From Nocardioides anomalus (GTDB taxonomy: Bacteria > Actinomycetota > Actinomycetes > Propionibacteriales > Nocardioidaceae): a stretch of 64,000 nt of DNA. The position numbers and the translations under genes were made by a program. The stretch spans positions 2,170,001-2,234,000 of the forward strand of contig NZ_CP049257.1 in the NCBI RefSeq assembly GCF_011046535.1, in the 5' to 3' direction. The notes beneath the pieces are model-generated. The model was given only the letters and a program-made list of their open reading frames with translations, did not search any database and was not told the origin of the DNA. How positions within the stretch are numbered: position 1 is the stretch's first letter; every line of letters starts with the position of its first letter. Shown piece by piece: positions 1-64,000 of this stretch.

Positions 1-288
1 GAGGGCCCCCGCGACCTGGGCGACGGCATCTTCAGCCAGTCCTCCGAGGTCACCCCGGTGACGCTGCTGCTGGAGCCGGAGGCCCGCTGGGTCACCGAGT
101 ACTACCCCGCCGAGGAAATCCGCGACGTGGGTCAGGACCGAACAGAGGTCGTCCTGCTCGTCGCCGACGAGCGCTGGTTGACCCGCCTGCTGCTGCGGCT
201 CGCGCCGTACGCGACGGTGGTCTCGCCCGCGTCGTACGCCGACACGTTCACGTCCGCCGCTCAGCGGGCGCTCAGCCTCTACGGCTGA
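1..288 (+). CDS. pafC: PafC-like WYL-family regulator, C-terminal fragment
   Basis: The reading frame is open from base 1 to a TGA at 286-288, so only the last 95 residues are present. The end ([17 protein letters not shown], then a short tail ending ALSLYG) resembles the C-terminal WCX region of WYL-domain proteins. The main support for PafC is synteny: in mycobacteria and other actinobacteria pafB-pafC lie directly before tatA-tatC and helY, as here. PafBC is known as the regulator of the RecA-independent DNA damage response. The helix-turn-helix and WYL core lie outside the window, so the assignment rests on the tail and on position. Confidence 0.7.
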
Positions 289-335
289 GGGGCGAGTACG
301 CTGGAAACGACTCCACCGACCTTGTGAGGACACTC

Positions 336-644
336 ATGATCACCCCGCTCATCGCCAACCTCGGCCCCACCGAGCTGATCCTGATCGTCCTGGTCATCGT
401 CCTGCTCTTCGGCGCCTCCAAGCTGCCCGAGCTGGCCCGCGGCAGCGGTCGCGCGCTGCGGATCTTCAAGGCCGAGACCAAGGGACTGATGGACGACGAC
501 GACGAGGCTCCGGCCACGTCGGCCACCCCGGCGTCCCAGACCCAGGCGCAGCTCGAGATCGAGGCCAAGCAGCGCGACCTGGCCGCACGGCAGGCTGAGC
601 TCGACGCCGAGGCGGAGAAGCTCCGCCGCGGCGAGACCGCCTGA
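336..644 (+). CDS. tatA: Sec-independent protein translocase subunit TatA
   Basis: This 102-residue protein forms the pore-side component of the twin-arginine translocase, which exports folded proteins across the membrane. One N-terminal membrane segment (about residues 8-26, [20 protein letters not shown]) carries the TatA FG hinge, followed by the amphipathic helix ([17 protein letters not shown]) and an acidic, charged C-terminal tail. An in-frame GTG at 324 exists, but GAGGA at 325-329 sits at good spacing for the ATG at 336, so I chose the ATG. It is followed after 10 bases by tatC, and the two are probably co-transcribed. Confidence 0.92.
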
Positions 645-654
645 CCTCCAGCAC

Positions 655-1494
655 TTGATCAAGCGCCTGGCCGGGCTCCTCAGCACGAGCCCCCAACACC
701 CCGTCGGTGCCGACGGGCGGATGGCCCTCTCCGACCACCTGCGCGAGCTGCGCGCGCGACTGATCCGCTCCGTGCTCGCGGTCATCGTCATCTTCTGCGT
801 GGCGCTGTACTTCTACGGCCACCTGCTCGACCTGATCCTGGTGCCCTACAACGACGCCCGCGAGCGGCTCGGCGGCGAGGTCCAGACCCAGGCCGTGGTC
901 AACGACGTCACCGGCCCGCTCCTGCTGCAGCTCAAGCTGTGCGGCGTGGTGTCGGTGATCGCGGCGGCGCCGTACTGGCTGTTCCAGATCTGGGCCTTCA
1001 TCCTCCCCGGCCTGCACCCCTCGGAGCGCAAGTGGAGCCGGGTGTTCGCGGCCATCGCCGGCCCGCTGTTCTTCGCGGGCGTGGCCGTCGGCTACTACGT
1101 CCTGCCCAAGGCCATCGAGGTGCTGATCGGGTTCACGCCCGACAACGTCACCAACCTCGTGGAGTTCGGCAAGTTCTTCTCCTTCATCACCCGCATGCTG
1201 CTGGTCTTCGGCATCTCCTTCGAGATCCCGCTGTTCGTGGTGATGCTCAACCTGGCCGGAGTCGTCTCCGGCAAGGCGCTCGGGCGCTACCGGCCGTGGA
1301 TCGTCATCGGCACCTTCGTCTTCGCCGCCGTCGCGACGCCGTCGACGGACCCGTTCTCCATGCTCTTCCTCGCCGTGCCGATGCTGGTCCTGTTCATCAT
1401 CGCCGAGATCATCGCCCGGCTCTCCGACCGCGCCCGTGGACGGGGGCAGAACTCCACCGAGCAGTGGGCCGACGACGAGGTCTCGCCGCTGTGA
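655..1494 (+). CDS. tatC: Sec-independent protein translocase subunit TatC
   Basis: A 279-residue integral membrane protein, the twin-arginine signal receptor of the Tat translocase. After a short basic N-terminus comes the conserved start of the core, MALSDHLRELRARLIRS, then six hydrophobic segments, with the family's FxxPGLHPSERK-type loop (FILPGLHPSERK) between them and the ATPSTDPFSM motif near the end. The TTG at 655 is used because actinobacterial TatC proteins carry a comparable N-terminal extension; the ATG at 721 is the alternative. Its stop overlaps the GTG of the next gene (1491), so the two are probably translationally coupled. Confidence 0.95.
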   Translation: MIKRLAGLLSTSPQHPVGADGRMALSDHLRELRARLIRSVLAVIVIFCVALYFYGHLLDLILVPYNDARERLGGEVQTQAVVNDVTGPLLLQLKLCGVVSVIAAAPYWLFQIWAFILPGLHPSERKWSRVFAAIAGPLFFAGVAVGYYVLPKAIEVLIGFTPDNVTNLVEFGKFFSFITRMLLVFGISFEIPLFVVMLNLAGVVSGKALGRYRPWIVIGTFVFAAVATPSTDPFSMLFLAVPMLVLFIIAEIIARLSDRARGRGQNSTEQWADDEVSPL

Positions 1495-1877
1495 CCTCGG
1501 CGGCGACCGAGCTCGACCCCTTCGACCTGCCCGACTGGCTGGGCGACGGTGACGTGGTGTGGGCCTCGACCGCGGGGCTGTCCGGTCACGCCGTGGCCGG
1601 CTCGCTGGCCGGTCCGGGTGACACCCTCGCCTGTGACCTGCTGGCCGTGGACCAGGCCTACCCGGCGCCTGTGCTGGACGAGCCGACCCGGACGCGGGTG
1701 CACCAGGTCTGGCGGCACGGGCAGGTGCTGCTGCTCAGCGTGGACGAGCGGGCGACCGTCGCGGCCCCCGGTACGTCGTGGAGCGCGGACGGCGTGCTCG
1801 AGACGCTGACCCGGGTGGCCCGGGCCGTCGGCGCCGACCCGGCACGGTGGTCGGTGCGGCTGGGCCTGCGCCCCTAG
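1491..1877 (+). CDS. Conserved hypothetical protein downstream of tatC
   Basis: A 128-residue protein whose GTG start overlaps the tatC stop (GTGA). I do not recognise a domain. It begins with an acidic stretch (ELDPFDLPDWLGDGDVVWAS), has no signal peptide and no membrane segment, and looks like a small soluble alpha/beta protein. Codon use matches the neighbours. Tight coupling to tatC suggests co-expression, but nothing in the sequence gives a function. It ends three bases before the stop of the convergent EAL gene. Confidence 0.7.
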   Translation: MTSAATELDPFDLPDWLGDGDVVWASTAGLSGHAVAGSLAGPGDTLACDLLAVDQAYPAPVLDEPTRTRVHQVWRHGQVLLLSVDERATVAAPGTSWSADGVLETLTRVARAVGADPARWSVRLGLRP

Positions 1878-1880
1878 CGC

Positions 1881-3161
1881 TCAGGCGGGTCGGACCGCCG
1901 CGACCCGGGAGACCAGCTCCTCGCCGGCGCGGACCACGGTGTCGCGGTGGTAGGTCAGGGCGTACTCGAAAGTCCGCTCCATCTCCGGGCCGTCGTCGCC
2001 GAGGTCACGGGCGAGCAGGGCGGTGGCGAAGTGCGGGCTGATGACGACCACGTCCCACTCGTCCAGGACCGGGTCGTCGTCGCTCAGGCTGGCGCCGCGC
2101 ACCCCGGGGGCGGGCTCGTCGGGCAGGTCGCGGCCCAGGGCGCACACGAAGCCGGCCGAGCGGCCCAGGTCGGCGTAGCGCCGCACGGTCCCGGGCGTCA
2201 GGTGCCTGGCCTCCTGGAAGGTCGAGGCCACCACGCACGTCTCGCCCAGCCGGAGCGCCTCGCGCTCGAGGTGGTAGGTCAGCTCGAGCAGGAGCCCCTT
2301 GGTGGCCCGCCGCAGCGTGGTGCCCTCCGGCAGCGCGTCGAACGGGGAGCGGACGGACCGCTCCGGGCGGTCGCGGCCGGTCCGGGTCAGCTCGAGGACG
2401 CCGGTGCTGGCCCCGTGGTCCGGCTCGTCGGTGGGACGGCCGAAGAACCAGCCCTGGCCGAGCGTCGCGCCGAGGGCGCGGGCCGTCATCAGGTGCTCCT
2501 CGGTCTCGATGCCCTCGGCCAGCACCGAGGCGCCGTACCGCTCGGCGTAGGCGTTGACGGCGTGCATGATCTCGGCCGTGCCGCCGTGGGGCGGATTCTG
2601 GACGAGCGAGAGGTCGAGCTTGACCACGTCGGGCCGCAGCAGCGCCATGAAGGCCAGCGACGTGGCCTCCACGCCGACGTCGTCCAGCGCGACGCCCCAC
2701 CCGAGCCCCCGGACCCGGCGCAGGGCGGCGAGCAGCTCGGCCGGCCGGGCGGCCAGGGAGCGCTCGGTGACCTCGAGGACCACGCGCACGCCGCCCGGCG
2801 CGCGCTCGGCCTCGGCGACCAGCTCCTCCAGCGGGGCGTCGGCGAGCACCTCGGGCTCGACGTTGACGAAGACCGTCGTCGGCGCGGTGAGGCCGAGCGC
2901 GACGGCCGAGCGCAGGGCCGAGCGGCGGCAGGCCTCGTCCAAGGCGGCCAGCTGGCCGGTGCGCCGGGCCGCGCCGAACAGCTCGTCCGGACGGGCGAAC
3001 GGGCCCTCGGGGCCGCGCGCCAGGGCCTCGTGGCCCACCACGAGACCGGACTCCAGGGCCACGATCGGCTGGAAGACCGAGCGCACCCGCGCGCCGTCCA
3101 GGACCGCGCGGAGCGCCTCCGCCTCGCCGGCGTGGGACGGCTCGACCACCAGCTGTGCCAT
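1881..3161 (-). CDS. EAL-domain protein with C-terminal DICT sensory domain
   Basis: A 426-residue soluble protein. Residues about 20-245 form an EAL domain, the fold of cyclic-di-GMP phosphodiesterases: EAL itself at 45-47 (GHEALARG), an Asn in VFVNVEPE, Glu in LEVTERSL, the Asp pair in ALDDVG, Lys in DVVKLDLS and Glu in LAEGIETEEH. Most catalytic residues are therefore kept, although the usual DDFGTGYSS loop is changed to DDVGVEATS. Residues about 270-415 match the DICT domain, which accompanies light or nucleotide signalling proteins. No GGDEF domain and no membrane anchor are seen. The ATG at 3161 is the only start giving a normal N-terminus. Activity against c-di-GMP is inferred from residues only. 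Confidence 0.88.
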   Translation of the reverse strand: MAQLVVEPSHAGEAEALRAVLDGARVRSVFQPIVALESGLVVGHEALARGPEGPFARPDELFGAARRTGQLAALDEACRRSALRSAVALGLTAPTTVFVNVEPEVLADAPLEELVAEAERAPGGVRVVLEVTERSLAARPAELLAALRRVRGLGWGVALDDVGVEATSLAFMALLRPDVVKLDLSLVQNPPHGGTAEIMHAVNAYAERYGASVLAEGIETEEHLMTARALGATLGQGWFFGRPTDEPDHGASTGVLELTRTGRDRPERSVRSPFDALPEGTTLRRATKGLLLELTYHLEREALRLGETCVVASTFQEARHLTPGTVRRYADLGRSAGFVCALGRDLPDEPAPGVRGASLSDDDPVLDEWDVVVISPHFATALLARDLGDDGPEMERTFEYALTYHRDTVVRAGEELVSRVAAVRPA

Positions 3162-3269
3162 GCGAACAGTCTGAGACGCGTCTTGGGCCGCGGGGACCGT
3201 TTCGCGCCCTTTCACCCTTTGGTGGTCCGGCCGGACGGGCGCCGGGGCGCTGGGCGCTACCCTGCGCGC

Positions 3270-4141
3270 GTGGCCCGCGAGATCGCCCTGCTCACCAACC
3301 CCACGTCGGGCAAGGGGCGCGGGGGACAGGCCCGCGCCGCGGTCCTCGACCGACTGCGCCGGGGCGGCCTGGTGGTGCGCGACCTCAGCGGCCGCGACGC
3401 CGACGAGTCGCTCGACCTGGCCCGAGCGGCGCTGCAGGACGGTGCCGAGGCGCTGGTCGTGCTCGGCGGCGACGGGATGGTCCACCTCGGCGTGCAGGCC
3501 GTGGCCGGCACCGGCACCCCGCTCGGCATCGTCCCGGCCGGCACCGGCAACGACGTGGCCCGCTACTTCGACCTGCCCCGCAAGGACCCCTCGCGGCCGC
3601 GGACGTCGTGGTCCGAGGGGACACCCGCGTGGTGGACCTGGCCCGCAGCGGCGGCCGCTACTACGCCACCGTGCTGTGCGCGGGCTTCGACGCCCTGGTC
3701 AACGAGCGGGCCAACCAGATGACCTGGCCGCGCGGGCAGATGCGCTACAACCTGGCCACGCTGGCCGAGCTGCGGGTCTTCAGGCCGCTCAGCTACGTCC
3801 TGGAGCTCGACGGCCGCCAGCACCGCACCGAGGCCATGCTGGTCGCGGTGGGCAACGGGCCGTCGTTCGGCGGCGGGCTGCGGATCACCGAGGGCGCGCT
3901 GCTCGACGACGGCATGCTCGACGTGGTCGTCATCAAGCCGATGAGCCGCGGCGGCCTGGTCCGCACCTACCCCAAGCTGTTCAAGGGCACCCACACCACG
4001 CACCCGGCGTACGAGCACCACCGGGTCCGGCAGGTCACCGTCGCCTGCCCCGGCATCACGACGTACGCCGACGGCGAGCGCTTCGGGCCGCTGCCGATGA
4101 CCGTGGAGTGCGCCCCGGGGGCGTTGACCGTCTTCGCGTGA
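3270..4141 (+). pseudogene. Diacylglycerol kinase-like lipid kinase, broken by a one-base deletion
   Basis: From the GTG at 3270 the frame encodes a lipid kinase N-terminus (LLTNPTSGKGRG, then the nucleotide loop VVLGGDGMVHLG and GIVPAGTGNDVARYF). After the C run at 3587-3590 the similarity moves to another frame, which continues with ADVVVRGDTRVVDLAR, CAGFDALVNERAN and VAVGNGPSFGGGLRI up to the TGA at 4139-4141. Adding one C to the run restores a 290-residue protein of ordinary length for the DAGK/YegS family. These enzymes phosphorylate diacylglycerol or related lipids at the membrane. It is either a real frameshift or a homopolymer sequencing error; the intact rest of the gene favours the latter. 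Position between tatC and helY matches a conserved actinobacterial order. Confidence 0.85.
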
Positions 4142-4163
4142 GCCGGGTCCGTAGTCTGGACGG

Positions 4164-6980
4164 GTGAGCACCGACGAGCTGTCCCCGTCGGAGCGGTACG
4201 CCGAGCACCGGCGACACCAGGGCCACCCGGTGGTGAAGGACTTCCGGGCGCTCTACGACTTCCCGCTCGACGACTTCCAGCTCCGCGCCTGCCGCGAGAT
4301 CGAGGACGGCCACGGGGTGCTGGTCGCCGCCCCGACCGGCTCCGGCAAGACCATCGTCGGTGAGTTCGCGATCCACCTGGCCCTCAGCACCGGCCGCAAG
4401 TGCTTCTACACCACGCCGATCAAGGCGCTGAGCAACCAGAAGTACCACGACCTGGTGGACCGCTACGGCCCCGACGAGGTCGGGCTGCTGACCGGGGACA
4501 ACGTGGTCAACGGCGAGGCGCCGATCGTGGTGATGACCACCGAGGTGCTCCGCAACATGCTGTACGCCGGCAGCCGGACCCTCCTCGGCCTCGGCTTCGT
4601 GGTCATGGACGAGGTGCACTACCTCGCCGACCGCAGCCGCGGTGCGGTGTGGGAGGAGGTGATCATCCACCTCCCGGAGTCGGTCACGGTCGTCAGCCTG
4701 AGCGCCACGGTGAGCAACGCCGAGGAGTTCGGCGAGTGGCTGGCCACCGTGCGTGGTGAGACGACGACCATCGTCGAGGAGCGCCGCCCGGTGCCGCTCT
4801 ACCAGCACGTGATGGTGGGCAAGCGGCTGCTGGACCTGTTCGCCTCCGACGACATCGACGCGGCCGCCGGCTTCGTCAAGGAGGGCGCCCCGGTCAACGG
4901 CGAGCTGATGCGGGTGGCCCGCGACGACTGGGCCTCCACCCGGCTGATGCGCGACCGCCGCTCGGCCCGCAAGGGCAACCCGGGCTCGTCGAAGAACCCC
5001 CGCAACGTGGGCAACGGTCGCCGGGTCTGGATCCCGGGCCGGCCCGACGTGGTCGACCGGCTCGAGCGCGAGGGGCTGCTCCCGGCCATCGTGTTCATCT
5101 TCAGCCGGGTCGGCTGCGGCGCGGCCGTCCAGCAGTGCCTGGCCGCCGGCGTGCGGCTGACCACGCCGGAGGAGCGCGACACCATCCACGCCTACGTGGA
5201 GGCGGCCTGCCGCGACCTGCCGCAGGAGGACCTGCACGTCCTCGGCTACCACGACTTCCTCGACGGCCTGACCCGCGGCGTGGCCGCGCACCACGCCGGC
5301 ATGCTGCCGGCGTTCAAGCACGTGGTGGAGGAGCTGTTCCTGCGGGGGCTGTGCAAGGTCGTCTTCGCCACCGAGACCCTGGCGCTCGGCATCAACATGC
5401 CGGCGCGCACGGTGGTCATCGAGAAGCTGACCAAGTGGAACGGCGAGACGCACGCCGACATCACGCCGGGGGAGTACACCCAGCTCACCGGTCGTGCCGG
5501 TCGTCGCGGCCTGGACACCGAGGGCCACGGCGTCGTGCTCTGGCAGCCCGGCATGAACCCCAGCGAGGTCGCCGGACTCGCCTCGACCCGGACCTACCCG
5601 CTCCGCTCGAGCTTCCGGCCGTCGTACAACATGGCGGTCAACCTGGTCCACCAGTTCGGCCGCGACACCTCGCGCGAGCTGCTGGAGCAGTCCTTCGCCC
5701 AGTTCCAGGCGGACAAGGCGGTCGTGGGGCTGGCCCGGCAGCTGCGCAAGGCCGAGGAGGCGCTGGAGGGGTACGCCGAGGCCGCGAAGTGCGACCTGGG
5801 CGACTTCATGGAGTACGCCGCCCTGCGCCGCCGCATCTCCGAGGTCGAGAAGGGCGCCAGCCGGGCGCGCAAGGCCGACCGCCGCGACGAGGCCATCGAG
5901 TCGCTGCGCCGGCTCAAGCGCGGCGACGTGATCGAGGTGCCGACCGGCAAGTTCGCCGGCTACGCCGTCGTGGTCGACAACGGCTGGGACGAGACCAACC
6001 CGCGCCCCTACGTCGTCACCGCGGACCGCCAGGCGCGGCGGCTGGCCATGATCGACTTCCCGGTGCCGGTCCAGGCCGTGGCCCAGGTCAAGGTCCCGAA
6101 GTCGTTCAACGGCCGCAACCCGCAGATGCGGCGCGACCTGGCGTCGGCGCTGCGCTCGCGCACCCACGACCTGGCCCCGCCGCCGCCCGGCAAGCGGCCG
6201 ACCCCGAAGGCGTCGGTGGACCCGGCCGTCGAGCGCGAGGTCCAGGAGCTGCGCGACCAGCTGCGCGCGCACCCGTGCCACGCCTGCCCCGACCGTGAGG
6301 ACCACGACCGGTGGGCCCAGCGCTACTTCAAGCTGGAGGCCGATGCGGCCACGCTGCGCCGCCGGGTCGAGAACCGGACCAACACCGTCGCCCGGCAGTT
6401 CGACCGGGTGTGCGAGGTGCTGACCGCTCTGGGCTACCTCACCGACGCCGGCGCGGAGAGCAGGGTCACCGACCAGGGCCGTCGGCTGATGCGGCTCTAC
6501 TCCGAGCTGGACCTGGTCGCCGCCGAGTGCCTGCGCACCGGGCTGTGGGACGGGCTCTCCGTGCCCGAGCTGGCCGGCGCGCTGTCGGTGCTGGTCTTCG
6601 AGGCCCGCCGCGCGGACGACGCCGGCCCGCCGCGGCTGCCCGGCGGCCGCACCCGTGACGTCGTCACCCAGACCCAGCGGCTGTGGAGCGAGCTGGACGC
6701 GCTCGAGCGCGACCACAAGCTCGACTTCCTGCGCCAGCCGGACGCCGGGTTCGCTTGGGCGGCGTACAAGTGGGCCGAGGGCGAGGAGCTCGACGACCTG
6801 CTCGGCGCCATCGACCTGGCGGCCGGCGACTTCGTGCGCTGGATGAAGCAGCTGCTCGACCTGGCCGGCCAGGTGGCCGACGCGGCCGGTGACGGGGCCC
6901 TGCGCGAGACCGCGCGCGACGTGGTCCGGGCCGTCCGGCGTGGCGTCGTCGCCTACTCGGGGCTGGGCGAGGAGGAGTAG
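4164..6980 (+). CDS. helY: Ski2/Mtr4-like ATP-dependent RNA helicase HelY
   Basis: A 938-residue superfamily 2 helicase. Visible motifs: Walker A APTGSGKT at 56-63, Ia TTPIKALSNQK, the Walker B box DEVH at 149-152, motif III SLSATVSN, and motif VI QLTGRAGRRGLD around 435-447. The long C-terminal half has the DSHCT-type helical region found in Ski2 and Mtr4 proteins, including a CHAC-P-DREDH segment. In mycobacteria helY lies beside tatAC, as here. A role in RNA unwinding or decay is inferred from the family; I see no direct evidence for the substrate. The GTG start follows the kinase gene by 22 bases, and the 3' end overlaps ureD by 28 bases in convergent orientation. Confidence 0.95.
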   Translation: MSTDELSPSERYAEHRRHQGHPVVKDFRALYDFPLDDFQLRACREIEDGHGVLVAAPTGSGKTIVGEFAIHLALSTGRKCFYTTPIKALSNQKYHDLVDRYGPDEVGLLTGDNVVNGEAPIVVMTTEVLRNMLYAGSRTLLGLGFVVMDEVHYLADRSRGAVWEEVIIHLPESVTVVSLSATVSNAEEFGEWLATVRGETTTIVEERRPVPLYQHVMVGKRLLDLFASDDIDAAAGFVKEGAPVNGELMRVARDDWASTRLMRDRRSARKGNPGSSKNPRNVGNGRRVWIPGRPDVVDRLEREGLLPAIVFIFSRVGCGAAVQQCLAAGVRLTTPEERDTIHAYVEAACRDLPQEDLHVLGYHDFLDGLTRGVAAHHAGMLPAFKHVVEELFLRGLCKVVFATETLALGINMPARTVVIEKLTKWNGETHADITPGEYTQLTGRAGRRGLDTEGHGVVLWQPGMNPSEVAGLASTRTYPLRSSFRPSYNMAVNLVHQFGRDTSRELLEQSFAQFQADKAVVGLARQLRKAEEALEGYAEAAKCDLGDFMEYAALRRRISEVEKGASRARKADRRDEAIESLRRLKRGDVIEVPTGKFAGYAVVVDNGWDETNPRPYVVTADRQARRLAMIDFPVPVQAVAQVKVPKSFNGRNPQMRRDLASALRSRTHDLAPPPPGKRPTPKASVDPAVEREVQELRDQLRAHPCHACPDREDHDRWAQRYFKLEADAATLRRRVENRTNTVARQFDRVCEVLTALGYLTDAGAESRVTDQGRRLMRLYSELDLVAAECLRTGLWDGLSVPELAGALSVLVFEARRADDAGPPRLPGGRTRDVVTQTQRLWSELDALERDHKLDFLRQPDAGFAWAAYKWAEGEELDDLLGAIDLAAGDFVRWMKQLLDLAGQVADAAGDGALRETARDVVRAVRRGVVAYSGLGEEE

Positions 6981-7561
6981 AGCCGGCTCTCGTGCACCGC
7001 ACCGCCCAGCCAGCGGTGCAGGCAGTCGCCGGACTCCAGGCGCATCCCGTCCCGCGCGCAGTCCGTGCCGAGGTGCAGGACCTGGTCGAGCACGCGGTGC
7101 CCGCCCAGGCCGACGCCGCTGTCGAGCTCCTCGACCAGCAGGGGTACGCCGGCGCGGGTGACGTCGGTGCGCGTGCGCAGCCGCCCCGGACCCTCGCCGG
7201 AGCGGCCCAGGACCAGGGTCTCGCGCAGGCTCACCGCGCCACCGGCCTCGACCCGGAGGCCGCGGTGCACGTCGGCACCGTCGGCGACCACGAACGGCTC
7301 GGCGTCCCACGCCAGCGCGCCGCCGGGCTCGACCTCGATCTCGACGTCCCAGCGCGCGTCCAGCCCGCGCATCGCGTAGGCCACGGTGCCACCGGGCTCG
7401 ACGAGGCGCAGCCGCTCGCCCGCGTCGACCCGGACCCGGACGGTGACGTGGTCGCCGGCCAGCAGCACCGCCTGCTCGGGGACCAGGGCGACCCGCTCGT
7501 CGTCCAGCCGGAACGCCCGCAGGTGGCTGCTGCGGACCTCAGTGCGGGTGCGGGTGCGCAT
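6953..7561 (-). CDS. ureD: Urease accessory protein UreD
   Basis: A 202-residue protein, last gene of the urease operon. UreD (UreH) acts with UreF and UreG as the chaperone complex that loads nickel into apo-urease. The sequence shows the family's beta-rich pattern ([53 protein letters not shown]). It is shorter than the roughly 270 residues of proteobacterial UreD but close to mycobacterial versions. The ATG at 7561 lies inside the end of ureG (23-base overlap), consistent with coupled translation. Its 3' end runs into the convergent helY. Confidence 0.87.
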
Positions 7562-8228
7562 GCGCGGCCATCGGTCCCGGGTCGACCGGCACCAGGTCGC
7601 CGGCGCGGAAGTGGGCCAGCCGGTCCTCGACCCACGCCGCGAGGGTGTCCACCGATCCCGGGTCGGTGCGCGAGAGCGCCAGCACCGGGCGCCCCTGCCG
7701 GGCGTGCTCGGCGTCGTGCACCATCCGCGCGACCTCCACCCCGACGTACGGCGCGAGGTCGGTCTTGTTGACGACCAGCAGGTCGGCGCGCTCGATCCCG
7801 GGGCCGCCCTTGCGGGCCACGTCGCCGCCGCCGGCGACGTCGAGCACGAAGAGCTGCACGTCGACCAGGGCGGGGGAGAAGGTCGCGGTCAGGTTGTCGC
7901 CGCCGGACTCGACGAGCACCACGTCGAGCGGCGCGAACCGCTCCTCCAGCTCCTCCACGGCCAGCAGGTTGGCGGTCACGTCGTCGCGGATCGCGGTGTG
8001 CGGGCACGCGCCGGTCTCCACGCCGACGATCCGCTCGGCCGGCAGCACCCCGGCCGAGCGCAGGAAGCGCGCGTCCTCGTCGGTGTAGATGTCGTTGGTG
8101 ACCACGCCCAACCGCAGGGTGCCCGCCAGCTCGCGGCAGATCGTGGCGATCAGCGAGCTCTTGCCGGTGCCGACCGGGCCGCAGACGCCCAGCCGCAGGG
8201 CCCGGGTGCTCATGGTCGGGTCAGGCAC
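7539..8228 (-). CDS. ureG: Urease accessory GTPase UreG
   Basis: A 229-residue SIMIBI-class GTPase that drives nickel insertion into urease. The P-loop GPVGTGKSS lies near residue 16, with the nickel-handling CPH motif (GACPHTAIR), the switch region ESGGDNL and the NKTDL guanine-recognition motif. The C-terminus is mildly His-rich (AHAHPHPH), as in some nickel-storing UreG proteins. I chose GTG at 8228 because AGGAGG at 8236-8241 lies 7 bases upstream; an in-frame ATG at 8213 is the alternative. The start overlaps the ureF stop by 8 bases. Confidence 0.95.
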
Positions 8229-8883
8229 TGAACAACCTCCTGGTCGTAAGGGCGTGCGCCTGGGCCCACGCCTCGATCTGTGGAGAACCGGTAGCCGGGA
8301 TGTCGGTGGTCGCCGTCAGGGTGGAGAGCACGTCGGCCAGCCGGTCGACGTCGGGCAGCAGCCCGACGCACCACGCGGTGGCGTCGGCCGGATCGAGGGG
8401 GAGGAGCTTGAGCGCAGCGCCCAGCACGGTCTGCACGTCGTCGTACGCCACGACGGTGACCAGCTCCCGCGCCGCCAGCCCGGTCTCGGCCGCCACGGCG
8501 CCCAGGACGACGGCGCGGGGCGGGCGGTCGACGCTCGTCCAGTGGCGCGCCGCGGCCGGCCAGGTGCGGCGAGCCAGCCGCAGCAGGCCGCGGCCGAGCA
8601 GGCGGGCGGTGGCGCGCATGGCGTCGCTGGGGGTGCGGGCGGCCCAGGCGGTCTCCACCTCGGCGAGGGGGCGACCGGTGAGCGCGTGGTGGCGGGCGAC
8701 GACCGCGGTGGCGGCCTCGGTGCGGACGACGGTGGCCAGCCGGGTCCGGCAGTACGCCGCCAGGTCCGCCGCCGGGTCCGTGGCGGCGAGCCCTGCGGCG
8801 AGGGCCGGCTCGAGCTGGGCCGACTGGGTGTGCCCGGCGGCCGGCAGGCGGGCGTCGGCGAGCAGGAGCGCGAGAGCGTTCAC
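8221..8883 (-). CDS. ureF: Urease accessory protein UreF
   Basis: A 220-residue, mostly helical and Ala-rich protein with the UreF start pattern ([17 protein letters not shown]). UreF bridges UreD and UreG in the nickel-loading complex and gates GTP hydrolysis. The GTG start at 8883 follows the ureC stop by one base, so it is likely coupled. The sequence is diverged, as UreF usually is, but its place between ureC and ureG and its length fit the family. Confidence 0.9.
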
Positions 8884-8884
8884 G

Positions 8885-10580
<1,696 letters not shown>

Positions 10581-10588
<8 letters not shown>

Positions 10589-11210
10589 GCTCGCGCACCT
10601 GGATCCCCGGCACGAGCCGGCGCCCGCGCAGGGCCACCACCGCCACCTCGCGGGAGGCGCCGGGCTCGAAGCGGCGCGACGTACCCGAGGGGATGTCGAG
10701 CCGGAACCCCCGGGCCGCCTCGCGGTCGAAGTCGAGAGCGGTGTTGGCGTCCGGCAGGTGCAGGTGCGAGCCGATCTGCACGGGGCGGTCGCCGGTGTTG
10801 ACGATGACCAGGGTCCCGCGCTCCTCGGGCGTCCGGTCGGCGTTGATCTCGAGCGTGCCCTCGGCCAGCCGGAGCGCGCCCGGTGGCTCGGTCGTGCTGT
10901 CGTCACCGCCCGCGATCGGGTCGTGGAGGGTGACCAGCTTGCGCCCGTCGGGGAAGGTCGCCTCGACCTGCACGTCGTGCAGCATGGCCGGGACGTCCGG
11001 CAGCACCTGGTCGGTGGTGAGCACCTCGCGGCCGGCTTCCATGAGCTCGGCCACGCCGGCGCCGTCCCGCGCGCGCTCGATCACCCAGCAGCTCAGCAGG
11101 GCCACGGCCTCGGGGTGGTTGAGCCGGACCCCACGGGCCAGCCGGTCCCGCGCGACCATGCCCGCCACCGAGAGCAGGAGCTTCTCGGTCTCGCCCGGCG
11201 TCAGGTGCAC
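10581..11210 (-). CDS. ureAB: Fused urease gamma/beta subunit UreAB
   Basis: A 209-residue fusion. Residues 1-100 are the gamma subunit ([40 protein letters not shown]) and residues about 105-209 the beta subunit ([34 protein letters not shown], quoted in part only as [17 protein letters not shown]). Both are structural partners of UreC. Such fusions are known from several bacteria, including Helicobacter and some actinomycetes. This is the first gene of the operon; the 42 bases between it and the next gene hold no clear promoter to my eye. No ureE nickel chaperone gene follows. Confidence 0.95.
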
Positions 11211-11252
11211 AGCGCGACCGTAGGTGGCGTGTGTGACGGGGGTGTTACAGCC

Positions 11253-11909
11253 TCAGCCGCCCTGGCGCACCGCGTCGGCGACGGGCGTGTCGCCGTTGAC
11301 CAGGTCCCACTGCTTGCCGATGGTGCCGGGCTCGTCGAGCACGGCGGCCAGCACGGCGGCCACGTCGGCGCGGGTGACCTCGCCGCGCTCCACGTCCGGG
11401 CCGAGCGCGACCAGCCCGGTGGCCGGGTCGTCGGTGAGCCGGCCGGGCCGGATGATCGTCCAGTCGAGGCCGCTGTCGCGCACGGCCGCGTCGGCGTCGC
11501 GCTTGGCCTCGACGTAGGCCCGCCAGACGTCCTCGGTGTCCTCGGGCAGCGGGTCGTCCACGCCGATGGCCGAGACCTGCACGAAGCGCGAGATGCCGGC
11601 CTGCCGAGCGCCCTCGACGGACTTCAGCGAGCCCTCGAGGTCGACGGTCCGCTTGCGCTCCTGGTTGCCGTCCGGGCCGCCGCCGGCGGCGAAGACGACG
11701 GCGTCGCAGCCGGCGAAGGCCGCCGCGAAGGCCGCGGCGTCCTGGCTCTCGATGTCGAGCAGGCGCACCTCGGCGCCGCGGGACTCGAGCTCCTCGCGGT
11801 ACGCCTCGCGGCGCACGAGGGCGACCGGGGTGTGCTCGGAGCGCCGCAGCGCGACGAGGAGGTGCTGGGCCACCTGTCCGTGGCCCCCGACGACGGCGAT
11901 GCGGGACAT
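11253..11909 (-). CDS. NAD(P)-binding Rossmann-fold protein (atypical SDR)
   Basis: A 218-residue protein with an N-terminal dinucleotide-binding loop (RIAVVGGHGQVAQHLLVAL), a YEAK-like segment (AYVEAKRDADAAVRDSGLDW) and the TIIRPGRLTD motif typical of atypical short-chain dehydrogenases of the NAD(P)H-binding/YwnB type. These often act as epimerase- or reductase-like proteins with unknown substrates. The ATG at 11909 is used; an in-frame GTG at 11918 would add three residues. It stands alone between the urease operon and the nuclease gene. Confidence 0.85.
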   Translation of the reverse strand: MSRIAVVGGHGQVAQHLLVALRRSEHTPVALVRREAYREELESRGAEVRLLDIESQDAAAFAAAFAGCDAVVFAAGGGPDGNQERKRTVDLEGSLKSVEGARQAGISRFVQVSAIGVDDPLPEDTEDVWRAYVEAKRDADAAVRDSGLDWTIIRPGRLTDDPATGLVALGPDVERGEVTRADVAAVLAAVLDEPGTIGKQWDLVNGDTPVADAVRQGG

Positions 11910-11949
11910 GCCCTCCACGGTACGGGCCGGCCGAGGGCCGGCCGAGCGC

Positions 11950-12876
11950 TCAGCGCATGAGCGCCTCGACGAGCCGGGTGGCCGGCCCCTCGAGGTTGTG
12001 CTTCTCGGCCAGCTCCGCCACCCGCTCCGGGTCGCGCGGCGTGACCGGCCGCTCGAGACCCGTGCGGTCCACGTCGAGGTCCCGGGCCACCGCGACCACC
12101 TGCGGCGCGACGGCCAGGTAGTCGGCCGCCGCCTTGATCTTGCCGCGCGGCCCCGGCCCGAGCTCGGAGTCCGGGTCGCCGGCCGCCGCGAGGATGCCGG
12201 CCATGTCCCCGAACCGGCCCAGCAGCGTGGCCGCGGTCTTCTCGCCCACGCCGGCCACGCCCGGCAGGCCGTCGGAGGCGTCGCCGCGCAGGGTGGCGAA
12301 GTCGGCGTACTGCGCCGCGTCGATGCCGTACTTGCCGCGCACCCACGCGTTGTCGACCCGCTCGTGGTTGCCCACGCCGCGCGCGATGTAGAGCACCCGC
12401 ACCTCCGCGTCGTCGTCGACGACCTGGAACAGGTCGCGGTCCCCGGTCACCACGTCCACCGGCCCCCGCGCGCCCGTCGCCAGCGTGCCGATCACGTCGT
12501 CGGCCTCGTAGCCGTCCGCGCCCCGCACGCAGAGCCCGAACGCGTCCAGCACCTCCAGGATCACCGGCACCTGCACCTCGAGCGGGTCCGGAACCTCCTC
12601 GACGTCCGGCCCGCTCGCGACCTCCGAGACCACCCGGTGCGCCTTGTACGACGGCAGCAGGTCGACCCGCCACTGCGGGCGCCAGTCGTTGTCCCAGCAG
12701 CACACCAGCTCGTCGGGGTCGTACTGCTCGACCAGCCGGGAGATGAAGTCCATGAAGCCGCGCACCGCGTTGACCGGCAGCCCGTCGTCGTCGGTGATCT
12801 CCGGGACGCCGAAGAAGGCCCGGAAGTACATCGAGGCGGAGTCCAGCAGCATGAGGCGGGGCCCGGAGGTGGTCAC
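11950..12876 (-). CDS. 5'-3' exonuclease (flap nuclease-like)
   Basis: A 308-residue homologue of the PolA N-terminal 5'-nuclease domain. Acidic metal-binding residues occur in the expected places: LLDSASMYFRAFFG, ELVCCWDNDWRPQWR, ADGYEADDVIGTLA and VVTGDRDLFQVV, followed by the helix-hairpin-helix LPGVAGVGEKTAATLLGRFG. It lacks a polymerase domain. It would remove RNA primers or flaps during replication and repair. In mycobacteria a similar nuclease gene lies close to helY, so this may be retained synteny interrupted here by urease genes. The GTG at 12876 is the start. Confidence 0.9.
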   Translation of the reverse strand: MTTSGPRLMLLDSASMYFRAFFGVPEITDDDGLPVNAVRGFMDFISRLVEQYDPDELVCCWDNDWRPQWRVDLLPSYKAHRVVSEVASGPDVEEVPDPLEVQVPVILEVLDAFGLCVRGADGYEADDVIGTLATGARGPVDVVTGDRDLFQVVDDDAEVRVLYIARGVGNHERVDNAWVRGKYGIDAAQYADFATLRGDASDGLPGVAGVGEKTAATLLGRFGDMAGILAAAGDPDSELGPGPRGKIKAAADYLAVAPQVVAVARDLDVDRTGLERPVTPRDPERVAELAEKHNLEGPATRLVEALMR

Positions 12877-12914
12877 GGGCCGATCCTGTCAGAGGCGGCG
12901 ACTAGGGTGCGGGC

Positions 12915-13374
12915 GTGACGTCCTCCCCCTCTCGAGGCCACCGACCGGCAGATCCTCCAGCTGCTGGCCGCGGACGGCCGGATGTCCTTCACCGACCTCG
13001 GCAAGGCCACGGGCCTGTCCACGTCCGCGGTCCACCAGCGGGTCAAGCGCCTCGAGCAGCGCGGCCTGATCCTCGGCTACGGCGCGACCGTCAACCACGA
13101 GGCCATCGGCCTGCCGCTGACCGCCTTCATCTCCATCCGCCCGATCGACCCCTCCCAGCCCGACGACTCCCCGGCCCGGCTCGAGGAGATCCCCGAGATC
13201 GAGTCCTGCTGGTCGGTGGCCGGCGACGAGTCCTACATCCTCAAGGTCCGCCTGGCCCGCCCGAGCGACCTCGAGGACCTGCTCGCCCGCATCCGCCTGG
13301 CCGCCAACGTCTCCACGCGCACGACGATCGTGCTGTCGACGTACTACGAGAACCGCCCCGTCACCGGCGGGTGA
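12915..13374 (+). pseudogene. Lrp/AsnC-family regulator, broken by one extra base
   Basis: Starting at GTG 12915 the frame begins MTSSP and then derails; from about 12930 a second frame gives LEATDRQILQLLAADGR, the helix-turn-helix MSFTDLGKATGLSTSAVHQR and the ligand-binding RAM domain to the TGA at 13372-13374. Removing one C from the run of five at 12925-12929 restores a 152-residue protein of normal family size. The frame has no usable start before the ATG at 12982, which would lose the first HTH helix. Lrp/AsnC proteins sense amino acids; this one lies close to the lysine catabolic genes, so control of them is plausible but unproven. Frameshift may be a sequencing error. Confidence 0.8.
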
Positions 13375-13383
13375 CGGGGCGGT
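13352..13383 (+). terminator. Strong hairpin terminator at the end of the Lrp gene
   Basis: Arms at 13352-13365 and 13370-13383 are perfectly complementary over 14 GC-rich bases with a 4-base loop. The hairpin overlaps the stop codon of the Lrp gene. There is no T-run, which is common for actinobacterial terminators. It may also serve the remnant gene arriving from the other strand. Confidence 0.75.
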
Positions 13384-13408
13384 CAGGCTCGGCGCGTGAC
13401 CGCGATGG

Positions 13409-13760
13409 TCACGGGATGACGAAGGTGACTGCGACGTCGGTCCTGGACAAGCCCGGGCCAGTGAAGGAGTCCGTCGCCAGCTCGTACGCACTGGGGCAGT
13501 CGGACGGCTGGGTCGCCCCCGTCGCGGGGCCAGCCGACGTCGGCTGGTCACCACCACGTACTTCGACCGCGCGGCGACCAGGGTCCCGTTCGACGTGAGG
13601 ACGCCGTAGGCGCGGGGCTGCTCGAGCTCTGCGACCGCACCGCCGGCCAGGTCACCGAGGGCGACCGAGCCGTCCGCGATCTGTGCACCGCCGACCGAGC
13701 CGGCGCCGAGGTCGGCCGCCGTCGCAGGGCGCCGACTGCGATCTTGGAACGCAGGTGAGT
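13409..13760 (-). pseudogene. Remnant of a secreted actinobacterial repeat protein
   Basis: Reading the minus strand, one frame holds ADLGAGSVGGAQIADGS followed by PRAYGVLTSNGTLVAARSK and VVVTS; after about 13555 the sense moves by one base to a frame holding PSDCPSAYELATDSF and FTGPGLSRTDVAVTFVIP ending at the TGA at 13409-13411. The order and motifs match a family of secreted actinobacterial proteins with AQI-DGS-L-DL repeats and an RAYG...NGTLVAARSKNV core (from memory). No start codon or signal peptide is found upstream and part of the core looks missing. It is a broken, probably decayed gene. The frame change may partly reflect sequencing error. Confidence 0.6.
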
Positions 13761-13865
13761 TCTGCTCCGGTCCGGGTCTTCTCCCGAGCTCCGGGCGGTC
13801 TCTCGGCACGGACTCGTCTCGCACGACGTGATCGGGCCATGGGCCGGCACTGCGAGGACCAGCCG

Positions 13866-14477
13866 TCAGGTGCGGCCGAGCTCGAACGTCCCGCGCGGGG
13901 CCCGCAGCTCCACCCGGCGCACTCCGCGCGCGCCGCCGACCAGCGTCAACCCGGGCACGTCGCCGCCGAGCCAGGCACCCAGCTCGTCCGAGTCGCCGCC
14001 GAGCTCGACCTCGACCACCTCGGCCGGTCCGCCCTCGTCGGGGTGCACGTCGGCGCCGCGGACCCCGTCCCAGGCCAGGAAGAACGGCACCTGCCGCGCC
14101 GCCATCTCCTCCATGCCGGCCGAGCGCCAGGAGAGGGTGCTGCCGTCGGGGCGGGTCCGCGAGCCGGTCGAGACCGGGAGCCCCAGCCGCGCGGCGGTGG
14201 CCTCGAGGTCGTCCGGCTCGACGGCCAGGCCCAGCCAGGCGTCGCCGTCCGCGCTCGCCTCGAGCACCCGTCGGCCCAGCGGTGTGGTCTCGGCGACGGC
14301 ACGGTCGCCGACGCCCATCAGCTCGACGTACGCCGAGCCGGCCGGGATGATCCGATTGCGGGTGCCCCAGGCGGGGTGCTCGCCGCCGACGACCGACCCC
14401 AGGCCGTGCTCGGCGAGCAGGCGGGCCGCGGCGGCGTCGACGTCGGCGCAGGCGAGGATCAGGTGGTCGAGGCGCAC
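13866..14477 (-). CDS. Glyoxalase-like (VOC-fold) domain protein
   Basis: A 203-residue protein with the start LDHLILACADVDAAAARLLAEHGL and the GEHPAWGTRNRIIPAG segment typical of the glyoxalase-like family of VOC-fold proteins. Two VOC-like halves can be followed (residues about 1-110 and 115-200). The substrate is unknown. The GTG at 14477 is the start. It follows kamA on the same strand after 30 bases, so it may be co-transcribed with the lysine gene, though no functional link is evident. Confidence 0.82.
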   Translation of the reverse strand: MRLDHLILACADVDAAAARLLAEHGLGSVVGGEHPAWGTRNRIIPAGSAYVELMGVGDRAVAETTPLGRRVLEASADGDAWLGLAVEPDDLEATAARLGLPVSTGSRTRPDGSTLSWRSAGMEEMAARQVPFFLAWDGVRGADVHPDEGGPAEVVEVELGGDSDELGAWLGGDVPGLTLVGGARGVRRVELRAPRGTFELGRT

Positions 14478-14507
14478 GCCCCGACGCTAGCCGCTCACCG
14501 TGAGCGG

Positions 14508-15962
14508 TCAGTACGCCTGCAGCGCCGCCGTACGACGCGAGGCCTCGGCCATCTCGGCGGCCTTGAGCGCGGACTCGTCGAGCTGCCCGTGCTCGGCCCA
14601 CCACGCCTGGCCCTCGGCGGAGAGGGAGTGGATCGGGTCGTAGTACTCGTAGGTGCGGGTCAGCGCCTCGGGGTCGGCCGCCTCGATGGAGGTCCGGTAG
14701 TTCTTGGTCCAGTGCGAGATGCCGCGCACCTCGTCATACGACGCGAGCTGGTGCACCCAGCGCTTGCCGACGAACGGCACGTCACAGACGATGCGCGGGG
14801 TGGCGAAGCCCGGCAGGTAGCCCATGATGTGGTGCTGGAGCCGCTGGGCGTCGGCGACCGAGACCCGCCAGTGCTCCGAGAACGGGATCATGTCGCACAT
14901 GTAGAAGTAGTAGGGCATGATCTGCGCGCCGTCGAGCAGCCGGAAGCACAGGTCGAGCAGGGCGTGCGGGTCGGCGTTCACGCCGTTGAGCAGGACGCCC
15001 TGGTTGCGCACGTCGCGCACGCCGGCGTCGAGCATCGCGCGGGCGGCGTCGGCGACCAGCGGGGTCACCGAGTTGGCGTGGTTGACGTGGGTGTGGATGG
15101 CGATGGAGACCCCGCGGGCGCGCGCGGTCGAGGCGACCCGGCCCACGCCCTCGACCACGTCGGGCTGCAGCCAGTGCTGGGGCATCCCCATGAGGGCCTT
15201 GGTGGCCAGGCGGATGTCGCGGATGTTCTCGATCTCGAGCACCTGGGTGAGGAACGCCTCGAGCCGGGGCCACGGCATGTTGGCCACGTCGCCGCCGGAG
15301 ACGACCACGTCGCGCACCTGGGGCGTGCGGCGCAGGTAGTCGAGCATGTCTCCGAGCCGGTCGTTCGGCTTGCCGACGAACTTCAGCTTGTCGATGACCG
15401 CGGTGGAGTTGCCGACCAGGTCCATGCGGGTGCAGTGGCCGCAGTACTGCGGGCACGTGGGCAGCAGCTCGGCGAGCACCTTGGTCGGGTAGCGGTGGGT
15501 CAGCCCCTCGGTGGCCCACATGTCGTGCTCGTGCAGCGAGTCGCGGGTGGCGTGGGGGTGCGATGGCCAGTCGGTACGGCGGTCGGAGAAGACCGGCAGC
15601 ATGTACATCCGGACGGGGTCGGCGTAGAGCGCCTCGGTCAGCGAGCCCGGGCCGGCGGGCGTGAGGTGCGGGACCATCGTGTTGAGCATCTGCGGCGGCA
15701 CGAGCATCGACATCGTGGCGCGCTCGGCCTGGTCGCGCTCGAGGTCGGCGTAGAAGCGCTCGTCGACCAGGTCACCGAGCAGGTCGCGCAGCTGCTTGAC
15801 GTTCTTCACGCAGTGCGCGCGCTGCCACTGGACCGACTCCCACTCCGCGCGGGTGACGTCGCGCCAGCCCGGGAAGCGGGTCCAGTCCGGCTCCACCAGC
15901 TCGACACGCTGGTAGGGGTAGGGCTGACCGGTCTCGAGCCCGATGGACGTTTCAATGGTCAC
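14508..15962 (-). CDS. kamA: Lysine 2,3-aminomutase KamA
   Basis: A 484-residue radical SAM, PLP-dependent enzyme that converts L-lysine to L-beta-lysine. The iron-sulfur cluster motif C-x3-C-x2-C is at Cys170, Cys174 and Cys177 (CPQYCGHCTRMDLVG). The GGD motif for SAM binding (VVVSGGDVANM) and the PLP lysine region (VPFVGKRWVHQL) are present. It is longer than the short EpmB-type homologues, and it lies opposite the rest of the lysine pathway, so catabolism rather than EF-P modification is inferred. The GTG at 15962 starts it, 89 bases from the divergent kdd start. Confidence 0.92.
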   Translation of the reverse strand: MTIETSIGLETGQPYPYQRVELVEPDWTRFPGWRDVTRAEWESVQWQRAHCVKNVKQLRDLLGDLVDERFYADLERDQAERATMSMLVPPQMLNTMVPHLTPAGPGSLTEALYADPVRMYMLPVFSDRRTDWPSHPHATRDSLHEHDMWATEGLTHRYPTKVLAELLPTCPQYCGHCTRMDLVGNSTAVIDKLKFVGKPNDRLGDMLDYLRRTPQVRDVVVSGGDVANMPWPRLEAFLTQVLEIENIRDIRLATKALMGMPQHWLQPDVVEGVGRVASTARARGVSIAIHTHVNHANSVTPLVADAARAMLDAGVRDVRNQGVLLNGVNADPHALLDLCFRLLDGAQIMPYYFYMCDMIPFSEHWRVSVADAQRLQHHIMGYLPGFATPRIVCDVPFVGKRWVHQLASYDEVRGISHWTKNYRTSIEAADPEALTRTYEYYDPIHSLSAEGQAWWAEHGQLDESALKAAEMAEASRRTAALQAY

Positions 15963-15985
15963 TGTGCCACTGTAGGTGGACGATC

Positions 15986-16011
15986 TGCGGCATGTCCAAG
16001 CACACGCCGCA
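15986..16011. promoter_or_regulatory. Candidate operator between kamA and kdd
   Basis: Two 10-base arms, TGCGGCATGT (15986-15995) and ACACGCCGCA (16002-16011), form an inverted repeat with 9 of 10 matches around a 6-base spacer. It lies in the 89-base gap between the divergent kamA and kdd starts, where a regulator could control both. The nearest regulator is the Lrp/AsnC gene at 12915-13374, but binding is inference. Confidence 0.65.
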
Positions 16012-16051
16012 AATCATCCTGTTGAACGCGCAGTCATCGAGGAGAAACTCC

Positions 16052-17077
16052 GTGCGACCGAGTGACCCGACCGGGCTGCACCGTGTGCTGGACGACCGCA
16101 CCGTCCTGCCCCAGGCGGCGCAGCGGCTGGACACCCGGCGCGAGCTGTGGCCCGACGAGGTCCGGATCCGGGTCGAGCGGCTCAACCTGGACGCCGCGTC
16201 GTTCCGCCAGCTCGAGCGCACCCACGCCTCGCCCGACGCGGTGCGCGACGCCGTCCTCGACATCGTGCGCACGCGCGGCAAGATGCAGAACCCCGAGACC
16301 GGCTCCGGCGGCATGCTGGTCGGCACCGTCGAGGAGGTCGGCCCCGAGTCGCCGCTCGGTCTGCGCGTCGGCGACCGGGTGGCCACCCTGGTCTCGCTCA
16401 CGCTCACCCCGCTCGTGGTCGAGGACGACCTGGCGCGCTGGGACGGCCGCTCCGAGCAGGTGCCGGCCGACGGCTACGCGATCCTCTTCGGCCGCTCCAT
16501 CGCCGCCGTGCTGCCCGACGACCTGCCCGCCGAGCTGTCCCTGGCCGTCATGGACGTCTGCGGCGCGCCGGCGCTCACCGCCCGCGTCGTCGAGGGGTAC
16601 GACGCACCGGTGGTCGCGGTCATCGGCGGCGCCGGCAAGTCCGGCTCGCTCTCGCTGGCCGCGGCCCGCCGGGCCGGCGCCAAGCGCACCGTCGGCGTGG
16701 TGCCCACCGAGGCCGAGGCGCAGCTGCTGCGCGCCGCCGGCATCGCCGACGACGTGGCCCTGGCCGACGCCCGGGACCCGGTCGCGCTGCGCGACGCGGT
16801 GGCCGCCGCGGCCGGCGGTCCGGCCGACGTCACCGTGGTCTGCGTCGACGTCCCCGGGTGCGAGGGCGGCGCGGTGCTGACCACCGCGGCCGGCGGCACG
16901 GTCATCTTCTTCTCCATGGCCACGTCCTTCTCCGCCGCCGCCCTCGGTGCCGAGGGGCTCGCGGCCGACGTGACGATGCTGGTCGGCAACGGCTACGTGC
17001 CCGGCCACGCGGCGTACGCCGTGGAGCTGCTCCGTGAGCACGACGGCGTCCGGTCGCTGTTCGAGCGGCGGCTCTGA
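16052..17077 (+). CDS. kdd: L-erythro-3,5-diaminohexanoate dehydrogenase Kdd
   Basis: A 341-residue NAD-dependent dehydrogenase that deaminates 3,5-diaminohexanoate to 3-keto-5-aminohexanoate. The Rossmann loop is VVAVIGGAGKSGSLSLAAAR near residue 185, and the GTVEEVGPESPLGLRVGDRVA stretch (quoted in part) resembles medium-chain dehydrogenases. GAGGAG at 16039-16044 sits 7 bases before the GTG at 16052, so I prefer it to the ATG at 15992, which would read through the operator. The ATG of kamD overlaps the stop. Identity is supported by gene order with kamDE. Confidence 0.9.
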   Translation: MRPSDPTGLHRVLDDRTVLPQAAQRLDTRRELWPDEVRIRVERLNLDAASFRQLERTHASPDAVRDAVLDIVRTRGKMQNPETGSGGMLVGTVEEVGPESPLGLRVGDRVATLVSLTLTPLVVEDDLARWDGRSEQVPADGYAILFGRSIAAVLPDDLPAELSLAVMDVCGAPALTARVVEGYDAPVVAVIGGAGKSGSLSLAAARRAGAKRTVGVVPTEAEAQLLRAAGIADDVALADARDPVALRDAVAAAAGGPADVTVVCVDVPGCEGGAVLTTAAGGTVIFFSMATSFSAAALGAEGLAADVTMLVGNGYVPGHAAYAVELLREHDGVRSLFERRL

Positions 17078-18648
17078 TGGCCCGCAGGCCCCGCGGCAAG
17101 CTCGACCTCGACCCGGTCACCGTCCGCAAGGCGCGCGCGCTGGCCCGCAAGGCGGGCCGGCCGATCGTCGACCTGGCCCAGCAGCACACCACGGTCAGCG
17201 TCGAGCGGGCCACGCTGCGCATGGCCGGGCTCGGCGGCGCCGACGGCGACGGCATCCCGTGGGCCAACCGGCTCCTCGACACCGTCCGGGCGGACGTCGG
17301 GTTGGAGCACGGCGTCGCGCTGCCGGTCTGGGACGCCCTGGTCCGTGGCGAGGCCGAGGACCTGGCCACCCTGGCCCAGAAGGCCGGCGCCGGCTCGGTG
17401 CGGTTCCGGCTGCCCGAGGGCCGCGACGCGACGCGCGCCAGGAGCGCCGCGCGCAAGCAGGTCGGGGCGGGCCTCAAGCGCATCGACGCCCGCCGCCGGG
17501 AGCGCGAGCGGATGGTCCGCAAGCACGGCGACGCCCCGCGCACGCCGTGGATCTACCTCATCGTCGCGACCGGCGACATCATGGAGGACATCCCGCAGGC
17601 CCAGCAGGCCGCGCGCGAGGGCGCCGACGTGATCGCGGTGATCCGCTCGACGGGTCAGAGCCTGCTCGACTACGTCCCCGAGGGCGCGACCCGCGAGGGC
17701 TTCGCCGGCACCTACGCCACCCAGGAGAACTTCCGGCTGATGCGGGCCGCGCTCGACGAGTCCAGCGCCGAGCTGGGCCGCTACGTGCGCCTGACCAACT
17801 ACGCCTCGGGGCTCTGCATGCCTGAGATCGCCACCCTGGCCGGGCTCGAGCGGCTCGACATGATGCTCAACGACTCGATGTACGGGATCCTCTTCCGCGA
17901 CATCAACCCGGTCCGCACCTTCGTGGACCAGCGCTTCAGCCGCCAGGTCCACGCCCGCGCCGGCATCATCATCAACACCGGCGAGGACAACTACCTCACC
18001 ACCGCCGACGCCGTCGAGGCCGCGCACACGGTGACGACGAGCCAGCTGCTCAACGAGTACTTCGCCAAGGAGGCCGGGCTCGAGGACTGGCAGCTCGGCC
18101 TGGGCCACGCGTTCGAGATCGACCCGGACCTGCCGAACTCCTTCCGCATGGAGCTGGCCCACGCGCTGCTGGCCCGCGAGCTGTTCCCGGAGGCGCCGCT
18201 GAAGTGGATGCCGCCGACGCGGCACATGACCGGCGACGTCTTCCGCGGCAACCTGCTCGACGGCTTCTTCAACCTGGTCGGCTCGCTCACCGGCCAGGGC
18301 ATCCTGCTGGTCGGCATGATGACCGAGGCCGTGGTGACGCCGTGGCTCTCCGACCGCGACATCGCGCTGCAGAACGTCCGCTACGTCCTCAACGCCACCG
18401 GCGACCTGCACGAGGACTTCAACCCCGCCCCGGACGGCTTCATCGCCACCCGCGCCAGGCAGGTGCTGGGCGAGACCGTGGACCTGCTCGAGGCCATCGT
18501 CGACGACGGCCTGCTCGCGGCCATCGCGGACGGCACCTTCGGGCTCATGAAGCGCCCCGCCGACGCCGGCCGCGGCCTGGACGGCGTCGCGCGCAAGGCC
18601 GAGGCGTACTTCAACCCCGCCAGCGAGCTGCTCGAGGAGGCGCAGTGA
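17077..18648 (+). CDS. kamD: Beta-lysine 5,6-aminomutase alpha subunit KamD
   Basis: A 523-residue TIM-barrel subunit of the adenosylcobalamin- and PLP-dependent 5,6-aminomutase, which moves the terminal amino group of beta-lysine (or D-lysine) to give 3,5-diaminohexanoate. Long blocks match the family, for example PWIYLIVATGDIMEDIPQA, RSTGQSLLDYVPEGAT, RLTNYASGLCMPEIA and KWMPPTRHMTGDVFRG. Length is normal. The ATG overlaps the kdd stop, and the stop overlaps the kamE start, so the four downstream genes form a tight operon. Confidence 0.95.
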   Translation: MARRPRGKLDLDPVTVRKARALARKAGRPIVDLAQQHTTVSVERATLRMAGLGGADGDGIPWANRLLDTVRADVGLEHGVALPVWDALVRGEAEDLATLAQKAGAGSVRFRLPEGRDATRARSAARKQVGAGLKRIDARRRERERMVRKHGDAPRTPWIYLIVATGDIMEDIPQAQQAAREGADVIAVIRSTGQSLLDYVPEGATREGFAGTYATQENFRLMRAALDESSAELGRYVRLTNYASGLCMPEIATLAGLERLDMMLNDSMYGILFRDINPVRTFVDQRFSRQVHARAGIIINTGEDNYLTTADAVEAAHTVTTSQLLNEYFAKEAGLEDWQLGLGHAFEIDPDLPNSFRMELAHALLARELFPEAPLKWMPPTRHMTGDVFRGNLLDGFFNLVGSLTGQGILLVGMMTEAVVTPWLSDRDIALQNVRYVLNATGDLHEDFNPAPDGFIATRARQVLGETVDLLEAIVDDGLLAAIADGTFGLMKRPADAGRGLDGVARKAEAYFNPASELLEEAQ

Positions 18649-19382
18649 GCATCGTCCGCCCGTACGGCGACGCCACCGGCGACGGCATGGTGCAGCTGAG
18701 CTTCACCCTGCCGGTGCCGCACGACAAGGTCGCCGACGGCGCCGCCGTCCAGCTGGCCAACAAGATGGGCATGGACCCGGCGCTGGTCGTGCACAGCAAG
18801 CCGATGGGTCCGGACTTCACGTTCTTCGTGGTCTACGGCCGGGTCAACCACCTCGTCGACACCAGCACCGTCGAGGTCGTCGAGCGCGACTACCCGCTGC
18901 TCACGCCCAAGGAGGTCAACGCCGCGGTCAAGCGCTCGCTGCGCCGCCGCCTCGTCGTCGTGGGCGGCTGCATCGGCACCGACGCGCACACCGTGGGCAT
19001 CGACGCGATCCTCAACATCAAGGGGTTCGCGGGGGAGAAGGGGCTGGAGTACTACCGCGAGATCAAGGTGGTGAACCTCGGCGCCCAGGTCTCGGTCCCG
19101 CAGCTGGTCGAGCGCGCCCGCGCCGAGAAGGCCGACGCCGTCCTGGTCTCCCAGGTCGTCACCCAGCGCGACGCGCACCTGCTCAACACCCGCGAGATGT
19201 CCGCGGCCTTCCGCGAGGCCTACCCGCCGGAGCGGCGGCCGTTGCTGGTCGTGGGCGGGCCCCGCTTCGACGAGACCATGGCCGGTGAGCTCGGCGTGGA
19301 CCGCGTGTTCTCCCGGGGCACGACGCCCGGCGAGGTCGCGTCCTTCCTCGTGCACCGGATCGCCCCCCGGGCGGCGGCGTGA
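18645..19382 (+). CDS. kamE: Beta-lysine 5,6-aminomutase beta subunit KamE
   Basis: A 245-residue cobalamin-binding partner of KamD. The base-off B12 motif DxHxxG is at Asp113-His115-Gly118 (GTDAHTVGID), followed by the helical segment GFAGEKGLEYYREIKVVNLG and a second Rossmann-like half with VLVSQVVTQRDAHL. The GTG at 18645 overlaps the kamD stop. The organism must therefore make or import cobalamin. No B12 riboswitch is seen upstream of the operon, which has only 89 bases of leader. Confidence 0.95.
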   Translation: MSIVRPYGDATGDGMVQLSFTLPVPHDKVADGAAVQLANKMGMDPALVVHSKPMGPDFTFFVVYGRVNHLVDTSTVEVVERDYPLLTPKEVNAAVKRSLRRRLVVVGGCIGTDAHTVGIDAILNIKGFAGEKGLEYYREIKVVNLGAQVSVPQLVERARAEKADAVLVSQVVTQRDAHLLNTREMSAAFREAYPPERRPLLVVGGPRFDETMAGELGVDRVFSRGTTPGEVASFLVHRIAPRAAA

Positions 19383-19771
19383 GCGCCGAGGTCGGCACCC
19401 GCGTGGTGCACCGGCGCTACGTGCCGTACTCCGACGCCCACTACGCCGGGAACCTGGTCGACGGCGCCTACTCGCTCAAGCTGTTCGGCGACGTGGCCAC
19501 CGAGATGTGCATCGTCACCGACGGCGACGAGGGGCTGTTCGCGTCGTACGCCGACGTGCAGTTCAAGGAGGCGGTGCGCGCCGGCGACGTGCTGGAGATC
19601 AGCTGCACGCTGACCCGGGTCGGCACCCGCTCGCGCACCCTCGACCTGGCCGTCACCGTGGTGGCCCGCGGCGAGCCGACGCCCGAGCGGCCCGGCGCCG
19701 CCCGCGTGCTGGGCGAGCCGCTGGTGGCCACGACGGCCACCGGGACCGTGGTCGTGCCGCCTCGCGCGTAG
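19379..19771 (+). CDS. kal: 3-aminobutyryl-CoA ammonia lyase Kal
   Basis: A 130-residue hotdog-fold protein that removes ammonia from 3-aminobutyryl-CoA to give crotonyl-CoA, the last special step of lysine fermentation. Diagnostic stretches are DAHYAGNLVDGAYSLKLFGD, VATEMCIVTDGDEGLFASYA and VQFKEAVRAGDVLEI. The GTG start overlaps the kamE stop. Presence of Kal shows that the pathway runs to crotonyl-CoA, although the intervening cleavage enzyme Kce is not encoded in the window. Confidence 0.88.
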   Translation: MSAEVGTRVVHRRYVPYSDAHYAGNLVDGAYSLKLFGDVATEMCIVTDGDEGLFASYADVQFKEAVRAGDVLEISCTLTRVGTRSRTLDLAVTVVARGEPTPERPGAARVLGEPLVATTATGTVVVPPRA

Positions 19772-20136
19772 GACACGCCGGACGGCACCAGAATTTTCAT
19801 GAACTGTGCATGAACGCCACACGTCCTCTGACCTGCGACTTCTCGCGTTTGTGCAGGTCAAAGGGCGGTTGACGAGAGGCGCCGAGCCGAGTTGGGTAGC
19901 GGTCGTCCGCTCATGCAGATCACGGCAGCAGCACCGGTCCTCGGGTCCGGTCGGGTCACGGGGACGTGCCATCGCCTGCAGACGTGGCCGACCCTGGTCG
20001 GTGCCGCCGTCGTGAGAGCAGGGCACGGAGGGGCCCCCGCCCCCTAGACAACAGCCTGACCGCGGCAGCCGGTTGCGAGCCTGGGCTGGACCGAAGTGGC
20101 GGGGGACCTCTCCGGCCCTCTGCGTAGACTTCAGCG
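19772..20136. other. 365-base non-coding stretch with two inverted repeats
   Basis: No gene is supported here. TTCATG (19796-19801) and CATGAA (19809-19814) form a perfect 6-base inverted repeat with a 7-base spacer just after kal. TGACCTGC (19829-19836) and GCAGGTCA (19853-19860) form a perfect 8-base inverted repeat with a 16-base spacer, which could be a loose terminator for the kam operon or a regulator site. The remainder, up to the lnt start, shows nothing I can name. Confidence 0.55.
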
Positions 20137-21698
20137 GTGCTGAAGCGGGCCCTCCTCGCGGCCTGCGCGGGGCTGCTGCTCTCGGTGGCCTTCGAGCCGC
20201 TGGCGCTGCCCTGGGTGATCCCGGTGGCCGTGGCCGGCTTCGTGCTCACCACCCGTGGCGTGACGCTGCGACGCGGCTTCGTGGTCGGGCTGGTCTTCGG
20301 GGCGGCCTTCTACTTCACCCACATCTTCTGGATGCGCGCCGTCGGTGTCCCGGCCTGGATCGCGCTCGCCACGCTCGAGGCGCTGTTCTACGGGCTGCTC
20401 GGCTCGGTCTCGGCCCTGTTCCAGCGCCGGCTCGCGTGGTGGCCGCTGCTGTTCGCCGCGGCGTGGACGGCGATGGAGGTGGTCCGCAGCGGCTGGCCGC
20501 TGAGCGGGATGCCCTGGGGCCGGCTCGCCTTCGCCGTGATCGACACCCCGGTCGCGCAGGCACTGCCGTACGCCGGCGCGGTGGGCGTGAGCTTCCTGCT
20601 CGCCCTGCTCGGGGCGCTGCTGGCCTGGCTGGTGGGCGGCCTGCACGCCGGGTCTCCGCAGGCGGCTCGCCGACCCGCCGCCGCGGTCTGCCTGGTCGCG
20701 CTGGTCGCGCTGCTCGCCGCGCCGGTGATCCGGCCGTGGTCCTTCCACGCCGACGGCGAGGTCACGGTGGCGGCCGTGCAGGGCGACGTCCCCGGGCGCG
20801 GCGACGACATCCTCTACGACTTCCGCCAGGTCACGGCCAACCACGTCGACGCCACCGTGGACCTGGCCCGGGACGTCGCCGACGGCACCGTCGCGCGCCC
20901 GGACTTCGTGCTGTGGCCGGAGAACTCCACGGCCACCGACCCGTTCAACGACGCCGAGACCCACGAGGGGATCCTGCGGGCCAGCGAGGCGATCGGCGTG
21001 CCGATCCTGGTCGGTGCGATCGTCGACGGCCCCGAGCGGGGTCAGGTGCTCAACCAGGGCATCGTGTGGGACCCGGTCACCGGGGCGGGGGAGCGCTACA
21101 CCAAGCGGCACCCGGTGCCGTTCGGCGAGTACATCCCCGCCCGCGCGCTGTTCACCAGGTACCAGTTCTTCGACCGGCTGCGCGACGTCGGCCGCGACAT
21201 GCTCAGCGGGACCCGCGACGAGCCGCTGCGCATCGGCGGCCTCGAGGTGGCCGACGCGATCTGCTTCGACATCGCCTACGACGACGGGCTGGTCGCCCAG
21301 CTCCAGCGCGGGGCGCAGCTGCTGGTGGTGCAGAGCAGCAACGCGACCTTCATCCGCACCGACCAGATCGACCAGCAGTTCGCGATCACCCGCGTGCGCG
21401 CGCTGGAGACCGGCCGGTGGGTCGCGGTGGCCACCACCAACGGCGTCTCGGGGATCATCGCGCCCGACGGCGACGTGGTCGACACCGCCGACCCCCGCAC
21501 CCGCGCGGTGCTGACGCGCACGGTCGGCCTCAGCGACCAGCTGACGCCCGCCGTACGGCTCGGGGCCTGGACGGGACGCGCCGCGGAGCTGCTCACCGTT
21601 CTCGGCCTCGCCCTCGCCCTGCTCCCGTATCGTCGGCGGGACCAGGACACGACCGCGACACCGCTCGAGGAGCGGGAGCCGACGACCGTAGGAGGAGC

Positions 21699-21702
<4 letters not shown>
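20137..21702 (+). CDS. lnt: Apolipoprotein N-acyltransferase Lnt
   Basis: A 521-residue membrane enzyme that adds the third acyl chain to the N-terminal cysteine of lipoproteins. About six membrane segments fill residues 5-200, then comes the nitrilase-fold catalytic domain. The triad is visible as Glu262 (LWPENS), Lys323 ([15 protein letters not shown]) and Cys376 ([12 protein letters not shown]). A further hydrophobic segment lies at the C-terminus. The stop overlaps the ATG of the mannosyltransferase gene; in mycobacteria the two activities are fused or adjacent as Ppm1. The GTG at 20137 gives a standard N-terminus. Confidence 0.93.
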
Positions 21703-22462
<760 letters not shown>

Positions 22463-22463
<1 letters not shown>

Positions 22464-22954
22464 TGGCCGCTCGCCGCCGTCGGCCGCTGCTCGTGTGGGC
22501 GCTGTTCGCGCTCTTCGTCGTGGTGCCGCTGGTCGAGATCTACGTGATCATCCAGGTGGGGCAGGCCATCGGACCGTGGTGGACGATCCTGCTGCTCGTC
22601 GCCGACTCCGTGCTCGGCTCGTGGCTGATCAAGCGCGAGGGCGGCCGCGCGTTCCGCGCGTTGCGCGAGGCCATCGACAGCGGGCGGATGCCGGCGAAGG
22701 AGCTGGCGGACGGCGGGCTGATCCTCGTCGGCGGGACGCTGATGCTGGCGCCGGGGTTCGTCACCGACATCTTCGGCATCGCGATGATCCTGCCGTTCAC
22801 GCGCCCGTTCTTCCGCGGCGTGCTCACCCGCGTGGTGGCCAGCCGACTCGTCGTCACCCGGCTCGGCGGCGGCTCGCGTCCCGGAGCAGCACGACGCCCC
22901 GGTCCTGACCCTGAAGGGCCGGTGGTCCGGGGCGAGGTGGTCGACGAGCCCTAG
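22463..22954 (+). CDS. fxsA: FxsA family membrane protein
   Basis: A 163-residue membrane protein of the FxsA/YtzA family, named after the E. coli protein that relieves phage T7 exclusion. Two N-terminal hydrophobic segments (WALFALFVVVPLVEIYVI and WTILLLVADSVLGSWLI) are followed by the conserved REGGRAFRALREAI and the ADGGLILVGGTLMLAPGFVTD block. The C-terminal tail is Pro/Gly-rich and disordered. The cellular role in actinobacteria is unknown. The ATG overlaps the ppm1 stop by one base. Confidence 0.88.
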
Positions 22955-22963
22955 GGCTCGTCG
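22942..22963. terminator. Bidirectional terminator between fxsA and rbpA
   Basis: A perfect 22-base palindrome covers the last codons and stop of fxsA and lies 7 bases before the end of convergent rbpA. It can fold the same way on either strand, as expected for a shared terminator between convergent genes. Confidence 0.7.
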
Positions 22964-22969
22964 CTGGTC

Positions 22970-23353
22970 TCAGGAGACCTTGCGCTTCTTGGCGTTGGCG
23001 CGGTGCAGGTGCGCCGGGCCGATCTCGCCGCCGCGCAGCAGCTCGAGGCGCTCCTTGAGGATGTCCTCGAGCTCCTTCTCCGAGCGGCGCTCGAGCAGCA
23101 TGTCCCAGTGGGTGCGGACCGGCTTCTCGACCTTGACCTCGCGCTCGATGCCCGCCGTGCTCTCGGCCTCGTCCCCGCACTTGGGGCACTCCCAGACGGC
23201 CGGGATCTCGGCCTCGGTGGACATGGTGATCTCGAACTCGTGGCCGCGCGGGCAGCGGTACCCGACCTGCTGCCGGGCGGCGAACTCGATGCCCCGCTCG
23301 TCCTCGAAGCTCTGGCCTCCCAGACGCGCTCCGCGCAGTGTGCGCTCCGCCAT
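22970..23353 (-). CDS. rbpA: RNA polymerase-binding protein RbpA
   Basis: A 127-residue actinobacterial transcription factor that binds the sigma-A/RNA polymerase holoenzyme and stabilises the open complex. N-terminal tail MAERTLRGARLGGQSFEDERG, then the zinc-binding core with CPRGHEFEI and WECPKCGDE, the basic linker REVKVEKPVRTHWDM and the sigma-interacting C-terminal helices (RRSEKELEDILKERLELLR). The ATG at 23353 has GGGAGG upstream; a longer in-frame start exists but would precede the ribosome binding site. Some actinobacteria put this gene under oxidative stress control; I see no clear promoter. Confidence 0.95.
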   Translation of the reverse strand: MAERTLRGARLGGQSFEDERGIEFAARQQVGYRCPRGHEFEITMSTEAEIPAVWECPKCGDEAESTAGIEREVKVEKPVRTHWDMLLERRSEKELEDILKERLELLRGGEIGPAHLHRANAKKRKVS

Positions 23354-23547
23354 GAGGCACCTCCCTGTGTGATCGTGGTTTCCCCGTGCAACTGACAGAC
23401 GGTGTGGACCAGCCAAAGGTTCGCCGTAGCGATCCGTTGACAAACATCCCGTCAGTTGTGTAACGGTACCCAGCCGGTCGTGATTCCCGCGATTCCGCGC
23501 TGGTACCGGCCGGTAGGTCCGTCAGACCCAGCCTGGCACGCCGGTGG

Positions 23548-24954
23548 TCAGGAGCGCACCGTGCGGGGTACCTCGTTGCCGGCCTCCGCGATGCCGCGCT
23601 CGGGGTCCAGGCGGAGCAGGAAGAACGCGCCGAGCACGAAGAACACGATGAGGCTCACGATGGCCGGGCGGTAGGAGCCGCTGACCTGGAAGACCACACC
23701 GAAGAGCAGGACGCCGAACCACGACGTACCGCGCTCGAAGGCGTTGTAGAGCGCGAAGTACTCGCCCTCGCGGCCGCGGGGGATGAGCAGGCTGAAGAAC
23801 GAGCGCGACAGGGCCTGGGTGCCGCCCAGCACGATGCCGATGGCCACGCCGACGACCAGGAACAGCGCGACGTTCTCCGCGGGCAGGAACATCGCCACGA
23901 CCACGATGACCATCCAGGCGAACGTGCCCCACAGGATCGCGCGGTAGGCGCCGTGGCGGGCGGCCAGGCGCCCGAAGTACAGCGCCCCGCCGAAGGCCAC
24001 GAACTGGATGAGCAGGATGGTGGCGATGAGGACCGAGTCGCCGAAGCCGAGCTGTTTGGAGCCGTACGTCGACGCGGCGTAGATCACGGTCTGGATGCCG
24101 TCGTTGTAGAAGACGTAGGCCAGCAGGAAGGTCAGCGTCATCGGGTAGCGGCGCAGCTCCTTGAGCGTGGTCCACAGCTGTCCGAAGCTGCGCTGCCACA
24201 GCCCCCCGGTGGCGTCGACCGGCGCGACCGGGTCGCGGTTGCGCAGCCAGACGAACGGGATGATCGTGAACCCGGCCCACCACACCGCCGCGGACAGCAG
24301 CGAGATCCGCACCGCCAGCTCGGTGCCGAGCCCGATCGCGTCGTGGCCCAGCACCACCACCAGGTTGAGCAGCAGGAGCAGGCCGCCGCCGAGGTAGCCG
24401 AAGGCCCAGCCGCGCGAGGAGACGTGGTCGCGCTCCTCCTCGGTGGAGATGTCGACGAGGATCGCGTAGTAGCTGACCAGCGAGCAGCCGGCCAGCACGC
24501 TGCTGGCCACGATGCAGAACGCCGCCAGCTGCCACTGGTCGCCCCTCATCAAGAACAGCAGCGCGGCGAAGAACGAGCCGGTCCAGGCGAAGAAGGCCAT
24601 GTGCACCTTCTTGCGCGACGAGCGGTCGACCATGGCCCCGACCACCGGCAGGATCACCGCGCTCAGGATGGTCGCGAAGCTGGTCAGGTAGAACGGCAGC
24701 GACCCCGCCGCCAGGTGCAGCCCGAGCACGCTGACGGTCTTGTCGCAGGTGTCGTCGGCGTCGTCGCCGCAGCCGGCCGCGCGGCCCGCGACGGTGATCA
24801 TGTACGGCGCGAACAGCACCGACAGCACGGTTGTGTAGTAGGCCGAGTTGGCCCAGTCGTAGAAGTACCACGCCTTCTGCTCTCGGCGCCGGGCCTGCGC
24901 CCGCAGCGGGCCGAGGTCGGCGAAGCCGCCGCCGGGTGCCGGTGTCGACGTCAT
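23548..24954 (-). CDS. UMF1/Atg22-like MFS transporter
   Basis: A 468-residue transporter with about twelve membrane segments. The N-terminal signature KAWYFYDWANSAYYTTVL is characteristic of the UMF1 branch of the major facilitator superfamily, related to fungal Atg22 amino acid effluxers. The MFS loop DRSSRKK lies between segments 2 and 3. A Cys pair in the first outer loop (GCGDDADDTCD) is unusual. The start codon overlaps the stop of the upstream gene for a glycerophosphodiester phosphodiesterase (ATGA), so transport of a phospholipid breakdown product is an attractive but unproven idea. Confidence 0.9.
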   Translation of the reverse strand: MTSTPAPGGGFADLGPLRAQARRREQKAWYFYDWANSAYYTTVLSVLFAPYMITVAGRAAGCGDDADDTCDKTVSVLGLHLAAGSLPFYLTSFATILSAVILPVVGAMVDRSSRKKVHMAFFAWTGSFFAALLFLMRGDQWQLAAFCIVASSVLAGCSLVSYYAILVDISTEEERDHVSSRGWAFGYLGGGLLLLLNLVVVLGHDAIGLGTELAVRISLLSAAVWWAGFTIIPFVWLRNRDPVAPVDATGGLWQRSFGQLWTTLKELRRYPMTLTFLLAYVFYNDGIQTVIYAASTYGSKQLGFGDSVLIATILLIQFVAFGGALYFGRLAARHGAYRAILWGTFAWMVIVVVAMFLPAENVALFLVVGVAIGIVLGGTQALSRSFFSLLIPRGREGEYFALYNAFERGTSWFGVLLFGVVFQVSGSYRPAIVSLIVFFVLGAFFLLRLDPERGIAEAGNEVPRTVRS

Positions 24955-25763
24955 GGCTGTCCTCTCCACAGGCCGCGCTCGACGAGCACGTCCTTGAGCA
25001 GGTCGGTCCGGTCGGTGAACAGGCCGTCGACCCCGAGGTCGAGCATCTCGTGCATCTCGCGCGGCTCGTCGACGGTCCACACGTGCACGTGCAGGCCGGC
25101 CGCGTGCGCCTTGCGCACCATCGCCCGGCCGGCCACCGTCAGCCGCCCGCGCCGGCGCGGGATCTGCACCGCCGCCACCCGGTGCCGGGTCACCCAGGCC
25201 GCCGCCCGACCGCTCGGGAGGGCCAGGAACGCCGCGACCTCGGCCGGCGCGGCCGACGTCGGCACCCGGCCCGCCGTCAGCCGCCGGAACGCGTTGAGCC
25301 GCTTCGTGGCGAAGGACCCCACCAGCACCCGGTCCCACGCCTCGCGCTCGGCCACGAACGCCGCCAGGGCCGGCGCCGCCCCGTCGGCCTTGAGGTCGAT
25401 GTTGAACCGCGCCTGCGGGAACGCGTCGAACAGCTCGGCCAGCGTCGGGACCTGCTCGCGGCCGCCGACCAGGGCCCGACGCACCTCGGTGGAGGTGAGG
25501 TCGGCGATCGCGCCCTGCCGGTCGGTCACCCGGTCCAGCACCGTGTCGTGGAAGGCGAGCAGCACCCCGTCCGCGGTCACGTGCACGTCGGTCTCGAGGT
25601 GGTCGTAGCCCAGGGCCACCGCGTGCCGGAAGGCGGCGAGCGTGTTCTCGAGGCCCTCGATCTCCGGGTGGTAGGCGCCCCCACGGTGCGCGAAGGCCAG
25701 CACGCCGCCCCGCCCGTCCGCGACCGCGTCCAGGAAGGGGTAGCCGGTCCTCGGCGCCGTCAC
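24951..25763 (-). CDS. Glycerophosphodiester phosphodiesterase
   Basis: A 270-residue GDPD-family TIM barrel. Catalytic features: AHRGGAYHPE with the first His, ENTLAAFRHA, ETDVHVTADGVLLAFHD with the metal-binding Glu-Asp and the second His, and NIDLKAD. It hydrolyses glycerophosphodiesters to glycerol-3-phosphate and an alcohol. I see no signal peptide if the GTG at 25763 is the start; longer in-frame starts upstream add a short hydrophobic stretch (VVGILLAVTA) and cannot be excluded. It forms a two-gene unit with the UMF1 transporter. Confidence 0.88.
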   Translation of the reverse strand: MTAPRTGYPFLDAVADGRGGVLAFAHRGGAYHPEIEGLENTLAAFRHAVALGYDHLETDVHVTADGVLLAFHDTVLDRVTDRQGAIADLTSTEVRRALVGGREQVPTLAELFDAFPQARFNIDLKADGAAPALAAFVAEREAWDRVLVGSFATKRLNAFRRLTAGRVPTSAAPAEVAAFLALPSGRAAAWVTRHRVAAVQIPRRRGRLTVAGRAMVRKAHAAGLHVHVWTVDEPREMHEMLDLGVDGLFTDRTDLLKDVLVERGLWRGQP

Positions 25764-25840
25764 AGCGAGCAGTATGCCGACCACCCCGCACACCGGCGAG
25801 CGTCCGGGGGGCCGCCGCGCCGGCACGCTAGGTTCGGGGG

Positions 25841-26107
25841 ATGGACGCGGAAGCTGCTCTGGACTGCCCGGTCTGCGGTACGCCGATGGACGTGCGCCCG
25901 CTCGGCGACGCCGAGGTCAACGCCTGCCCCCAGGGCCACGGCGTCTTCCTCCGCCGCGCCGACCTCGGCACCCTGGTCGAGGCCGAGCAGGACTGGCACC
26001 GCCACGCCGGCCAGCACACCATGCCGATGCCGCGCATCACGCCCGACATGACCGCGCCCCCCGGCGGCAAGACCCAGTCCCGCGCCTGGGTGGAGACCCT
26101 GTTCTGA
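25841..26107 (+). CDS. TFIIB-type zinc-ribbon protein
   Basis: An 88-residue protein with one zinc ribbon: CPVCGTPM at residues 9-16 and a second knuckle at ACPQGHGVFLRR. This arrangement matches the small zf-TFIIB family of bacterial proteins, whose function is unknown. A Pro/Met-rich tail follows. Its stop TGA overlaps the region where the next gene begins. It is divergent from the GDPD gene with 77 bases between starts. Confidence 0.82.
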   Translation: MDAEAALDCPVCGTPMDVRPLGDAEVNACPQGHGVFLRRADLGTLVEAEQDWHRHAGQHTMPMPRITPDMTAPPGGKTQSRAWVETLF

Positions 26108-26163
26108 CCCCTCGCCGCCGCGCCGCCACGTCACCTCTCGCCGGCCGCCTGCTCGACGCCCAG

Positions 26164-27141
26164 GTGGCCTACCACCTGGACCGCCTGACCGGCGGCGAGC
26201 TGGACGCCACGGTGGCGCGCCTGGCCGAGGCGGTCCTCGACGCCGTCGACGCGCACCAGCTGGCGGACCTGGTCGACGCCGACGCCCTGAAGGACATCGT
26301 GGGCCGCGCGCTGCGCGACGTGCCGTCGAGCGCAGCGGTGGCCGGCTTCGTCGACCTCTTCCGCGAGGTGCTGCGGGCCGGCCCGGCCGAGCCGTTCGCG
26401 CTGGCCGACGTCGTCGACCGCGCACAGGTCGAACGGATGCTCACCGAGGCGGTGGGGCTGACCCCCGCGCTCGAGCGGGCGCTGGAGCGGCTGACCGCGA
26501 GCCCGCAGGTGGGCGCGGCCGCCTCGAGGTTCATGGCGCGCATCGTGGGCGAGGTGATCGCGACCAACCAGGCCGTCGCCGACAAGGTCCCGGGTCTCGG
26601 CGGCCTGCTGGCCCTCGGCACCCGTGCCGCGGCCGGCGTCGTCGGCGCGGCGGACCGGCAGCTCGACGGCATGCTCGCGGATACCGCGGGCAGGGGCGGC
26701 GCCCTGGCCGTGCGCCGCCTGAACCGGATCGTCGTGGACACCCTCCGCGACCCGACCACCCGCGAGGCGGCCCTGCAGACGTGGGACCTGGTCGCCGCCG
26801 CGCCGTTGCGAGGGCAGGGGGAGCACCTCGAGCCGGGTGAGGCCGACGGTCTCCTCGACGCCGTCCACGACCTCGTGGTGACGACCCTGGCCGACCCCCG
26901 GACCGTGACGTTCGCCCACGCCGTGGTGGACGGCTTCCTCGAGGCGTTCGGCGGCTACACACCCACCGAGCTGCTCGCCGAGCTGGACCTCGGCCGCGCA
27001 GACGTCGTCGCCGACCTGGTCCGGCTGGCGCCAGGCGTCATGGAGCCGCTGGTCGAGTCCGGGGCGCTGGAGCGGCTCCTGCGCGCCGAGCTCGAGCCGT
27101 TCTACGCCTCCGCTGCGGTCGCCGAACTGCTGGCCGACTGA
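26164..27141 (+). CDS. Helical protein of unknown function
   Basis: At least 325 residues, Ala/Leu/Val-rich and predicted helical, with repeated acidic short segments (ELDATVARLAEAVLD, QLADLVDADALKDIVG). I do not recognise a family. There is no signal peptide and no clear membrane segment. GTG 26164 is the first ordinary start, but the sequence just upstream (LTPRRRAATSPLAGRLLDAQ) looks coding and has only a CTG at 26104, which would overlap the previous stop (CTGA). The true start may be that CTG. It ends 20 bases before the convergent MurA-like gene. Confidence 0.72.
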   Translation: MAYHLDRLTGGELDATVARLAEAVLDAVDAHQLADLVDADALKDIVGRALRDVPSSAAVAGFVDLFREVLRAGPAEPFALADVVDRAQVERMLTEAVGLTPALERALERLTASPQVGAAASRFMARIVGEVIATNQAVADKVPGLGGLLALGTRAAAGVVGAADRQLDGMLADTAGRGGALAVRRLNRIVVDTLRDPTTREAALQTWDLVAAAPLRGQGEHLEPGEADGLLDAVHDLVVTTLADPRTVTFAHAVVDGFLEAFGGYTPTELLAELDLGRADVVADLVRLAPGVMEPLVESGALERLLRAELEPFYASAAVAELLAD

Positions 27142-27161
27142 CCGGGCTCGCGCTGTACGGC

Positions 27162-28688
27162 TCAGATGTCCCGGAACGGCTCGATGTTGGCGCCGAGCTC
27201 GTTGAGCCGCTCGGCGAGGTCCTCGTAGCCGCGGTGGATGACGTACGTCGAGCGCAGGACACTGGTGCCCTTCGAGGCCAGCATGGCCAGCAGGATGACC
27301 ACGGCCGGCCGGAGCGCAGGCGGGCAGACGATCTCGGCGCCGGAGAAGTGGGTGGGGCCCTCGATCATCACGCGGTGGGGGTCGAGGAGCTTGACCTGGC
27401 CGCCGAGCTTGTTGAGCTCGGTGAGGTAGATGGCGCGGTTCTCGTAGACCCAGTCGTGCAGGAGGGTCTGGCCCTCGGCCACGGCGGCGATGACGGCGAA
27501 GAACGGCAGGTTGTCGATGTTGAGGCCGGGGAACGGCATCGGGTGGATCTTGTCCAGCGGGGCGCGCAGGTCCGAGGGCTGGGTGGTGATGTCGACCAGG
27601 CGGGTGTGGCCGTTGCGGGCGACGTACTCCTCGGAGCGGGTGTGCTGCAGGCCCATCTCGCCGAGGGTGGCGAGCTCGATCTCGAGGAACTCGATGGGGA
27701 CGCGGCGGATGGTGATCGAGGAGCGGGTCACGATGGCGGCGGCCAGCAGGCTCATGGCCTCGATGGGGTCCTCGCTGGGGGCGTAGTCGACGTCGACGTC
27801 GATCTCCTCCAGGCCGGTCACGGTGAGCGTGGTGGTGCCGACGCCCTCGACGCTGACGCCGAGCTTCTGCAGGTAGAAGCAGAGGTCCTGGACCATGTAG
27901 TTGGACGAGGCGTTGCGGATCACGGTGGTGCCGGGGTGGAGGGCGGCGGCCATGAGGGCGTTCTCGGTGACGGTGTCGCCGCGCTCGGTGAGCACGATCG
28001 GCGCCTGCGGCTCGATGGCCCGGTTGACCTGGGCGTGGTACTGCCCGTCGGTGGCCTTGACCTCCAGGCCGAAGGGGCGCAGGGCGTACATGTGCGGCTC
28101 GACGGTGCGGGTGCCGAGGTTGCAGCCGCCGGCGTAGGGCAGCTCGAAGGTGTCCTCGCGGTGCAGCAGCGGGCCGAGGAACATGATGATCGAGCGGGTA
28201 CGCCGGGCAGCGGTCTCGTCGATGGCCTCCAGGCGCAGCTCGCGCGGCGGGACGATCTCGAGGTCGTTGTCGTCGTTGAGCCAGCGGGTCTGCACGCCGA
28301 CGCTGTTGAGCACCTCGAGGAGGCGGTTGACCTCCTCGATGCGGGCCACCTTGCGCAGCGTGGTGCGGCCGCGGTTGAGCAGACTCGCGCAGAGCAGCGC
28401 GACACCGGCGTTCTTGGAGGTCTTGACGTCGATGGCGCCGGAGAGCGTGGTCGGCCCGGTCACGCGCAGGTGGGTGGGGCCGGCGCCGAGGGCGACGATC
28501 TCGGAGTCCAGCGCGGAGCCGATCCGGGCCAGCATGTCGAGCGAGAGGTTCTGGTGGCCCTTCTCGATCCGGTTGATCGCGCTCTGACTGGTGCTGAGCC
28601 GCTCGGCCAGCTGCTGCTGGGTGAGCCCCCGGTGCTTGCGCGCGTCGCGGATGATGCTCCCGATCCGGCCTTTGTACCCCTCAGTCAT
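27162..28688 (-). CDS. MurA paralogue with N-terminal XRE helix-turn-helix
   Basis: A 508-residue fusion. Residues 7-65 are an XRE-type DNA-binding domain (IRDARKHRGLTQQQLAERL, STSQSAINRIEKGHQN). Residues about 72-508 are an enolpyruvyl transferase of the MurA type: substrate-binding Lys92-Asn93 (TSKNAG), active-site Cys189 (YAGGCNLGTRTVEPH) and SEDPIEAMSLL. MurA transfers enolpyruvate to UDP-GlcNAc in peptidoglycan synthesis. With the catalytic Cys kept, it may be an active enzyme that also controls genes. The ATG at 28688 is chosen; GTGs at 28694 and 28697 are alternatives. A palindrome lies 11 bases upstream. Confidence 0.93.
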   Translation of the reverse strand: MTEGYKGRIGSIIRDARKHRGLTQQQLAERLSTSQSAINRIEKGHQNLSLDMLARIGSALDSEIVALGAGPTHLRVTGPTTLSGAIDVKTSKNAGVALLCASLLNRGRTTLRKVARIEEVNRLLEVLNSVGVQTRWLNDDNDLEIVPPRELRLEAIDETAARRTRSIIMFLGPLLHREDTFELPYAGGCNLGTRTVEPHMYALRPFGLEVKATDGQYHAQVNRAIEPQAPIVLTERGDTVTENALMAAALHPGTTVIRNASSNYMVQDLCFYLQKLGVSVEGVGTTTLTVTGLEEIDVDVDYAPSEDPIEAMSLLAAAIVTRSSITIRRVPIEFLEIELATLGEMGLQHTRSEEYVARNGHTRLVDITTQPSDLRAPLDKIHPMPFPGLNIDNLPFFAVIAAVAEGQTLLHDWVYENRAIYLTELNKLGGQVKLLDPHRVMIEGPTHFSGAEIVCPPALRPAVVILLAMLASKGTSVLRSTYVIHRGYEDLAERLNELGANIEPFRDI

Positions 28689-28699
28689 GCTCACCACGG

Positions 28700-28717
28700 T
28701 AACTCACATGTGAGATA
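28700..28717. promoter_or_regulatory. Palindrome upstream of the XRE-MurA gene
   Basis: TAACTCACATGTGAGATA contains a perfect 12-base palindrome (CTCACATGTGAG) extended by a TA on each side with one mismatched pair. It lies 11 bases before the ATG of the XRE-MurA gene, at promoter-operator distance, which suggests autoregulation by the XRE domain. Binding is inferred. Confidence 0.6.
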
Positions 28718-28840
28718 ACGCAACCTCGGGCGCGCCGGTGCGTCCAGCATGGCACACCGGGCGGGGGAGGACCCCGCACGTGTCCGCGCACCGGGCCGGT
28801 GACATGCTGCGGAGCGGCGCGGGGGCGCGAGGAGGGGACG

Positions 28841-30568
28841 ATGAGCGGGTGGGACGACCGGCAGGAGGGGCCGCTGCGACTGGGCCCGCTGCTGCGCTAC
28901 GTCGACGCGACGAGCGCGACGATCTGGGTCGAGACGGCCGAGGCCGCCGAGGTCCGCGTCGAGGCCGGTGACGTCAGCGCCGCCGCGCGGACCTTCCGGG
29001 CCCACGACCACCACTACGCGCTGGTCGAGGTGACCGGGCTGCCGGAGGGCACGGCCACGCCGTACCGCGTGCTGGTCGACGGCACCCAGGTCTGGCCCGA
29101 CGAGCAGGACCCGGCGTTCGCCGAGTTCCCGCCGCCGGTGATCCCGACGCTGCGGCCGGGCAAGCCGCTGCGGATGGCCTTCGGCTCCTGCCGCGTCAGC
29201 GTCTCGCACGACCGGGAGGGCACCGAGGCCTTCGGTGTCGACGCGCTGCGCGCCTACGCGCTGCGGATGGCCGGCCTCACCGGCGAGCCGGGGCACTGGC
29301 CGGACCTGGTCGTCTTCCTCGGCGACCAGGTGTACGCCGACGACACCAGCCCGCTGATGAAGGAGTTCATCAAGGCCCGGCGCGACCCCGAGCAGCCGCC
29401 GTGGACGGAGCTGAAGGACTTCCAGGAGTACGCCCACCTCTACCGGCTCGCGTGGAGCGACCCGGCCAACCGCTGGCTGCTCTCCACGCTGCCCAGCGCG
29501 ATGATCTTCGACGACCACGACATCCGCGACGACTGGAACACCAGCCACGACTGGCGCCGGGAGATGGAGGCCACCGACTGGTGGCACGAGCGCGTCGTGT
29601 CCGGTCTCGGGTCGTACTGGGTCTACCAGCACCTGGGCAACCTCGGCCCGCAGGACCGCGCCGAGGACCGGCTGTGGCAGCGCATCGCGACCCACGACGG
29701 ACCGGTCGAGCTCGACGTGACCGACGAGCTCGACCGGCTGGCCGACGACGCCGACCAGCGGCCCGAGACCTACCGGTGGAGCTTCTCGCGCGACTTCGAC
29801 ACCCAGGCCCGCCTGGTCGTCGTCGACTCCCGCGCCGCGCGGGTGCTCCAGCCGGACCGCCGCTCGATGCTGGACCCCGGAGAGGTGGCCTGGCTGGACG
29901 AGCGGCTGCGCGGCGACGTCGACCACCTGCTCATCGGCACCTCGCTGCCGGTGCTGCTCGCGCCCGCGCTGCACCACGCCGAGGCGCTCAGCGAGGCCTT
30001 GGCCCAGAAGCGGTTCGGCTCGCTGCTCGGCCGCTTCGGCGAGTGGGTGCGCACGACCGCCGACCTCGAGCACTGGGCGGCGTTCCAGGAGGGCTTCACC
30101 GACGTCGGCCGGATGACGGTCGAGGTGGCCTCCGGGCAGCGCGGCCGCACGCCGCGGTCGGTCACGTTCCTGTCCGGCGACGTCCACCACTCCTACGTCG
30201 CCGAGGCCTGGGCCGACCCGGCCACCGGCGCCACCCTGGAGAGCGCCGTGGTGCAGGCGACCTGCTCGCCGATCCGCAACCCGCTGCCGGCGTTCATGAA
30301 GGGCTTCCTCAAGGTGGCCGCGCTCGGTCGGGCACGACCGACCGGCCGGCTCCTGGCCGGCCGGGTGCCCCGCTCGCCGCTGCGGTGGGAGGTGACCCAG
30401 GGGCCGTGGTACGACAACAACCTGGCCGTGCTGGAGCTCCAGGAGCAGCAGCTGCACTTCACCTGGGCGCGCGGCGTCGTCGACGGCGAGCGCTACGACC
30501 GAGCGCGGCTCGAGCGGGTCGCGACGGTCGACGTGCCGCTGGGGGAGCGGAGCCGGGTCAGGCGCTGA
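28841..30568 (+). CDS. PhoD-like alkaline phosphatase-family protein
   Basis: A 575-residue metallophosphoesterase of the PhoD type. After an N-terminal beta domain (about 1-100) the metal site motifs appear: MAFGSCRVS, VVFLGDQVYADDTS, SAMIFDDHDIRDDWN and TFLSGDVHHSYVAEAW. No twin-arginine or Sec signal is visible, so unlike secreted PhoD it may work inside the cell. The substrate is unknown; family members cleave phosphomono- or diesters. GGAGGGG just upstream supports the ATG at 28841. Its last 11 bases overlap the convergent small Cys-rich gene. Confidence 0.9.
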   Translation: MSGWDDRQEGPLRLGPLLRYVDATSATIWVETAEAAEVRVEAGDVSAAARTFRAHDHHYALVEVTGLPEGTATPYRVLVDGTQVWPDEQDPAFAEFPPPVIPTLRPGKPLRMAFGSCRVSVSHDREGTEAFGVDALRAYALRMAGLTGEPGHWPDLVVFLGDQVYADDTSPLMKEFIKARRDPEQPPWTELKDFQEYAHLYRLAWSDPANRWLLSTLPSAMIFDDHDIRDDWNTSHDWRREMEATDWWHERVVSGLGSYWVYQHLGNLGPQDRAEDRLWQRIATHDGPVELDVTDELDRLADDADQRPETYRWSFSRDFDTQARLVVVDSRAARVLQPDRRSMLDPGEVAWLDERLRGDVDHLLIGTSLPVLLAPALHHAEALSEALAQKRFGSLLGRFGEWVRTTADLEHWAAFQEGFTDVGRMTVEVASGQRGRTPRSVTFLSGDVHHSYVAEAWADPATGATLESAVVQATCSPIRNPLPAFMKGFLKVAALGRARPTGRLLAGRVPRSPLRWEVTQGPWYDNNLAVLELQEQQLHFTWARGVVDGERYDRARLERVATVDVPLGERSRVRR

Positions 30569-30713
30569 GCAGCCGGCTCTCGCCCGGCCTCACGGCCGGC
30601 GTGCAGTCGCAGTCGTCGCCGCACCCGAGGAAGGTGTGGGAGGCGTGACCGCAGCGCTGGCACGGCAGGTCGTGCGACAGGTGCTGGTCGTTGGTCTGGA
30701 CGGTGTCCCACAT
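30558..30713 (-). CDS. Small Cys-rich zinc-binding protein
   Basis: A 51-residue protein beginning MWDTVQTNDQHLSHDLPC with the Cys/His cluster CQRCGHASHTFLGCGDDCDC. The spacing of two CxxC-like pairs suggests one zinc site. The ATG at 30713 has a strong GGAGGAG ribosome binding site, which supports it as a real gene despite its size. I recall similar short proteins in related actinobacteria, but no function is known to me. Confidence 0.72.
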   Translation of the reverse strand: MWDTVQTNDQHLSHDLPCQRCGHASHTFLGCGDDCDCTPAVRPGESRLLSA

Positions 30714-30913
30714 GATCGCTCCTCCTCCCCGGCCCGGCGTCCGGTGGTGATCTCCCGACGGTGACACCGCCGGCCCCCGGAGCGCCGCAGAACCGCCGCG
30801 CCGGCGCTCACCTCGTCCACAGTCGACCTGCTCGGCCGTCGCGCGCATGGCCCGTTCGGGCCATGGCCACCACCGGTGGTTTGAAGGCGGCGGCCAGGGG
30901 ACACCGTGGGGAC

Positions 30914-31162
30914 ATGGCTGACTCGAACACACATTCGACCGACGACCCGACCACAGAGACCCTCGGCGGCACCAGCGGCGACAGCGCGGTGAAGGACCCC
31001 GAGGAGTGGGTCACCGGCGATGAGCCGATGACCGGCGCCCAGCGCTCCTATCTCGACACCCTGGCCCGCGAGGCGGGCGAGGAGATCCCCGCCGACCTGA
31101 CCAAGGCCCAGGCCTCCGAGCACATCGAGCGGCTCCAGGCGAAGAGCGACCGGGTGTCCTAG
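30914..31162 (+). CDS. DUF3072-like small protein
   Basis: An 82-residue acidic protein. The C-terminal part DPEEWVTGDEPMTGAQRSYL and LAREAGEEIPADLTKAQASE matches the DUF3072 pattern, a short domain of unknown function common in actinobacteria that resembles a LEM/SAP-like helical module (QRSYLDTLA...KAQASEHIERL). No membrane segment. The stop TAG shares bases with the convergent retropepsin-like gene. Confidence 0.78.
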   Translation: MADSNTHSTDDPTTETLGGTSGDSAVKDPEEWVTGDEPMTGAQRSYLDTLAREAGEEIPADLTKAQASEHIERLQAKSDRVS

Positions 31163-31950
31163 CGCGGGCCGAGCACCAACCGCTCGCCGGCCAGGTCGAA
31201 GGAGAACCGGTAGCGGTAGAGGAACTCCGAGCCGACCAGCCCGTCGTGGACGATGTCCTGGAACATCACCCGTGGCGAGGCCTGCGCGGTCTCGGGCGCC
31301 GCGGCGAGGTGCACCGAGCCGGGCAGGGTCGCGTCGTGACGGACGTAGGCGAAACCGGTCTCGTCCACGCCCTCGCGACTGCTCACGCGCTCGTCGTCGG
31401 CGGACAGGCCGCACTCGGTCAGGAACCGGGAGTCCAGGATGAGCCGGTCCGACCCGGTGTCGACCTCCACCAGGACCGTGCGGCCGCTGGGCAGGACCAG
31501 CTCGACGAACGGGTCGGCCGTGTGCTCGTCGCGGTGCACCTCGAGCGGGACCACGATCCCCTCGATCTGCGCCCCGGGCTCGTGGACCGTGAAGGTCGCG
31601 GCCGCGACGTCGGTGGTCACCGTGCGGTCGCCGAAGAACGCCGGTCCGAGGATGCCGTCGAAGTCGTCGCCCAGGTCGGCCACGGCGGCGACGTGGCCGG
31701 CGACCGCGTAGTCGCCGACCGAGAGCGGTGGCAGGCGGACCAGCGGCGCCTCGACGACCTGACCCGACATCCGTCGCCCCGCGTAGGTCGTGCCGAGCGG
31801 CTCCGCGTCGGCCCGCTGGGCGAGGGGCGAGCTCACCACGCTCACGCCGATGCCCGTGTCGACCAGGAACAAGCGCTCGTCGTCGCCGAGGCGCGCACGG
31901 AGCCTGACGAGGTGGGCGTACCACTCGAGCGGGAGCGTCGTCGGCGCCAT
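31159..31950 (-). CDS. Retropepsin-like aspartic protease-fold protein
   Basis: A 263-residue protein with two Asp-Thr-Gly motifs in beta-rich halves: LFLVDTGIGVSVVSS near residue 30 and VLVEVDTGSDRLILDSRF near residue 170. This double pattern looks like a pepsin-like bilobal arrangement rather than a one-motif retropepsin dimer. There is no signal peptide. Proteolytic activity is inferred from the motifs only. It is separated by 10 bases from the upstream DMT exporter gene on the same strand. Confidence 0.7.
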   Translation of the reverse strand: MAPTTLPLEWYAHLVRLRARLGDDERLFLVDTGIGVSVVSSPLAQRADAEPLGTTYAGRRMSGQVVEAPLVRLPPLSVGDYAVAGHVAAVADLGDDFDGILGPAFFGDRTVTTDVAAATFTVHEPGAQIEGIVVPLEVHRDEHTADPFVELVLPSGRTVLVEVDTGSDRLILDSRFLTECGLSADDERVSSREGVDETGFAYVRHDATLPGSVHLAAAPETAQASPRVMFQDIVHDGLVGSEFLYRYRFSFDLAGERLVLGPR

Positions 31951-31960
31951 GCGCCGGACC

Positions 31961-32854
31961 CTACGCGGCGCGGGCGAGCTCGGGGCGCGGCTCGGGCAGG
32001 GGTACGACGGGCGCGCGGCGGCTTCGGGAGGCGGTGAGGATGCCGCCGAGGACGAGGACGATGCCGCCGGCCTGGAGCAGGGTCAGGGACTCGCCGGCGA
32101 CCATCGCGCCGAGCAGGACGCCGGTGACCGGGTTGAGCAGGCCGACCACGCCGACGGTGGCGGCGCGCAGGCGGGCCAGGCCGCCGAACCAGCAGAGGTA
32201 GGCCAGCGCGGTGGCCACCAGGCTGGTGAAGGCGAAGCCGAGCCCGGAGCCGGCGGTCAGGGCCGGCGGTGCGCCCTCGAGGAGGCTGGCGGCCAGGGTC
32301 AGGGCCAGGCCGCCGAGCACCAACTGCCACGCGGTCATGGCCACCAGGGGCGTGCCGTCGGACCACCGCTTGGCCAGCACGGCGCCCGCGCTGGACAGCA
32401 GCAGCGCGCTGGTCGAGGCGACCAGGCCGAGCGGGTCCAAGGTGCCACTGGCCCCGCCGACCAGGAGGAGCACGCCGCAGATGCCGGCCACGGACCCGGC
32501 CACCAGCCGCCGGGTCATCCGCTCACCGACCAGCAGCCAGGCGAAGCCGGCCAGGGCCAGAGGGGCGAGGGCCATGACCGAGGCCGCAACGCTCGAGGGC
32601 AGCCGCTGGGCGGCGACGTAGACCAGCAGGAAGAACGCGCCGATGTTGAGGGTGGCGAGGACCGCCGAGCGCCACCACCAGGCACCGCGGGGCAGGGTGC
32701 GGGCCACCGCGAGCAGGACCAGGCCGGCCGGGAGTGCCCGCAGGGCCGAGCCCCACAGCGGGGCGTCGACCGGCAGCAGCTGCCGGGTCACCACGTAGTT
32801 CGCGCCCCAGGCCACCGGGGCCACGGCGGTGATGCCGATCCACTTCGCTTCCAC
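31961..32854 (-). CDS. EamA-family (DMT) exporter
   Basis: A 297-residue membrane protein with about ten hydrophobic segments in two EamA repeats (GITAVAPVAWGANYVVTRQ in the first, LVLGGLALTLAASLL onward in the second). Drug/metabolite transporters of this type export amino acids, toxins or metabolites. The GTG at 32854 overlaps one of the two TTCC-GGAA boxes. It is divergent from the MarR gene, so induction by a ligand of that MarR is plausible. Confidence 0.88.
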   Translation of the reverse strand: MEAKWIGITAVAPVAWGANYVVTRQLLPVDAPLWGSALRALPAGLVLLAVARTLPRGAWWWRSAVLATLNIGAFFLLVYVAAQRLPSSVAASVMALAPLALAGFAWLLVGERMTRRLVAGSVAGICGVLLLVGGASGTLDPLGLVASTSALLLSSAGAVLAKRWSDGTPLVAMTAWQLVLGGLALTLAASLLEGAPPALTAGSGLGFAFTSLVATALAYLCWFGGLARLRAATVGVVGLLNPVTGVLLGAMVAGESLTLLQAGGIVLVLGGILTASRSRRAPVVPLPEPRPELARAA

Positions 32855-32880
32855 GGAAGCAATAATCCCTTCCGTGGAAG
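32848..32880. promoter_or_regulatory. Doubled operator between the DMT exporter and MarR genes
   Basis: CTTCCACGGAAG (32848-32859) and CTTCCGTGGAAG (32869-32880) are exact reverse complements of each other, and each is itself nearly palindromic. Their centres are 21 bases apart, two helical turns, so dimers could bind side by side on one face. They cover the exporter start and lie upstream of the MarR start at 32895. MarR binding is inferred. Confidence 0.7.
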
Positions 32881-32894
32881 ATATATTCCAAGTC

Positions 32895-33404
32895 GTGAGT
32901 GACGCCCCCGATCGCGGCCCGGACCACGTCGGCCGGATCCAGGAGCAGTGGCGCCGCGAGCGCCCGGACCTCGACACCTCGCCCCAGGGCGTGTTCGGGC
33001 GGCTGCACCGGTTGGCCGACCGGCTCCGGGAGGAGCTGGAGGTCGAGTTCCGACGGCACGGGCTGGGGGAGGGGGAGTTCGACGTCCTCGCCGCGCTGCG
33101 CCGCGCGGGCGCGCCGTACGAGCTGGCCCCGGGGGAGCTGGCGCGGCACACCATGGTCACCACGGGCGCGGCCACCAAGCGGATCGACCGGCTGGTCGCG
33201 GCCGGCCTGGTGAGCCGGCGGGTCCGCGACGACGACCACCGGGGCCGGCTCGTCGGGCTCACCGAGGCGGGGCGCCGGGTGGTCGACGACGCCTTCACCG
33301 CCCACATCGCCAACGAGCACCGGCTGCTGGCCCCGCTCAACCGCATGGAGCGCCAGGCGCTGGAGCGGATCCTCACGAAGTGGCTGGGCGCCTTCGAGGA
33401 GTGA
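32895..33404 (+). CDS. MarR-family transcriptional regulator
   Basis: A 169-residue winged-helix protein: recognition region GELARHTMVTTGAATKRIDRL followed by the wing VSRRVRDDDHRGRLVGLTEAG. The usual N- and C-terminal dimerisation helices are present. It probably represses itself and the divergent EamA exporter via the doubled operator. GTG 32895 gives a normal N-terminus; GTG 32874 would lie inside an operator box. Its last 32 bases overlap the convergent glycosidase-like gene. Confidence 0.9.
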   Translation: MSDAPDRGPDHVGRIQEQWRRERPDLDTSPQGVFGRLHRLADRLREELEVEFRRHGLGEGEFDVLAALRRAGAPYELAPGELARHTMVTTGAATKRIDRLVAAGLVSRRVRDDDHRGRLVGLTEAGRRVVDDAFTAHIANEHRLLAPLNRMERQALERILTKWLGAFEE

Positions 33405-36261
33405 GACGGAGCAGGAGCCCGACCGCGAGCACGGCGCCGCCCGCGCCCGCGGCCCACCACGCCGCGTCGGCGGGGATCTCGAGGTAGGTCGTGAGGCCCA
33501 GGATCCGGGCCAGTCCCCAGGGCAGCAGGCCGAGCTGGTCGTTCCACACCGTGAGCCCGCGCTCGAGCCCGTACGCCGCCACGAACAACCCGGCGGCCCC
33601 GAGCCCCAGCCCGACGCCGGCCAGGACGGCCCCGGCCGCGCGCCGGGCACCGAGGGCCCCGGCCAGCGCCCACCCGGCGGCCACGAACAGCCACAGGAAC
33701 AGCGCGACGGCCACGGTGACGTAGACCGAGCGCCGCGCCGGCTCGGTCCAGAACGCGAACCAGTAGCCGCCCGGGCCGGTGGGCGCCAGCGCGGCCAGCG
33801 TGACCACGGCCCGGACGACGCAGACGCTGGAGACGACCGTGAGCACCGGCCCGGCCGCCCGCCGGCCACCGAGCAGCAGGAGCAGGACGGTGGACAGCGC
33901 CAGGGCGCCGAGGGTGACGAGCAGGTGCGCCGGCGCCAGGAACGACGTCTGGACGCACCGCGTGGCCAGGAAGAGCAGCCCGCCGACCACGATGGCCGGC
34001 ACGCTCGTCCGGGCCGCCCAGGGACGGGTGATCGCCACGCGGGTGGCGCGGGAGAGCAGCAGCCACAGCAGCGCGAGCACGAGGAGCACGCGGGCGGTCC
34101 AGGCCATGGCCAGGTCGCGGTCGGCGCGCTCGACCCCGAGCCGGGCGGCGGTGAGGTTCCAGGCCGGGTGCTGCACGTCGCCGCCGGGCGCCGCGAGGTG
34201 GGCCGCCGCCGCGCGGTCGAAGGCGTCGCGCGCCTCGACCCACGCCCGGTGGCCCTCGCCGGTGTCGTGCCAGGCCGCCGCGCGCAGGAACATGGTGCGG
34301 TACGCCGCGAGCAGGCGCAGCGTGTCCACCTCGTAGTCCAGCGCGCCGGTGAACGCCTCGTACGTGCCGGGACGCCAGCTGTCCGGGTCGGTGCCGACGA
34401 CGAGAGCGCGCATCCGCTCCGCGGTGGCGACCGCCCGTTCGCCGTCGGCCAGGGTCTCGTCGAGCCGGTCGCGCACCACGGCGTAGAGCAGGTCGAGGGT
34501 GGCGGAGTCGCCGGTGAGCACGTCCCACTCGAACAGCCACATCTGCGGCGGCGGCTCCAGGCCGAGCGCGACCACGCGCTGCTCGGCGAAGGGCCGGAGG
34601 TAGAGCCCGGTGTGGATCGCGTCGCGCGAGAGCGCCATGGCCTCGGCCACGGCGCGGACCGTGGCCGGGTCGTCGGACAGGTAGCGCCGCGCCCAGTCCA
34701 CGGTGACCCCGCCGACGTCGGCGCCCGGGTCCCGGGCGACGGCCGCGGCCGTCAGGGTGTTGGCCTCGTAGAGCGGCCAGAAGCCGGAGGTGAGGTAGAG
34801 CGACATCGGCCCGGCCCGCCACGGCCCGCCGTCCTGGGTCCACGACCAGACGCCCTCGACGTGCGGGTTCGCGGCCACCAGTCGTTGGACCGCCCACGAG
34901 AACTCGGGACCGAGGTCGTCCGGGAACGCGCCGAACCCCTCGAACTCCCGCCGCGACTGGAACTCCACGATCCGCCGCTGGTCGCCCGTCTCGAGCGTGG
35001 TGTTCAGCGGCAGCCAGCTGTAGAAGTCGCCGGCGGTGTACTTGGTCGACACGATGAGCGCGGGGGAGTCCAGGCCGTCGAGGACCCGGTGGTACGACGC
35101 GGGATCGGTGTGCATGTCGCCGACCGCGCCGATGCCCACCGACCAGGTCCGGAAGACCACCTCCCGGCCGGACGCCTCGGCCTGGTCGGTGAAGGCCGTG
35201 AGCATCGTGCGTACCGCTCGCACTGTGCGCACGGCGAGCGCCGAGTACTGGTCGAAGCCCGGTTCGGCGTAGATCGAGCCGGCCTCGCCGATGCGCAGGA
35301 GCACGCCGGACAGCCCCGGCGCCTCGTCGTATAGCCGCTGCAGGGCGTCGGTGTAGACCCGCCACAACGCCGGGTCCTCGGTGTCGGTGCCGAAGCGCTG
35401 CTCGAGGTCGTCGGCCAGCTCGGGGGTGAGCGCCAGCATGTCGGTGCGCAGGAAGACCTTCATGCCGAGCTCGTGCGCGCGGTCCCAGAACGGCTCGAAC
35501 GCCGCGCGCAGCGCCGCGGCCCGCTCGCGGTCCTCGGCGCTGGCCGCCGGGAGGTCGGCGTACTCCACGAAGCCCGGCCAGGCGACCGCGTCGTAACCGT
35601 CGGCGAGCACGTGGCGCAGGAAGGCGTCCCACTCGCCGTAGTCGTCGGCGAGGGCGTCGGCGTCGACGTACGGCGCGTGCTCGAGGTAGGCGTCCTCGAA
35701 CGCGCGGGAGACGTGGGAGTAGTCATTGCCCGGGCGCCACTGGTCAGGGTCCGGGGTCACGCCGACCGCGCCGAGGTCGACCATCCGGAACGGCAGCGCG
35801 CTGCGCACCTCCCCGCCGAGGTGCTCGGCCACCGGCCGGCCGGCGCGCACCTGCTGGGCCAGGTCGTAGACGGCACGGACCCCACCGGTCTCGCTGGCCG
35901 CGTCCACGGTCAGCGCGTCGGGCGTGCCGCCCAGCCGGTAGCCGTCGTCGGACTCCTCCCCAGCGCCGACGGTGACGGTGACGCTCGCCGTCCCGCTCGG
36001 CGTGGTCGCACCCTGAGCGGCGCGGAGCTCGTCGAGGGCCACGCCGAAGCGCACGGTGTTCGGCGCCGTCACCTCGAGACGCGGGTTGGTCGCGACGGGA
36101 CCCACCTCGGGCACCACCGGGTCCGGCGGCGTCATCTGGGCGGCCGGCTCGGTGCTGATCCCGAGCAGCTGGCCGACGCCGGCCGCGACGCCGGCCCCGA
36201 GGGCGAGGAGAAGCACCGCCACCCACGGCGCCAGCACCCGCTGCCGTCGCGTCGTCGCCAC
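33373..36261 (-). CDS. Membrane-anchored glycosidase-like protein with seven C-terminal membrane segments
   Basis: A 962-residue protein. An N-terminal anchor (LAPWVAVLLLALGAGVAAGV) is followed by a large outside domain to about residue 720. Its first part looks like the non-catalytic N-terminal domain of GH67/GH20 enzymes (SETGGVRAVYDLAQQV), then a TIM-barrel-like region (DAFLRHVLADGYDAVAWPGF, HELGMKVFLRTDML, GVLLRIGEAGSIYAEPGF, GVWSWTQDGG). From residue 723 there are about seven hydrophobic segments. An alpha-glucuronidase-like activity on wall or exogenous glycans is a guess. The GTG at 36261 is 49 bases from the divergent AraC gene. Confidence 0.75.
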   Translation of the reverse strand: MATTRRQRVLAPWVAVLLLALGAGVAAGVGQLLGISTEPAAQMTPPDPVVPEVGPVATNPRLEVTAPNTVRFGVALDELRAAQGATTPSGTASVTVTVGAGEESDDGYRLGGTPDALTVDAASETGGVRAVYDLAQQVRAGRPVAEHLGGEVRSALPFRMVDLGAVGVTPDPDQWRPGNDYSHVSRAFEDAYLEHAPYVDADALADDYGEWDAFLRHVLADGYDAVAWPGFVEYADLPAASAEDRERAAALRAAFEPFWDRAHELGMKVFLRTDMLALTPELADDLEQRFGTDTEDPALWRVYTDALQRLYDEAPGLSGVLLRIGEAGSIYAEPGFDQYSALAVRTVRAVRTMLTAFTDQAEASGREVVFRTWSVGIGAVGDMHTDPASYHRVLDGLDSPALIVSTKYTAGDFYSWLPLNTTLETGDQRRIVEFQSRREFEGFGAFPDDLGPEFSWAVQRLVAANPHVEGVWSWTQDGGPWRAGPMSLYLTSGFWPLYEANTLTAAAVARDPGADVGGVTVDWARRYLSDDPATVRAVAEAMALSRDAIHTGLYLRPFAEQRVVALGLEPPPQMWLFEWDVLTGDSATLDLLYAVVRDRLDETLADGERAVATAERMRALVVGTDPDSWRPGTYEAFTGALDYEVDTLRLLAAYRTMFLRAAAWHDTGEGHRAWVEARDAFDRAAAAHLAAPGGDVQHPAWNLTAARLGVERADRDLAMAWTARVLLVLALLWLLLSRATRVAITRPWAARTSVPAIVVGGLLFLATRCVQTSFLAPAHLLVTLGALALSTVLLLLLGGRRAAGPVLTVVSSVCVVRAVVTLAALAPTGPGGYWFAFWTEPARRSVYVTVAVALFLWLFVAAGWALAGALGARRAAGAVLAGVGLGLGAAGLFVAAYGLERGLTVWNDQLGLLPWGLARILGLTTYLEIPADAAWWAAGAGGAVLAVGLLLRLTPRRRPATS

Positions 36262-36310
36262 GGCCCGAAGCCTCGCACGCGCCGTCGCTCGACGTGGGAG
36301 CATCGGTGCC

Positions 36311-36754
36311 GTGACCGGCCGCGCGGACGACGACCAGCGCCTGCGCGACCTGCGCGCGCTGCGCACGGTCAAGGACCGCATCGACCGCGAGTACGCGCAG
36401 CCCCTCGACGTCGAGGCGCTGGCCCGCGGCGTGCACGTCTCGGCGGGACACCTGAGCCGGGAGTTCAAGAAGGCCTACGGCGAGTCGCCGTACTCCTACC
36501 TCATGACCCGTCGCATCGAGCGGGCCATGCTGCTGCTGCGGGTCGGCGAGCTGAGCGTCACCGAGGTCTGCTTCGCGGTGGGGTGCCAGTCGCTCGGGAC
36601 GTTCAGCACGCGTTTCACCGAGCTGGTCGGGGTCTCGCCGAGCGTCTACCGCCAGCAGCAGGCCGGCGCACTGGCCGGCGTGCCGTCGTGCGTCGTCAAG
36701 CAGGTGTCACGACCGGTCAGGAATCGAGAAGCGGCCACCCCGGCCGTCTCCTAG
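36311..36754 (+). CDS. AraC-family transcriptional regulator
   Basis: A 147-residue protein that is mostly the two helix-turn-helix motifs of AraC: LDVEALARGVHVSAGHLSRE and LSVTEVCFAVGCQSLGTFST with the closing GVSPSVYRQQ. No separate ligand-binding domain, so it is a minimal AraC protein. It is divergent from the glycosidase-like gene and 10 bases upstream of the VOC gene, which it may control; small AraC plus VOC pairs are common in actinobacteria. Confidence 0.9.
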   Translation: MTGRADDDQRLRDLRALRTVKDRIDREYAQPLDVEALARGVHVSAGHLSREFKKAYGESPYSYLMTRRIERAMLLLRVGELSVTEVCFAVGCQSLGTFSTRFTELVGVSPSVYRQQQAGALAGVPSCVVKQVSRPVRNREAATPAVS

Positions 36755-36764
36755 CGTGGCGGTC

Positions 36765-37178
36765 ATGGTCACCAAGATCCTCAACGCCTTCCTCCCGCAC
36801 GACGACCGCGACGCCGCGGTGGAGTTCTGGTGCGACAAGCTCGGCTTCGAGCTGCGCAACGACGTCGGGTACGACGGGATGCACTGGCTCACCGTCGGCC
36901 CGCCCGACCAGCCCGACGTCAACCTCGTGCTGTTCCCGCCGGGCGCCGACCCGGGCGTCACCGACGACGAGCGGCGCACCATCACCGAGATGATGGCCAA
37001 GGGCACCTTCGCCATGCTCACCCTGGCCACCGACGACCTCGACGCCCTCTTCGAGCGGCTCCAGGCCGCCGACGTCGAGGTCATGCAGGAGCCGACCCAG
37101 CAGCCGTGGGGCGCTCGCGACTGCGCGTTCCGCGACCCGTCCGGCAACACCATCCGCATCGACGAGGTCCGGGGCTGA
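36765..37178 (+). CDS. VOC-family (glyoxalase/bleomycin resistance fold) protein
   Basis: A 137-residue single VOC domain: KILNAFLPHDDRDAAVEFW, GFELRNDVGYDGMHWLTVG and the C-terminal GARDCAFRDPSGNTIRIDE with the metal-ligand Glu. Such proteins include dioxygenases and drug-binding proteins; the ligand is unknown. ATG 36765 is used; an in-frame GTG at 36756 exists. Probably co-expressed with the AraC gene just upstream. Confidence 0.88.
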   Translation: MVTKILNAFLPHDDRDAAVEFWCDKLGFELRNDVGYDGMHWLTVGPPDQPDVNLVLFPPGADPGVTDDERRTITEMMAKGTFAMLTLATDDLDALFERLQAADVEVMQEPTQQPWGARDCAFRDPSGNTIRIDEVRG

Positions 37179-37250
37179 CCGGGAACCCGGGGGAGGGGCC
37201 GGACGTTGTGCTCTCCGTTCCGGCTGGCCGAGGAGTGGAGGCGGTGCCGC

Positions 37251-39635
<2,385 letters not shown>

Positions 39636-39668
39636 CAACTTCTCCGTCGGTGGGCGCGTCCCACTCGC

Positions 39669-40787
39669 GTGACCCGTGGCGCGCGCGCAGACCGACCCGG
39701 ACGGGCCCGCACCGTGGCCAAGGTGCTGGCGGTGACCGTGCTCGCCCTCGTGCTGGTGACCGGGCTCGGCGTGACGTTCCTCTACCGCCACCTCAACGGC
39801 AACCTCGACGTCCAGCCGCTGGAGCCCGGGCAGCTCGGGCCACGGCCGACGATGCCCGACGTCGACGGGCCGCACGAGCCGGTGAACATCCTGGTCATGG
39901 GCGACGACAGCCGCGACTGCGCCGGCTGCGGCCTCGACCACGAGACCGGCGGCGGCTCGGACACCACGCTGCTGGTCCACCTCGCGGCCGACCGGCGCAC
40001 GGCGTACGCCGTCTCGATCCCGCGCGACTCCCTCGTCGACCGCCCCGACTGCGTGACCGACGACGGCGACGTGGTGCCGGGGGAGAGCGACGCCATGTGG
40101 AACGTGGCCTTCGCCGTCGGCGGGCCCGCCTGCACCCAGAAGCAGCTGGAGCACGCCACCGGCATCCGGGTCGACAGCTACGTGGTCGTCGACTTCGCGG
40201 GCTTCAAGGACATGGTCGACGCGGTCGGCGGTGTGGAGGTCTGCGTGCCCGAGCCGCTGCACAGCGACAAGGGCGACATCGACATCCCGGCCGGCACCCG
40301 CACCCTGGACGGGGACGACGCCCTGGACTACATCCGGATCCGCTACGGCGTCGGCGACGGCACCGACCTCGGCCGGATCCGTCGTCAGCAGGCGTTCCTG
40401 GCCTCGCTGGCCGGCCAGGTGCTGTCCCAGGGCACGCTCGCGCGGCCCGACCGGCTGCTGCGCTTCCTCGACGCCGCCACCAGATCGCTGCGCACCGACA
40501 TCCCGTCGATCAAGCAGCTCGCCGAGCTCGGCCTGCAGCTCAAGGACATCGGGCCCGACCACGTCCGCTTCCTCACCGTGCCCAACCAGCTCTCCACCCG
40601 CCAGGAGGGCCGCGTGGACTGGCTGCCCGCCGCCGACCAGCTGTGGGACCGGATCCGCCACGACCAGCCGTTGGGCTCGCTGCGCGACGGGTCGGTGTCG
40701 GTGGCGCCCGCTTCCGCTCCGCAGCCTTCGTCGGCCCCGACCTCGTCGCCCGACCCCGAGCTCGAGAACGCCGGGCTCTGCACCTGA
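39669..40787 (+). CDS. LytR-CpsA-Psr (LCP) family protein
   Basis: A 372-residue protein that should attach glycopolymers to peptidoglycan. A short basic N-terminus and one membrane segment (AKVLAVTVLALVLVTGLGVT) are followed by the outside LCP domain with VNILVMGDDSRD, SIPRDSLV, VVDFAGFKDMVDAVGG and the conserved Arg cluster YIRIRYGVGDGTDLGRIRRQ. A Pro/Ser-rich tail ends it. Extra Cys residues (DCAGCGLD, GPACTQ, VEVCVP) may form disulfides outside. The GTG at 39669 is the start. Confidence 0.9.
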   Translation: MTRGARADRPGRARTVAKVLAVTVLALVLVTGLGVTFLYRHLNGNLDVQPLEPGQLGPRPTMPDVDGPHEPVNILVMGDDSRDCAGCGLDHETGGGSDTTLLVHLAADRRTAYAVSIPRDSLVDRPDCVTDDGDVVPGESDAMWNVAFAVGGPACTQKQLEHATGIRVDSYVVVDFAGFKDMVDAVGGVEVCVPEPLHSDKGDIDIPAGTRTLDGDDALDYIRIRYGVGDGTDLGRIRRQQAFLASLAGQVLSQGTLARPDRLLRFLDAATRSLRTDIPSIKQLAELGLQLKDIGPDHVRFLTVPNQLSTRQEGRVDWLPAADQLWDRIRHDQPLGSLRDGSVSVAPASAPQPSSAPTSSPDPELENAGLCT

Positions 40788-40810
40788 GCGATCTCTCGTA
40801 GCCTGCGTCC

Positions 40811-41179
40811 GTGCCCCGCGTGCTGGTCATCGGCCTGGACCCGTACCGCGTGCCCGGCCCCTGGGACCCCGAGCCCGTCGCGTCGGCGCTGCGCCGGGCC
40901 TCGGCCGCGTTCGCCGCCGCCGGCATCGAGGCCACCGACTGCCTGGTCGGGCTGGACGGCTCCGACGACGTCCCTCAGGTCGTCGCCGCGGCCCTGGGCG
41001 ACGGCGCGTACGACGTCGTGCTGGTCGGCGGCGGGATCCGCCACGACCCGGACCGGCTCGAGCTGTTCGAGGAGGTCGTCAACCTGGTGCACCGGCTCCA
41101 GCCCGGTGCGGCCATCGCGTTCAACCGTCGCCCCGAGGACGTGGTCGAGGCGGTGCAGCGCCGGCTGGAGCTCGGCTAG
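40811..41179 (+). CDS. Small Rossmann-like hypothetical protein
   Basis: A 122-residue protein with alternating strands and helices (PRVLVIGLDPYRVPGPWDPE, DVVLVGGGIRHDPDRLEL), like a small flavodoxin/Rossmann-type fold. I do not recognise the family. It has no signal peptide. It is 23 bases after the LCP gene and ends overlapping the stop of the convergent monooxygenase gene. Codon use is like its neighbours. Confidence 0.7.
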   Translation: MPRVLVIGLDPYRVPGPWDPEPVASALRRASAAFAAAGIEATDCLVGLDGSDDVPQVVAAALGDGAYDVVLVGGGIRHDPDRLELFEEVVNLVHRLQPGAAIAFNRRPEDVVEAVQRRLELG

Positions 41180-41475
41180 CCCGGCAGCTTGTCGGCGAGG
41201 AGGTCGATCTTCTCGACCTGGGGCTCGGAGAACAGGACGCCGGTGTTGGGTCCGAGCGCCTGGCCCACGCCGCCGGCCAGGTGCGCGTCCCGGGCGTCGT
41301 CGTCGGGGAAGACGTCGAACACGCCGAACGTCGAGGGGCCGAGCTGCAGGGCGAACCAGGCCGTGGTGCCCGGCTCGTCGAGCACGATCGAGCGGGCCTC
41401 GGTCAGGAACTCAGCCAGGTCGGCTTCCTTGCCCGGCAGCGCCTCGAGACGGACGAGCAGCGCTTTGGTCACCAT
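41176..41475 (-). CDS. ABM-domain putative quinol monooxygenase
   Basis: A 99-residue dimeric ferredoxin-like fold protein: KALLVRLEALPGKEADLAEFL, EPGTTAWFALQLGPSTFGVFD and FPDDDARDAHLAGG. This is the antibiotic biosynthesis monooxygenase (ABM) pattern, also found in the YgiN group of quinol monooxygenases. No cofactor motif is expected. The substrate is unknown. Start is ATG 41475. Confidence 0.85.
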   Translation of the reverse strand: MVTKALLVRLEALPGKEADLAEFLTEARSIVLDEPGTTAWFALQLGPSTFGVFDVFPDDDARDAHLAGGVGQALGPNTGVLFSEPQVEKIDLLADKLPG

Positions 41476-41616
41476 CAGTCGGACTCCTGGATCTCGTGGG
41501 TCGCCCGTCGTGGGCCGTGTCCCGGTTCATGGTTCTCAGGTCGAGGTCGCACCGGCATCCCGCGAACGGGTGCTCCTCCTGTCGGTCCTGGCCCACCGTC
41601 GAACAATGCCGATAAG

Positions 41617-41629
41617 TGACATTATGTCA
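41617..41629. promoter_or_regulatory. Perfect 13-base palindrome in the 41.5 kb gap
   Basis: TGACATTATGTCA has two perfect 6-base arms around one base and stands out as AT-rich in this GC-rich window. It lies in the gap between the ABM gene start (41475) and the DHFR-like gene end (41664), 142 bases upstream of the ABM gene, which it could control. No regulator can be assigned. Confidence 0.45.
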
Positions 41630-41643
41630 GACAACGTGGTTCG

Positions 41644-41665
41644 GAGCCCCGATCAGGCGGGGCTC
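41644..41665 (-). terminator. Hairpin at the end of the DHFR-like gene
   Basis: GAGCCCCG and CGGGGCTC form a perfect 8-base stem with a 6-base loop directly at the stop codon of the DHFR-like gene. No T-run follows, so it is a GC-rich terminator type. Confidence 0.6.
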
Positions 41666-42239
41666 AGCGCTCCCCGCCCAGGACGTCGTACCGGGTCAGC
41701 ACGATCCCCTCGGCGAACGTCCTCGTCTCCAGCAGCGTGAGCGACAGCTCCCGCTCGAGCGGCGGGAGGTACGGCGTGCCGCCGCCGATGACGGCCGGGT
41801 GCGTGACGACGACGAGCTCGTCGACCAGGCCGGCCCGGACGGCCGCGCCGGCCAGCGTCGCGCCGACGACGTCCATCGGCCCGCCGTCGCCCGTCTTGAG
41901 CCGCCGGATCTCCTCGAGCGGATCGCCGGTGACCAGCCGGGCCTGGTGGTCGTCGATCGGGACGGACGTCGTGGCGAAGACGACCTTGGGCATGCGGCGC
42001 CAGCGCTCGGCGTACGCCGCGTGGGCCGCGGTGACGCCGGGCTGCTGGTCGGCGGTGGGCCAGTGGGCGCTCATGGCCTCCCAGACCCTGCGTCCGTAGA
42101 GCGCCAGCTCCGTGGCGCCCACCCGGTCCGACCACCACTGGAACAGCTCGTCGCTGGGCGTGCCCCAGCTGAGGTCGTCGTCGGGGCCGGCGGTGTAGCC
42201 GTCCAGGCTCACGTTCATGGCGTAGGCGAGTCTGCGCAC
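41664..42239 (-). CDS. Dihydrofolate reductase-like (RibD C-terminal) protein
   Basis: A 191-residue member of the RibD/DHFR reductase family: RRLAYAMNVSLDGYTAGPDD at the start, ELALYGRRVWEAM, and VVTHPAVIGGGTPYLPPLE near the end, which are typical of the YyaP/YwjB group. These bind NADPH but the substrate is unknown. I prefer GTG 42239 because it starts at the family's usual RRL(A/T)YAMNVS; ATG 42272 would leave only 20 bases to the divergent MFS gene. Confidence 0.85.
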   Translation of the reverse strand: MRRLAYAMNVSLDGYTAGPDDDLSWGTPSDELFQWWSDRVGATELALYGRRVWEAMSAHWPTADQQPGVTAAHAAYAERWRRMPKVVFATTSVPIDDHQARLVTGDPLEEIRRLKTGDGGPMDVVGATLAGAAVRAGLVDELVVVTHPAVIGGGTPYLPPLERELSLTLLETRTFAEGIVLTRYDVLGGER

Positions 42240-42292
42240 GGCGGGCAGACCGGCGCGGGGCGGCGGACTCATCGGTGGCGGAGAATGGCGTC

Positions 42293-43585
42293 GTGACCTC
42301 GGGGCCGACGGCGGACTTCCCCACCGCCGCGTTCACGCGCTTCTGGGTGGCCGAGACGGTCTCGTCGTTCGGCACCTACGTCACCCTGCTCGCGCTGCAG
42401 ACGGTCGTCGTGCTGACCCTCGACGGCACGGCGCAGGACGTCGGCTGGCTGAACTCGGCGCGGTGGCTGCCCTACCTGGTGCTCGGGCTGGTGGTCGGCG
42501 CACTGGTGGACCGCCGGCGCCGGCGCCCGCTGCTGGTGGGCACCGACCTGGCCAGCGCGGCGCTGCTGTGCCTCATCCCGGTGGCCTGGGCGCTCGACGT
42601 GCTGTCGCTCCCCCTGCTGTGCGGGATCGTCGCGGTGTACGGCGCGGCGACGCTCGTCAACGGGGCGGCGTCGATGTCGATCGTCCCGAGGCTGGTGCCG
42701 CGGGCGCACCTGCAGCGGGCGCACGCGCGCATCGACGGCGCGGACGCGGTGGCACAGACGGCCGGACCGGCGCTGGCGGGGCTGCTCGTCAAGGTGGTCG
42801 GTGCGCCGCTGGCGGTGCTGGTGGACGCGGCGACCTACCTGTTCTCGGCGCTGGCGATGAGCATGGTGGCGGTCGAGGAGCCGACGGCCCAGCGGACCGG
42901 GCGGCCCCGGCTGCGCGAGGAGATGCGCGACGGGGTCCGGTGGGTCTACCGCGGGTCGGGGCTCGCGACGCTGGCGGCGGCGACGCACCTGTGGTTCGCG
43001 GCCAACGCCGTGCTGGGCGCGGTGCTGGCGCCGTACGCCCTGCTCACCCTGGGCCTGACTCCCCTGCAGCTCGGTCTGGCCACGGCCGTCGCCGGGGTGG
43101 GCGGCGTGGTGGGCGCGACGACGAGCTCGGCGGGCGGTCGCCGGCTCGGGACGGGCGGCGCGGTGATCGCGGCACACGCCGCGACGACGGTGGGCGTGGT
43201 GGTGATGGCCCTGGCCGGCGTCGGCACGAGCGGCTGGGTCGCCACGGCGGTCCTGGGGCTCGGACAGGGCTGTCACGGGTTCGCGATCGGGTTCGGCAAC
43301 TCCCACGAGATGACCTACCGCCAGGCGCTGACGCCCGACGCGCTCCAGGCCCGGACCAACACCACCATGCGCGCGGCCAACCGGGCCGTCATCGTGGTGG
43401 TCGCTCCCCTGGGCGGCCTGCTCGCCGTCCAGATCGGCAACCGCGGCGCGCTCGCCGTCGCCGCCGGCGTCTTCGCGGTGGTCGTGGTCTGGCTGGCCGC
43501 GTCCCCGTTCCGCACCGCCGATGCGATGACGGCTCAGCCGCCGAACCCGCCGAACCCGACCTCGTTCCCGTCGGGGTCGCGGTAG
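42293..43585 (+). CDS. MFS exporter of the MFS_3 type
   Basis: A 430-residue transporter with about eleven to twelve membrane segments. The N-terminus FTRFWVAETVSSFGTYVTLLAL and the motif GALVDRRRRRPLLVGTDL after segment 2 are typical of MFS_3 exporters (EntS/MdtG-like), which expel siderophores or drugs. The last 50 bases overlap the convergent SRPBCC-VOC gene. GTG 42293 is used; it is divergent from the DHFR-like gene. Confidence 0.88.
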   Translation: MTSGPTADFPTAAFTRFWVAETVSSFGTYVTLLALQTVVVLTLDGTAQDVGWLNSARWLPYLVLGLVVGALVDRRRRRPLLVGTDLASAALLCLIPVAWALDVLSLPLLCGIVAVYGAATLVNGAASMSIVPRLVPRAHLQRAHARIDGADAVAQTAGPALAGLLVKVVGAPLAVLVDAATYLFSALAMSMVAVEEPTAQRTGRPRLREEMRDGVRWVYRGSGLATLAAATHLWFAANAVLGAVLAPYALLTLGLTPLQLGLATAVAGVGGVVGATTSSAGGRRLGTGGAVIAAHAATTVGVVVMALAGVGTSGWVATAVLGLGQGCHGFAIGFGNSHEMTYRQALTPDALQARTNTTMRAANRAVIVVVAPLGGLLAVQIGNRGALAVAAGVFAVVVVWLAASPFRTADAMTAQPPNPPNPTSFPSGSR

Positions 43586-44319
43586 GTCACCTTGCGCACG
43601 CCGTTGTCGTAGGTCTCGTCGAGGTCCGGCTCGAGCCCGCGCGACGAGGCGCCGGCGACGAGGTCGGACAGGTCGTCGACGAAGAGTGTGACCAACCCGT
43701 GCCCGGCGTGCGCGGGCCGGCGCTCGACGTACACCGAGCGGCCGGGCGCGACCTCCCAGACCGCCTCGTCGTCGTCCGGGAGCATCGACGGCGGCGTGCC
43801 GAAGAGCCGCTCGTACCACGCCACGGCCGCGGGCAGGTCACGCACCGAGAGCCCGGCGAACAGCGCCGGCAGCCCGGCGCGGGTCTCGGCGGCCGCGGCC
43901 AACCGGTCCAGCGACGCCTGCAGCGCCGCGGACGTCGTCGCGCGGGCCCGCTCCAGGCGCGCCGGGTCGTCCAGCGCGGTCCAGTCGTAGGTGTGGGTGA
44001 CCCGGGTCCGACCGTCGGTCAGCGGCTCGAGCTCCCAGCGCCACAGGTGCCCCGGAGGGGTGGCTCCCGGCTCGGCCGGACGCCAGGCGATGAGCCGGCC
44101 CTCGTCGAACTCGACGACGTGGTTCTCGCGGACGGCGCCGCGCAGCAGCGTCATCGTGAACACGTCGCCGACGCCACGGACCCGCTGCCCGGTCTCGGCC
44201 GAGCCGAGGTTGTCGTTGCCGTCCCAGCCGGGCTGCTGGGCGGGGTCGGCGACGAGGGCGAAGACCACGTCGGCGGGCGCGGCGACGATCCGGCTGGCGC
44301 TCACGACCTCGGACGACAC
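43534..44319 (-). CDS. SRPBCC-VOC fusion protein
   Basis: A 261-residue protein of two ligand-binding domains. Residues 1-145 are a START/SRPBCC domain (ASRIVAAPADVVFALVADPA, RWELEPLTDGRTRVTHTYDW). Residues about 155-261 are a VOC domain (LFAGLSVRDLPAAVAWYERL, VTYRDPDGNEVGFGG). Both halves are usually separate proteins. The ligand is unknown. GTG 44319 matches the usual SRPBCC start, but GTG 44352 would overlap the previous stop in GTGA form and is possible. Confidence 0.85.
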   Translation of the reverse strand: MSSEVVSASRIVAAPADVVFALVADPAQQPGWDGNDNLGSAETGQRVRGVGDVFTMTLLRGAVRENHVVEFDEGRLIAWRPAEPGATPPGHLWRWELEPLTDGRTRVTHTYDWTALDDPARLERARATTSAALQASLDRLAAAAETRAGLPALFAGLSVRDLPAAVAWYERLFGTPPSMLPDDDEAVWEVAPGRSVYVERRPAHAGHGLVTLFVDDLSDLVAGASSRGLEPDLDETYDNGVRKVTYRDPDGNEVGFGGFGG

Positions 44320-44348
44320 CGCCCCAGTCTGACGCTCGAGGACCGGGA

Positions 44349-45719
44349 TCACGGCAGCGGCGCCGGGCCCACGTTCTGCGTGTGCTGCTCGAGGTCGCGG
44401 TGGGCCTGGGCCACCCAGTCGTCGGTGGCGCGGAAGTCCTTGACCACTGCGCGCAGGTGCGCGGCCGCGGTCGAGACCTTCCAGCTGGTCGAGGTGAGCT
44501 GGGCCTGCACCTCGGCGACGTACGCCGCGAAGTCGGCGTACGGGTCCTGGCCGACCCCGGAGGTCCGCACGAACGGCGCGGGGTTGAGGCTGCCGTCGAG
44601 GAAGTGGTGGGCGAGGTCGAAGCCCGAGGCGATGCCCGGCAGCGTGACGTCGGCCAGGTCGTCGAGCACGGAGTACTCCACGTCGATCGACAGCAGTGCC
44701 CGCGGGTCGTCCTGGTCCAGGATGGCCGGACGTGCACTGTCGCTGAGGGCGTAGGTGTACGGGTCTCCGTGGACGGCGGCCATCGCGTCACGGCAGCCGG
44801 CGGCGACCGCGTTCTCGCCCCGGACGATCACGTCGTTGAGGTCGTCGAGGGCCTTGGTCACGTTGTCGCACACCGCCTGCGGCGAGTCGCCGCCGAGCGG
44901 CAGCGGGTCGGTGTCGGCGCCGAGGTGGTCGGCGAAGGTCGACAGCGAGCCGGCCGCGCCGCTGATCGTGCCCAGCACGGCCGAGGCCGGGCTCGGGACC
45001 AGGGCGAGGGCTCCCGCCACCTCCGAGAGGTAGCCGAGCCACGCCAGGCTCCCCTCGCCGTGCCCGCCCGGGTAGGCACCCTGGAAGGCGTTCACCGCCT
45101 CCTTGATCGTGCGGTCCAGGTTGGTCCGGGCCACCCGCCAGACCAGCTGCTCCATCTGCACGGCGTACGCCGCGACGAGGGCCGCAGCGCCCTGGGCCTG
45201 GCTGGTGTACGGGATGCGCGAGGCGATTTCGTGGTTGAACGCGATCATCGCGCTGCCGCCGAGGCCGCCGATCTCGCCGGTGAGGACCTGGATGTTGCCC
45301 GAGAACTCCGCGGCGTGCCGCGAGGCGTCGGTGGAGTACTCGTCCTGCTTCGGCGACAGGCTGAGCTGGCTCGCCGCCTGGTAGATCGCCTCGCGCAGCG
45401 ACTCGAAGTCGGCCGGCTCCGGGAGCAGCGCCTCCCACTTCGTCCACAGCGCGGGGATCTTGGTCGACCACTCCGACCAGGACTTCTGGGGGTCGAAGCC
45501 GTTGAGCGAGCCCTCGTGGGTCGGCTCGCCGCCGGCTACCGAGGTGACCATGCCCTGGCGGTCGATCCAGCAGCTGAGGTCGGGCCAGTACCAGAACTCC
45601 CCCGCCTCCACCGGCGCCAGTCCGTGGCACCGCGCATCGGAGTCGACGGCTCCGCGGATCATGGGGTGCCAGGCCTCGAGGATGCTGCTGTCGTAGTCGT
45701 AGCTGTCACCAGACGGCAT
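44349..45719 (-). CDS. Large helical protein of unknown function
   Basis: A 456-residue protein that I do not recognise. It begins MPSGDSYDYDSSILEAWHPM with a Trp/Tyr/Cys-rich patch (GEFWYWPDLSCWIDRQG), then long helices with Trp residues (KSWSEWSTKIPALWTKWEALL) and a helical C-terminus (AAAHLRAVVKDFRATDDWVA). The mid-part is Ala/Gly-rich. There is no signal peptide or membrane segment. The helical Trp pattern recalls type VII secretion substrates, but no such system is present and this is only a guess. AGGAGA upstream supports ATG 45719. It ends next to the SRPBCC-VOC gene. Confidence 0.75.
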   Translation of the reverse strand: MPSGDSYDYDSSILEAWHPMIRGAVDSDARCHGLAPVEAGEFWYWPDLSCWIDRQGMVTSVAGGEPTHEGSLNGFDPQKSWSEWSTKIPALWTKWEALLPEPADFESLREAIYQAASQLSLSPKQDEYSTDASRHAAEFSGNIQVLTGEIGGLGGSAMIAFNHEIASRIPYTSQAQGAAALVAAYAVQMEQLVWRVARTNLDRTIKEAVNAFQGAYPGGHGEGSLAWLGYLSEVAGALALVPSPASAVLGTISGAAGSLSTFADHLGADTDPLPLGGDSPQAVCDNVTKALDDLNDVIVRGENAVAAGCRDAMAAVHGDPYTYALSDSARPAILDQDDPRALLSIDVEYSVLDDLADVTLPGIASGFDLAHHFLDGSLNPAPFVRTSGVGQDPYADFAAYVAEVQAQLTSTSWKVSTAAAHLRAVVKDFRATDDWVAQAHRDLEQHTQNVGPAPLP

Positions 45720-45784
45720 GGGCGTCTCCTGTTCCCGAGAAGTGGTCAGTTCCTTGGGACGCCGGCCCGCGACGGCGGGTTCCG

Positions 45785-46363
45785 TCAGAGCACGCCGGAC
45801 CCCTCGAGGACCAGGACCACGCCGAATACGAAGAACGCCACCGCGGCGCCGTACTTGATGAAGCGCTCCGGCAGCCGCCGGCCCAGCGCGATGCCGGCCA
45901 GGATGGCCAGGGCGTCGGCGGCGACCATGCCGAGCGTCGAGCCGAGCCAGGTGCCGAACCAGCCCTCGCGCGTGGCCAGGGTGATGGTGGCCAGCATGGT
46001 CTTGTCCCCCAGCTCGGCCAGGAAGAACGCCGTCCCGACGGCGAGCACCGACCACCCCGTGCTGCGGCGGGCCTTGTCGGCCTCGTCGTCGGTCAGCTCG
46101 TCGCCGCGCAGCGTCCAGAGGCCGAAGACGATGAAGGCGATGCCGGCGATGACCGAGATCAGCCCCTGCTGGTCGGCGAAGCCCTCCCCCACGGCCGCGC
46201 CGATGGCGACCGACGCGAGGTGCACAATCGCGGTGGCCGCGGTGATGCCGATGAGGACGTCGCGAGCGCGGTAGCGGGTCGCGAAGGTCATCGCCATCAG
46301 CTGGCTCTTGTCGCCGAGCTCGGCGACGAAGATGACGGCGGTGCTGAGCAGGAAGGCGTACAC
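45785..46363 (-). CDS. GDT1/UPF0016 (TMEM165-like) manganese transporter
   Basis: A 192-residue membrane protein with six hydrophobic segments and the two family motifs E-x-G-D-K-(S/T): VAELGDKSQLMAM near residue 16 and LAELGDKTMLATI near 115. Members in bacteria and eukaryotes move Mn2+ or Ca2+; bacterial ones export manganese. The charged central loop (RGDELTDDEADKARR) joins the repeats. The start GTG 46363 follows GGAGGAG. A yybP-ykoY manganese riboswitch in the leader supports Mn2+ as the substrate. Confidence 0.9.
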   Translation of the reverse strand: MYAFLLSTAVIFVAELGDKSQLMAMTFATRYRARDVLIGITAATAIVHLASVAIGAAVGEGFADQQGLISVIAGIAFIVFGLWTLRGDELTDDEADKARRSTGWSVLAVGTAFFLAELGDKTMLATITLATREGWFGTWLGSTLGMVAADALAILAGIALGRRLPERFIKYGAAVAFFVFGVVLVLEGSGVL

Positions 46364-46366
46364 GGT

Positions 46367-46393
46367 GCTCCTCCGGCGCACCGGCCGAGGAGC
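46367..46393 (-). promoter_or_regulatory. Hairpin hiding the GDT1 ribosome binding site
   Basis: In the minus strand, GCTCCTC (46393-46387) can pair with GAGGAGC (46373-46367), which contains the ribosome binding site of the transporter gene; the stem extends by GGC/GCC. The folded form would block translation start. It fits the switching arm of the riboswitch upstream. Confidence 0.65.
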
Positions 46394-46453
46394 CACGCTG
46401 GACGCGCCCTTCGACCAGGCGCGCCACGGTCCACTAGGGGGCGGGGTGGGCTG

Positions 46454-46557
46454 CTGGTCGAAAGTCTCGTCCGCCGCAGCGAGCTGCGACCCGTCGCACC
46501 GGGCCCGGGGGCCAGCGTGTCGACACGACGGTGAGGGGACTACTCCCTTTCGCCCAC
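46454..46557 (-). ncRNA. yybP-ykoY manganese riboswitch
   Basis: The minus-strand leader of the GDT1 gene has the family's hallmark near its 5' end, GCGAAAGGGAGTAG, and near its 3' end GACGAGACTTTCG, which pair through CGAAAG/CTTTCG as the closing helix P1. Between them are two GC-rich arms, as in the known Mn2+ aptamer. The P1 3' strand also matches a downstream segment (46408-46418, complementary over 9 bases), giving two exclusive folds. Family and ligand from memory; fold drawn by hand. Confidence 0.82.
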
Positions 46558-46614
46558 GACCATAGTTGAAACGGCAACGGGAGGCCAGCCGGTGCGGTCT
46601 GCCAGGCTGGGACG

Positions 46615-47304
46615 GTGCTCGTCGCGGTGGTGCTCTACGACCGGATGACCGCCCTGGACGCGGTCGGTCCGCTGGAGGTGCTGCGCTTCCTGCCCGAGGT
46701 GCGCATCGAGCTGGTCGCCGAGGCCGCGGGGCCGGTCCGCACCGACTCACCGCTCACGCTCACCGCCACCACGTCGTACGACGCGTGCCCGGCCCCGGAC
46801 GTCGTCGTCGTGCCCGGCGGACCGGGCACCGCCGAGGCCCTCGGCTCGCCGCTGGTGCCGTGGCTGCGGCAGGTGCACGCGGGCACCACGTGGACGACCT
46901 CGGTCTGCTCGGGCTCGCTCCTGCTGGCCCACGCCGGTCTCCTCGAGGGCGCGCCCGCGGCGTCGCACTTCGCCGTCCTCGACCTGCTCCCCCACCTCGG
47001 CGCGGCGGCGTCGACCGAGCGTGTCGTGGTCGACGAGCAGCACCACGTGATGACGGCGGCCGGCGTCTCGTCGGGGCTCGACATGGCGCTGCTGCTGGCC
47101 GAGCACCTCTCGGACCGCACGACGGCCGAGGCCGTCCAGCTGGTCGTGGAGTACGACCCCCGGCCCCACGTCGACGCCGGCACCCTGGCCAAGGCGTCAC
47201 CCGAGGTGGTGGCCCGCGCCGTGGAGCTCGGCCGCCCGCACGGTGCGGTCCCCGAGTCCTTCGCGGCGCCGCTCAGCGGCCCGAGCGCACCCGCCCCACG
47301 ATGA
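46615..47304 (+). CDS. DJ-1/PfpI-family protein
   Basis: A 229-residue flavodoxin-like amidotransferase-fold protein: VVLYDRMTALDAVGPLEVLR, DVVVVPGGPGTAEAL, and the nucleophile elbow TSVCSGSLLLAHAGLLEG with the active Cys. GVSSGLDMALLLAEHL and LVVEYDP near the end are typical of the ThiJ/isonitrile-hydratase-like group. The AraC-type DNA-binding tail found in some relatives is missing. Substrate unknown. GTG 46615 starts it, divergent from the riboswitch leader. Confidence 0.9.
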   Translation: MLVAVVLYDRMTALDAVGPLEVLRFLPEVRIELVAEAAGPVRTDSPLTLTATTSYDACPAPDVVVVPGGPGTAEALGSPLVPWLRQVHAGTTWTTSVCSGSLLLAHAGLLEGAPAASHFAVLDLLPHLGAAASTERVVVDEQHHVMTAAGVSSGLDMALLLAEHLSDRTTAEAVQLVVEYDPRPHVDAGTLAKASPEVVARAVELGRPHGAVPESFAAPLSGPSAPAPR

Positions 47305-47572
47305 CCTCGAGCTTGGCGCGCTCGTCGACCTCGAAGCGGACCGGCACGACCAGGCCGGTGCGCGCGGCCCGCACGGTGAGGGCCGTGCCGACCGGTGAGG
47401 GGTGCTCGACCAGCCCGAACTCGGTGACCATCGAGGTGTGGAACCGCTCGGAGCCGGTCTCGTGGAAGACCTCCAGGACCGGCCCGGCCAGTCGCACCAC
47501 CACGGCCTGACCGCTCGCCCCGTCGGCGCCGCCCAGGACCCCGCCCCGCGCCTCGAGCGCGTCGTCCACCAC
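47273..47572 (-). CDS. Small hypothetical protein
   Basis: A 99-residue protein with a beta-rich pattern (QAVVVRLAGPVLEVFHETGS, LTVRAARTGLVVPVRFEVDE). No family recognised, no signal or membrane segment. Its 3' end overlaps the convergent DJ-1 gene by 32 bases, and its start is 22 bases from the divergent YdeI-like gene. Real gene status rests on codon pattern and the gap it fills. Confidence 0.6.
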   Translation of the reverse strand: MVDDALEARGGVLGGADGASGQAVVVRLAGPVLEVFHETGSERFHTSMVTEFGLVEHPSPVGTALTVRAARTGLVVPVRFEVDERAKLEVIVGRVRSGR

Positions 47573-47594
47573 GGGGGCAGGCTAGCGTCGGGGT

Positions 47595-47975
47595 GTGCCC
47601 AGGAAGCCGGGTGAGGACGGCGCGCCGGTCCTGCCTTTCTCCGACGCCGCGGCGTTCGACGCCTGGCTGGCCGAGCACCACGCCGAGCCGGCGGGCGTGT
47701 GGCTCAAGCTGGCCAAGAAGGCCTCGGGCCTCGCGTCGATGACCAGCGACGAGGCCGTCGACGTCGGTCTCTGCTGGGGCTGGGTCAGCGCGCAGCGGCT
47801 CGGCCTGGACGACGACCACTTCCTGCAGCGCTACGTCCCGCGCCGCCCCCGCAGCAACTGGTCGGAGCTCAACAAGCGCAAGGTCGCCGAGCTCACGGCG
47901 ACCGGGCGGATGCGGCCCCCCGGCCTGGCCGAGGTCGAGGCGGCCCGGGCGGACGGGCGCTGGGGCCCGGACTAG
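47595..47975 (+). CDS. YdeI/OmpD-associated family protein, C-terminally truncated
   Basis: A 126-residue protein matching the N-terminal two thirds of the YdeI-like family: AAFDAWLAEHHAEPAGVWLK, TSDEAVDVGLCWGWVSAQ and WSELNKRKVAELTATGRM. Typical members have about 190 residues and end in a further helical domain; here the frame stops right after DGRWGPD, and the convergent MarR gene begins immediately. The loss of the C-terminal domain looks like a real deletion, not a frameshift, because no frame downstream continues it. Function unknown. Confidence 0.8.
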   Translation: MPRKPGEDGAPVLPFSDAAAFDAWLAEHHAEPAGVWLKLAKKASGLASMTSDEAVDVGLCWGWVSAQRLGLDDDHFLQRYVPRRPRSNWSELNKRKVAELTATGRMRPPGLAEVEAARADGRWGPD

Positions 47976-48421
47976 TCCTCGGCCAGCTTGGCCAGGATGC
48001 GGGCCAGGTCGGCGCGTTCGGTGCGGGTCAGCCGCTCGAACATCCGCTCCGACTCCACGCCGCGGGCCCGGCGGACGTCCTCCGACAGCGCGCGACCGCG
48101 GTCGGTGAGCGAGACCAGGGTGGCCCGGCGGTCGGCCGGGTCGGGATCGCGCGCGACCAGCCCCTTCTCCTCCAGGGCGTCCACGACCTCGGTGGCCGAG
48201 CGCGGCGCGATCCGCAGCTGCTGGGCCAGCTCGGAGGCCCGCACTCCCCCGTCGTGCTGGGTGATCACCCGGATGGCGCGGACCTGCGACGGCGTCACGT
48301 CGTAGGACGCGAAGGCGGCCATCGCCGCGCTGCGAAGCCGGCGGGCGACGACGCCCAGGGCCTCCCCCAGCCCCTCACCCAGCCCCTCGACCGGCTCCGT
48401 CGGCACCTCGGACGCGGTCAC
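47972..48421 (-). CDS. MarR-family transcriptional regulator
   Basis: A 149-residue winged-helix regulator: YDVTPSQVRAIRVITQHDGG, recognition region ASELAQQLRIAPRSATEVVD, and wing RDPDPADRRATLVSLTDRGR. Probably represses itself and the divergent ABC exporter through the palindrome at 48452-48466. Such MarR/ABC pairs often respond to drugs. GTG 48421 is the start; the stop overlaps the truncated YdeI gene by three bases. Confidence 0.9.
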   Translation of the reverse strand: MTASEVPTEPVEGLGEGLGEALGVVARRLRSAAMAAFASYDVTPSQVRAIRVITQHDGGVRASELAQQLRIAPRSATEVVDALEEKGLVARDPDPADRRATLVSLTDRGRALSEDVRRARGVESERMFERLTRTERADLARILAKLAED

Positions 48422-48451
48422 GGGAATGATCCTAGCAGATTTGCTGTTGCA

Positions 48452-48466
48452 ACCTCATGATGAGGT
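48452..48466. promoter_or_regulatory. Perfect palindromic operator between MarR and ABC exporter
   Basis: ACCTCATGATGAGGT is a perfect 15-base palindrome (7-base arms, one central base), 30 bases upstream of the MarR start and 34 bases upstream of the ABC start. A further half-site (AACCTCA) follows at 48467-48473. Placement fits a MarR dimer acting on both genes. Confidence 0.72.
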
Positions 48467-48500
48467 AACCTCACCAATACGTCTTCCCGAGGAGGTCCCC

Positions 48501-50309
48501 ATGGAGACCACTCCCATGAACCCGAACCGCGGGGGCGGCGAACGCTTCCGCACCCCCGACAAGCCCACCGCCGCCGAGCGCCAGCAGGCGCGTGAGGTCT
48601 CGCTGCGCCGCATCGCGCGCCTGTTCACGCCGTACCGCTGGTCCGTCGCCGGCGTGGTGGCCATCATCGTCGCCGCGTCGGTCGTCGGCCTGGCCTCGCC
48701 GTTCCTGCTGCGGGCGGTCATCGACACCGCACTGCCCCAGCAGGACGTGCGCCTGCTCGTCCTGCTCACCGTCGGGATGGTCGCGGTCGCGGCCGTCACC
48801 TCGGTGCTCGGGGTCTGGCAGACCTGGATCAGCACCCAGATCGGTCAGCGCGTCATGCACGGGCTGCGCACCGACGTCTTCGCCCACCTCCAGCGCCAGT
48901 CGCTGGCCTTCTTCACCCGCACGCGCACCGGCGAGGTGCAGTCGCGGATCACCAACGACATCGGCGGCATGCAGAGCGTGGTCACCTCGACCGCGACCAG
49001 CATCGCCTCCAACCTCACCACCACCGTGGCGACCGCCGTGGCCATGGTCGCGCTGTCCTGGCGCCTGGCCCTCATCTCGCTCGTCGTCCTCCCGCCCGCC
49101 ATCTGGCTGAGCCGCAAGGTCGCGCGGATGCGCCGCGAGATCACCACCGAGCAGCAGCGCGAGCTGGCCGACCTCAACGTCACCATCGAGGAGAGCCTCT
49201 CGGTGAACGGCGTGCAGCTGGCCAAGGCGCTCGGCGCCGGCCCGGCCCTGGTGGAGCGGTTCACCGCGTCCTCCACCCGGCTCATCGACCTCGAGCTGCG
49301 CTCGGCGCTGGCCGGTCGCTGGCGGATGGCCGCGATGAGCGTGCTCTTCGCCGCGATCCCCGCGGTCATCTACCTCAGCGCCGGGCTGCCGATGACCCGC
49401 GGCACCATGACCATCGGCACCCTGATCGCCTTCACCGCACTGCAGGGCCAGCTGTTCCGCCCGCTCATGGGGCTGCTCAACACCGGCGTGCAGGTGGTCA
49501 GCTCGCTGGCGCTGTTCCAGCGCGTCTTCGAGTACCTCGACCTCCCCGTCGACATCGACGAGCCCGCCGACCCGGTCCACCTCACCGCACCCCGCGGTCA
49601 CGTGCGCTTCGAGCACGTCGGCTTCTCCTACCCCGACGCCGACCGGCCCGCGCTGGCCGACGTGAGCCTCGACGTACCGGCCGGCACCACGCTGGCCCTG
49701 GTCGGCGAGACCGGCTCGGGCAAGACCACGCTGGGCTCGCTCGTGGCCCGGCTGCACGACCCGACCGAGGGCCGGGTGCTCATCGACGGCGTCGACGTGC
49801 GCCGCGTCCCGCTGGCCGAGCTGGCCGAGGTCGTCGGCATCGTCAGCCAGGAGACCTACCTGCTGCACACGACGGTGCGCGAGAACCTGCGCTACGCCAG
49901 GCCCGACGCCACCGACGCCGAGCTCGAGCAGGCGGCCCGCGCCGCGCGGATCCACGACCTCATCGCCTCGCTGCCCGACGGCTACGACACCGTCGTGGGC
50001 TCGCGCGGCCACCGGTTCTCCGGCGGCGAGAAGCAGCGGCTGGCCATCGCCCGCACCCTGCTGCGCAACCCGAAGGTGCTGGTCCTCGACGAGGCCACCA
50101 GCGCCCTGGACACCGAGACCGAGCGCGCGGTCCAGGAGGCCTTCGACGCGCTGGCCGAGGGCCGCACGACGATCACCATCGCCCACCGGCTCTCCACCGT
50201 CCGCGACGCCGACCAGATCGTGGTCCTCGACCACGGTCGGGTGGTGGAGCAGGGCACGCACGCCTCGCTGCTCGCCGACGAGGGCCGGTACGCCACGCTG
50301 GCCGCGTGA
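48501..50309 (+). CDS. ABC exporter, fused membrane and ATPase domains
   Basis: A 602-residue half-transporter of the MsbA/LmrA type. Six membrane segments (about residues 40-320) precede the nucleotide-binding domain with Walker A GETGSGKTT, Q-loop VSQETYLLH, signature FSGGEKQRLAIA, Walker B and D-loop LVLDEATSALD, and the switch His in TIAHRLS. It acts as a homodimer or with another half. GAGGAGG at 48489-48495 supports ATG 48501. Drug or lipid export is inferred from the adjacent MarR. The stop overlaps the next gene. Confidence 0.93.
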   Translation: METTPMNPNRGGGERFRTPDKPTAAERQQAREVSLRRIARLFTPYRWSVAGVVAIIVAASVVGLASPFLLRAVIDTALPQQDVRLLVLLTVGMVAVAAVTSVLGVWQTWISTQIGQRVMHGLRTDVFAHLQRQSLAFFTRTRTGEVQSRITNDIGGMQSVVTSTATSIASNLTTTVATAVAMVALSWRLALISLVVLPPAIWLSRKVARMRREITTEQQRELADLNVTIEESLSVNGVQLAKALGAGPALVERFTASSTRLIDLELRSALAGRWRMAAMSVLFAAIPAVIYLSAGLPMTRGTMTIGTLIAFTALQGQLFRPLMGLLNTGVQVVSSLALFQRVFEYLDLPVDIDEPADPVHLTAPRGHVRFEHVGFSYPDADRPALADVSLDVPAGTTLALVGETGSGKTTLGSLVARLHDPTEGRVLIDGVDVRRVPLAELAEVVGIVSQETYLLHTTVRENLRYARPDATDAELEQAARAARIHDLIASLPDGYDTVVGSRGHRFSGGEKQRLAIARTLLRNPKVLVLDEATSALDTETERAVQEAFDALAEGRTTITIAHRLSTVRDADQIVVLDHGRVVEQGTHASLLADEGRYATLAA

Positions 50310-51016
50310 GCGCCAGCATCGAGCCGACCGAGCGGCCGGACGCCTACCTCGTGCAGGTGGGCGGCCGGCCGCAGTCGTACGTCGACCTGGCCGACCCCAC
50401 CCGGCTGGAGTTCGACTACGTGCGCCGCATCGGCGACGTCCTCGACGCGTTCCGACCGGCCGGCGAGCCGGTCCGCGTCCTGCACGTCGGCGGGGCCGGG
50501 CTCACGCTGCCGCGCTACGTCGCGCACACGCGCCCGCGCTCGGCGCAGGTGGTGCTCGAGCCGGACGCGGAGCTGACCGAGCTGGTCCGCCGCGAGCTGC
50601 CGCTGCCCCGCCAGAGCGGCATCAAGGTCCGGGCCGTGGACGGCCTCGCCGGCCTGGCCGGGGTCCGCGAGCACACCCAGGACGCCGTGGTCGTCGACGC
50701 GTTCGTGGACGGTCTGGTGCCGCCGGAGCTGGTCTCGGCCGGGTGCGTGGCGCAGTACGCCCGGGTGCTCGCGCCCGGCGGTGTGCTCCTGCTCAACCTG
50801 GTCGACCGGGCGCCGTTCGCCGAGGCCCGCCGGGCGGTGGCGGCGGTCCGCACCGCGCTGCCGGTGCCGGTCGTCGGCGCCGAGACCGCCACCCTGCGCG
50901 GCAAGCGCTCCGGCAACGTCCTGGTGGTGGCCGGCGCCGACGTGCCGCTCACCGGCGGGCGGGACTACCGGGTCTTCCGCGGCGCGCAGGTCGGCGATGC
51001 GTTCGGTGGCGGCTAG
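50306..51016 (+). CDS. Spermidine synthase-like methyltransferase-fold protein
   Basis: A 236-residue protein with the Rossmann-like core of polyamine synthases: QSYVDLADPTRLEFDYVRRI, VRVLHVGGAGLTLPRYVAHT, QVVLEPDAELTELVRREL and DAVVVDAFVDGLVPPEL. True spermidine synthases carry GGGDG and D-x-D-D substrate residues that are changed here, so the reaction is uncertain. The GTG overlaps the ABC exporter stop (GTGA). Confidence 0.82.
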   Translation: MSASIEPTERPDAYLVQVGGRPQSYVDLADPTRLEFDYVRRIGDVLDAFRPAGEPVRVLHVGGAGLTLPRYVAHTRPRSAQVVLEPDAELTELVRRELPLPRQSGIKVRAVDGLAGLAGVREHTQDAVVVDAFVDGLVPPELVSAGCVAQYARVLAPGGVLLLNLVDRAPFAEARRAVAAVRTALPVPVVGAETATLRGKRSGNVLVVAGADVPLTGGRDYRVFRGAQVGDAFGGG

Positions 51017-51026
51017 GTTCGGGCGG

Positions 51027-51665
51027 GTGCCCCTCTCCTTCGCCCACGACGAGGCCGCGGTCGCGCTGACCGCCCAGGTCGAGGCCTTCACGGCGGCGGC
51101 CGGCGCGCTCGGCGACTGGGAGCTGCTGGCCGCCTCGCGCGCCCACGGCTGGAGCCGGCTCGAGGTGGTGACCCACGTCCGGCTCGGGCTGGAGGAGCTC
51201 GTCCTGGGCGCGGTCCCGACCGACGAGGCGCCGGACCGCGACGCCGCGACCTACTGGTCCGGCCACCCCGACGACCGCGACGACGACCCCGTGCCGCACG
51301 TGCTCTGGCTGCGTCGCGTGGCCTCGGCCCACCAGCGGCCGTCCGCCGCGGTCCGGCTGCTCGAACGGGCGCGGGACGGGGTCGCCGCGTGGCTGCGCAC
51401 GCTGCCGGAGGGCGTGGCCGGCTTCCAGGGCGGGCGGCTGAGCACCGGCGACCTGCTGGCCACCTGGGTGGTCGAGCTGGCCGTGCACCAGCTCGACCTG
51501 GACCTCCCGGACGACACCCCGCCCGGGCTGCCCTGGACCCGCGCCACGCTCGAGGCGCTGGCGGGTGCGCCGCTCCCGGCCGGCCTGGACGACCGCACCG
51601 CGGTGCTGGCCGGCCTCGGTCGTGAGCCGGCCGACCTGGGGCCGGCGTACCCGGTGAGCCTCTAG
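51027..51665 (+). CDS. Maleylpyruvate isomerase-like (DinB-fold) protein
   Basis: A 212-residue helical protein with the mycothiol-dependent maleylpyruvate isomerase N-terminal pattern: HGWSRLEVVTHVRLGLEEL and STGDLLATWVVELAVHQLDL, where the spaced His residues form the DinB-type metal site. Such proteins use mycothiol, the actinobacterial thiol, but the substrate is unknown. GTG 51027 is chosen. Its stop overlaps the convergent LLM oxidoreductase gene. Confidence 0.83.
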   Translation: MPLSFAHDEAAVALTAQVEAFTAAAGALGDWELLAASRAHGWSRLEVVTHVRLGLEELVLGAVPTDEAPDRDAATYWSGHPDDRDDDPVPHVLWLRRVASAHQRPSAAVRLLERARDGVAAWLRTLPEGVAGFQGGRLSTGDLLATWVVELAVHQLDLDLPDDTPPGLPWTRATLEALAGAPLPAGLDDRTAVLAGLGREPADLGPAYPVSL

Positions 51666-52528
51666 AGCTCGGCCAGACCCGGGACGACCTTCTCGGCCAC
51701 CTCGGTGGTCCAGGCGACGGGGTCGTCGCCCATCGGGCCGAGGGTGATCATCGAGATGCCGAGCTCGGCGAAGGGCCGCATCGAGGTCACGAAGCCGTCC
51801 GGGTCCTGGGTCGGGTCGGCCTGGGCGATCATGGTCTTCTCGATCGCGTCGTAGTCGGTGCCGAGGTCGTCGCAGTGCCCGCGCAGCACGTCGAGCTTGT
51901 GGCGGACCTCGTCGGGCTCCCCGCCGAAGATGTTGCAGGCGTCGGCGTACTGCGCGACCAGCCGCAGCGTCTTCTTCTCCCCGCTGCCGCCGATCATGAT
52001 CGGCACCTTGCGCTGCACCGGCGGGGGCACGTTGACGGGCTCCACGAGCGAGTAGTGCGTCCCGGCGTACGGCGTCTGGTCGCCGTCGAAGAGCTGCCGG
52101 GTGATCTGGAGGGTCTCCTCGAGCCGCTCGTAGCGCTCCTTGAGCGGCGGGAACGGCACGCCGAGGCCGCGGTGCTCACGGTCGTACCAGGCCGCGCCGA
52201 TGCCGAGCATGGCCCGACCGCCGGAGAGCACGTCGAGCGTGGTCACGGTCTTGGCCAGCAGCCCGGGGTGGCGGTAGGTCACGCCGGTGACCAGCAGGCT
52301 GAGCCGCAGCCGCTCGGTGACGGCCGCGAGGTAGCCGAGGGTGGTGTAGCCCTCGAGCATCGGCTCGGACGGGCCGCCGAGCTGCTCCATCTGGAACCAG
52401 TGGTCCATCACGGTCAGCTGGGCGACCCCGCCCTGGTCGGCGACGCGGGCGGTCTCGGTGAGCCGCTCGGTGAGCCGGTGCTGCCAGTCGGGGTGGGAGA
52501 AGTTCGCGTAGTGGACGCCGAGGTGCAC
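51662..52528 (-). CDS. LLM-class F420-dependent oxidoreductase
   Basis: A 288-residue luciferase-like TIM barrel: HLGVHYANFSHPDWQ, QLTVMDHWFQMEQLGGPSEP, LLVTGVTYRHPGLLAKTVTT, GRAMLGIGAAWYDREHRGLG and PIMIGGSGEKKTLRLVAQYA. This layout is typical of the actinobacterial group that uses coenzyme F420. Substrate unknown. GTG 52528 gives the N-terminal strand; an out-of-frame ATG overlaps it. Confidence 0.92.
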   Translation of the reverse strand: MHLGVHYANFSHPDWQHRLTERLTETARVADQGGVAQLTVMDHWFQMEQLGGPSEPMLEGYTTLGYLAAVTERLRLSLLVTGVTYRHPGLLAKTVTTLDVLSGGRAMLGIGAAWYDREHRGLGVPFPPLKERYERLEETLQITRQLFDGDQTPYAGTHYSLVEPVNVPPPVQRKVPIMIGGSGEKKTLRLVAQYADACNIFGGEPDEVRHKLDVLRGHCDDLGTDYDAIEKTMIAQADPTQDPDGFVTSMRPFAELGISMITLGPMGDDPVAWTTEVAEKVVPGLAEL

Positions 52529-52568
52529 ATCACGACCGTAGCCCCTGACCGGTGGGTACCAAGCCGAC

Positions 52569-52787
52569 ATGAGCGCACACAGCAGCGAGGAGCTCGAGGC
52601 CATCCAGGCGGTCGTGGACCGCGTCACGTCCTGGCAGGACGGCGCCACGGAGGGCACCGTCCTCGAGGAGCTCGGCAAGGGCTTCGCCGAGACCGGGGTC
52701 GAGGTCAGCGACGAGGAGAAGAAGAAGCTGGCCGACGCCATCGAGGACGAGCACGGCGCCGTGCAGGCCGCCGACGTCTTGTCCTGA
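52569..52787 (+). CDS. Small acidic hypothetical protein
   Basis: A 72-residue acidic, helical protein (ELEAIQAVVDRVTSWQDGAT, EVSDEEKKKLADAIEDEHGA). No family recognised. ATG 52569 is divergent from the LLM gene with 40 bases between. Its stop overlaps the ATG of the next gene (TGATG), so the two are co-translated and may work together. Confidence 0.7.
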   Translation: MSAHSSEELEAIQAVVDRVTSWQDGATEGTVLEELGKGFAETGVEVSDEEKKKLADAIEDEHGAVQAADVLS

Positions 52788-53266
52788 TGGCCGACGACTA
52801 CGACGCGCGCGAGCCCGACGACAGCCAGCAGCTGGAGGAGCACCAGCGGCCCGACGGGGTGAGCGACGCGACGGTCGAGGCCCTGGGCAAGCTCTCGGAG
52901 GCCTTCGAGGCCATCGAGGAGGCGCGCGGGATGCTCTACGCCTTCCACCGGCGCACCGGCACCGGCGACCTCGCGCTCGGCGAGGCCGTCGACCTGTTCC
53001 GCCGCGCGGGGCACGAGGAGCTGGCTCAGACCCTCGAGACCGACCTGCTCGGCCAGAACATGCTGCAGGGCCGCTGGACCTTCCAGATCGTCGAGGAGTA
53101 CGACCAGACCTACTACGCGAAGTTCAGGGAGCTCGAGCAGCGGGCCCGCGACGAGCTCGTGGGCGGGCGGCGACACGTCTTCGAGGCCGAGACCAAGGAG
53201 CGCGAGCGCACCCGCGGCCACCCCGACCACGAGGCCACGCCCGCGGGCGGGCCGCAGGGCTCCTAG
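52787..53266 (+). CDS. Conserved hypothetical helical protein
   Basis: A 159-residue highly charged protein, helical in the middle (ATVEALGKLSEAFEAIEEAR, YAFHRRTGTGDLALGEAVDL) with a Tyr/Gln patch (WTFQIVEEYDQTYYAKFREL) and a disordered His/Pro/Gly tail. I have seen similar unannotated proteins in actinobacteria but know no function. It is coupled to the small acidic gene upstream, and its end overlaps the convergent pentapeptide gene by four bases. Confidence 0.75.
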   Translation: MADDYDAREPDDSQQLEEHQRPDGVSDATVEALGKLSEAFEAIEEARGMLYAFHRRTGTGDLALGEAVDLFRRAGHEELAQTLETDLLGQNMLQGRWTFQIVEEYDQTYYAKFRELEQRARDELVGGRRHVFEAETKERERTRGHPDHEATPAGGPQGS

Positions 53267-54036
53267 ACCCAGGGCGCGGGCCGGCGCAGCCCCGGCGGCA
53301 GCGCCGTCGTCGCACTCCCCCGGGCCGCGTTGAGCTGCGGCTGGGTGAGGAACAGCGTCGTCGACAGGTCCGCCCCGGACACGTCCGCATCGCGCAGGTC
53401 CGCGCCGAGCAGGTCGGTGCGGTCGAGCACGCAGTCGCGCAGGTCGGCAGCGACCAGCAGGGCACCGCGCAGCTCGGCCCGGGCCAGGTCGGTCCCGCGC
53501 AGGTCGCGCCCGAGCCAGTCCTGCCCGGCGTACGACGGGCCGTCCTCGCGCACCGTCGCGCTCACCTCGCGCAGCGCGGCGCCCACGTGCGCCTGGAGGA
53601 GGTCGAGCTCGGTGTCCAGGATCTCCGCCGACGTCCCCGAGCGCTGCCGGTCGACGCCGGCCCGCAGCGCGGCCAGCGCCGGCGAGGGCACCAGGGCGGC
53701 CGCCTGGTCGAGCAGCACGAGCATCTCGTGCAGGCGCTGGACCACCGCGAAGACCTCGAACATCTCGGCGCCACCCTCGGGGTCGTCGCGCCACGACGCC
53801 CCGGCGTACACCTCCTGGGTGACGTGCTGACCGGCGCCGAAGCACTCGTAGGTCGTGCACCCGCTCATCCCGACCTGGAGCAGCTCGGCGTGGATGCGGC
53901 AGGCGTAGGTCGACCCGAGGTGGCGGCACGGCTCGCCCGCGTCCTTGGCGAACGCGAACCCGGCCGACTCGCGGAACGGCAGCGCCACGCAGCACAGGCC
54001 GACGCAGCGGCTGCAGTCCGGGGCGAGGGTGCTCAC
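53263..54036 (-). CDS. Pentapeptide-repeat protein with N-terminal Cys cluster
   Basis: A 257-residue protein. The N-terminus has a Cys-rich section (DCSRCVGLCCVALPF, EPCRHLG, YACRIH, GCTTYECFG) that looks like the YkgJ-type metal-binding pattern. The C-terminal part has A(D/N)LxG repeats (LRGTDLARAELRGALLVAAD and LLGADLRDADVSGADLS) forming a short right-handed beta helix. The pairing of a Cys cluster with pentapeptides is known in a few actinobacterial proteins; role unknown. GTG 54036 starts it, 23 bases from the divergent reductase gene. Confidence 0.85.
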   Translation of the reverse strand: MSTLAPDCSRCVGLCCVALPFRESAGFAFAKDAGEPCRHLGSTYACRIHAELLQVGMSGCTTYECFGAGQHVTQEVYAGASWRDDPEGGAEMFEVFAVVQRLHEMLVLLDQAAALVPSPALAALRAGVDRQRSGTSAEILDTELDLLQAHVGAALREVSATVREDGPSYAGQDWLGRDLRGTDLARAELRGALLVAADLRDCVLDRTDLLGADLRDADVSGADLSTTLFLTQPQLNAARGSATTALPPGLRRPAPWV

Positions 54037-54059
54037 GCTCCATGGTTACCGTGCCGGGC

Positions 54060-54902
54060 ATGAGCCTCGCGCGCACCCCCCGACAGCTGAACGACGGCAC
54101 GACCATCCCCGCGGTGGGCTTCGGCACCTCCGGCCTCAAGGGCGACGACGCCGTCCAGGGCGTGCTGAGCGCCCTGGAGAAGGGCTACCGGCTCATCGAC
54201 ACCGCGGTGAACTACGGCAACGAGGCCGAGGTCGGCGAGGCCATCCGCCGCTCCGACGTGCCGCGCGACGAGATCGTGGTGACCAGCAAGATCCCGGGCC
54301 GCGCGCACGCCTTCGACGACGCGATCGCCAGCACCCGGGTGTCGCTGGACAAGCTGGGCCTGGACCGGATCGACGTGCACCTCATCCACTGGCCCAACCC
54401 CGACCGCGACCTGTACGCCCAGACGTGGCGGGCCCTGGTCCAGCTGCGCGACGAGGGGCTGGTCCGCTCGCCCGGCGTCTCCAACTTCACCGAGGCCCAC
54501 CTGCGCCGGGTCGTCGACGAGACCGGTGTGACGCCGGTGCTCAACCAGATCGAGCTGCACCCCTACTTCCCGCAGGACGAGATGCGCCGCGTCCACGACG
54601 AGCTCGGAGTGGTGACCGAGGCGTGGAGCCCGTTCGCGCGCAAGCAGGCCGTCTTCGACGAGCAGCCCGTCCAGGCGGCCGCCGAGGCCCACGGCGTCAC
54701 GCCCGGCCAGGTCATCCTGCGCTGGCACCTCCAGCTCGGCACCCTGCCCATCCCCAAGTCGGCCACGCCCTCGCGCCAGGAGCAGAACCTCGACCTCGAG
54801 GGCTTCGAGCTCACCGACGACGAGGTCACCGCGATCAGCGGCTTGGCCCGGCCGGACGGCCGCTGGTTCGACGGCGACCCCGAGACGCACGAGGAGCTGT
54901 GA
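54060..54902 (+). CDS. Aldo/keto reductase
   Basis: A 280-residue NADPH-dependent TIM-barrel reductase of the AKR5 type. The catalytic tetrad is visible as Asp (YRLIDTAVNYGNE), Tyr (NYGNE), Lys (VTSKIPG) and His (DVHLIHWPNP). The cofactor-binding end is IPKSATPSRQEQNLDL. It reduces aldehydes or 2,5-diketo sugars; exact substrate unknown. ATG 54060 gives the usual N-terminus (LNDGTTIPAVGFGT); ATG 54042 is in frame too. Its stop overlaps the next gene. Confidence 0.93.
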   Translation: MSLARTPRQLNDGTTIPAVGFGTSGLKGDDAVQGVLSALEKGYRLIDTAVNYGNEAEVGEAIRRSDVPRDEIVVTSKIPGRAHAFDDAIASTRVSLDKLGLDRIDVHLIHWPNPDRDLYAQTWRALVQLRDEGLVRSPGVSNFTEAHLRRVVDETGVTPVLNQIELHPYFPQDEMRRVHDELGVVTEAWSPFARKQAVFDEQPVQAAAEAHGVTPGQVILRWHLQLGTLPIPKSATPSRQEQNLDLEGFELTDDEVTAISGLARPDGRWFDGDPETHEEL

Positions 54903-55960
54903 GCGGCGCTCCCCGCACGCCGTACCTCCGCCTGGACCTGGCGCGGGTCCGGCGCAACGTCACGCGGACCCAGGAGTGGGCCGCGTCCCGAGGGCTGTCG
55001 TTGAGGCCGCACGGCAAGACGCACAAGTCGCCCGACGTCGCCCGGCTCCAGCTCGAGGCCGGGGCCGTCGGGCTCACCGTGGCCACCGTCGGCGAGGCCG
55101 AGGTCTTCGCCGAGCACGGCTGCGACGACCTGTTCGTGGCCTACCCGCTCTGGCTGGACGACGAGCGTGCGGCCCGGCTCCGCGACCTGGCCGAGCGGGC
55201 CACGGTCGCCATCGGCGTGGACTCCGTCGACGGAGCCGCCCGCGCCGGCCGGCTGCTCGCGCCGTACGGCGTGGAGGTGGTCGTCGAGGTCGACTCCGGC
55301 CAGCACCGCACCGGCGTGCGCCCCGAGGAGGCCGGCGCCGTGGCGGCCGCCGCAGCGCGGTCCGGGCTCATCGTGCGCGGGGTGTTCACCTTCCCCGGGC
55401 ACTCCTACTCCCCCGACGGGCGGGCCGCGGCCGCCGCCGACGAGTCCCGCGCGCTGGCCACCGCGCGGGACTCCCTCGCCCGCGAGGCACTGGACGCCGC
55501 CGTGCTGAGCGGCGGCTCGACGCCCAGCCTGTCCGCCACCGACGCCTCGGTGGTGACCGAGTCCCGACCCGGCGTCTACGTCTTCGGCGACGCCCAGCAG
55601 TGGGAGCTCGGCGCGGTCGCCCCCGATGACGTCGCCCTCACCTGCCGCGCCACGGTCGTCAGCCACGCCGGCGGCCGCGCCGTGCTGGACTCCGGCGGCA
55701 AGGCCCTCGCCGCCGACCGCGCGGCGTACAACACCGGCCACGGGCGCCTGCCCGACCACCCCGACGCCCGCATCGTGCTGCTGTCCGAGCACCACGCGGT
55801 CGTCGACCTGGCCGGCGCGCCGCTGCCGCCCGTCGGCTCCGAGGTCGACGTGGTCCCCAACCACTGCTGCGCCGCGGTCAACCTGGCCGAGCAGCTGTGG
55901 GTCGACGAGGACGGCGGGCTGCGGCCCTGGCCGGTGGCGGCACGGGGCCGGAACAGCTGA
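54899..55960 (+). CDS. D-threonine aldolase-like / alanine racemase-fold enzyme
   Basis: A 353-residue fold-III PLP enzyme. The PLP lysine is in SLRPHGKTHKSPDVARLQ, the barrel carries VVVEVDSGQHRTGVRPEEAG, and the metal-binding His-Cys pair is in VVPNHCCAAVNLAEQL. These match low-specificity D-threonine aldolases and DSD1-type D-serine dehydratases; the exact reaction cannot be decided. GTG 54899 overlaps the reductase stop, so an aldolase-reductase pair acting on one substrate is possible. Confidence 0.88.
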   Translation: MSGAPRTPYLRLDLARVRRNVTRTQEWAASRGLSLRPHGKTHKSPDVARLQLEAGAVGLTVATVGEAEVFAEHGCDDLFVAYPLWLDDERAARLRDLAERATVAIGVDSVDGAARAGRLLAPYGVEVVVEVDSGQHRTGVRPEEAGAVAAAAARSGLIVRGVFTFPGHSYSPDGRAAAAADESRALATARDSLAREALDAAVLSGGSTPSLSATDASVVTESRPGVYVFGDAQQWELGAVAPDDVALTCRATVVSHAGGRAVLDSGGKALAADRAAYNTGHGRLPDHPDARIVLLSEHHAVVDLAGAPLPPVGSEVDVVPNHCCAAVNLAEQLWVDEDGGLRPWPVAARGRNS

Positions 55961-55964
55961 CCAG

Positions 55965-56428
55965 CGCGCGACCTTGAGCCTGGCCGTCGCGGGGGCGCCG
56001 GCGACGGCACGGCTCAGGACGGTGCTGCTCTCGACCAGGATGAGCCGGCGCTGCGCGTCGACGGCCACGTCCCTCGGCGAGGACAGGTCTCTCGCGACCA
56101 GCCGGAGCCGCGGCGCGGAGTTTCCCGGCGGCGTGGCCGCCCCGAACACCAGCACGACCGGCGGCGCGGCGTCGTCGGCGACGGACAGCTCGCCCAGCGG
56201 ATCGCGTCGCTAGCGGCGCGACGTCGCCGGTCGCGCCCGCCGCGAGCGCCCGGATCGACGAGGTGGCGGCGTCCTGCCCGTCGGCCACCCAGACTCGATG
56301 ACGACTTGGCGGTTGCCAGGGGACGTCGCAGCGAGGGGCAGGACCAGGCAGAGGACGAGAGCAGCCGCTCCGCGCAGGATGGCCCGGCGCACCGGGGCAG
56401 CACGAGGAGCAAGAGCGCCCTTTACCAT
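55965..56428 (-). pseudogene. Decayed secreted beta-propeller (NHL-like) protein gene
   Basis: Three pieces in two frames read as one protein on the minus strand. From ATG 56428: a signal-peptide-like start ([20 protein letters not shown]) to [10 protein letters not shown]. Shifted by one base: [20 protein letters not shown] and ATGDVAP. Shifted back: DPLGELSVADDAAPPVVLVF, LSSPRDVAVDAQRRLILVES and APATARLKVAR. The repeat pattern SPRDVAVDAxxRL and GATGDVAP is that of NHL-like propellers. The end runs into the divergent aldolase gene with no proper stop. It is decayed or badly sequenced. Confidence 0.6.
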
Positions 56429-56435
56429 CGCTCGC

Positions 56436-57173
56436 ATGTCTCACCGCCTCCTCGCCGTGCTCGCCCTCGTCGCCGGCCTGGCCCTCGCGGGCTGCGGCGA
56501 CGACGCCGACAGCGGGGGCACGGCGACCGACGACGCCCCGACCAGCGCGTCGGCGGACGCCTCGGGTGGGGGCGGGACGCCGCAGGGCGACGCGGCCCCG
56601 GCCGACGTCACCTGCGAGTACCCGACCGACGACCAGCTGCCGGTGGCCAAGGAGGTCGACCCGCCGCCGAGCACGCCGAGCGTCGGGGGCAGCGTGCCGG
56701 CCACGCTGCAGACCACCCTGGGCGACCTGAAGATCACCCTGGACGCGGCCGACGCGCCGTGCACGGTCAACTCGTTCGTGTCGCTGGCGCAGCAGGGCTA
56801 CTTCGACGACTCGCCGTGCCACCGGCTCACCACGCTGGCCGAGGGCGGGATCGCGGTCCTGCAGTGCGGCGACCCGACGGGCACCGGGACGGGCGGGCCG
56901 GGCTACACCTACGCCGACGAGACCCGGGGCGACGAGCAGTACGGCCCGGGCGTGCTGGCCATGGCCAACCGCGGCCCGGACACCAACGGCTCGCAGTTCT
57001 TCATCGTCTACGACGACTCGCCGCTGCCGCCGGACTACACGGTCTTCGGGACCGTGGACCCCGCCTCGCTGAAGCCGATCGAGGACCTGGCCGCCCAGGG
57101 CACGGTGCCCGGCGAGGGCGGCATGACCGCGCCCGCGGAGAAGGTCACCATCAACGCGGTGAGCTTCGGCTGA
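56436..57173 (+). CDS. Cyclophilin-type peptidyl-prolyl isomerase, lipoprotein
   Basis: A 245-residue lipoprotein: signal peptide ending in the lipobox LAGC at residues 17-20, a disordered Ser/Thr/Gly linker to about residue 60, then a cyclophilin domain ([49 protein letters not shown]). It would help folding of exported proteins at the outer face of the membrane. The usual active-site Arg-Phe-His region is altered ([12 protein letters not shown]), with Arg kept. ATG 56436 divergent from the decayed propeller gene. Confidence 0.9.
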
Positions 57174-57182
57174 GCCGGGGCG

Positions 57183-58058
57183 CTACAGCGGGAACGCCAC
57201 CCCGCTGAGCCGCTCGGACTCCGCCCACAGCGCCCGGCCGAGCTCGGGGTCGAGCGCGCGTTGGCTGCGGCCGGCGCCGGTGGGCCAGCCGGTCATCTCG
57301 CGCAGCCGGTGCGGGCCGACGTAGGTGTTGCCGGGGACGTCCATGGTCGCGGCGTACAGCGTCGGCAGCGCGCCCTGCCACGGCGCCATGCCGACCAGCC
57401 GGTGGCCGAACGAGCCGACCGCCGTCTTGACCCGGTTGCCGGTGTGGCCGGTGATGCCGGTGGCGGTCGAGCCGGGGTGGGCGCCGGTGGCGCGCAGCGT
57501 CGAGCCGGCGGCGGTGAGGCGACGCTGCAGCTCGGCGAGGAAGAGCAGGTTGGCCAGCTTGGAGTCGGCGTACGCCGCGTAGGGGCGGTAGCGGCGGCGC
57601 CGCCAGCCGAGGTCCCCGACGTCGAGCTCGCCGTGCCGGTGCGACGGCGAGCCGACCACGACCACGCGGTCGGTGAGCCGCGGGAGGAGCAGGTTGGTGA
57701 GCGCGAAGTGGCCGAGGTGGTTGGTGGCCAGGTGCAGCTCGACGCCGTCGGGCGACGTGCCGTAGGGCAGGGCCAGCACGCCGGCGTTGTTGACGAGAAC
57801 GTCCACGGCGTCGACGGTCTCGGCGAAGGCCCGGACCGAGGCCAGGTCGGCCACGTCCAGCAGCCCGACCGACACCTCGCCGCTCATCCGCGCCGCGGCG
57901 GCCCGGCCGCGCTCGAGGCTGCGGACGGCGAGCACGACGTGAGCACCCCGAGCGGCGAGCGCCTTGGCCGTCTCGAGCCCGATGCCGCCGCTGGCCCCGG
58001 TCACCACGAACCGGCGGCCGTCCTGGCGCGGCACCTCGCGCCAGGGCCGGGTGCTCAC
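57183..58058 (-). CDS. Short-chain dehydrogenase/reductase
   Basis: A 291-residue SDR with cofactor loop VTGASGGIGLETAKALAARG, NNAGVL, and the Tyr-x-x-x-Lys pair in YAAYADSKLANLLFL. The C-terminal extension (GPHRLREMTGWP) is typical of the retinol dehydrogenase/WWOX-like group. The catalytic Ser is likely in VVVVGSPSHRHG. Substrate unknown. GTG 58058; it follows the OsmC gene on the same strand after 6 bases, forming a pair. Confidence 0.9.
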   Translation of the reverse strand: MSTRPWREVPRQDGRRFVVTGASGGIGLETAKALAARGAHVVLAVRSLERGRAAAARMSGEVSVGLLDVADLASVRAFAETVDAVDVLVNNAGVLALPYGTSPDGVELHLATNHLGHFALTNLLLPRLTDRVVVVGSPSHRHGELDVGDLGWRRRRYRPYAAYADSKLANLLFLAELQRRLTAAGSTLRATGAHPGSTATGITGHTGNRVKTAVGSFGHRLVGMAPWQGALPTLYAATMDVPGNTYVGPHRLREMTGWPTGAGRSQRALDPELGRALWAESERLSGVAFPL

Positions 58059-58064
58059 CGGCGG

Positions 58065-58571
58065 CTACCCGTCCGAGGGTGGGGTGTCGACACCGGCGGG
58101 GTCGGCGCCCGGGCTCTCGACGGGTCGGGGCTCGACGTGGCCGGCGACGTACTGCACCGGGTCGCCGAGGGTCACGGTGCGCCCGACCGTGCAGAGCCGG
58201 TCCTGGATCTGCTGCAGCGTGCGCGGCAGGACCTCGCGGGCGGCGTCGCCGGCCTCGCCGGCGGGGAAGGTCACGTCGAAGGTGACCGTGAGCTGGACCA
58301 GGTGGTTGCCGCCCTCGTCGCGGACCTTGTGGCCCTCGGCGCGCGCGGCGAAGGTCTCGAAGGGCGCGCGCTTGCCGGCGATGTGGTCCAGGTCGGCGGC
58401 GCCGCAGCCGACCAGCGCGGCCAGCAGCAGCTCGACCGGGGTGAAGTCGGGGTCCTCTCCCGGCCCGATGGAGACGCCGCCGCCGCGGTGGTTGGTCGCC
58501 TTCCAGCGGTGCTCGCCGATCTGGTGGAGGTCGACGCTGCGGTAGGTCTCGGGTCCGGTCTGGGCTGGCAT
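58065..58571 (-). CDS. OsmC-family peroxide reductase-like protein
   Basis: A 168-residue OsmC/Ohr-fold protein with both redox cysteines: ELLLAALVGCGAADLDHIAG and IQDRLCTVGRTVTLG. Such proteins reduce organic peroxides; in actinobacteria the electron donor is uncertain. The C-terminal tail is Pro/Gly-rich. ATG 58571. It is followed closely by the SDR gene. Confidence 0.88.
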   Translation of the reverse strand: MPAQTGPETYRSVDLHQIGEHRWKATNHRGGGVSIGPGEDPDFTPVELLLAALVGCGAADLDHIAGKRAPFETFAARAEGHKVRDEGGNHLVQLTVTFDVTFPAGEAGDAAREVLPRTLQQIQDRLCTVGRTVTLGDPVQYVAGHVEPRPVESPGADPAGVDTPPSDG

Positions 58572-58598
58572 GGCGTCAGCCTGCCAGAGCAGGAGACA

Positions 58599-58632
58599 CG
58601 ACGGACCCCGAGCCGAGGCTCGAGGTCCGTCG
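58599..58632 (-). terminator. Long hairpin terminator
   Basis: Arms at 58599-58613 and 58618-58632 pair over 15 bases with one mismatch and a 4-base loop. It lies between the end of the small gene (58709) and the OsmC start on the minus strand, so it should separate the two transcripts. Confidence 0.72.
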
Positions 58633-58634
58633 CT

Positions 58635-58656
58635 GGGTGGACAGCGGGGTCCACCC
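58635..58656 (-). terminator. Second hairpin next to the long terminator
   Basis: GGGTGGAC (58635-58642) and GTCCACCC (58649-58656) form a perfect 8-base stem with a 6-base loop, two bases from the longer hairpin. The tandem pair probably forms one efficient terminator for the small gene upstream. Confidence 0.55.
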
Positions 58657-58708
58657 GACCGCCGGACCACTCGGGGGGTGTGGCCGCGACGGGGCTGGGG
58701 GCAGGCCG

Positions 58709-58849
58709 TCAGGCCTTTCGGTCCTCCAGGGCACGGCGCAGGCGCCGCTCCTGTCGGGTGAGCCCGGTCCGGCGCGACGAGACCGCGTGCGGACCCCGGT
58801 CGGAACGCCCCTCGTCGATGAGACGGGCGATGTACAGCTGCGCGGACAT
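58709..58849 (-). CDS. Small basic protein
   Basis: A 46-residue protein (start MSAQLYIARLIDEGRSDRG, basic C-terminus TRQERRLRRALEDRK). Gene status is supported by an AAGGAG ribosome binding site upstream of ATG 58849 and by the tandem hairpins after its stop. No family known to me. Divergent from pepN with 180 bases between; that gap holds no other feature I can name. Confidence 0.6.
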   Translation of the reverse strand: MSAQLYIARLIDEGRSDRGPHAVSSRRTGLTRQERRLRRALEDRKA

Positions 58850-59029
58850 GGTGGAGCTCTCCTTCTGCGCGCCCTTCAGACGGCGCGGGGACCGGGTGGT
58901 GAATGTAAGTGGTGTGTCGCCCGATCGACCCTTACAAGGTACCCGGCGCGCGGGACCGCTCCCAAACCCGCGTCGCGGTGATCTCCGCCACCCCTCGGCG
59001 GCCGTCGCAGCGGTGTCTAGGCTGGCCGG

Positions 59030-61486
59030 GTGCCGAGTCCGTACGCGTCCCTGCAGCACACCGAGGCGCTGGCCCGCCGCGCCCTCCTGGACCTCCGCTC
59101 GTACGACGTGGCGCTGGACCTCGCCTCGGACGAGGAGACGTTCGGGTCGGTGACCACGATCCGGTTCGCCTCGGGTGCGGGCGAGACGTTCCTGGACGTC
59201 AAGCCGGTGCGGCTGCACTCGGTCCGGCTCGACGGACGCGACCTCGACGTCGACCGGCTGGAGCGCGGCCGGCTCCCGCTGACGCTGGACGCGGGCGAGC
59301 ACGAGCTGGTCGTCACCGCGACGATGCCGTTCCGCAACGACGGCGAGGGTCTGCACCGCGCGGTCGACCCGGCCGACGACCGGCACTACGTCTACGGCAT
59401 GTGCTTCATGGACGCCGCGCCCACGGTGTTCGCGTGCTTCGACCAGCCCGACCTCAAGGCGCCGTACACCCTGCACGTGCGCGCACCGCAGGACTGGGTG
59501 GTGATCGGCAACGCCGCCGGCGAGCAGGCCGAGCCCGGGGTCTGGGAGCTGGAGCAGAGCCGGCCGCTGTCGACGTACTTCGTCACCCTGGTGGCGGGGC
59601 CGTACCACGTGCTCACCGACGAGCACGACGGCATCCCCCTCGGGCTGAGCGCGCGCGCGAGCATCGCCGCGGACCTCGACAAGGACGCCGACGAGCTGTT
59701 CACCTTGACCCGGCAGAGCTTCGACGAGCTGCACCGGCTGTTCGGGATCCGCTACCCGTTCGGCCAGTACCACCAGGCCTTCGTCCCGGAGTTCAACGCC
59801 GGCGCCATGGAGAACCCGGGCTGCGTGACCTTCCGCGACCCGCTCGTGTTCACCAGCCGGGTCACCCGAAGCGCCCGGATCAACCGCGCGACGACGGTGG
59901 CGCACGAGATGGCGCACCAGTGGTTCGGCAACCTGGTCACCCCCGCGTGGTGGGACGACCTGTGGCTCAACGAGTCGTTCGCGGAGTACATGGGCAACCG
60001 GGTCACCGCCGACGTCACGCAGTACGCCGACGCGTGGGTGGACAGCTCCTACGCGCGGCGGCAGTGGGGGCTGGTGGCCGACCAGGGTCCCTCGACGCAC
60101 CCGGTCGCCGGGAACGGCGCCGTGGACGCGAGCGCGGCGCTGCAGGACTTCGACGGCATCTCCTACGCCAAGGGCTCGGCCATCCTGCGCCAAGTCAACG
60201 CGACCCTCGGCGACGACGTCTTCTTCCGCGGGGTGGTCGACCACTTCGAGCGGCACCGCTTCGGCAACGCCACCATGCACGACCTGATCGCCAGCTGGGA
60301 GCGCGCCGGGGCCGGTGACCTGACGGCGTTCACCGACAACTGGCTGCGCACCGCCGGACCCGACCGGATCGAGCTCGACCGCGCCGCCGGGGTCGTGCGC
60401 CGCACGCCGCCGGCCGAGCACCCGGCCGACCGGCCGCACCGGTTCCGGGCCGCGGTCGCCTCGGCCGACGGCTCGTGGCGCGACGTCGACCTCTCGGTGG
60501 ACGCACCGTCGACCCCGCTCGACGTCGACGGGCCCGTGCTGCTGGACCCGTACCTCGAGACGTGGGCGCTCACGCTGCCGGACGCCGAGACCCTCTCGGC
60601 GCTGCCGTCGCTGCTGCCCGGGGTGACCGACCCGCAGCTGCGGGCCGGGGTGTGGAGCGGGGTCCGCAGTGCGCTGCACACCGCCTCCGCCGACCCCGCC
60701 GTGGTCCTCGACCTGGTCGCGGCCAGCCTGCCGGTGGAGGACACCGAGGACACCCGGCGGCGGACCATGGCCTGGGTCTACGGCTGGGTGCTGCCGCTGC
60801 AGGCCGACCCCGCGGCCGCCACCGCACGCCTGCACGAGGCGGCGCTGTCGCGCCTCGCCTCCTCCGCGCCGGAGTCGGAGGAGCAGCTGGCCGCCTTCCG
60901 TGCAGCCATCGCCACCGCCTCCTCCCCCACGGCGCTCGAGACCTGGCTGTCCGGTCGCGACCTGCCCGACGGCGTAGGCCTCGACGTGGACGTGCGCTGG
61001 CGGGTCCTGGTCCGGCTGGCCACGCTCGGTGCGGTCACCCTGGCCGGCCTGGACGAGCAGCTCGCCGCCGAGCCGACCGCGGCCGCCCGGGTCGAGCACG
61101 CGCGGGCGCACGCCTCGCTGCCCAGCGCGGAGGCCAAGGCGTGGGCGTGGACGGCGTTCAGCGGCGAGCTCAAGCTGCCCAACTACGAGCTCGAGGCCGT
61201 CGGCCTCGGCTTCTGGCGCGGCGGGCAGGAGGAGCTCACCGGGCCGTACGTCGAGCGGTACTTCGCCGAGCTCCCCGGCACCGTCGAGGTCCGCAGCGGC
61301 TGGGTCCTGGCCGACGCCGCCGAGCACTTCTTCCCGCGGACCGCGCTCAGCCCCGACGTGCTCGCGCGTGCCGAGGCGCTGGCCGCCGATCCCGACCTCG
61401 ACCTCTCGCTGCGCCGGCGGCTGGCCGACCAGGCCGACGTGCTGGCCCGCAAGCTGGCCGTCCTCGCGGCGTACCCCCGCTCGTGA
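59030..61486 (+). CDS. pepN: Aminopeptidase N
   Basis: An 818-residue M1-family zinc aminopeptidase. Substrate-recognition motif GAMEN at 258-262, zinc-binding HEMAH at 292-296 with the third ligand Glu315 (LWLNESFAEY), and the catalytic Tyr downstream. The C-terminal ERAP1-like helical domain (about 480-818) is complete. It removes N-terminal residues from peptides in the cytosol. GTG 59030; its stop overlaps the fdhD start (GTGA), an odd but tight pairing. Confidence 0.95.
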   Translation: MPSPYASLQHTEALARRALLDLRSYDVALDLASDEETFGSVTTIRFASGAGETFLDVKPVRLHSVRLDGRDLDVDRLERGRLPLTLDAGEHELVVTATMPFRNDGEGLHRAVDPADDRHYVYGMCFMDAAPTVFACFDQPDLKAPYTLHVRAPQDWVVIGNAAGEQAEPGVWELEQSRPLSTYFVTLVAGPYHVLTDEHDGIPLGLSARASIAADLDKDADELFTLTRQSFDELHRLFGIRYPFGQYHQAFVPEFNAGAMENPGCVTFRDPLVFTSRVTRSARINRATTVAHEMAHQWFGNLVTPAWWDDLWLNESFAEYMGNRVTADVTQYADAWVDSSYARRQWGLVADQGPSTHPVAGNGAVDASAALQDFDGISYAKGSAILRQVNATLGDDVFFRGVVDHFERHRFGNATMHDLIASWERAGAGDLTAFTDNWLRTAGPDRIELDRAAGVVRRTPPAEHPADRPHRFRAAVASADGSWRDVDLSVDAPSTPLDVDGPVLLDPYLETWALTLPDAETLSALPSLLPGVTDPQLRAGVWSGVRSALHTASADPAVVLDLVAASLPVEDTEDTRRRTMAWVYGWVLPLQADPAAATARLHEAALSRLASSAPESEEQLAAFRAAIATASSPTALETWLSGRDLPDGVGLDVDVRWRVLVRLATLGAVTLAGLDEQLAAEPTAAARVEHARAHASLPSAEAKAWAWTAFSGELKLPNYELEAVGLGFWRGGQEELTGPYVERYFAELPGTVEVRSGWVLADAAEHFFPRTALSPDVLARAEALAADPDLDLSLRRRLADQADVLARKLAVLAAYPRS

Positions 61487-62298
61487 AGGCGCGTCGCCCC
61501 GGTCCGACCGTCCGGGCCCGGGTCCACGAGCTCGGCGCCGAGGGCGAGCGCCGCCACGAGGACCGGCTGGCGACCGAGGAGCCGCTGGAGATCCGGTTGG
61601 CCTGGCCCGGCGCCCACGCACGCCGGGTGTGGGTGACCATGCGGACCCCCGGCCACGACTTCGAGCTGGCCGCCGGCTGGCTGCTGCACGAGGGGCTGCT
61701 CGCCGCACCCCCGCACACCATCGCCTACTGCACCGACGTCGACCTCGCCCCGGAGCAGGAGTTCAACGTCGTCACCGTGACCCTCGACCGGCCGCCCACC
61801 CGCGACCCCGGCCACCGCCACGCCGGCTCGGGGTCGTCGGCCTGCGGGGTGTGCGGCAAGGACACCATCTCGGAGGCGCTGGCCGCGCCGTCTGCGGCTC
61901 GCTGGACCGGCGGCTTGCCGTCGGCCGACGTCGTCCGCGGCCTGCCGGACGCGCTGCGCGCCTCCCAGAAGGTCTTCGACCTCACCGGCGGCGTCCACGC
62001 CGCCGGTCTGGCCACCGCCGACGGCGAGCTCCTCGTCGTCCGCGAGGACGTCGGCCGCCACAACGCCGTCGACAAGGTCACCGGCGCCCGGGTGGTCGCC
62101 GGCGCCTCGCCCGCCGGTGCCGCGCTCGTGGTCAGCGGCCGGGCCGGCTTCGAGCTCGTCCAGAAGGCGGTGGCCGCCGGCTCGGGGGCACTCGTCTCCG
62201 TCGGGGCGCCCACCAGCCTCGCGGTGTCGCTGGCCGAGGAGGCCGGGCTCGCGCTGTACGGCTTCACCTCGCCGCGGCGCACGGTCCGCTACGCCTGA
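61483..62298 (+). CDS. fdhD: Formate dehydrogenase accessory sulfurtransferase FdhD
   Basis: A 271-residue protein with the sulfur-relay cysteines Cys121 and Cys124 (SACGVCGKDTI), the family start TEEPLEIRLAW and the nucleotide-like end REDVGRHNAVDKVTGA. FdhD moves sulfur to the molybdenum cofactor of formate dehydrogenase. No formate dehydrogenase is encoded in the window, so the target lies elsewhere. GTG start overlaps the pepN stop. Confidence 0.93.
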   Translation: MKARRPGPTVRARVHELGAEGERRHEDRLATEEPLEIRLAWPGAHARRVWVTMRTPGHDFELAAGWLLHEGLLAAPPHTIAYCTDVDLAPEQEFNVVTVTLDRPPTRDPGHRHAGSGSSACGVCGKDTISEALAAPSAARWTGGLPSADVVRGLPDALRASQKVFDLTGGVHAAGLATADGELLVVREDVGRHNAVDKVTGARVVAGASPAGAALVVSGRAGFELVQKAVAAGSGALVSVGAPTSLAVSLAEEAGLALYGFTSPRRTVRYA

Positions 62299-62304
62299 GG
62301 CGGG

Positions 62305-63426
62305 TCAGCTCTCGTACGTCGCGCCGAGCACCCGGACCAGGTCGTTCTTCCCGGGCGCGAAGCCGTCCGGCAGCGGCGTCGTCGTGCACTGCGCCGTCGC
62401 GGCCTCGCAGGTCTCGAGGCCGCCCTTGGTGATGCTGAAGAGCGTGCCGTCCGTCGTCCAGCCGGAGTCCCACGCCTGGCCCGGGAAGGACACGTGCGTG
62501 CCGTCGGCCACGGAGTAGACGTCGAACCCGGACGGCGCGTCCTGGTCGACCACCTTGGCCCAGCGGCCGTCGGGCGACAGCGTCAGGTACGCGAACCGCG
62601 GTCCCTGGACCGACAGCAGCACCTCGCCGGTCTGCGCGTCGCGCACGGTGTGCGTCCGGCCCTGGGCACCGACCACGCGGCCGCCGGTGACGGCGGGCGC
62701 GCCGGACTCGGTGAGCACGGTGCTGGTGGTCGTGGTGCCGGTGCGCCAGTCGACGATCTGCGTCGGGCCGTCGGTGCCGACGTACACGTCGTCGCCCGAG
62801 AGCGCGACGGGCGGCGCCTCCCAGCCGCCCCAGGTGAAGTCGCCGGGCACGTCGACGCGCGCGGCCTCCTCGCCGGAGCGCACGTCGACGACGACCGCCT
62901 CGATCTGGCCCTGCTCCACGTCGGCGAAGGCCAGGTAGGGCTCGGCCGGGTCGGTCGAGGGCACGACCTCGCCGAGCGTGAGCCCGAGGTCGCGCACCGT
63001 GCCGTCCTCGGTCACGAGGCTGAAGTGGAACGGGGCGCCGCCGTCGGAGTCGCCGTTGCGGTTGGTGCGGACCAGGAGGCCGGCCGAGGTGGGGTACAGC
63101 GCCTGGACCGTCTCCGGCAGCCGGGCCGAGACCGCCCCGCCCCGCAGCCACACGGTGTCGCCCAGCGCGAAGGCCGCGCCCACGTCGTCGTCCGGCGGCG
63201 CGGACGCCACGGGCGGGCCCGGTCGCTGCGCCGGGTCGCCGCCGAGGGTGGCCGCCCCCACGCCGATCGCGGCGACGGCCAGCACCGCGCCGCCGGCCGC
63301 GAGCCGGCCCGTCGTGCGCCGGCGGCGGGCCGCGCGACCGGCGACCAGGACGTCGGACGCGGGCGGGGGCGGCACGGGCACGTGGTCGGCCTCGGCGTGG
63401 AGCAGGGCCGCGAGTCGTTCAGTCAC
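62305..63426 (-). CDS. Membrane-anchored beta-propeller-like protein paired with a sigma factor
   Basis: A 373-residue protein. A short cytosolic N-terminus (MTERLAALLHAEADHVPVPP) with a basic patch, one membrane segment (LAAGGAVLAVAAIGVGAATL, about 45-65), then a beta-rich outside domain with blade-like repeats (LVTEDGTVRDLGL, DVYVGTDGPTQIVDW, YLTLSPDGRWAKVVDQ) and two Cys (ETCEAATAQC). Such proteins follow SigE-family sigma genes in actinomycetes and may control them. AGGAG 6 bases upstream supports GTG 63426, which overlaps the sigma stop. Confidence 0.82.
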   Translation of the reverse strand: MTERLAALLHAEADHVPVPPPPASDVLVAGRAARRRRTTGRLAAGGAVLAVAAIGVGAATLGGDPAQRPGPPVASAPPDDDVGAAFALGDTVWLRGGAVSARLPETVQALYPTSAGLLVRTNRNGDSDGGAPFHFSLVTEDGTVRDLGLTLGEVVPSTDPAEPYLAFADVEQGQIEAVVVDVRSGEEAARVDVPGDFTWGGWEAPPVALSGDDVYVGTDGPTQIVDWRTGTTTTSTVLTESGAPAVTGGRVVGAQGRTHTVRDAQTGEVLLSVQGPRFAYLTLSPDGRWAKVVDQDAPSGFDVYSVADGTHVSFPGQAWDSGWTTDGTLFSITKGGLETCEAATAQCTTTPLPDGFAPGKNDLVRVLGATYES

Positions 63427-63937
63427 CAGCAACTCCTGAGGTCATCGGGACGATCGCGTCGCCGAGCAGGCGGCGCAGGGTGTCGAGGGCCTTGGCGGTC
63501 TGGCTCTTGACCGTGCCCTCGGTGACCGACAGCGCCCGGGCGGTCTCGGCCACGGAGTGGTCGTCGTAGTAGCGCAGCACCACCACGGCCCGTTGCCGCG
63601 GCGGGAGCTGGGCCAGGGCGTCGAGCACCGTCGGGCGCAGGGCGTGGTCGGACTCCACCCGGCCCTCGGGCAGCACGGACGTCGGCAGCTCGTTGCGCCA
63701 CGACCGCCGCCGGAACCAGGACGCCGCGGTGTTCACCATGGTCGTGCGGGCGAACCCCGGGGCGGCCTGCACGTCGCGCACGCTCGACCACGCGGCGTAC
63801 GTCTTGGCCAGTGCGGTCTGCACGAGGTCCTCGGCCAGCGCGGCGTCACCGACGAGGAGGTACGCCGTGCGGTAGAGCCCCGGCCACGCCGCGTGCACGA
63901 ACTGCGTGAAGTCCTCGTCCGAGGGCGATCGGGCCAT
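63419..63937 (-). CDS. SigE-family ECF sigma factor
   Basis: A 172-residue group 4 sigma factor. Region 2 is FTQFVHAAWPGLYRTAYLLV and GDAALAEDLVQTALAKTY; region 4 is LPPRQRAVVVLRYYDDHSVA with the helix-turn-helix ETARALSVTEGTVKSQTAKA. The pattern is that of the actinobacterial SigE-family (SigE-fam) proteins. It directs polymerase to an unknown regulon, probably under control of the membrane protein encoded next. ATG 63937 is chosen; GTG 63943 and TTG 63946 are alternatives. The final 63 bases of the window have no gene. Confidence 0.9.
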   Translation of the reverse strand: MARSPSDEDFTQFVHAAWPGLYRTAYLLVGDAALAEDLVQTALAKTYAAWSSVRDVQAAPGFARTTMVNTAASWFRRRSWRNELPTSVLPEGRVESDHALRPTVLDALAQLPPRQRAVVVLRYYDDHSVAETARALSVTEGTVKSQTAKALDTLRRLLGDAIVPMTSGVAGD

Positions 63938-64000
63938 GTCCACCAAGATGCGCCGTCCCCTGGATCGGTTGCCTCGCTCAGTCGGCCAGATGGCCGTTCT

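Follow-up and report, generated by a model that had tools for sequence, protein, structure and literature searches.

The B12-dependent route of lysine degradation is best known from fermenting bacteria that avoid oxygen. In these anaerobes, the lysine fermentation pathway is encoded by kamA, kamD, kamE, kdd, kce and kal, as described in PMC3149608. Among the papers listed in our literature search, which left out most subscription journals, none was recognised as describing this pathway in aerobic actinobacteria. The DNA analysed here, called the window, is a stretch of 64,000 bases (bases 2170001-2234000 of the closed 5,120,341-base genome of Nocardioides anomalus). An earlier note, made from the letters of this stretch, had pointed out lysine 'fermentation' genes in what was probably an aerobic, high-GC actinomycete. 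We consider it very likely that these genes form the central part of a full 'fermentation'-type pathway of lysine catabolism, whose kce gene is unlinked.

The cluster consists of five genes, and kamA was found divergent from a tight kdd-kamD-kamE-kal operon, just as the earlier note had described it. The kamA-like gene (14508..15962, minus strand) encodes a radical SAM protein of 484 amino acids that resembles lysine 2,3-aminomutase. On the plus strand lie kdd, for L-erythro-3,5-diaminohexanoate dehydrogenase (16052..17077), kamD (17077..18648), kamE (18645..19382) and kal, for 3-aminobutyryl-CoA ammonia lyase (19379..19771). The overlaps are 1 base between kdd and kamD and 4 bases at both the kamD/kamE and the kamE/kal junctions; the kamE start codon is a GTG that overlaps the kamD stop. 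When scored with NCBIfam profiles, the products of these four genes passed the NCBI equivalog cut-offs: 254 bits for Kdd (NF052381, cut-off 200), 689.3 for KamD (NF052384, cut-off 600), 345.3 for KamE (NF052385, cut-off 280) and 178.1 for Kal (NF052388, cut-off 160). In addition, KamD matched PF09043 with 808 bits, and KamE matched PF16554 and PF02310. The kdd reading frame opens at its first ATG at 15992 (plus strand) and ends at 17077; its start is likely to be the GTG at 16052, just 3' of an AGGAG at 16040-16044, rather than this ATG. Immediately 3' of kamA, and in the same orientation, is a glyoxalase-like gene (PF13468, 13866-14477). KamD gave one match in the whole genome; the second kam cluster carrying kce, which would have spoken against the reading of the earlier note, did not appear.

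The first enzyme was named KamA-like, and not KamA, because it scored below the AblA equivalog cut-off (TIGR03820, 162 bits against 525.4); it also missed the KamA subfamily cut-off (TIGR00238, 152.1 against 199.2). The sole solved relative retrieved at E 0.001 was lysine 2,3-aminomutase 2a5h (E 7.6e-39), and public records name the near relatives of the protein 'lysine 2,3-aminomutase'. In the alignment, the equivalents of R134, D293 and D330 of 2a5h, which we take to be the contacts of that enzyme with its lysine substrate, are kept. A motif search found CxxxCxxC and both Asp patterns; all three patterns occurred in 117 of 120 near relatives, the remaining 3 being without one of them. The KamA-like protein shares with 2a5h the cysteines of the radical SAM motif as well as the residues aligned to the substrate contacts. 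Its loop before the PLP-lysine, as read from the alignment, is one residue shorter.

A score so far below the AblA cut-off could mean that the lower part of the pathway works as described and that the upper part takes a substrate other than L-lysine, for instance D-lysine, ornithine or a modified lysine. A relative described below (G290), in which kdd, kal and kce occur without any KamD match, points the same way, as the lower half could there be fed otherwise. Such a substrate is nevertheless decidedly unlikely, given the conserved contact residues and motif patterns just mentioned, and given that KamD and KamE exceed the lysine models and remain far under the ornithine one.

The nearest named KamD relatives belong to Kribbella, Nocardioides and related actinomycetes, with identities of up to 88%, in keeping with the high-GC actinomycete setting first proposed. 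Among the best 80 of 593 named KamD loci, kamA is divergent from kdd in all 68 loci holding both genes, and the order kamD-kamE-kal is found in all 78 loci holding the three. This conserved arrangement in relatives confirms that the layout of the cluster is real and dismisses chance as its origin. A BKACE gene was found in none of these 80 loci, many of which end at contig ends; the absence of kce from the cluster is thus the usual state in this setting.

Two other neighbours were noted in the relatives. Of the 72 loci that hold kdd as well as kamD, 39 have an amidohydrolase gene (PF07969) between the two, and this enzyme was considered as a member of the pathway. The candidate was rejected and judged a neighbour by position: some PF07969 match was found in 246 of 296 class genomes, with strong ones among genomes that have no KamD match (G153, G208, G191), and a relative at 34% is all that the window genome offers. 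In G196, kal is followed by a gene for a MutL protein (PF13941, L151:5770-7104), which could possibly be a reactivating factor for an aminomutase.

The earlier note had seen no kce in the window and had suggested looking for a DUF849/BKACE protein in the rest of the genome. A whole-genome search with the BKACE family gave three genes, all of them outside the window. One of these, P0003 (G000:C1:3919639-3920475), located about 1.7 Mb from the cluster, was identified as the kce candidate. Its product reached 294.4 bits against Pfam BKACE (PF05853, cut-off 24.8). Its closest solved relative was Kce 2y7d with 190.9 bits, the next chain scoring 136.3, and the alignment covered residues 5 to 274 of the 279 of 2y7d (E 2.7e-55). 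Four NCBIfam models were matched, the best being that of Kce (NF052387, 259.8 bits; next 189.5), where the score stays under the equivalog cut-off of 382. Eight of the nine active-site positions compared with 2y7d are identical, Glu14 included; Glu14 and the compared zinc and catalytic positions presumably represent active-site residues of Kce. The exception is Thr106, replaced by Ser in P0003 and in 29 of 29 orthologs. Glu14 is found in P0003 and in the same 29 orthologs, and is absent from the other two BKACE proteins. In a tree of 20 BKACE sequences comprising 8 of the 29 orthologs, the P0003 clade together with Kce and 3CHV was split from the five other rows at 99/98; within this group the branch order between the P0003 clade, Kce and 3CHV was unsettled and the branches were long. 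Public records name the near relatives of P0003 '3-keto-5-aminohexanoate cleavage protein'.

The association of P0003 with the cluster was followed in 296 genomes of the class and in 147 genomes of the genus. A P0003 ortholog was defined by an identity of at least 58%; among the matches listed, the others reached at most 39% where they were near full length and up to 43% where they were short. KamD and P0003 were each compared with the identical set of 296 class genomes, and one of the KamD matches (G108) is a piece of 61 residues only. In the class, 61 genomes had both genes, 3 kamD only, 3 the P0003 ortholog only and 229 neither, which corresponds to an ortholog in 61 of the 64 genomes with a KamD match versus 3 of the 232 without. 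In the genus, the counts were 88, 6, 0 and 53, respectively, i.e. 88 of 94 kamD-bearing genomes versus 0 of 53 others. As sampled, kamD is thus carried by about two thirds of the genus (94/147) and by a fifth of the class (64/296). The Fisher values of 1.2e-55 (class) and 1.2e-33 (genus) are too small and overstate the evidence, since the genomes are related to one another, yet the contrast within a single genus is difficult to account for in any other way. The six genus genomes with kamD only (G299, G377, G395, G412, G426, G427) are drafts of at least 130 contigs that are 71-98% complete. In the class, those with kamD and without the ortholog are G261 (100% complete), G023 (80%) and G150 (68%); those with the ortholog and without kamD are G290 (100% complete), G069 (94%) and G244 (81%).

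Two relatives bring the candidate next to pathway genes. In G275, kdd, kamD, kamE and kal share a strand, and the P0003 ortholog (69%) adjoins kdd in divergent orientation; the 19 kb read at this locus showed no KamA. The G290 genome gave no KamD match, but has kdd (50%), kal (54%) and the P0003 ortholog (61%), arranged in this order and all on the same strand. This G290 locus (L149, G290:C1:4766000-4784000) also contains, judged by eye, branched-chain-type ABC transporter-like and hydantoinase-like genes. The lower pathway of G290 may be supplied from a different substrate.

Taken together, the sequence comparisons and the co-occurrence indicate that P0003 is very probably kce, unlinked and inherited together with the cluster. 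Of the two alternatives offered in the earlier note, co-occurrence and the linkage seen in relatives speak strongly for a kce located elsewhere, while a different cleavage is not needed. The latter could involve another BKACE protein, or CoA activation of 3-keto-5-aminohexanoate followed by thiolysis with a thiolase. The genome does contain two further BKACE genes, P0003 does score under the Kce cut-off, and BKACE enzymes are described as promiscuous in PMC4922564. We still hold this possibility to be unlikely: both other proteins lack Glu14, one of them (P0001) passes the 3,5-dioxohexanoate model (467.7 against 430) and the other (in L002) is closest to 3c6c, and the P0003 orthologs track kamD and adjoin kdd and kal in the two relatives. 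A UPF0261 gene immediately precedes the BKACE gene of the 3,5-dioxohexanoate type in the window genome (L004:7578-9767).

The third relative to be considered is G261, where kamA, kdd, kamD and kamE lie on one strand and adjoin genes for an AMP-binding enzyme and a luciferase-like monooxygenase (L148, G261:C1:600000-618000). No kal match was found in the 18 kb read at this locus, and the P0003 ortholog is absent from the G261 genome. This cluster perhaps yields 3-keto-5-aminohexanoate or 3,5-diaminohexanoate as a building block, a biosynthetic use that fits both the gene setting and the absence of the ortholog. If the G261 case were extended to the window, the cluster studied here would itself be biosynthetic, and its product, whether beta-lysine, 3,5-diaminohexanoate or something derived from them, would serve as a building block or a solute. 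This appears most improbable for a cluster that ends in kal, with the kamD-kamE-kal order conserved in relatives, that co-occurs with kce, and that, by eye, has no adjoining ligase or peptide-synthetase genes. Lysine catabolism remains the preferred reading of the window cluster.

In this catabolic reading, the KamA-like protein would convert L-lysine to beta-lysine, which KamDE, with B12 and PLP, would transform into 3,5-diaminohexanoate. Kdd would oxidise the latter to 3-keto-5-aminohexanoate. With the Kce step, the lysine route would reach acetoacetate and crotonyl-CoA, the last being released by Kal upon removal of ammonia. The subsequent steps, to acetyl-CoA for respiration instead of butyrate, would fall to a CoA-transferase and to enzymes of beta-oxidation. 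We infer the substrates, the reaction directions, the role of the CoA-transferase, the regulator and the respiratory use from the genes. Family matches were obtained in the genome for CoA-transferase genes, which occur in pairs, for CobS, which bears on the B12 synthesis that the earlier note had asked about, and for COX1, a homology that extends over two adjacent frames (G000:C1:1302227-1303557; profile positions 2-299 and 299-436). Such a split suggests that the gene for cytochrome oxidase subunit I is frameshifted or that the sequence contains an error; the presence of a COX1-type oxidase gene, albeit in two frames, agrees with the aerobic host initially supposed. From these matches, acetoacetate activation, B12 finishing and electron respiration could all occur. 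Lysine 6-aminotransferase (TIGR03251) gave no match over the cut-off in the genome (136.6 against 520.8).

The region between kamA and kdd contains an inverted repeat (15978..16019) with arms at 15978-15995 and 16002-16019 that are 83% complementary, and that represents a candidate operator. Of 69 regions between kamA and kdd, 32 carry its core with a 14-base spacer when up to 4 mismatches are allowed, versus 0-7 of 69 for each other spacing from 8 to 20; this contrast is partly circular, the half-site having been picked after the sites with the 14-base spacer had been seen. The corresponding weight matrix was built from 29 sites hand-picked from the 69, that of the window included. The window dyad is the only mismatch-free match genome-wide, and one-mismatch counts across the genome equalled those of the reversed-pattern control (3 and 3), giving no sign of further sites. 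A weak sigma-70-like match (15969..15998, minus strand, 9 of 12 matches), which overlaps the dyad, would direct transcription into kamA; one such match was found versus 0.1 expected in the 4.3 kb scanned. An operator common to kce was also considered and is not clearly supported: the spacing-14 core (at most 4 mismatches) occurs in 5 of 30 regions upstream of kce, versus 0-4 of 30 at other spacings, and the upstream region of the window genome's own kce shows the core with 6 mismatches.

Near kamA, a frame for an Lrp/AsnC-type regulator (12919..13374, plus strand; PF13404, PF01037) is a candidate for the control of the cluster, and an Lrp relative is present in 56 of the best 80 of 593 loci. 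In the window (12881-12990), no ATG, GTG or TTG follows the stop until inside the DNA-binding domain, and the frame of the relatives continues upstream to a start; the frame may have shifted slightly at this start, or the sequence may contain an error there. The dyad and the nearby Lrp/AsnC gene suggest how the cluster may be controlled: the dyad, to which the Lrp/AsnC protein might bind, would act in both directions.

The locus represents an already known pathway, with diverged forms of KamA and Kce, in a host where it was not expected; public records already carry names for near relatives of both proteins. On balance, and with reserve, we lean towards a broader view, in which the lysine 'fermentation' route would be a standard degradation of lysine to acetyl-CoA without carbon loss in respiring soil actinomycetes, with KamA and Kce subfamilies of its own and with halves reused as modules (kdd-kal-kce without the aminomutases in G290, the natural-product-like kamA-kdd-kamD-kamE in G261). 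If this is true, many respiring soil bacteria would have a lysine route dependent on B12 and radical SAM chemistry, which curated models recognise only partly because KamA and Kce fall under their cut-offs. One gene, P0003, is singled out as the candidate for the missing step, and the question can be tested by single deletions.

In comparison with lysine fermentation in anaerobes, the same reactions are expected, and four of the proteins (Kdd, KamD, KamE and Kal) score above the NCBI cut-offs set for the pathway outlined in PMC3149608. Unlike in the anaerobes, kce is unlinked here, and KamA and Kce are divergent and below the cut-offs. The COX1-type oxidase gene is a further difference, crotonyl-CoA being presumably respired and not reduced to butyrate. 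Compared with the Kce of Candidatus Cloacamonas (2y7d), P0003 differs by the Ser in place of Thr106, by its separate long-branch clade and by its score under the NCBI Kce cut-off. Finally, the Kat variant of lysine fermentation shares the upper pathway, according to the same paper (PMC3149608), but uses the transaminase Kat, whereas the operon of the window has Kal instead.
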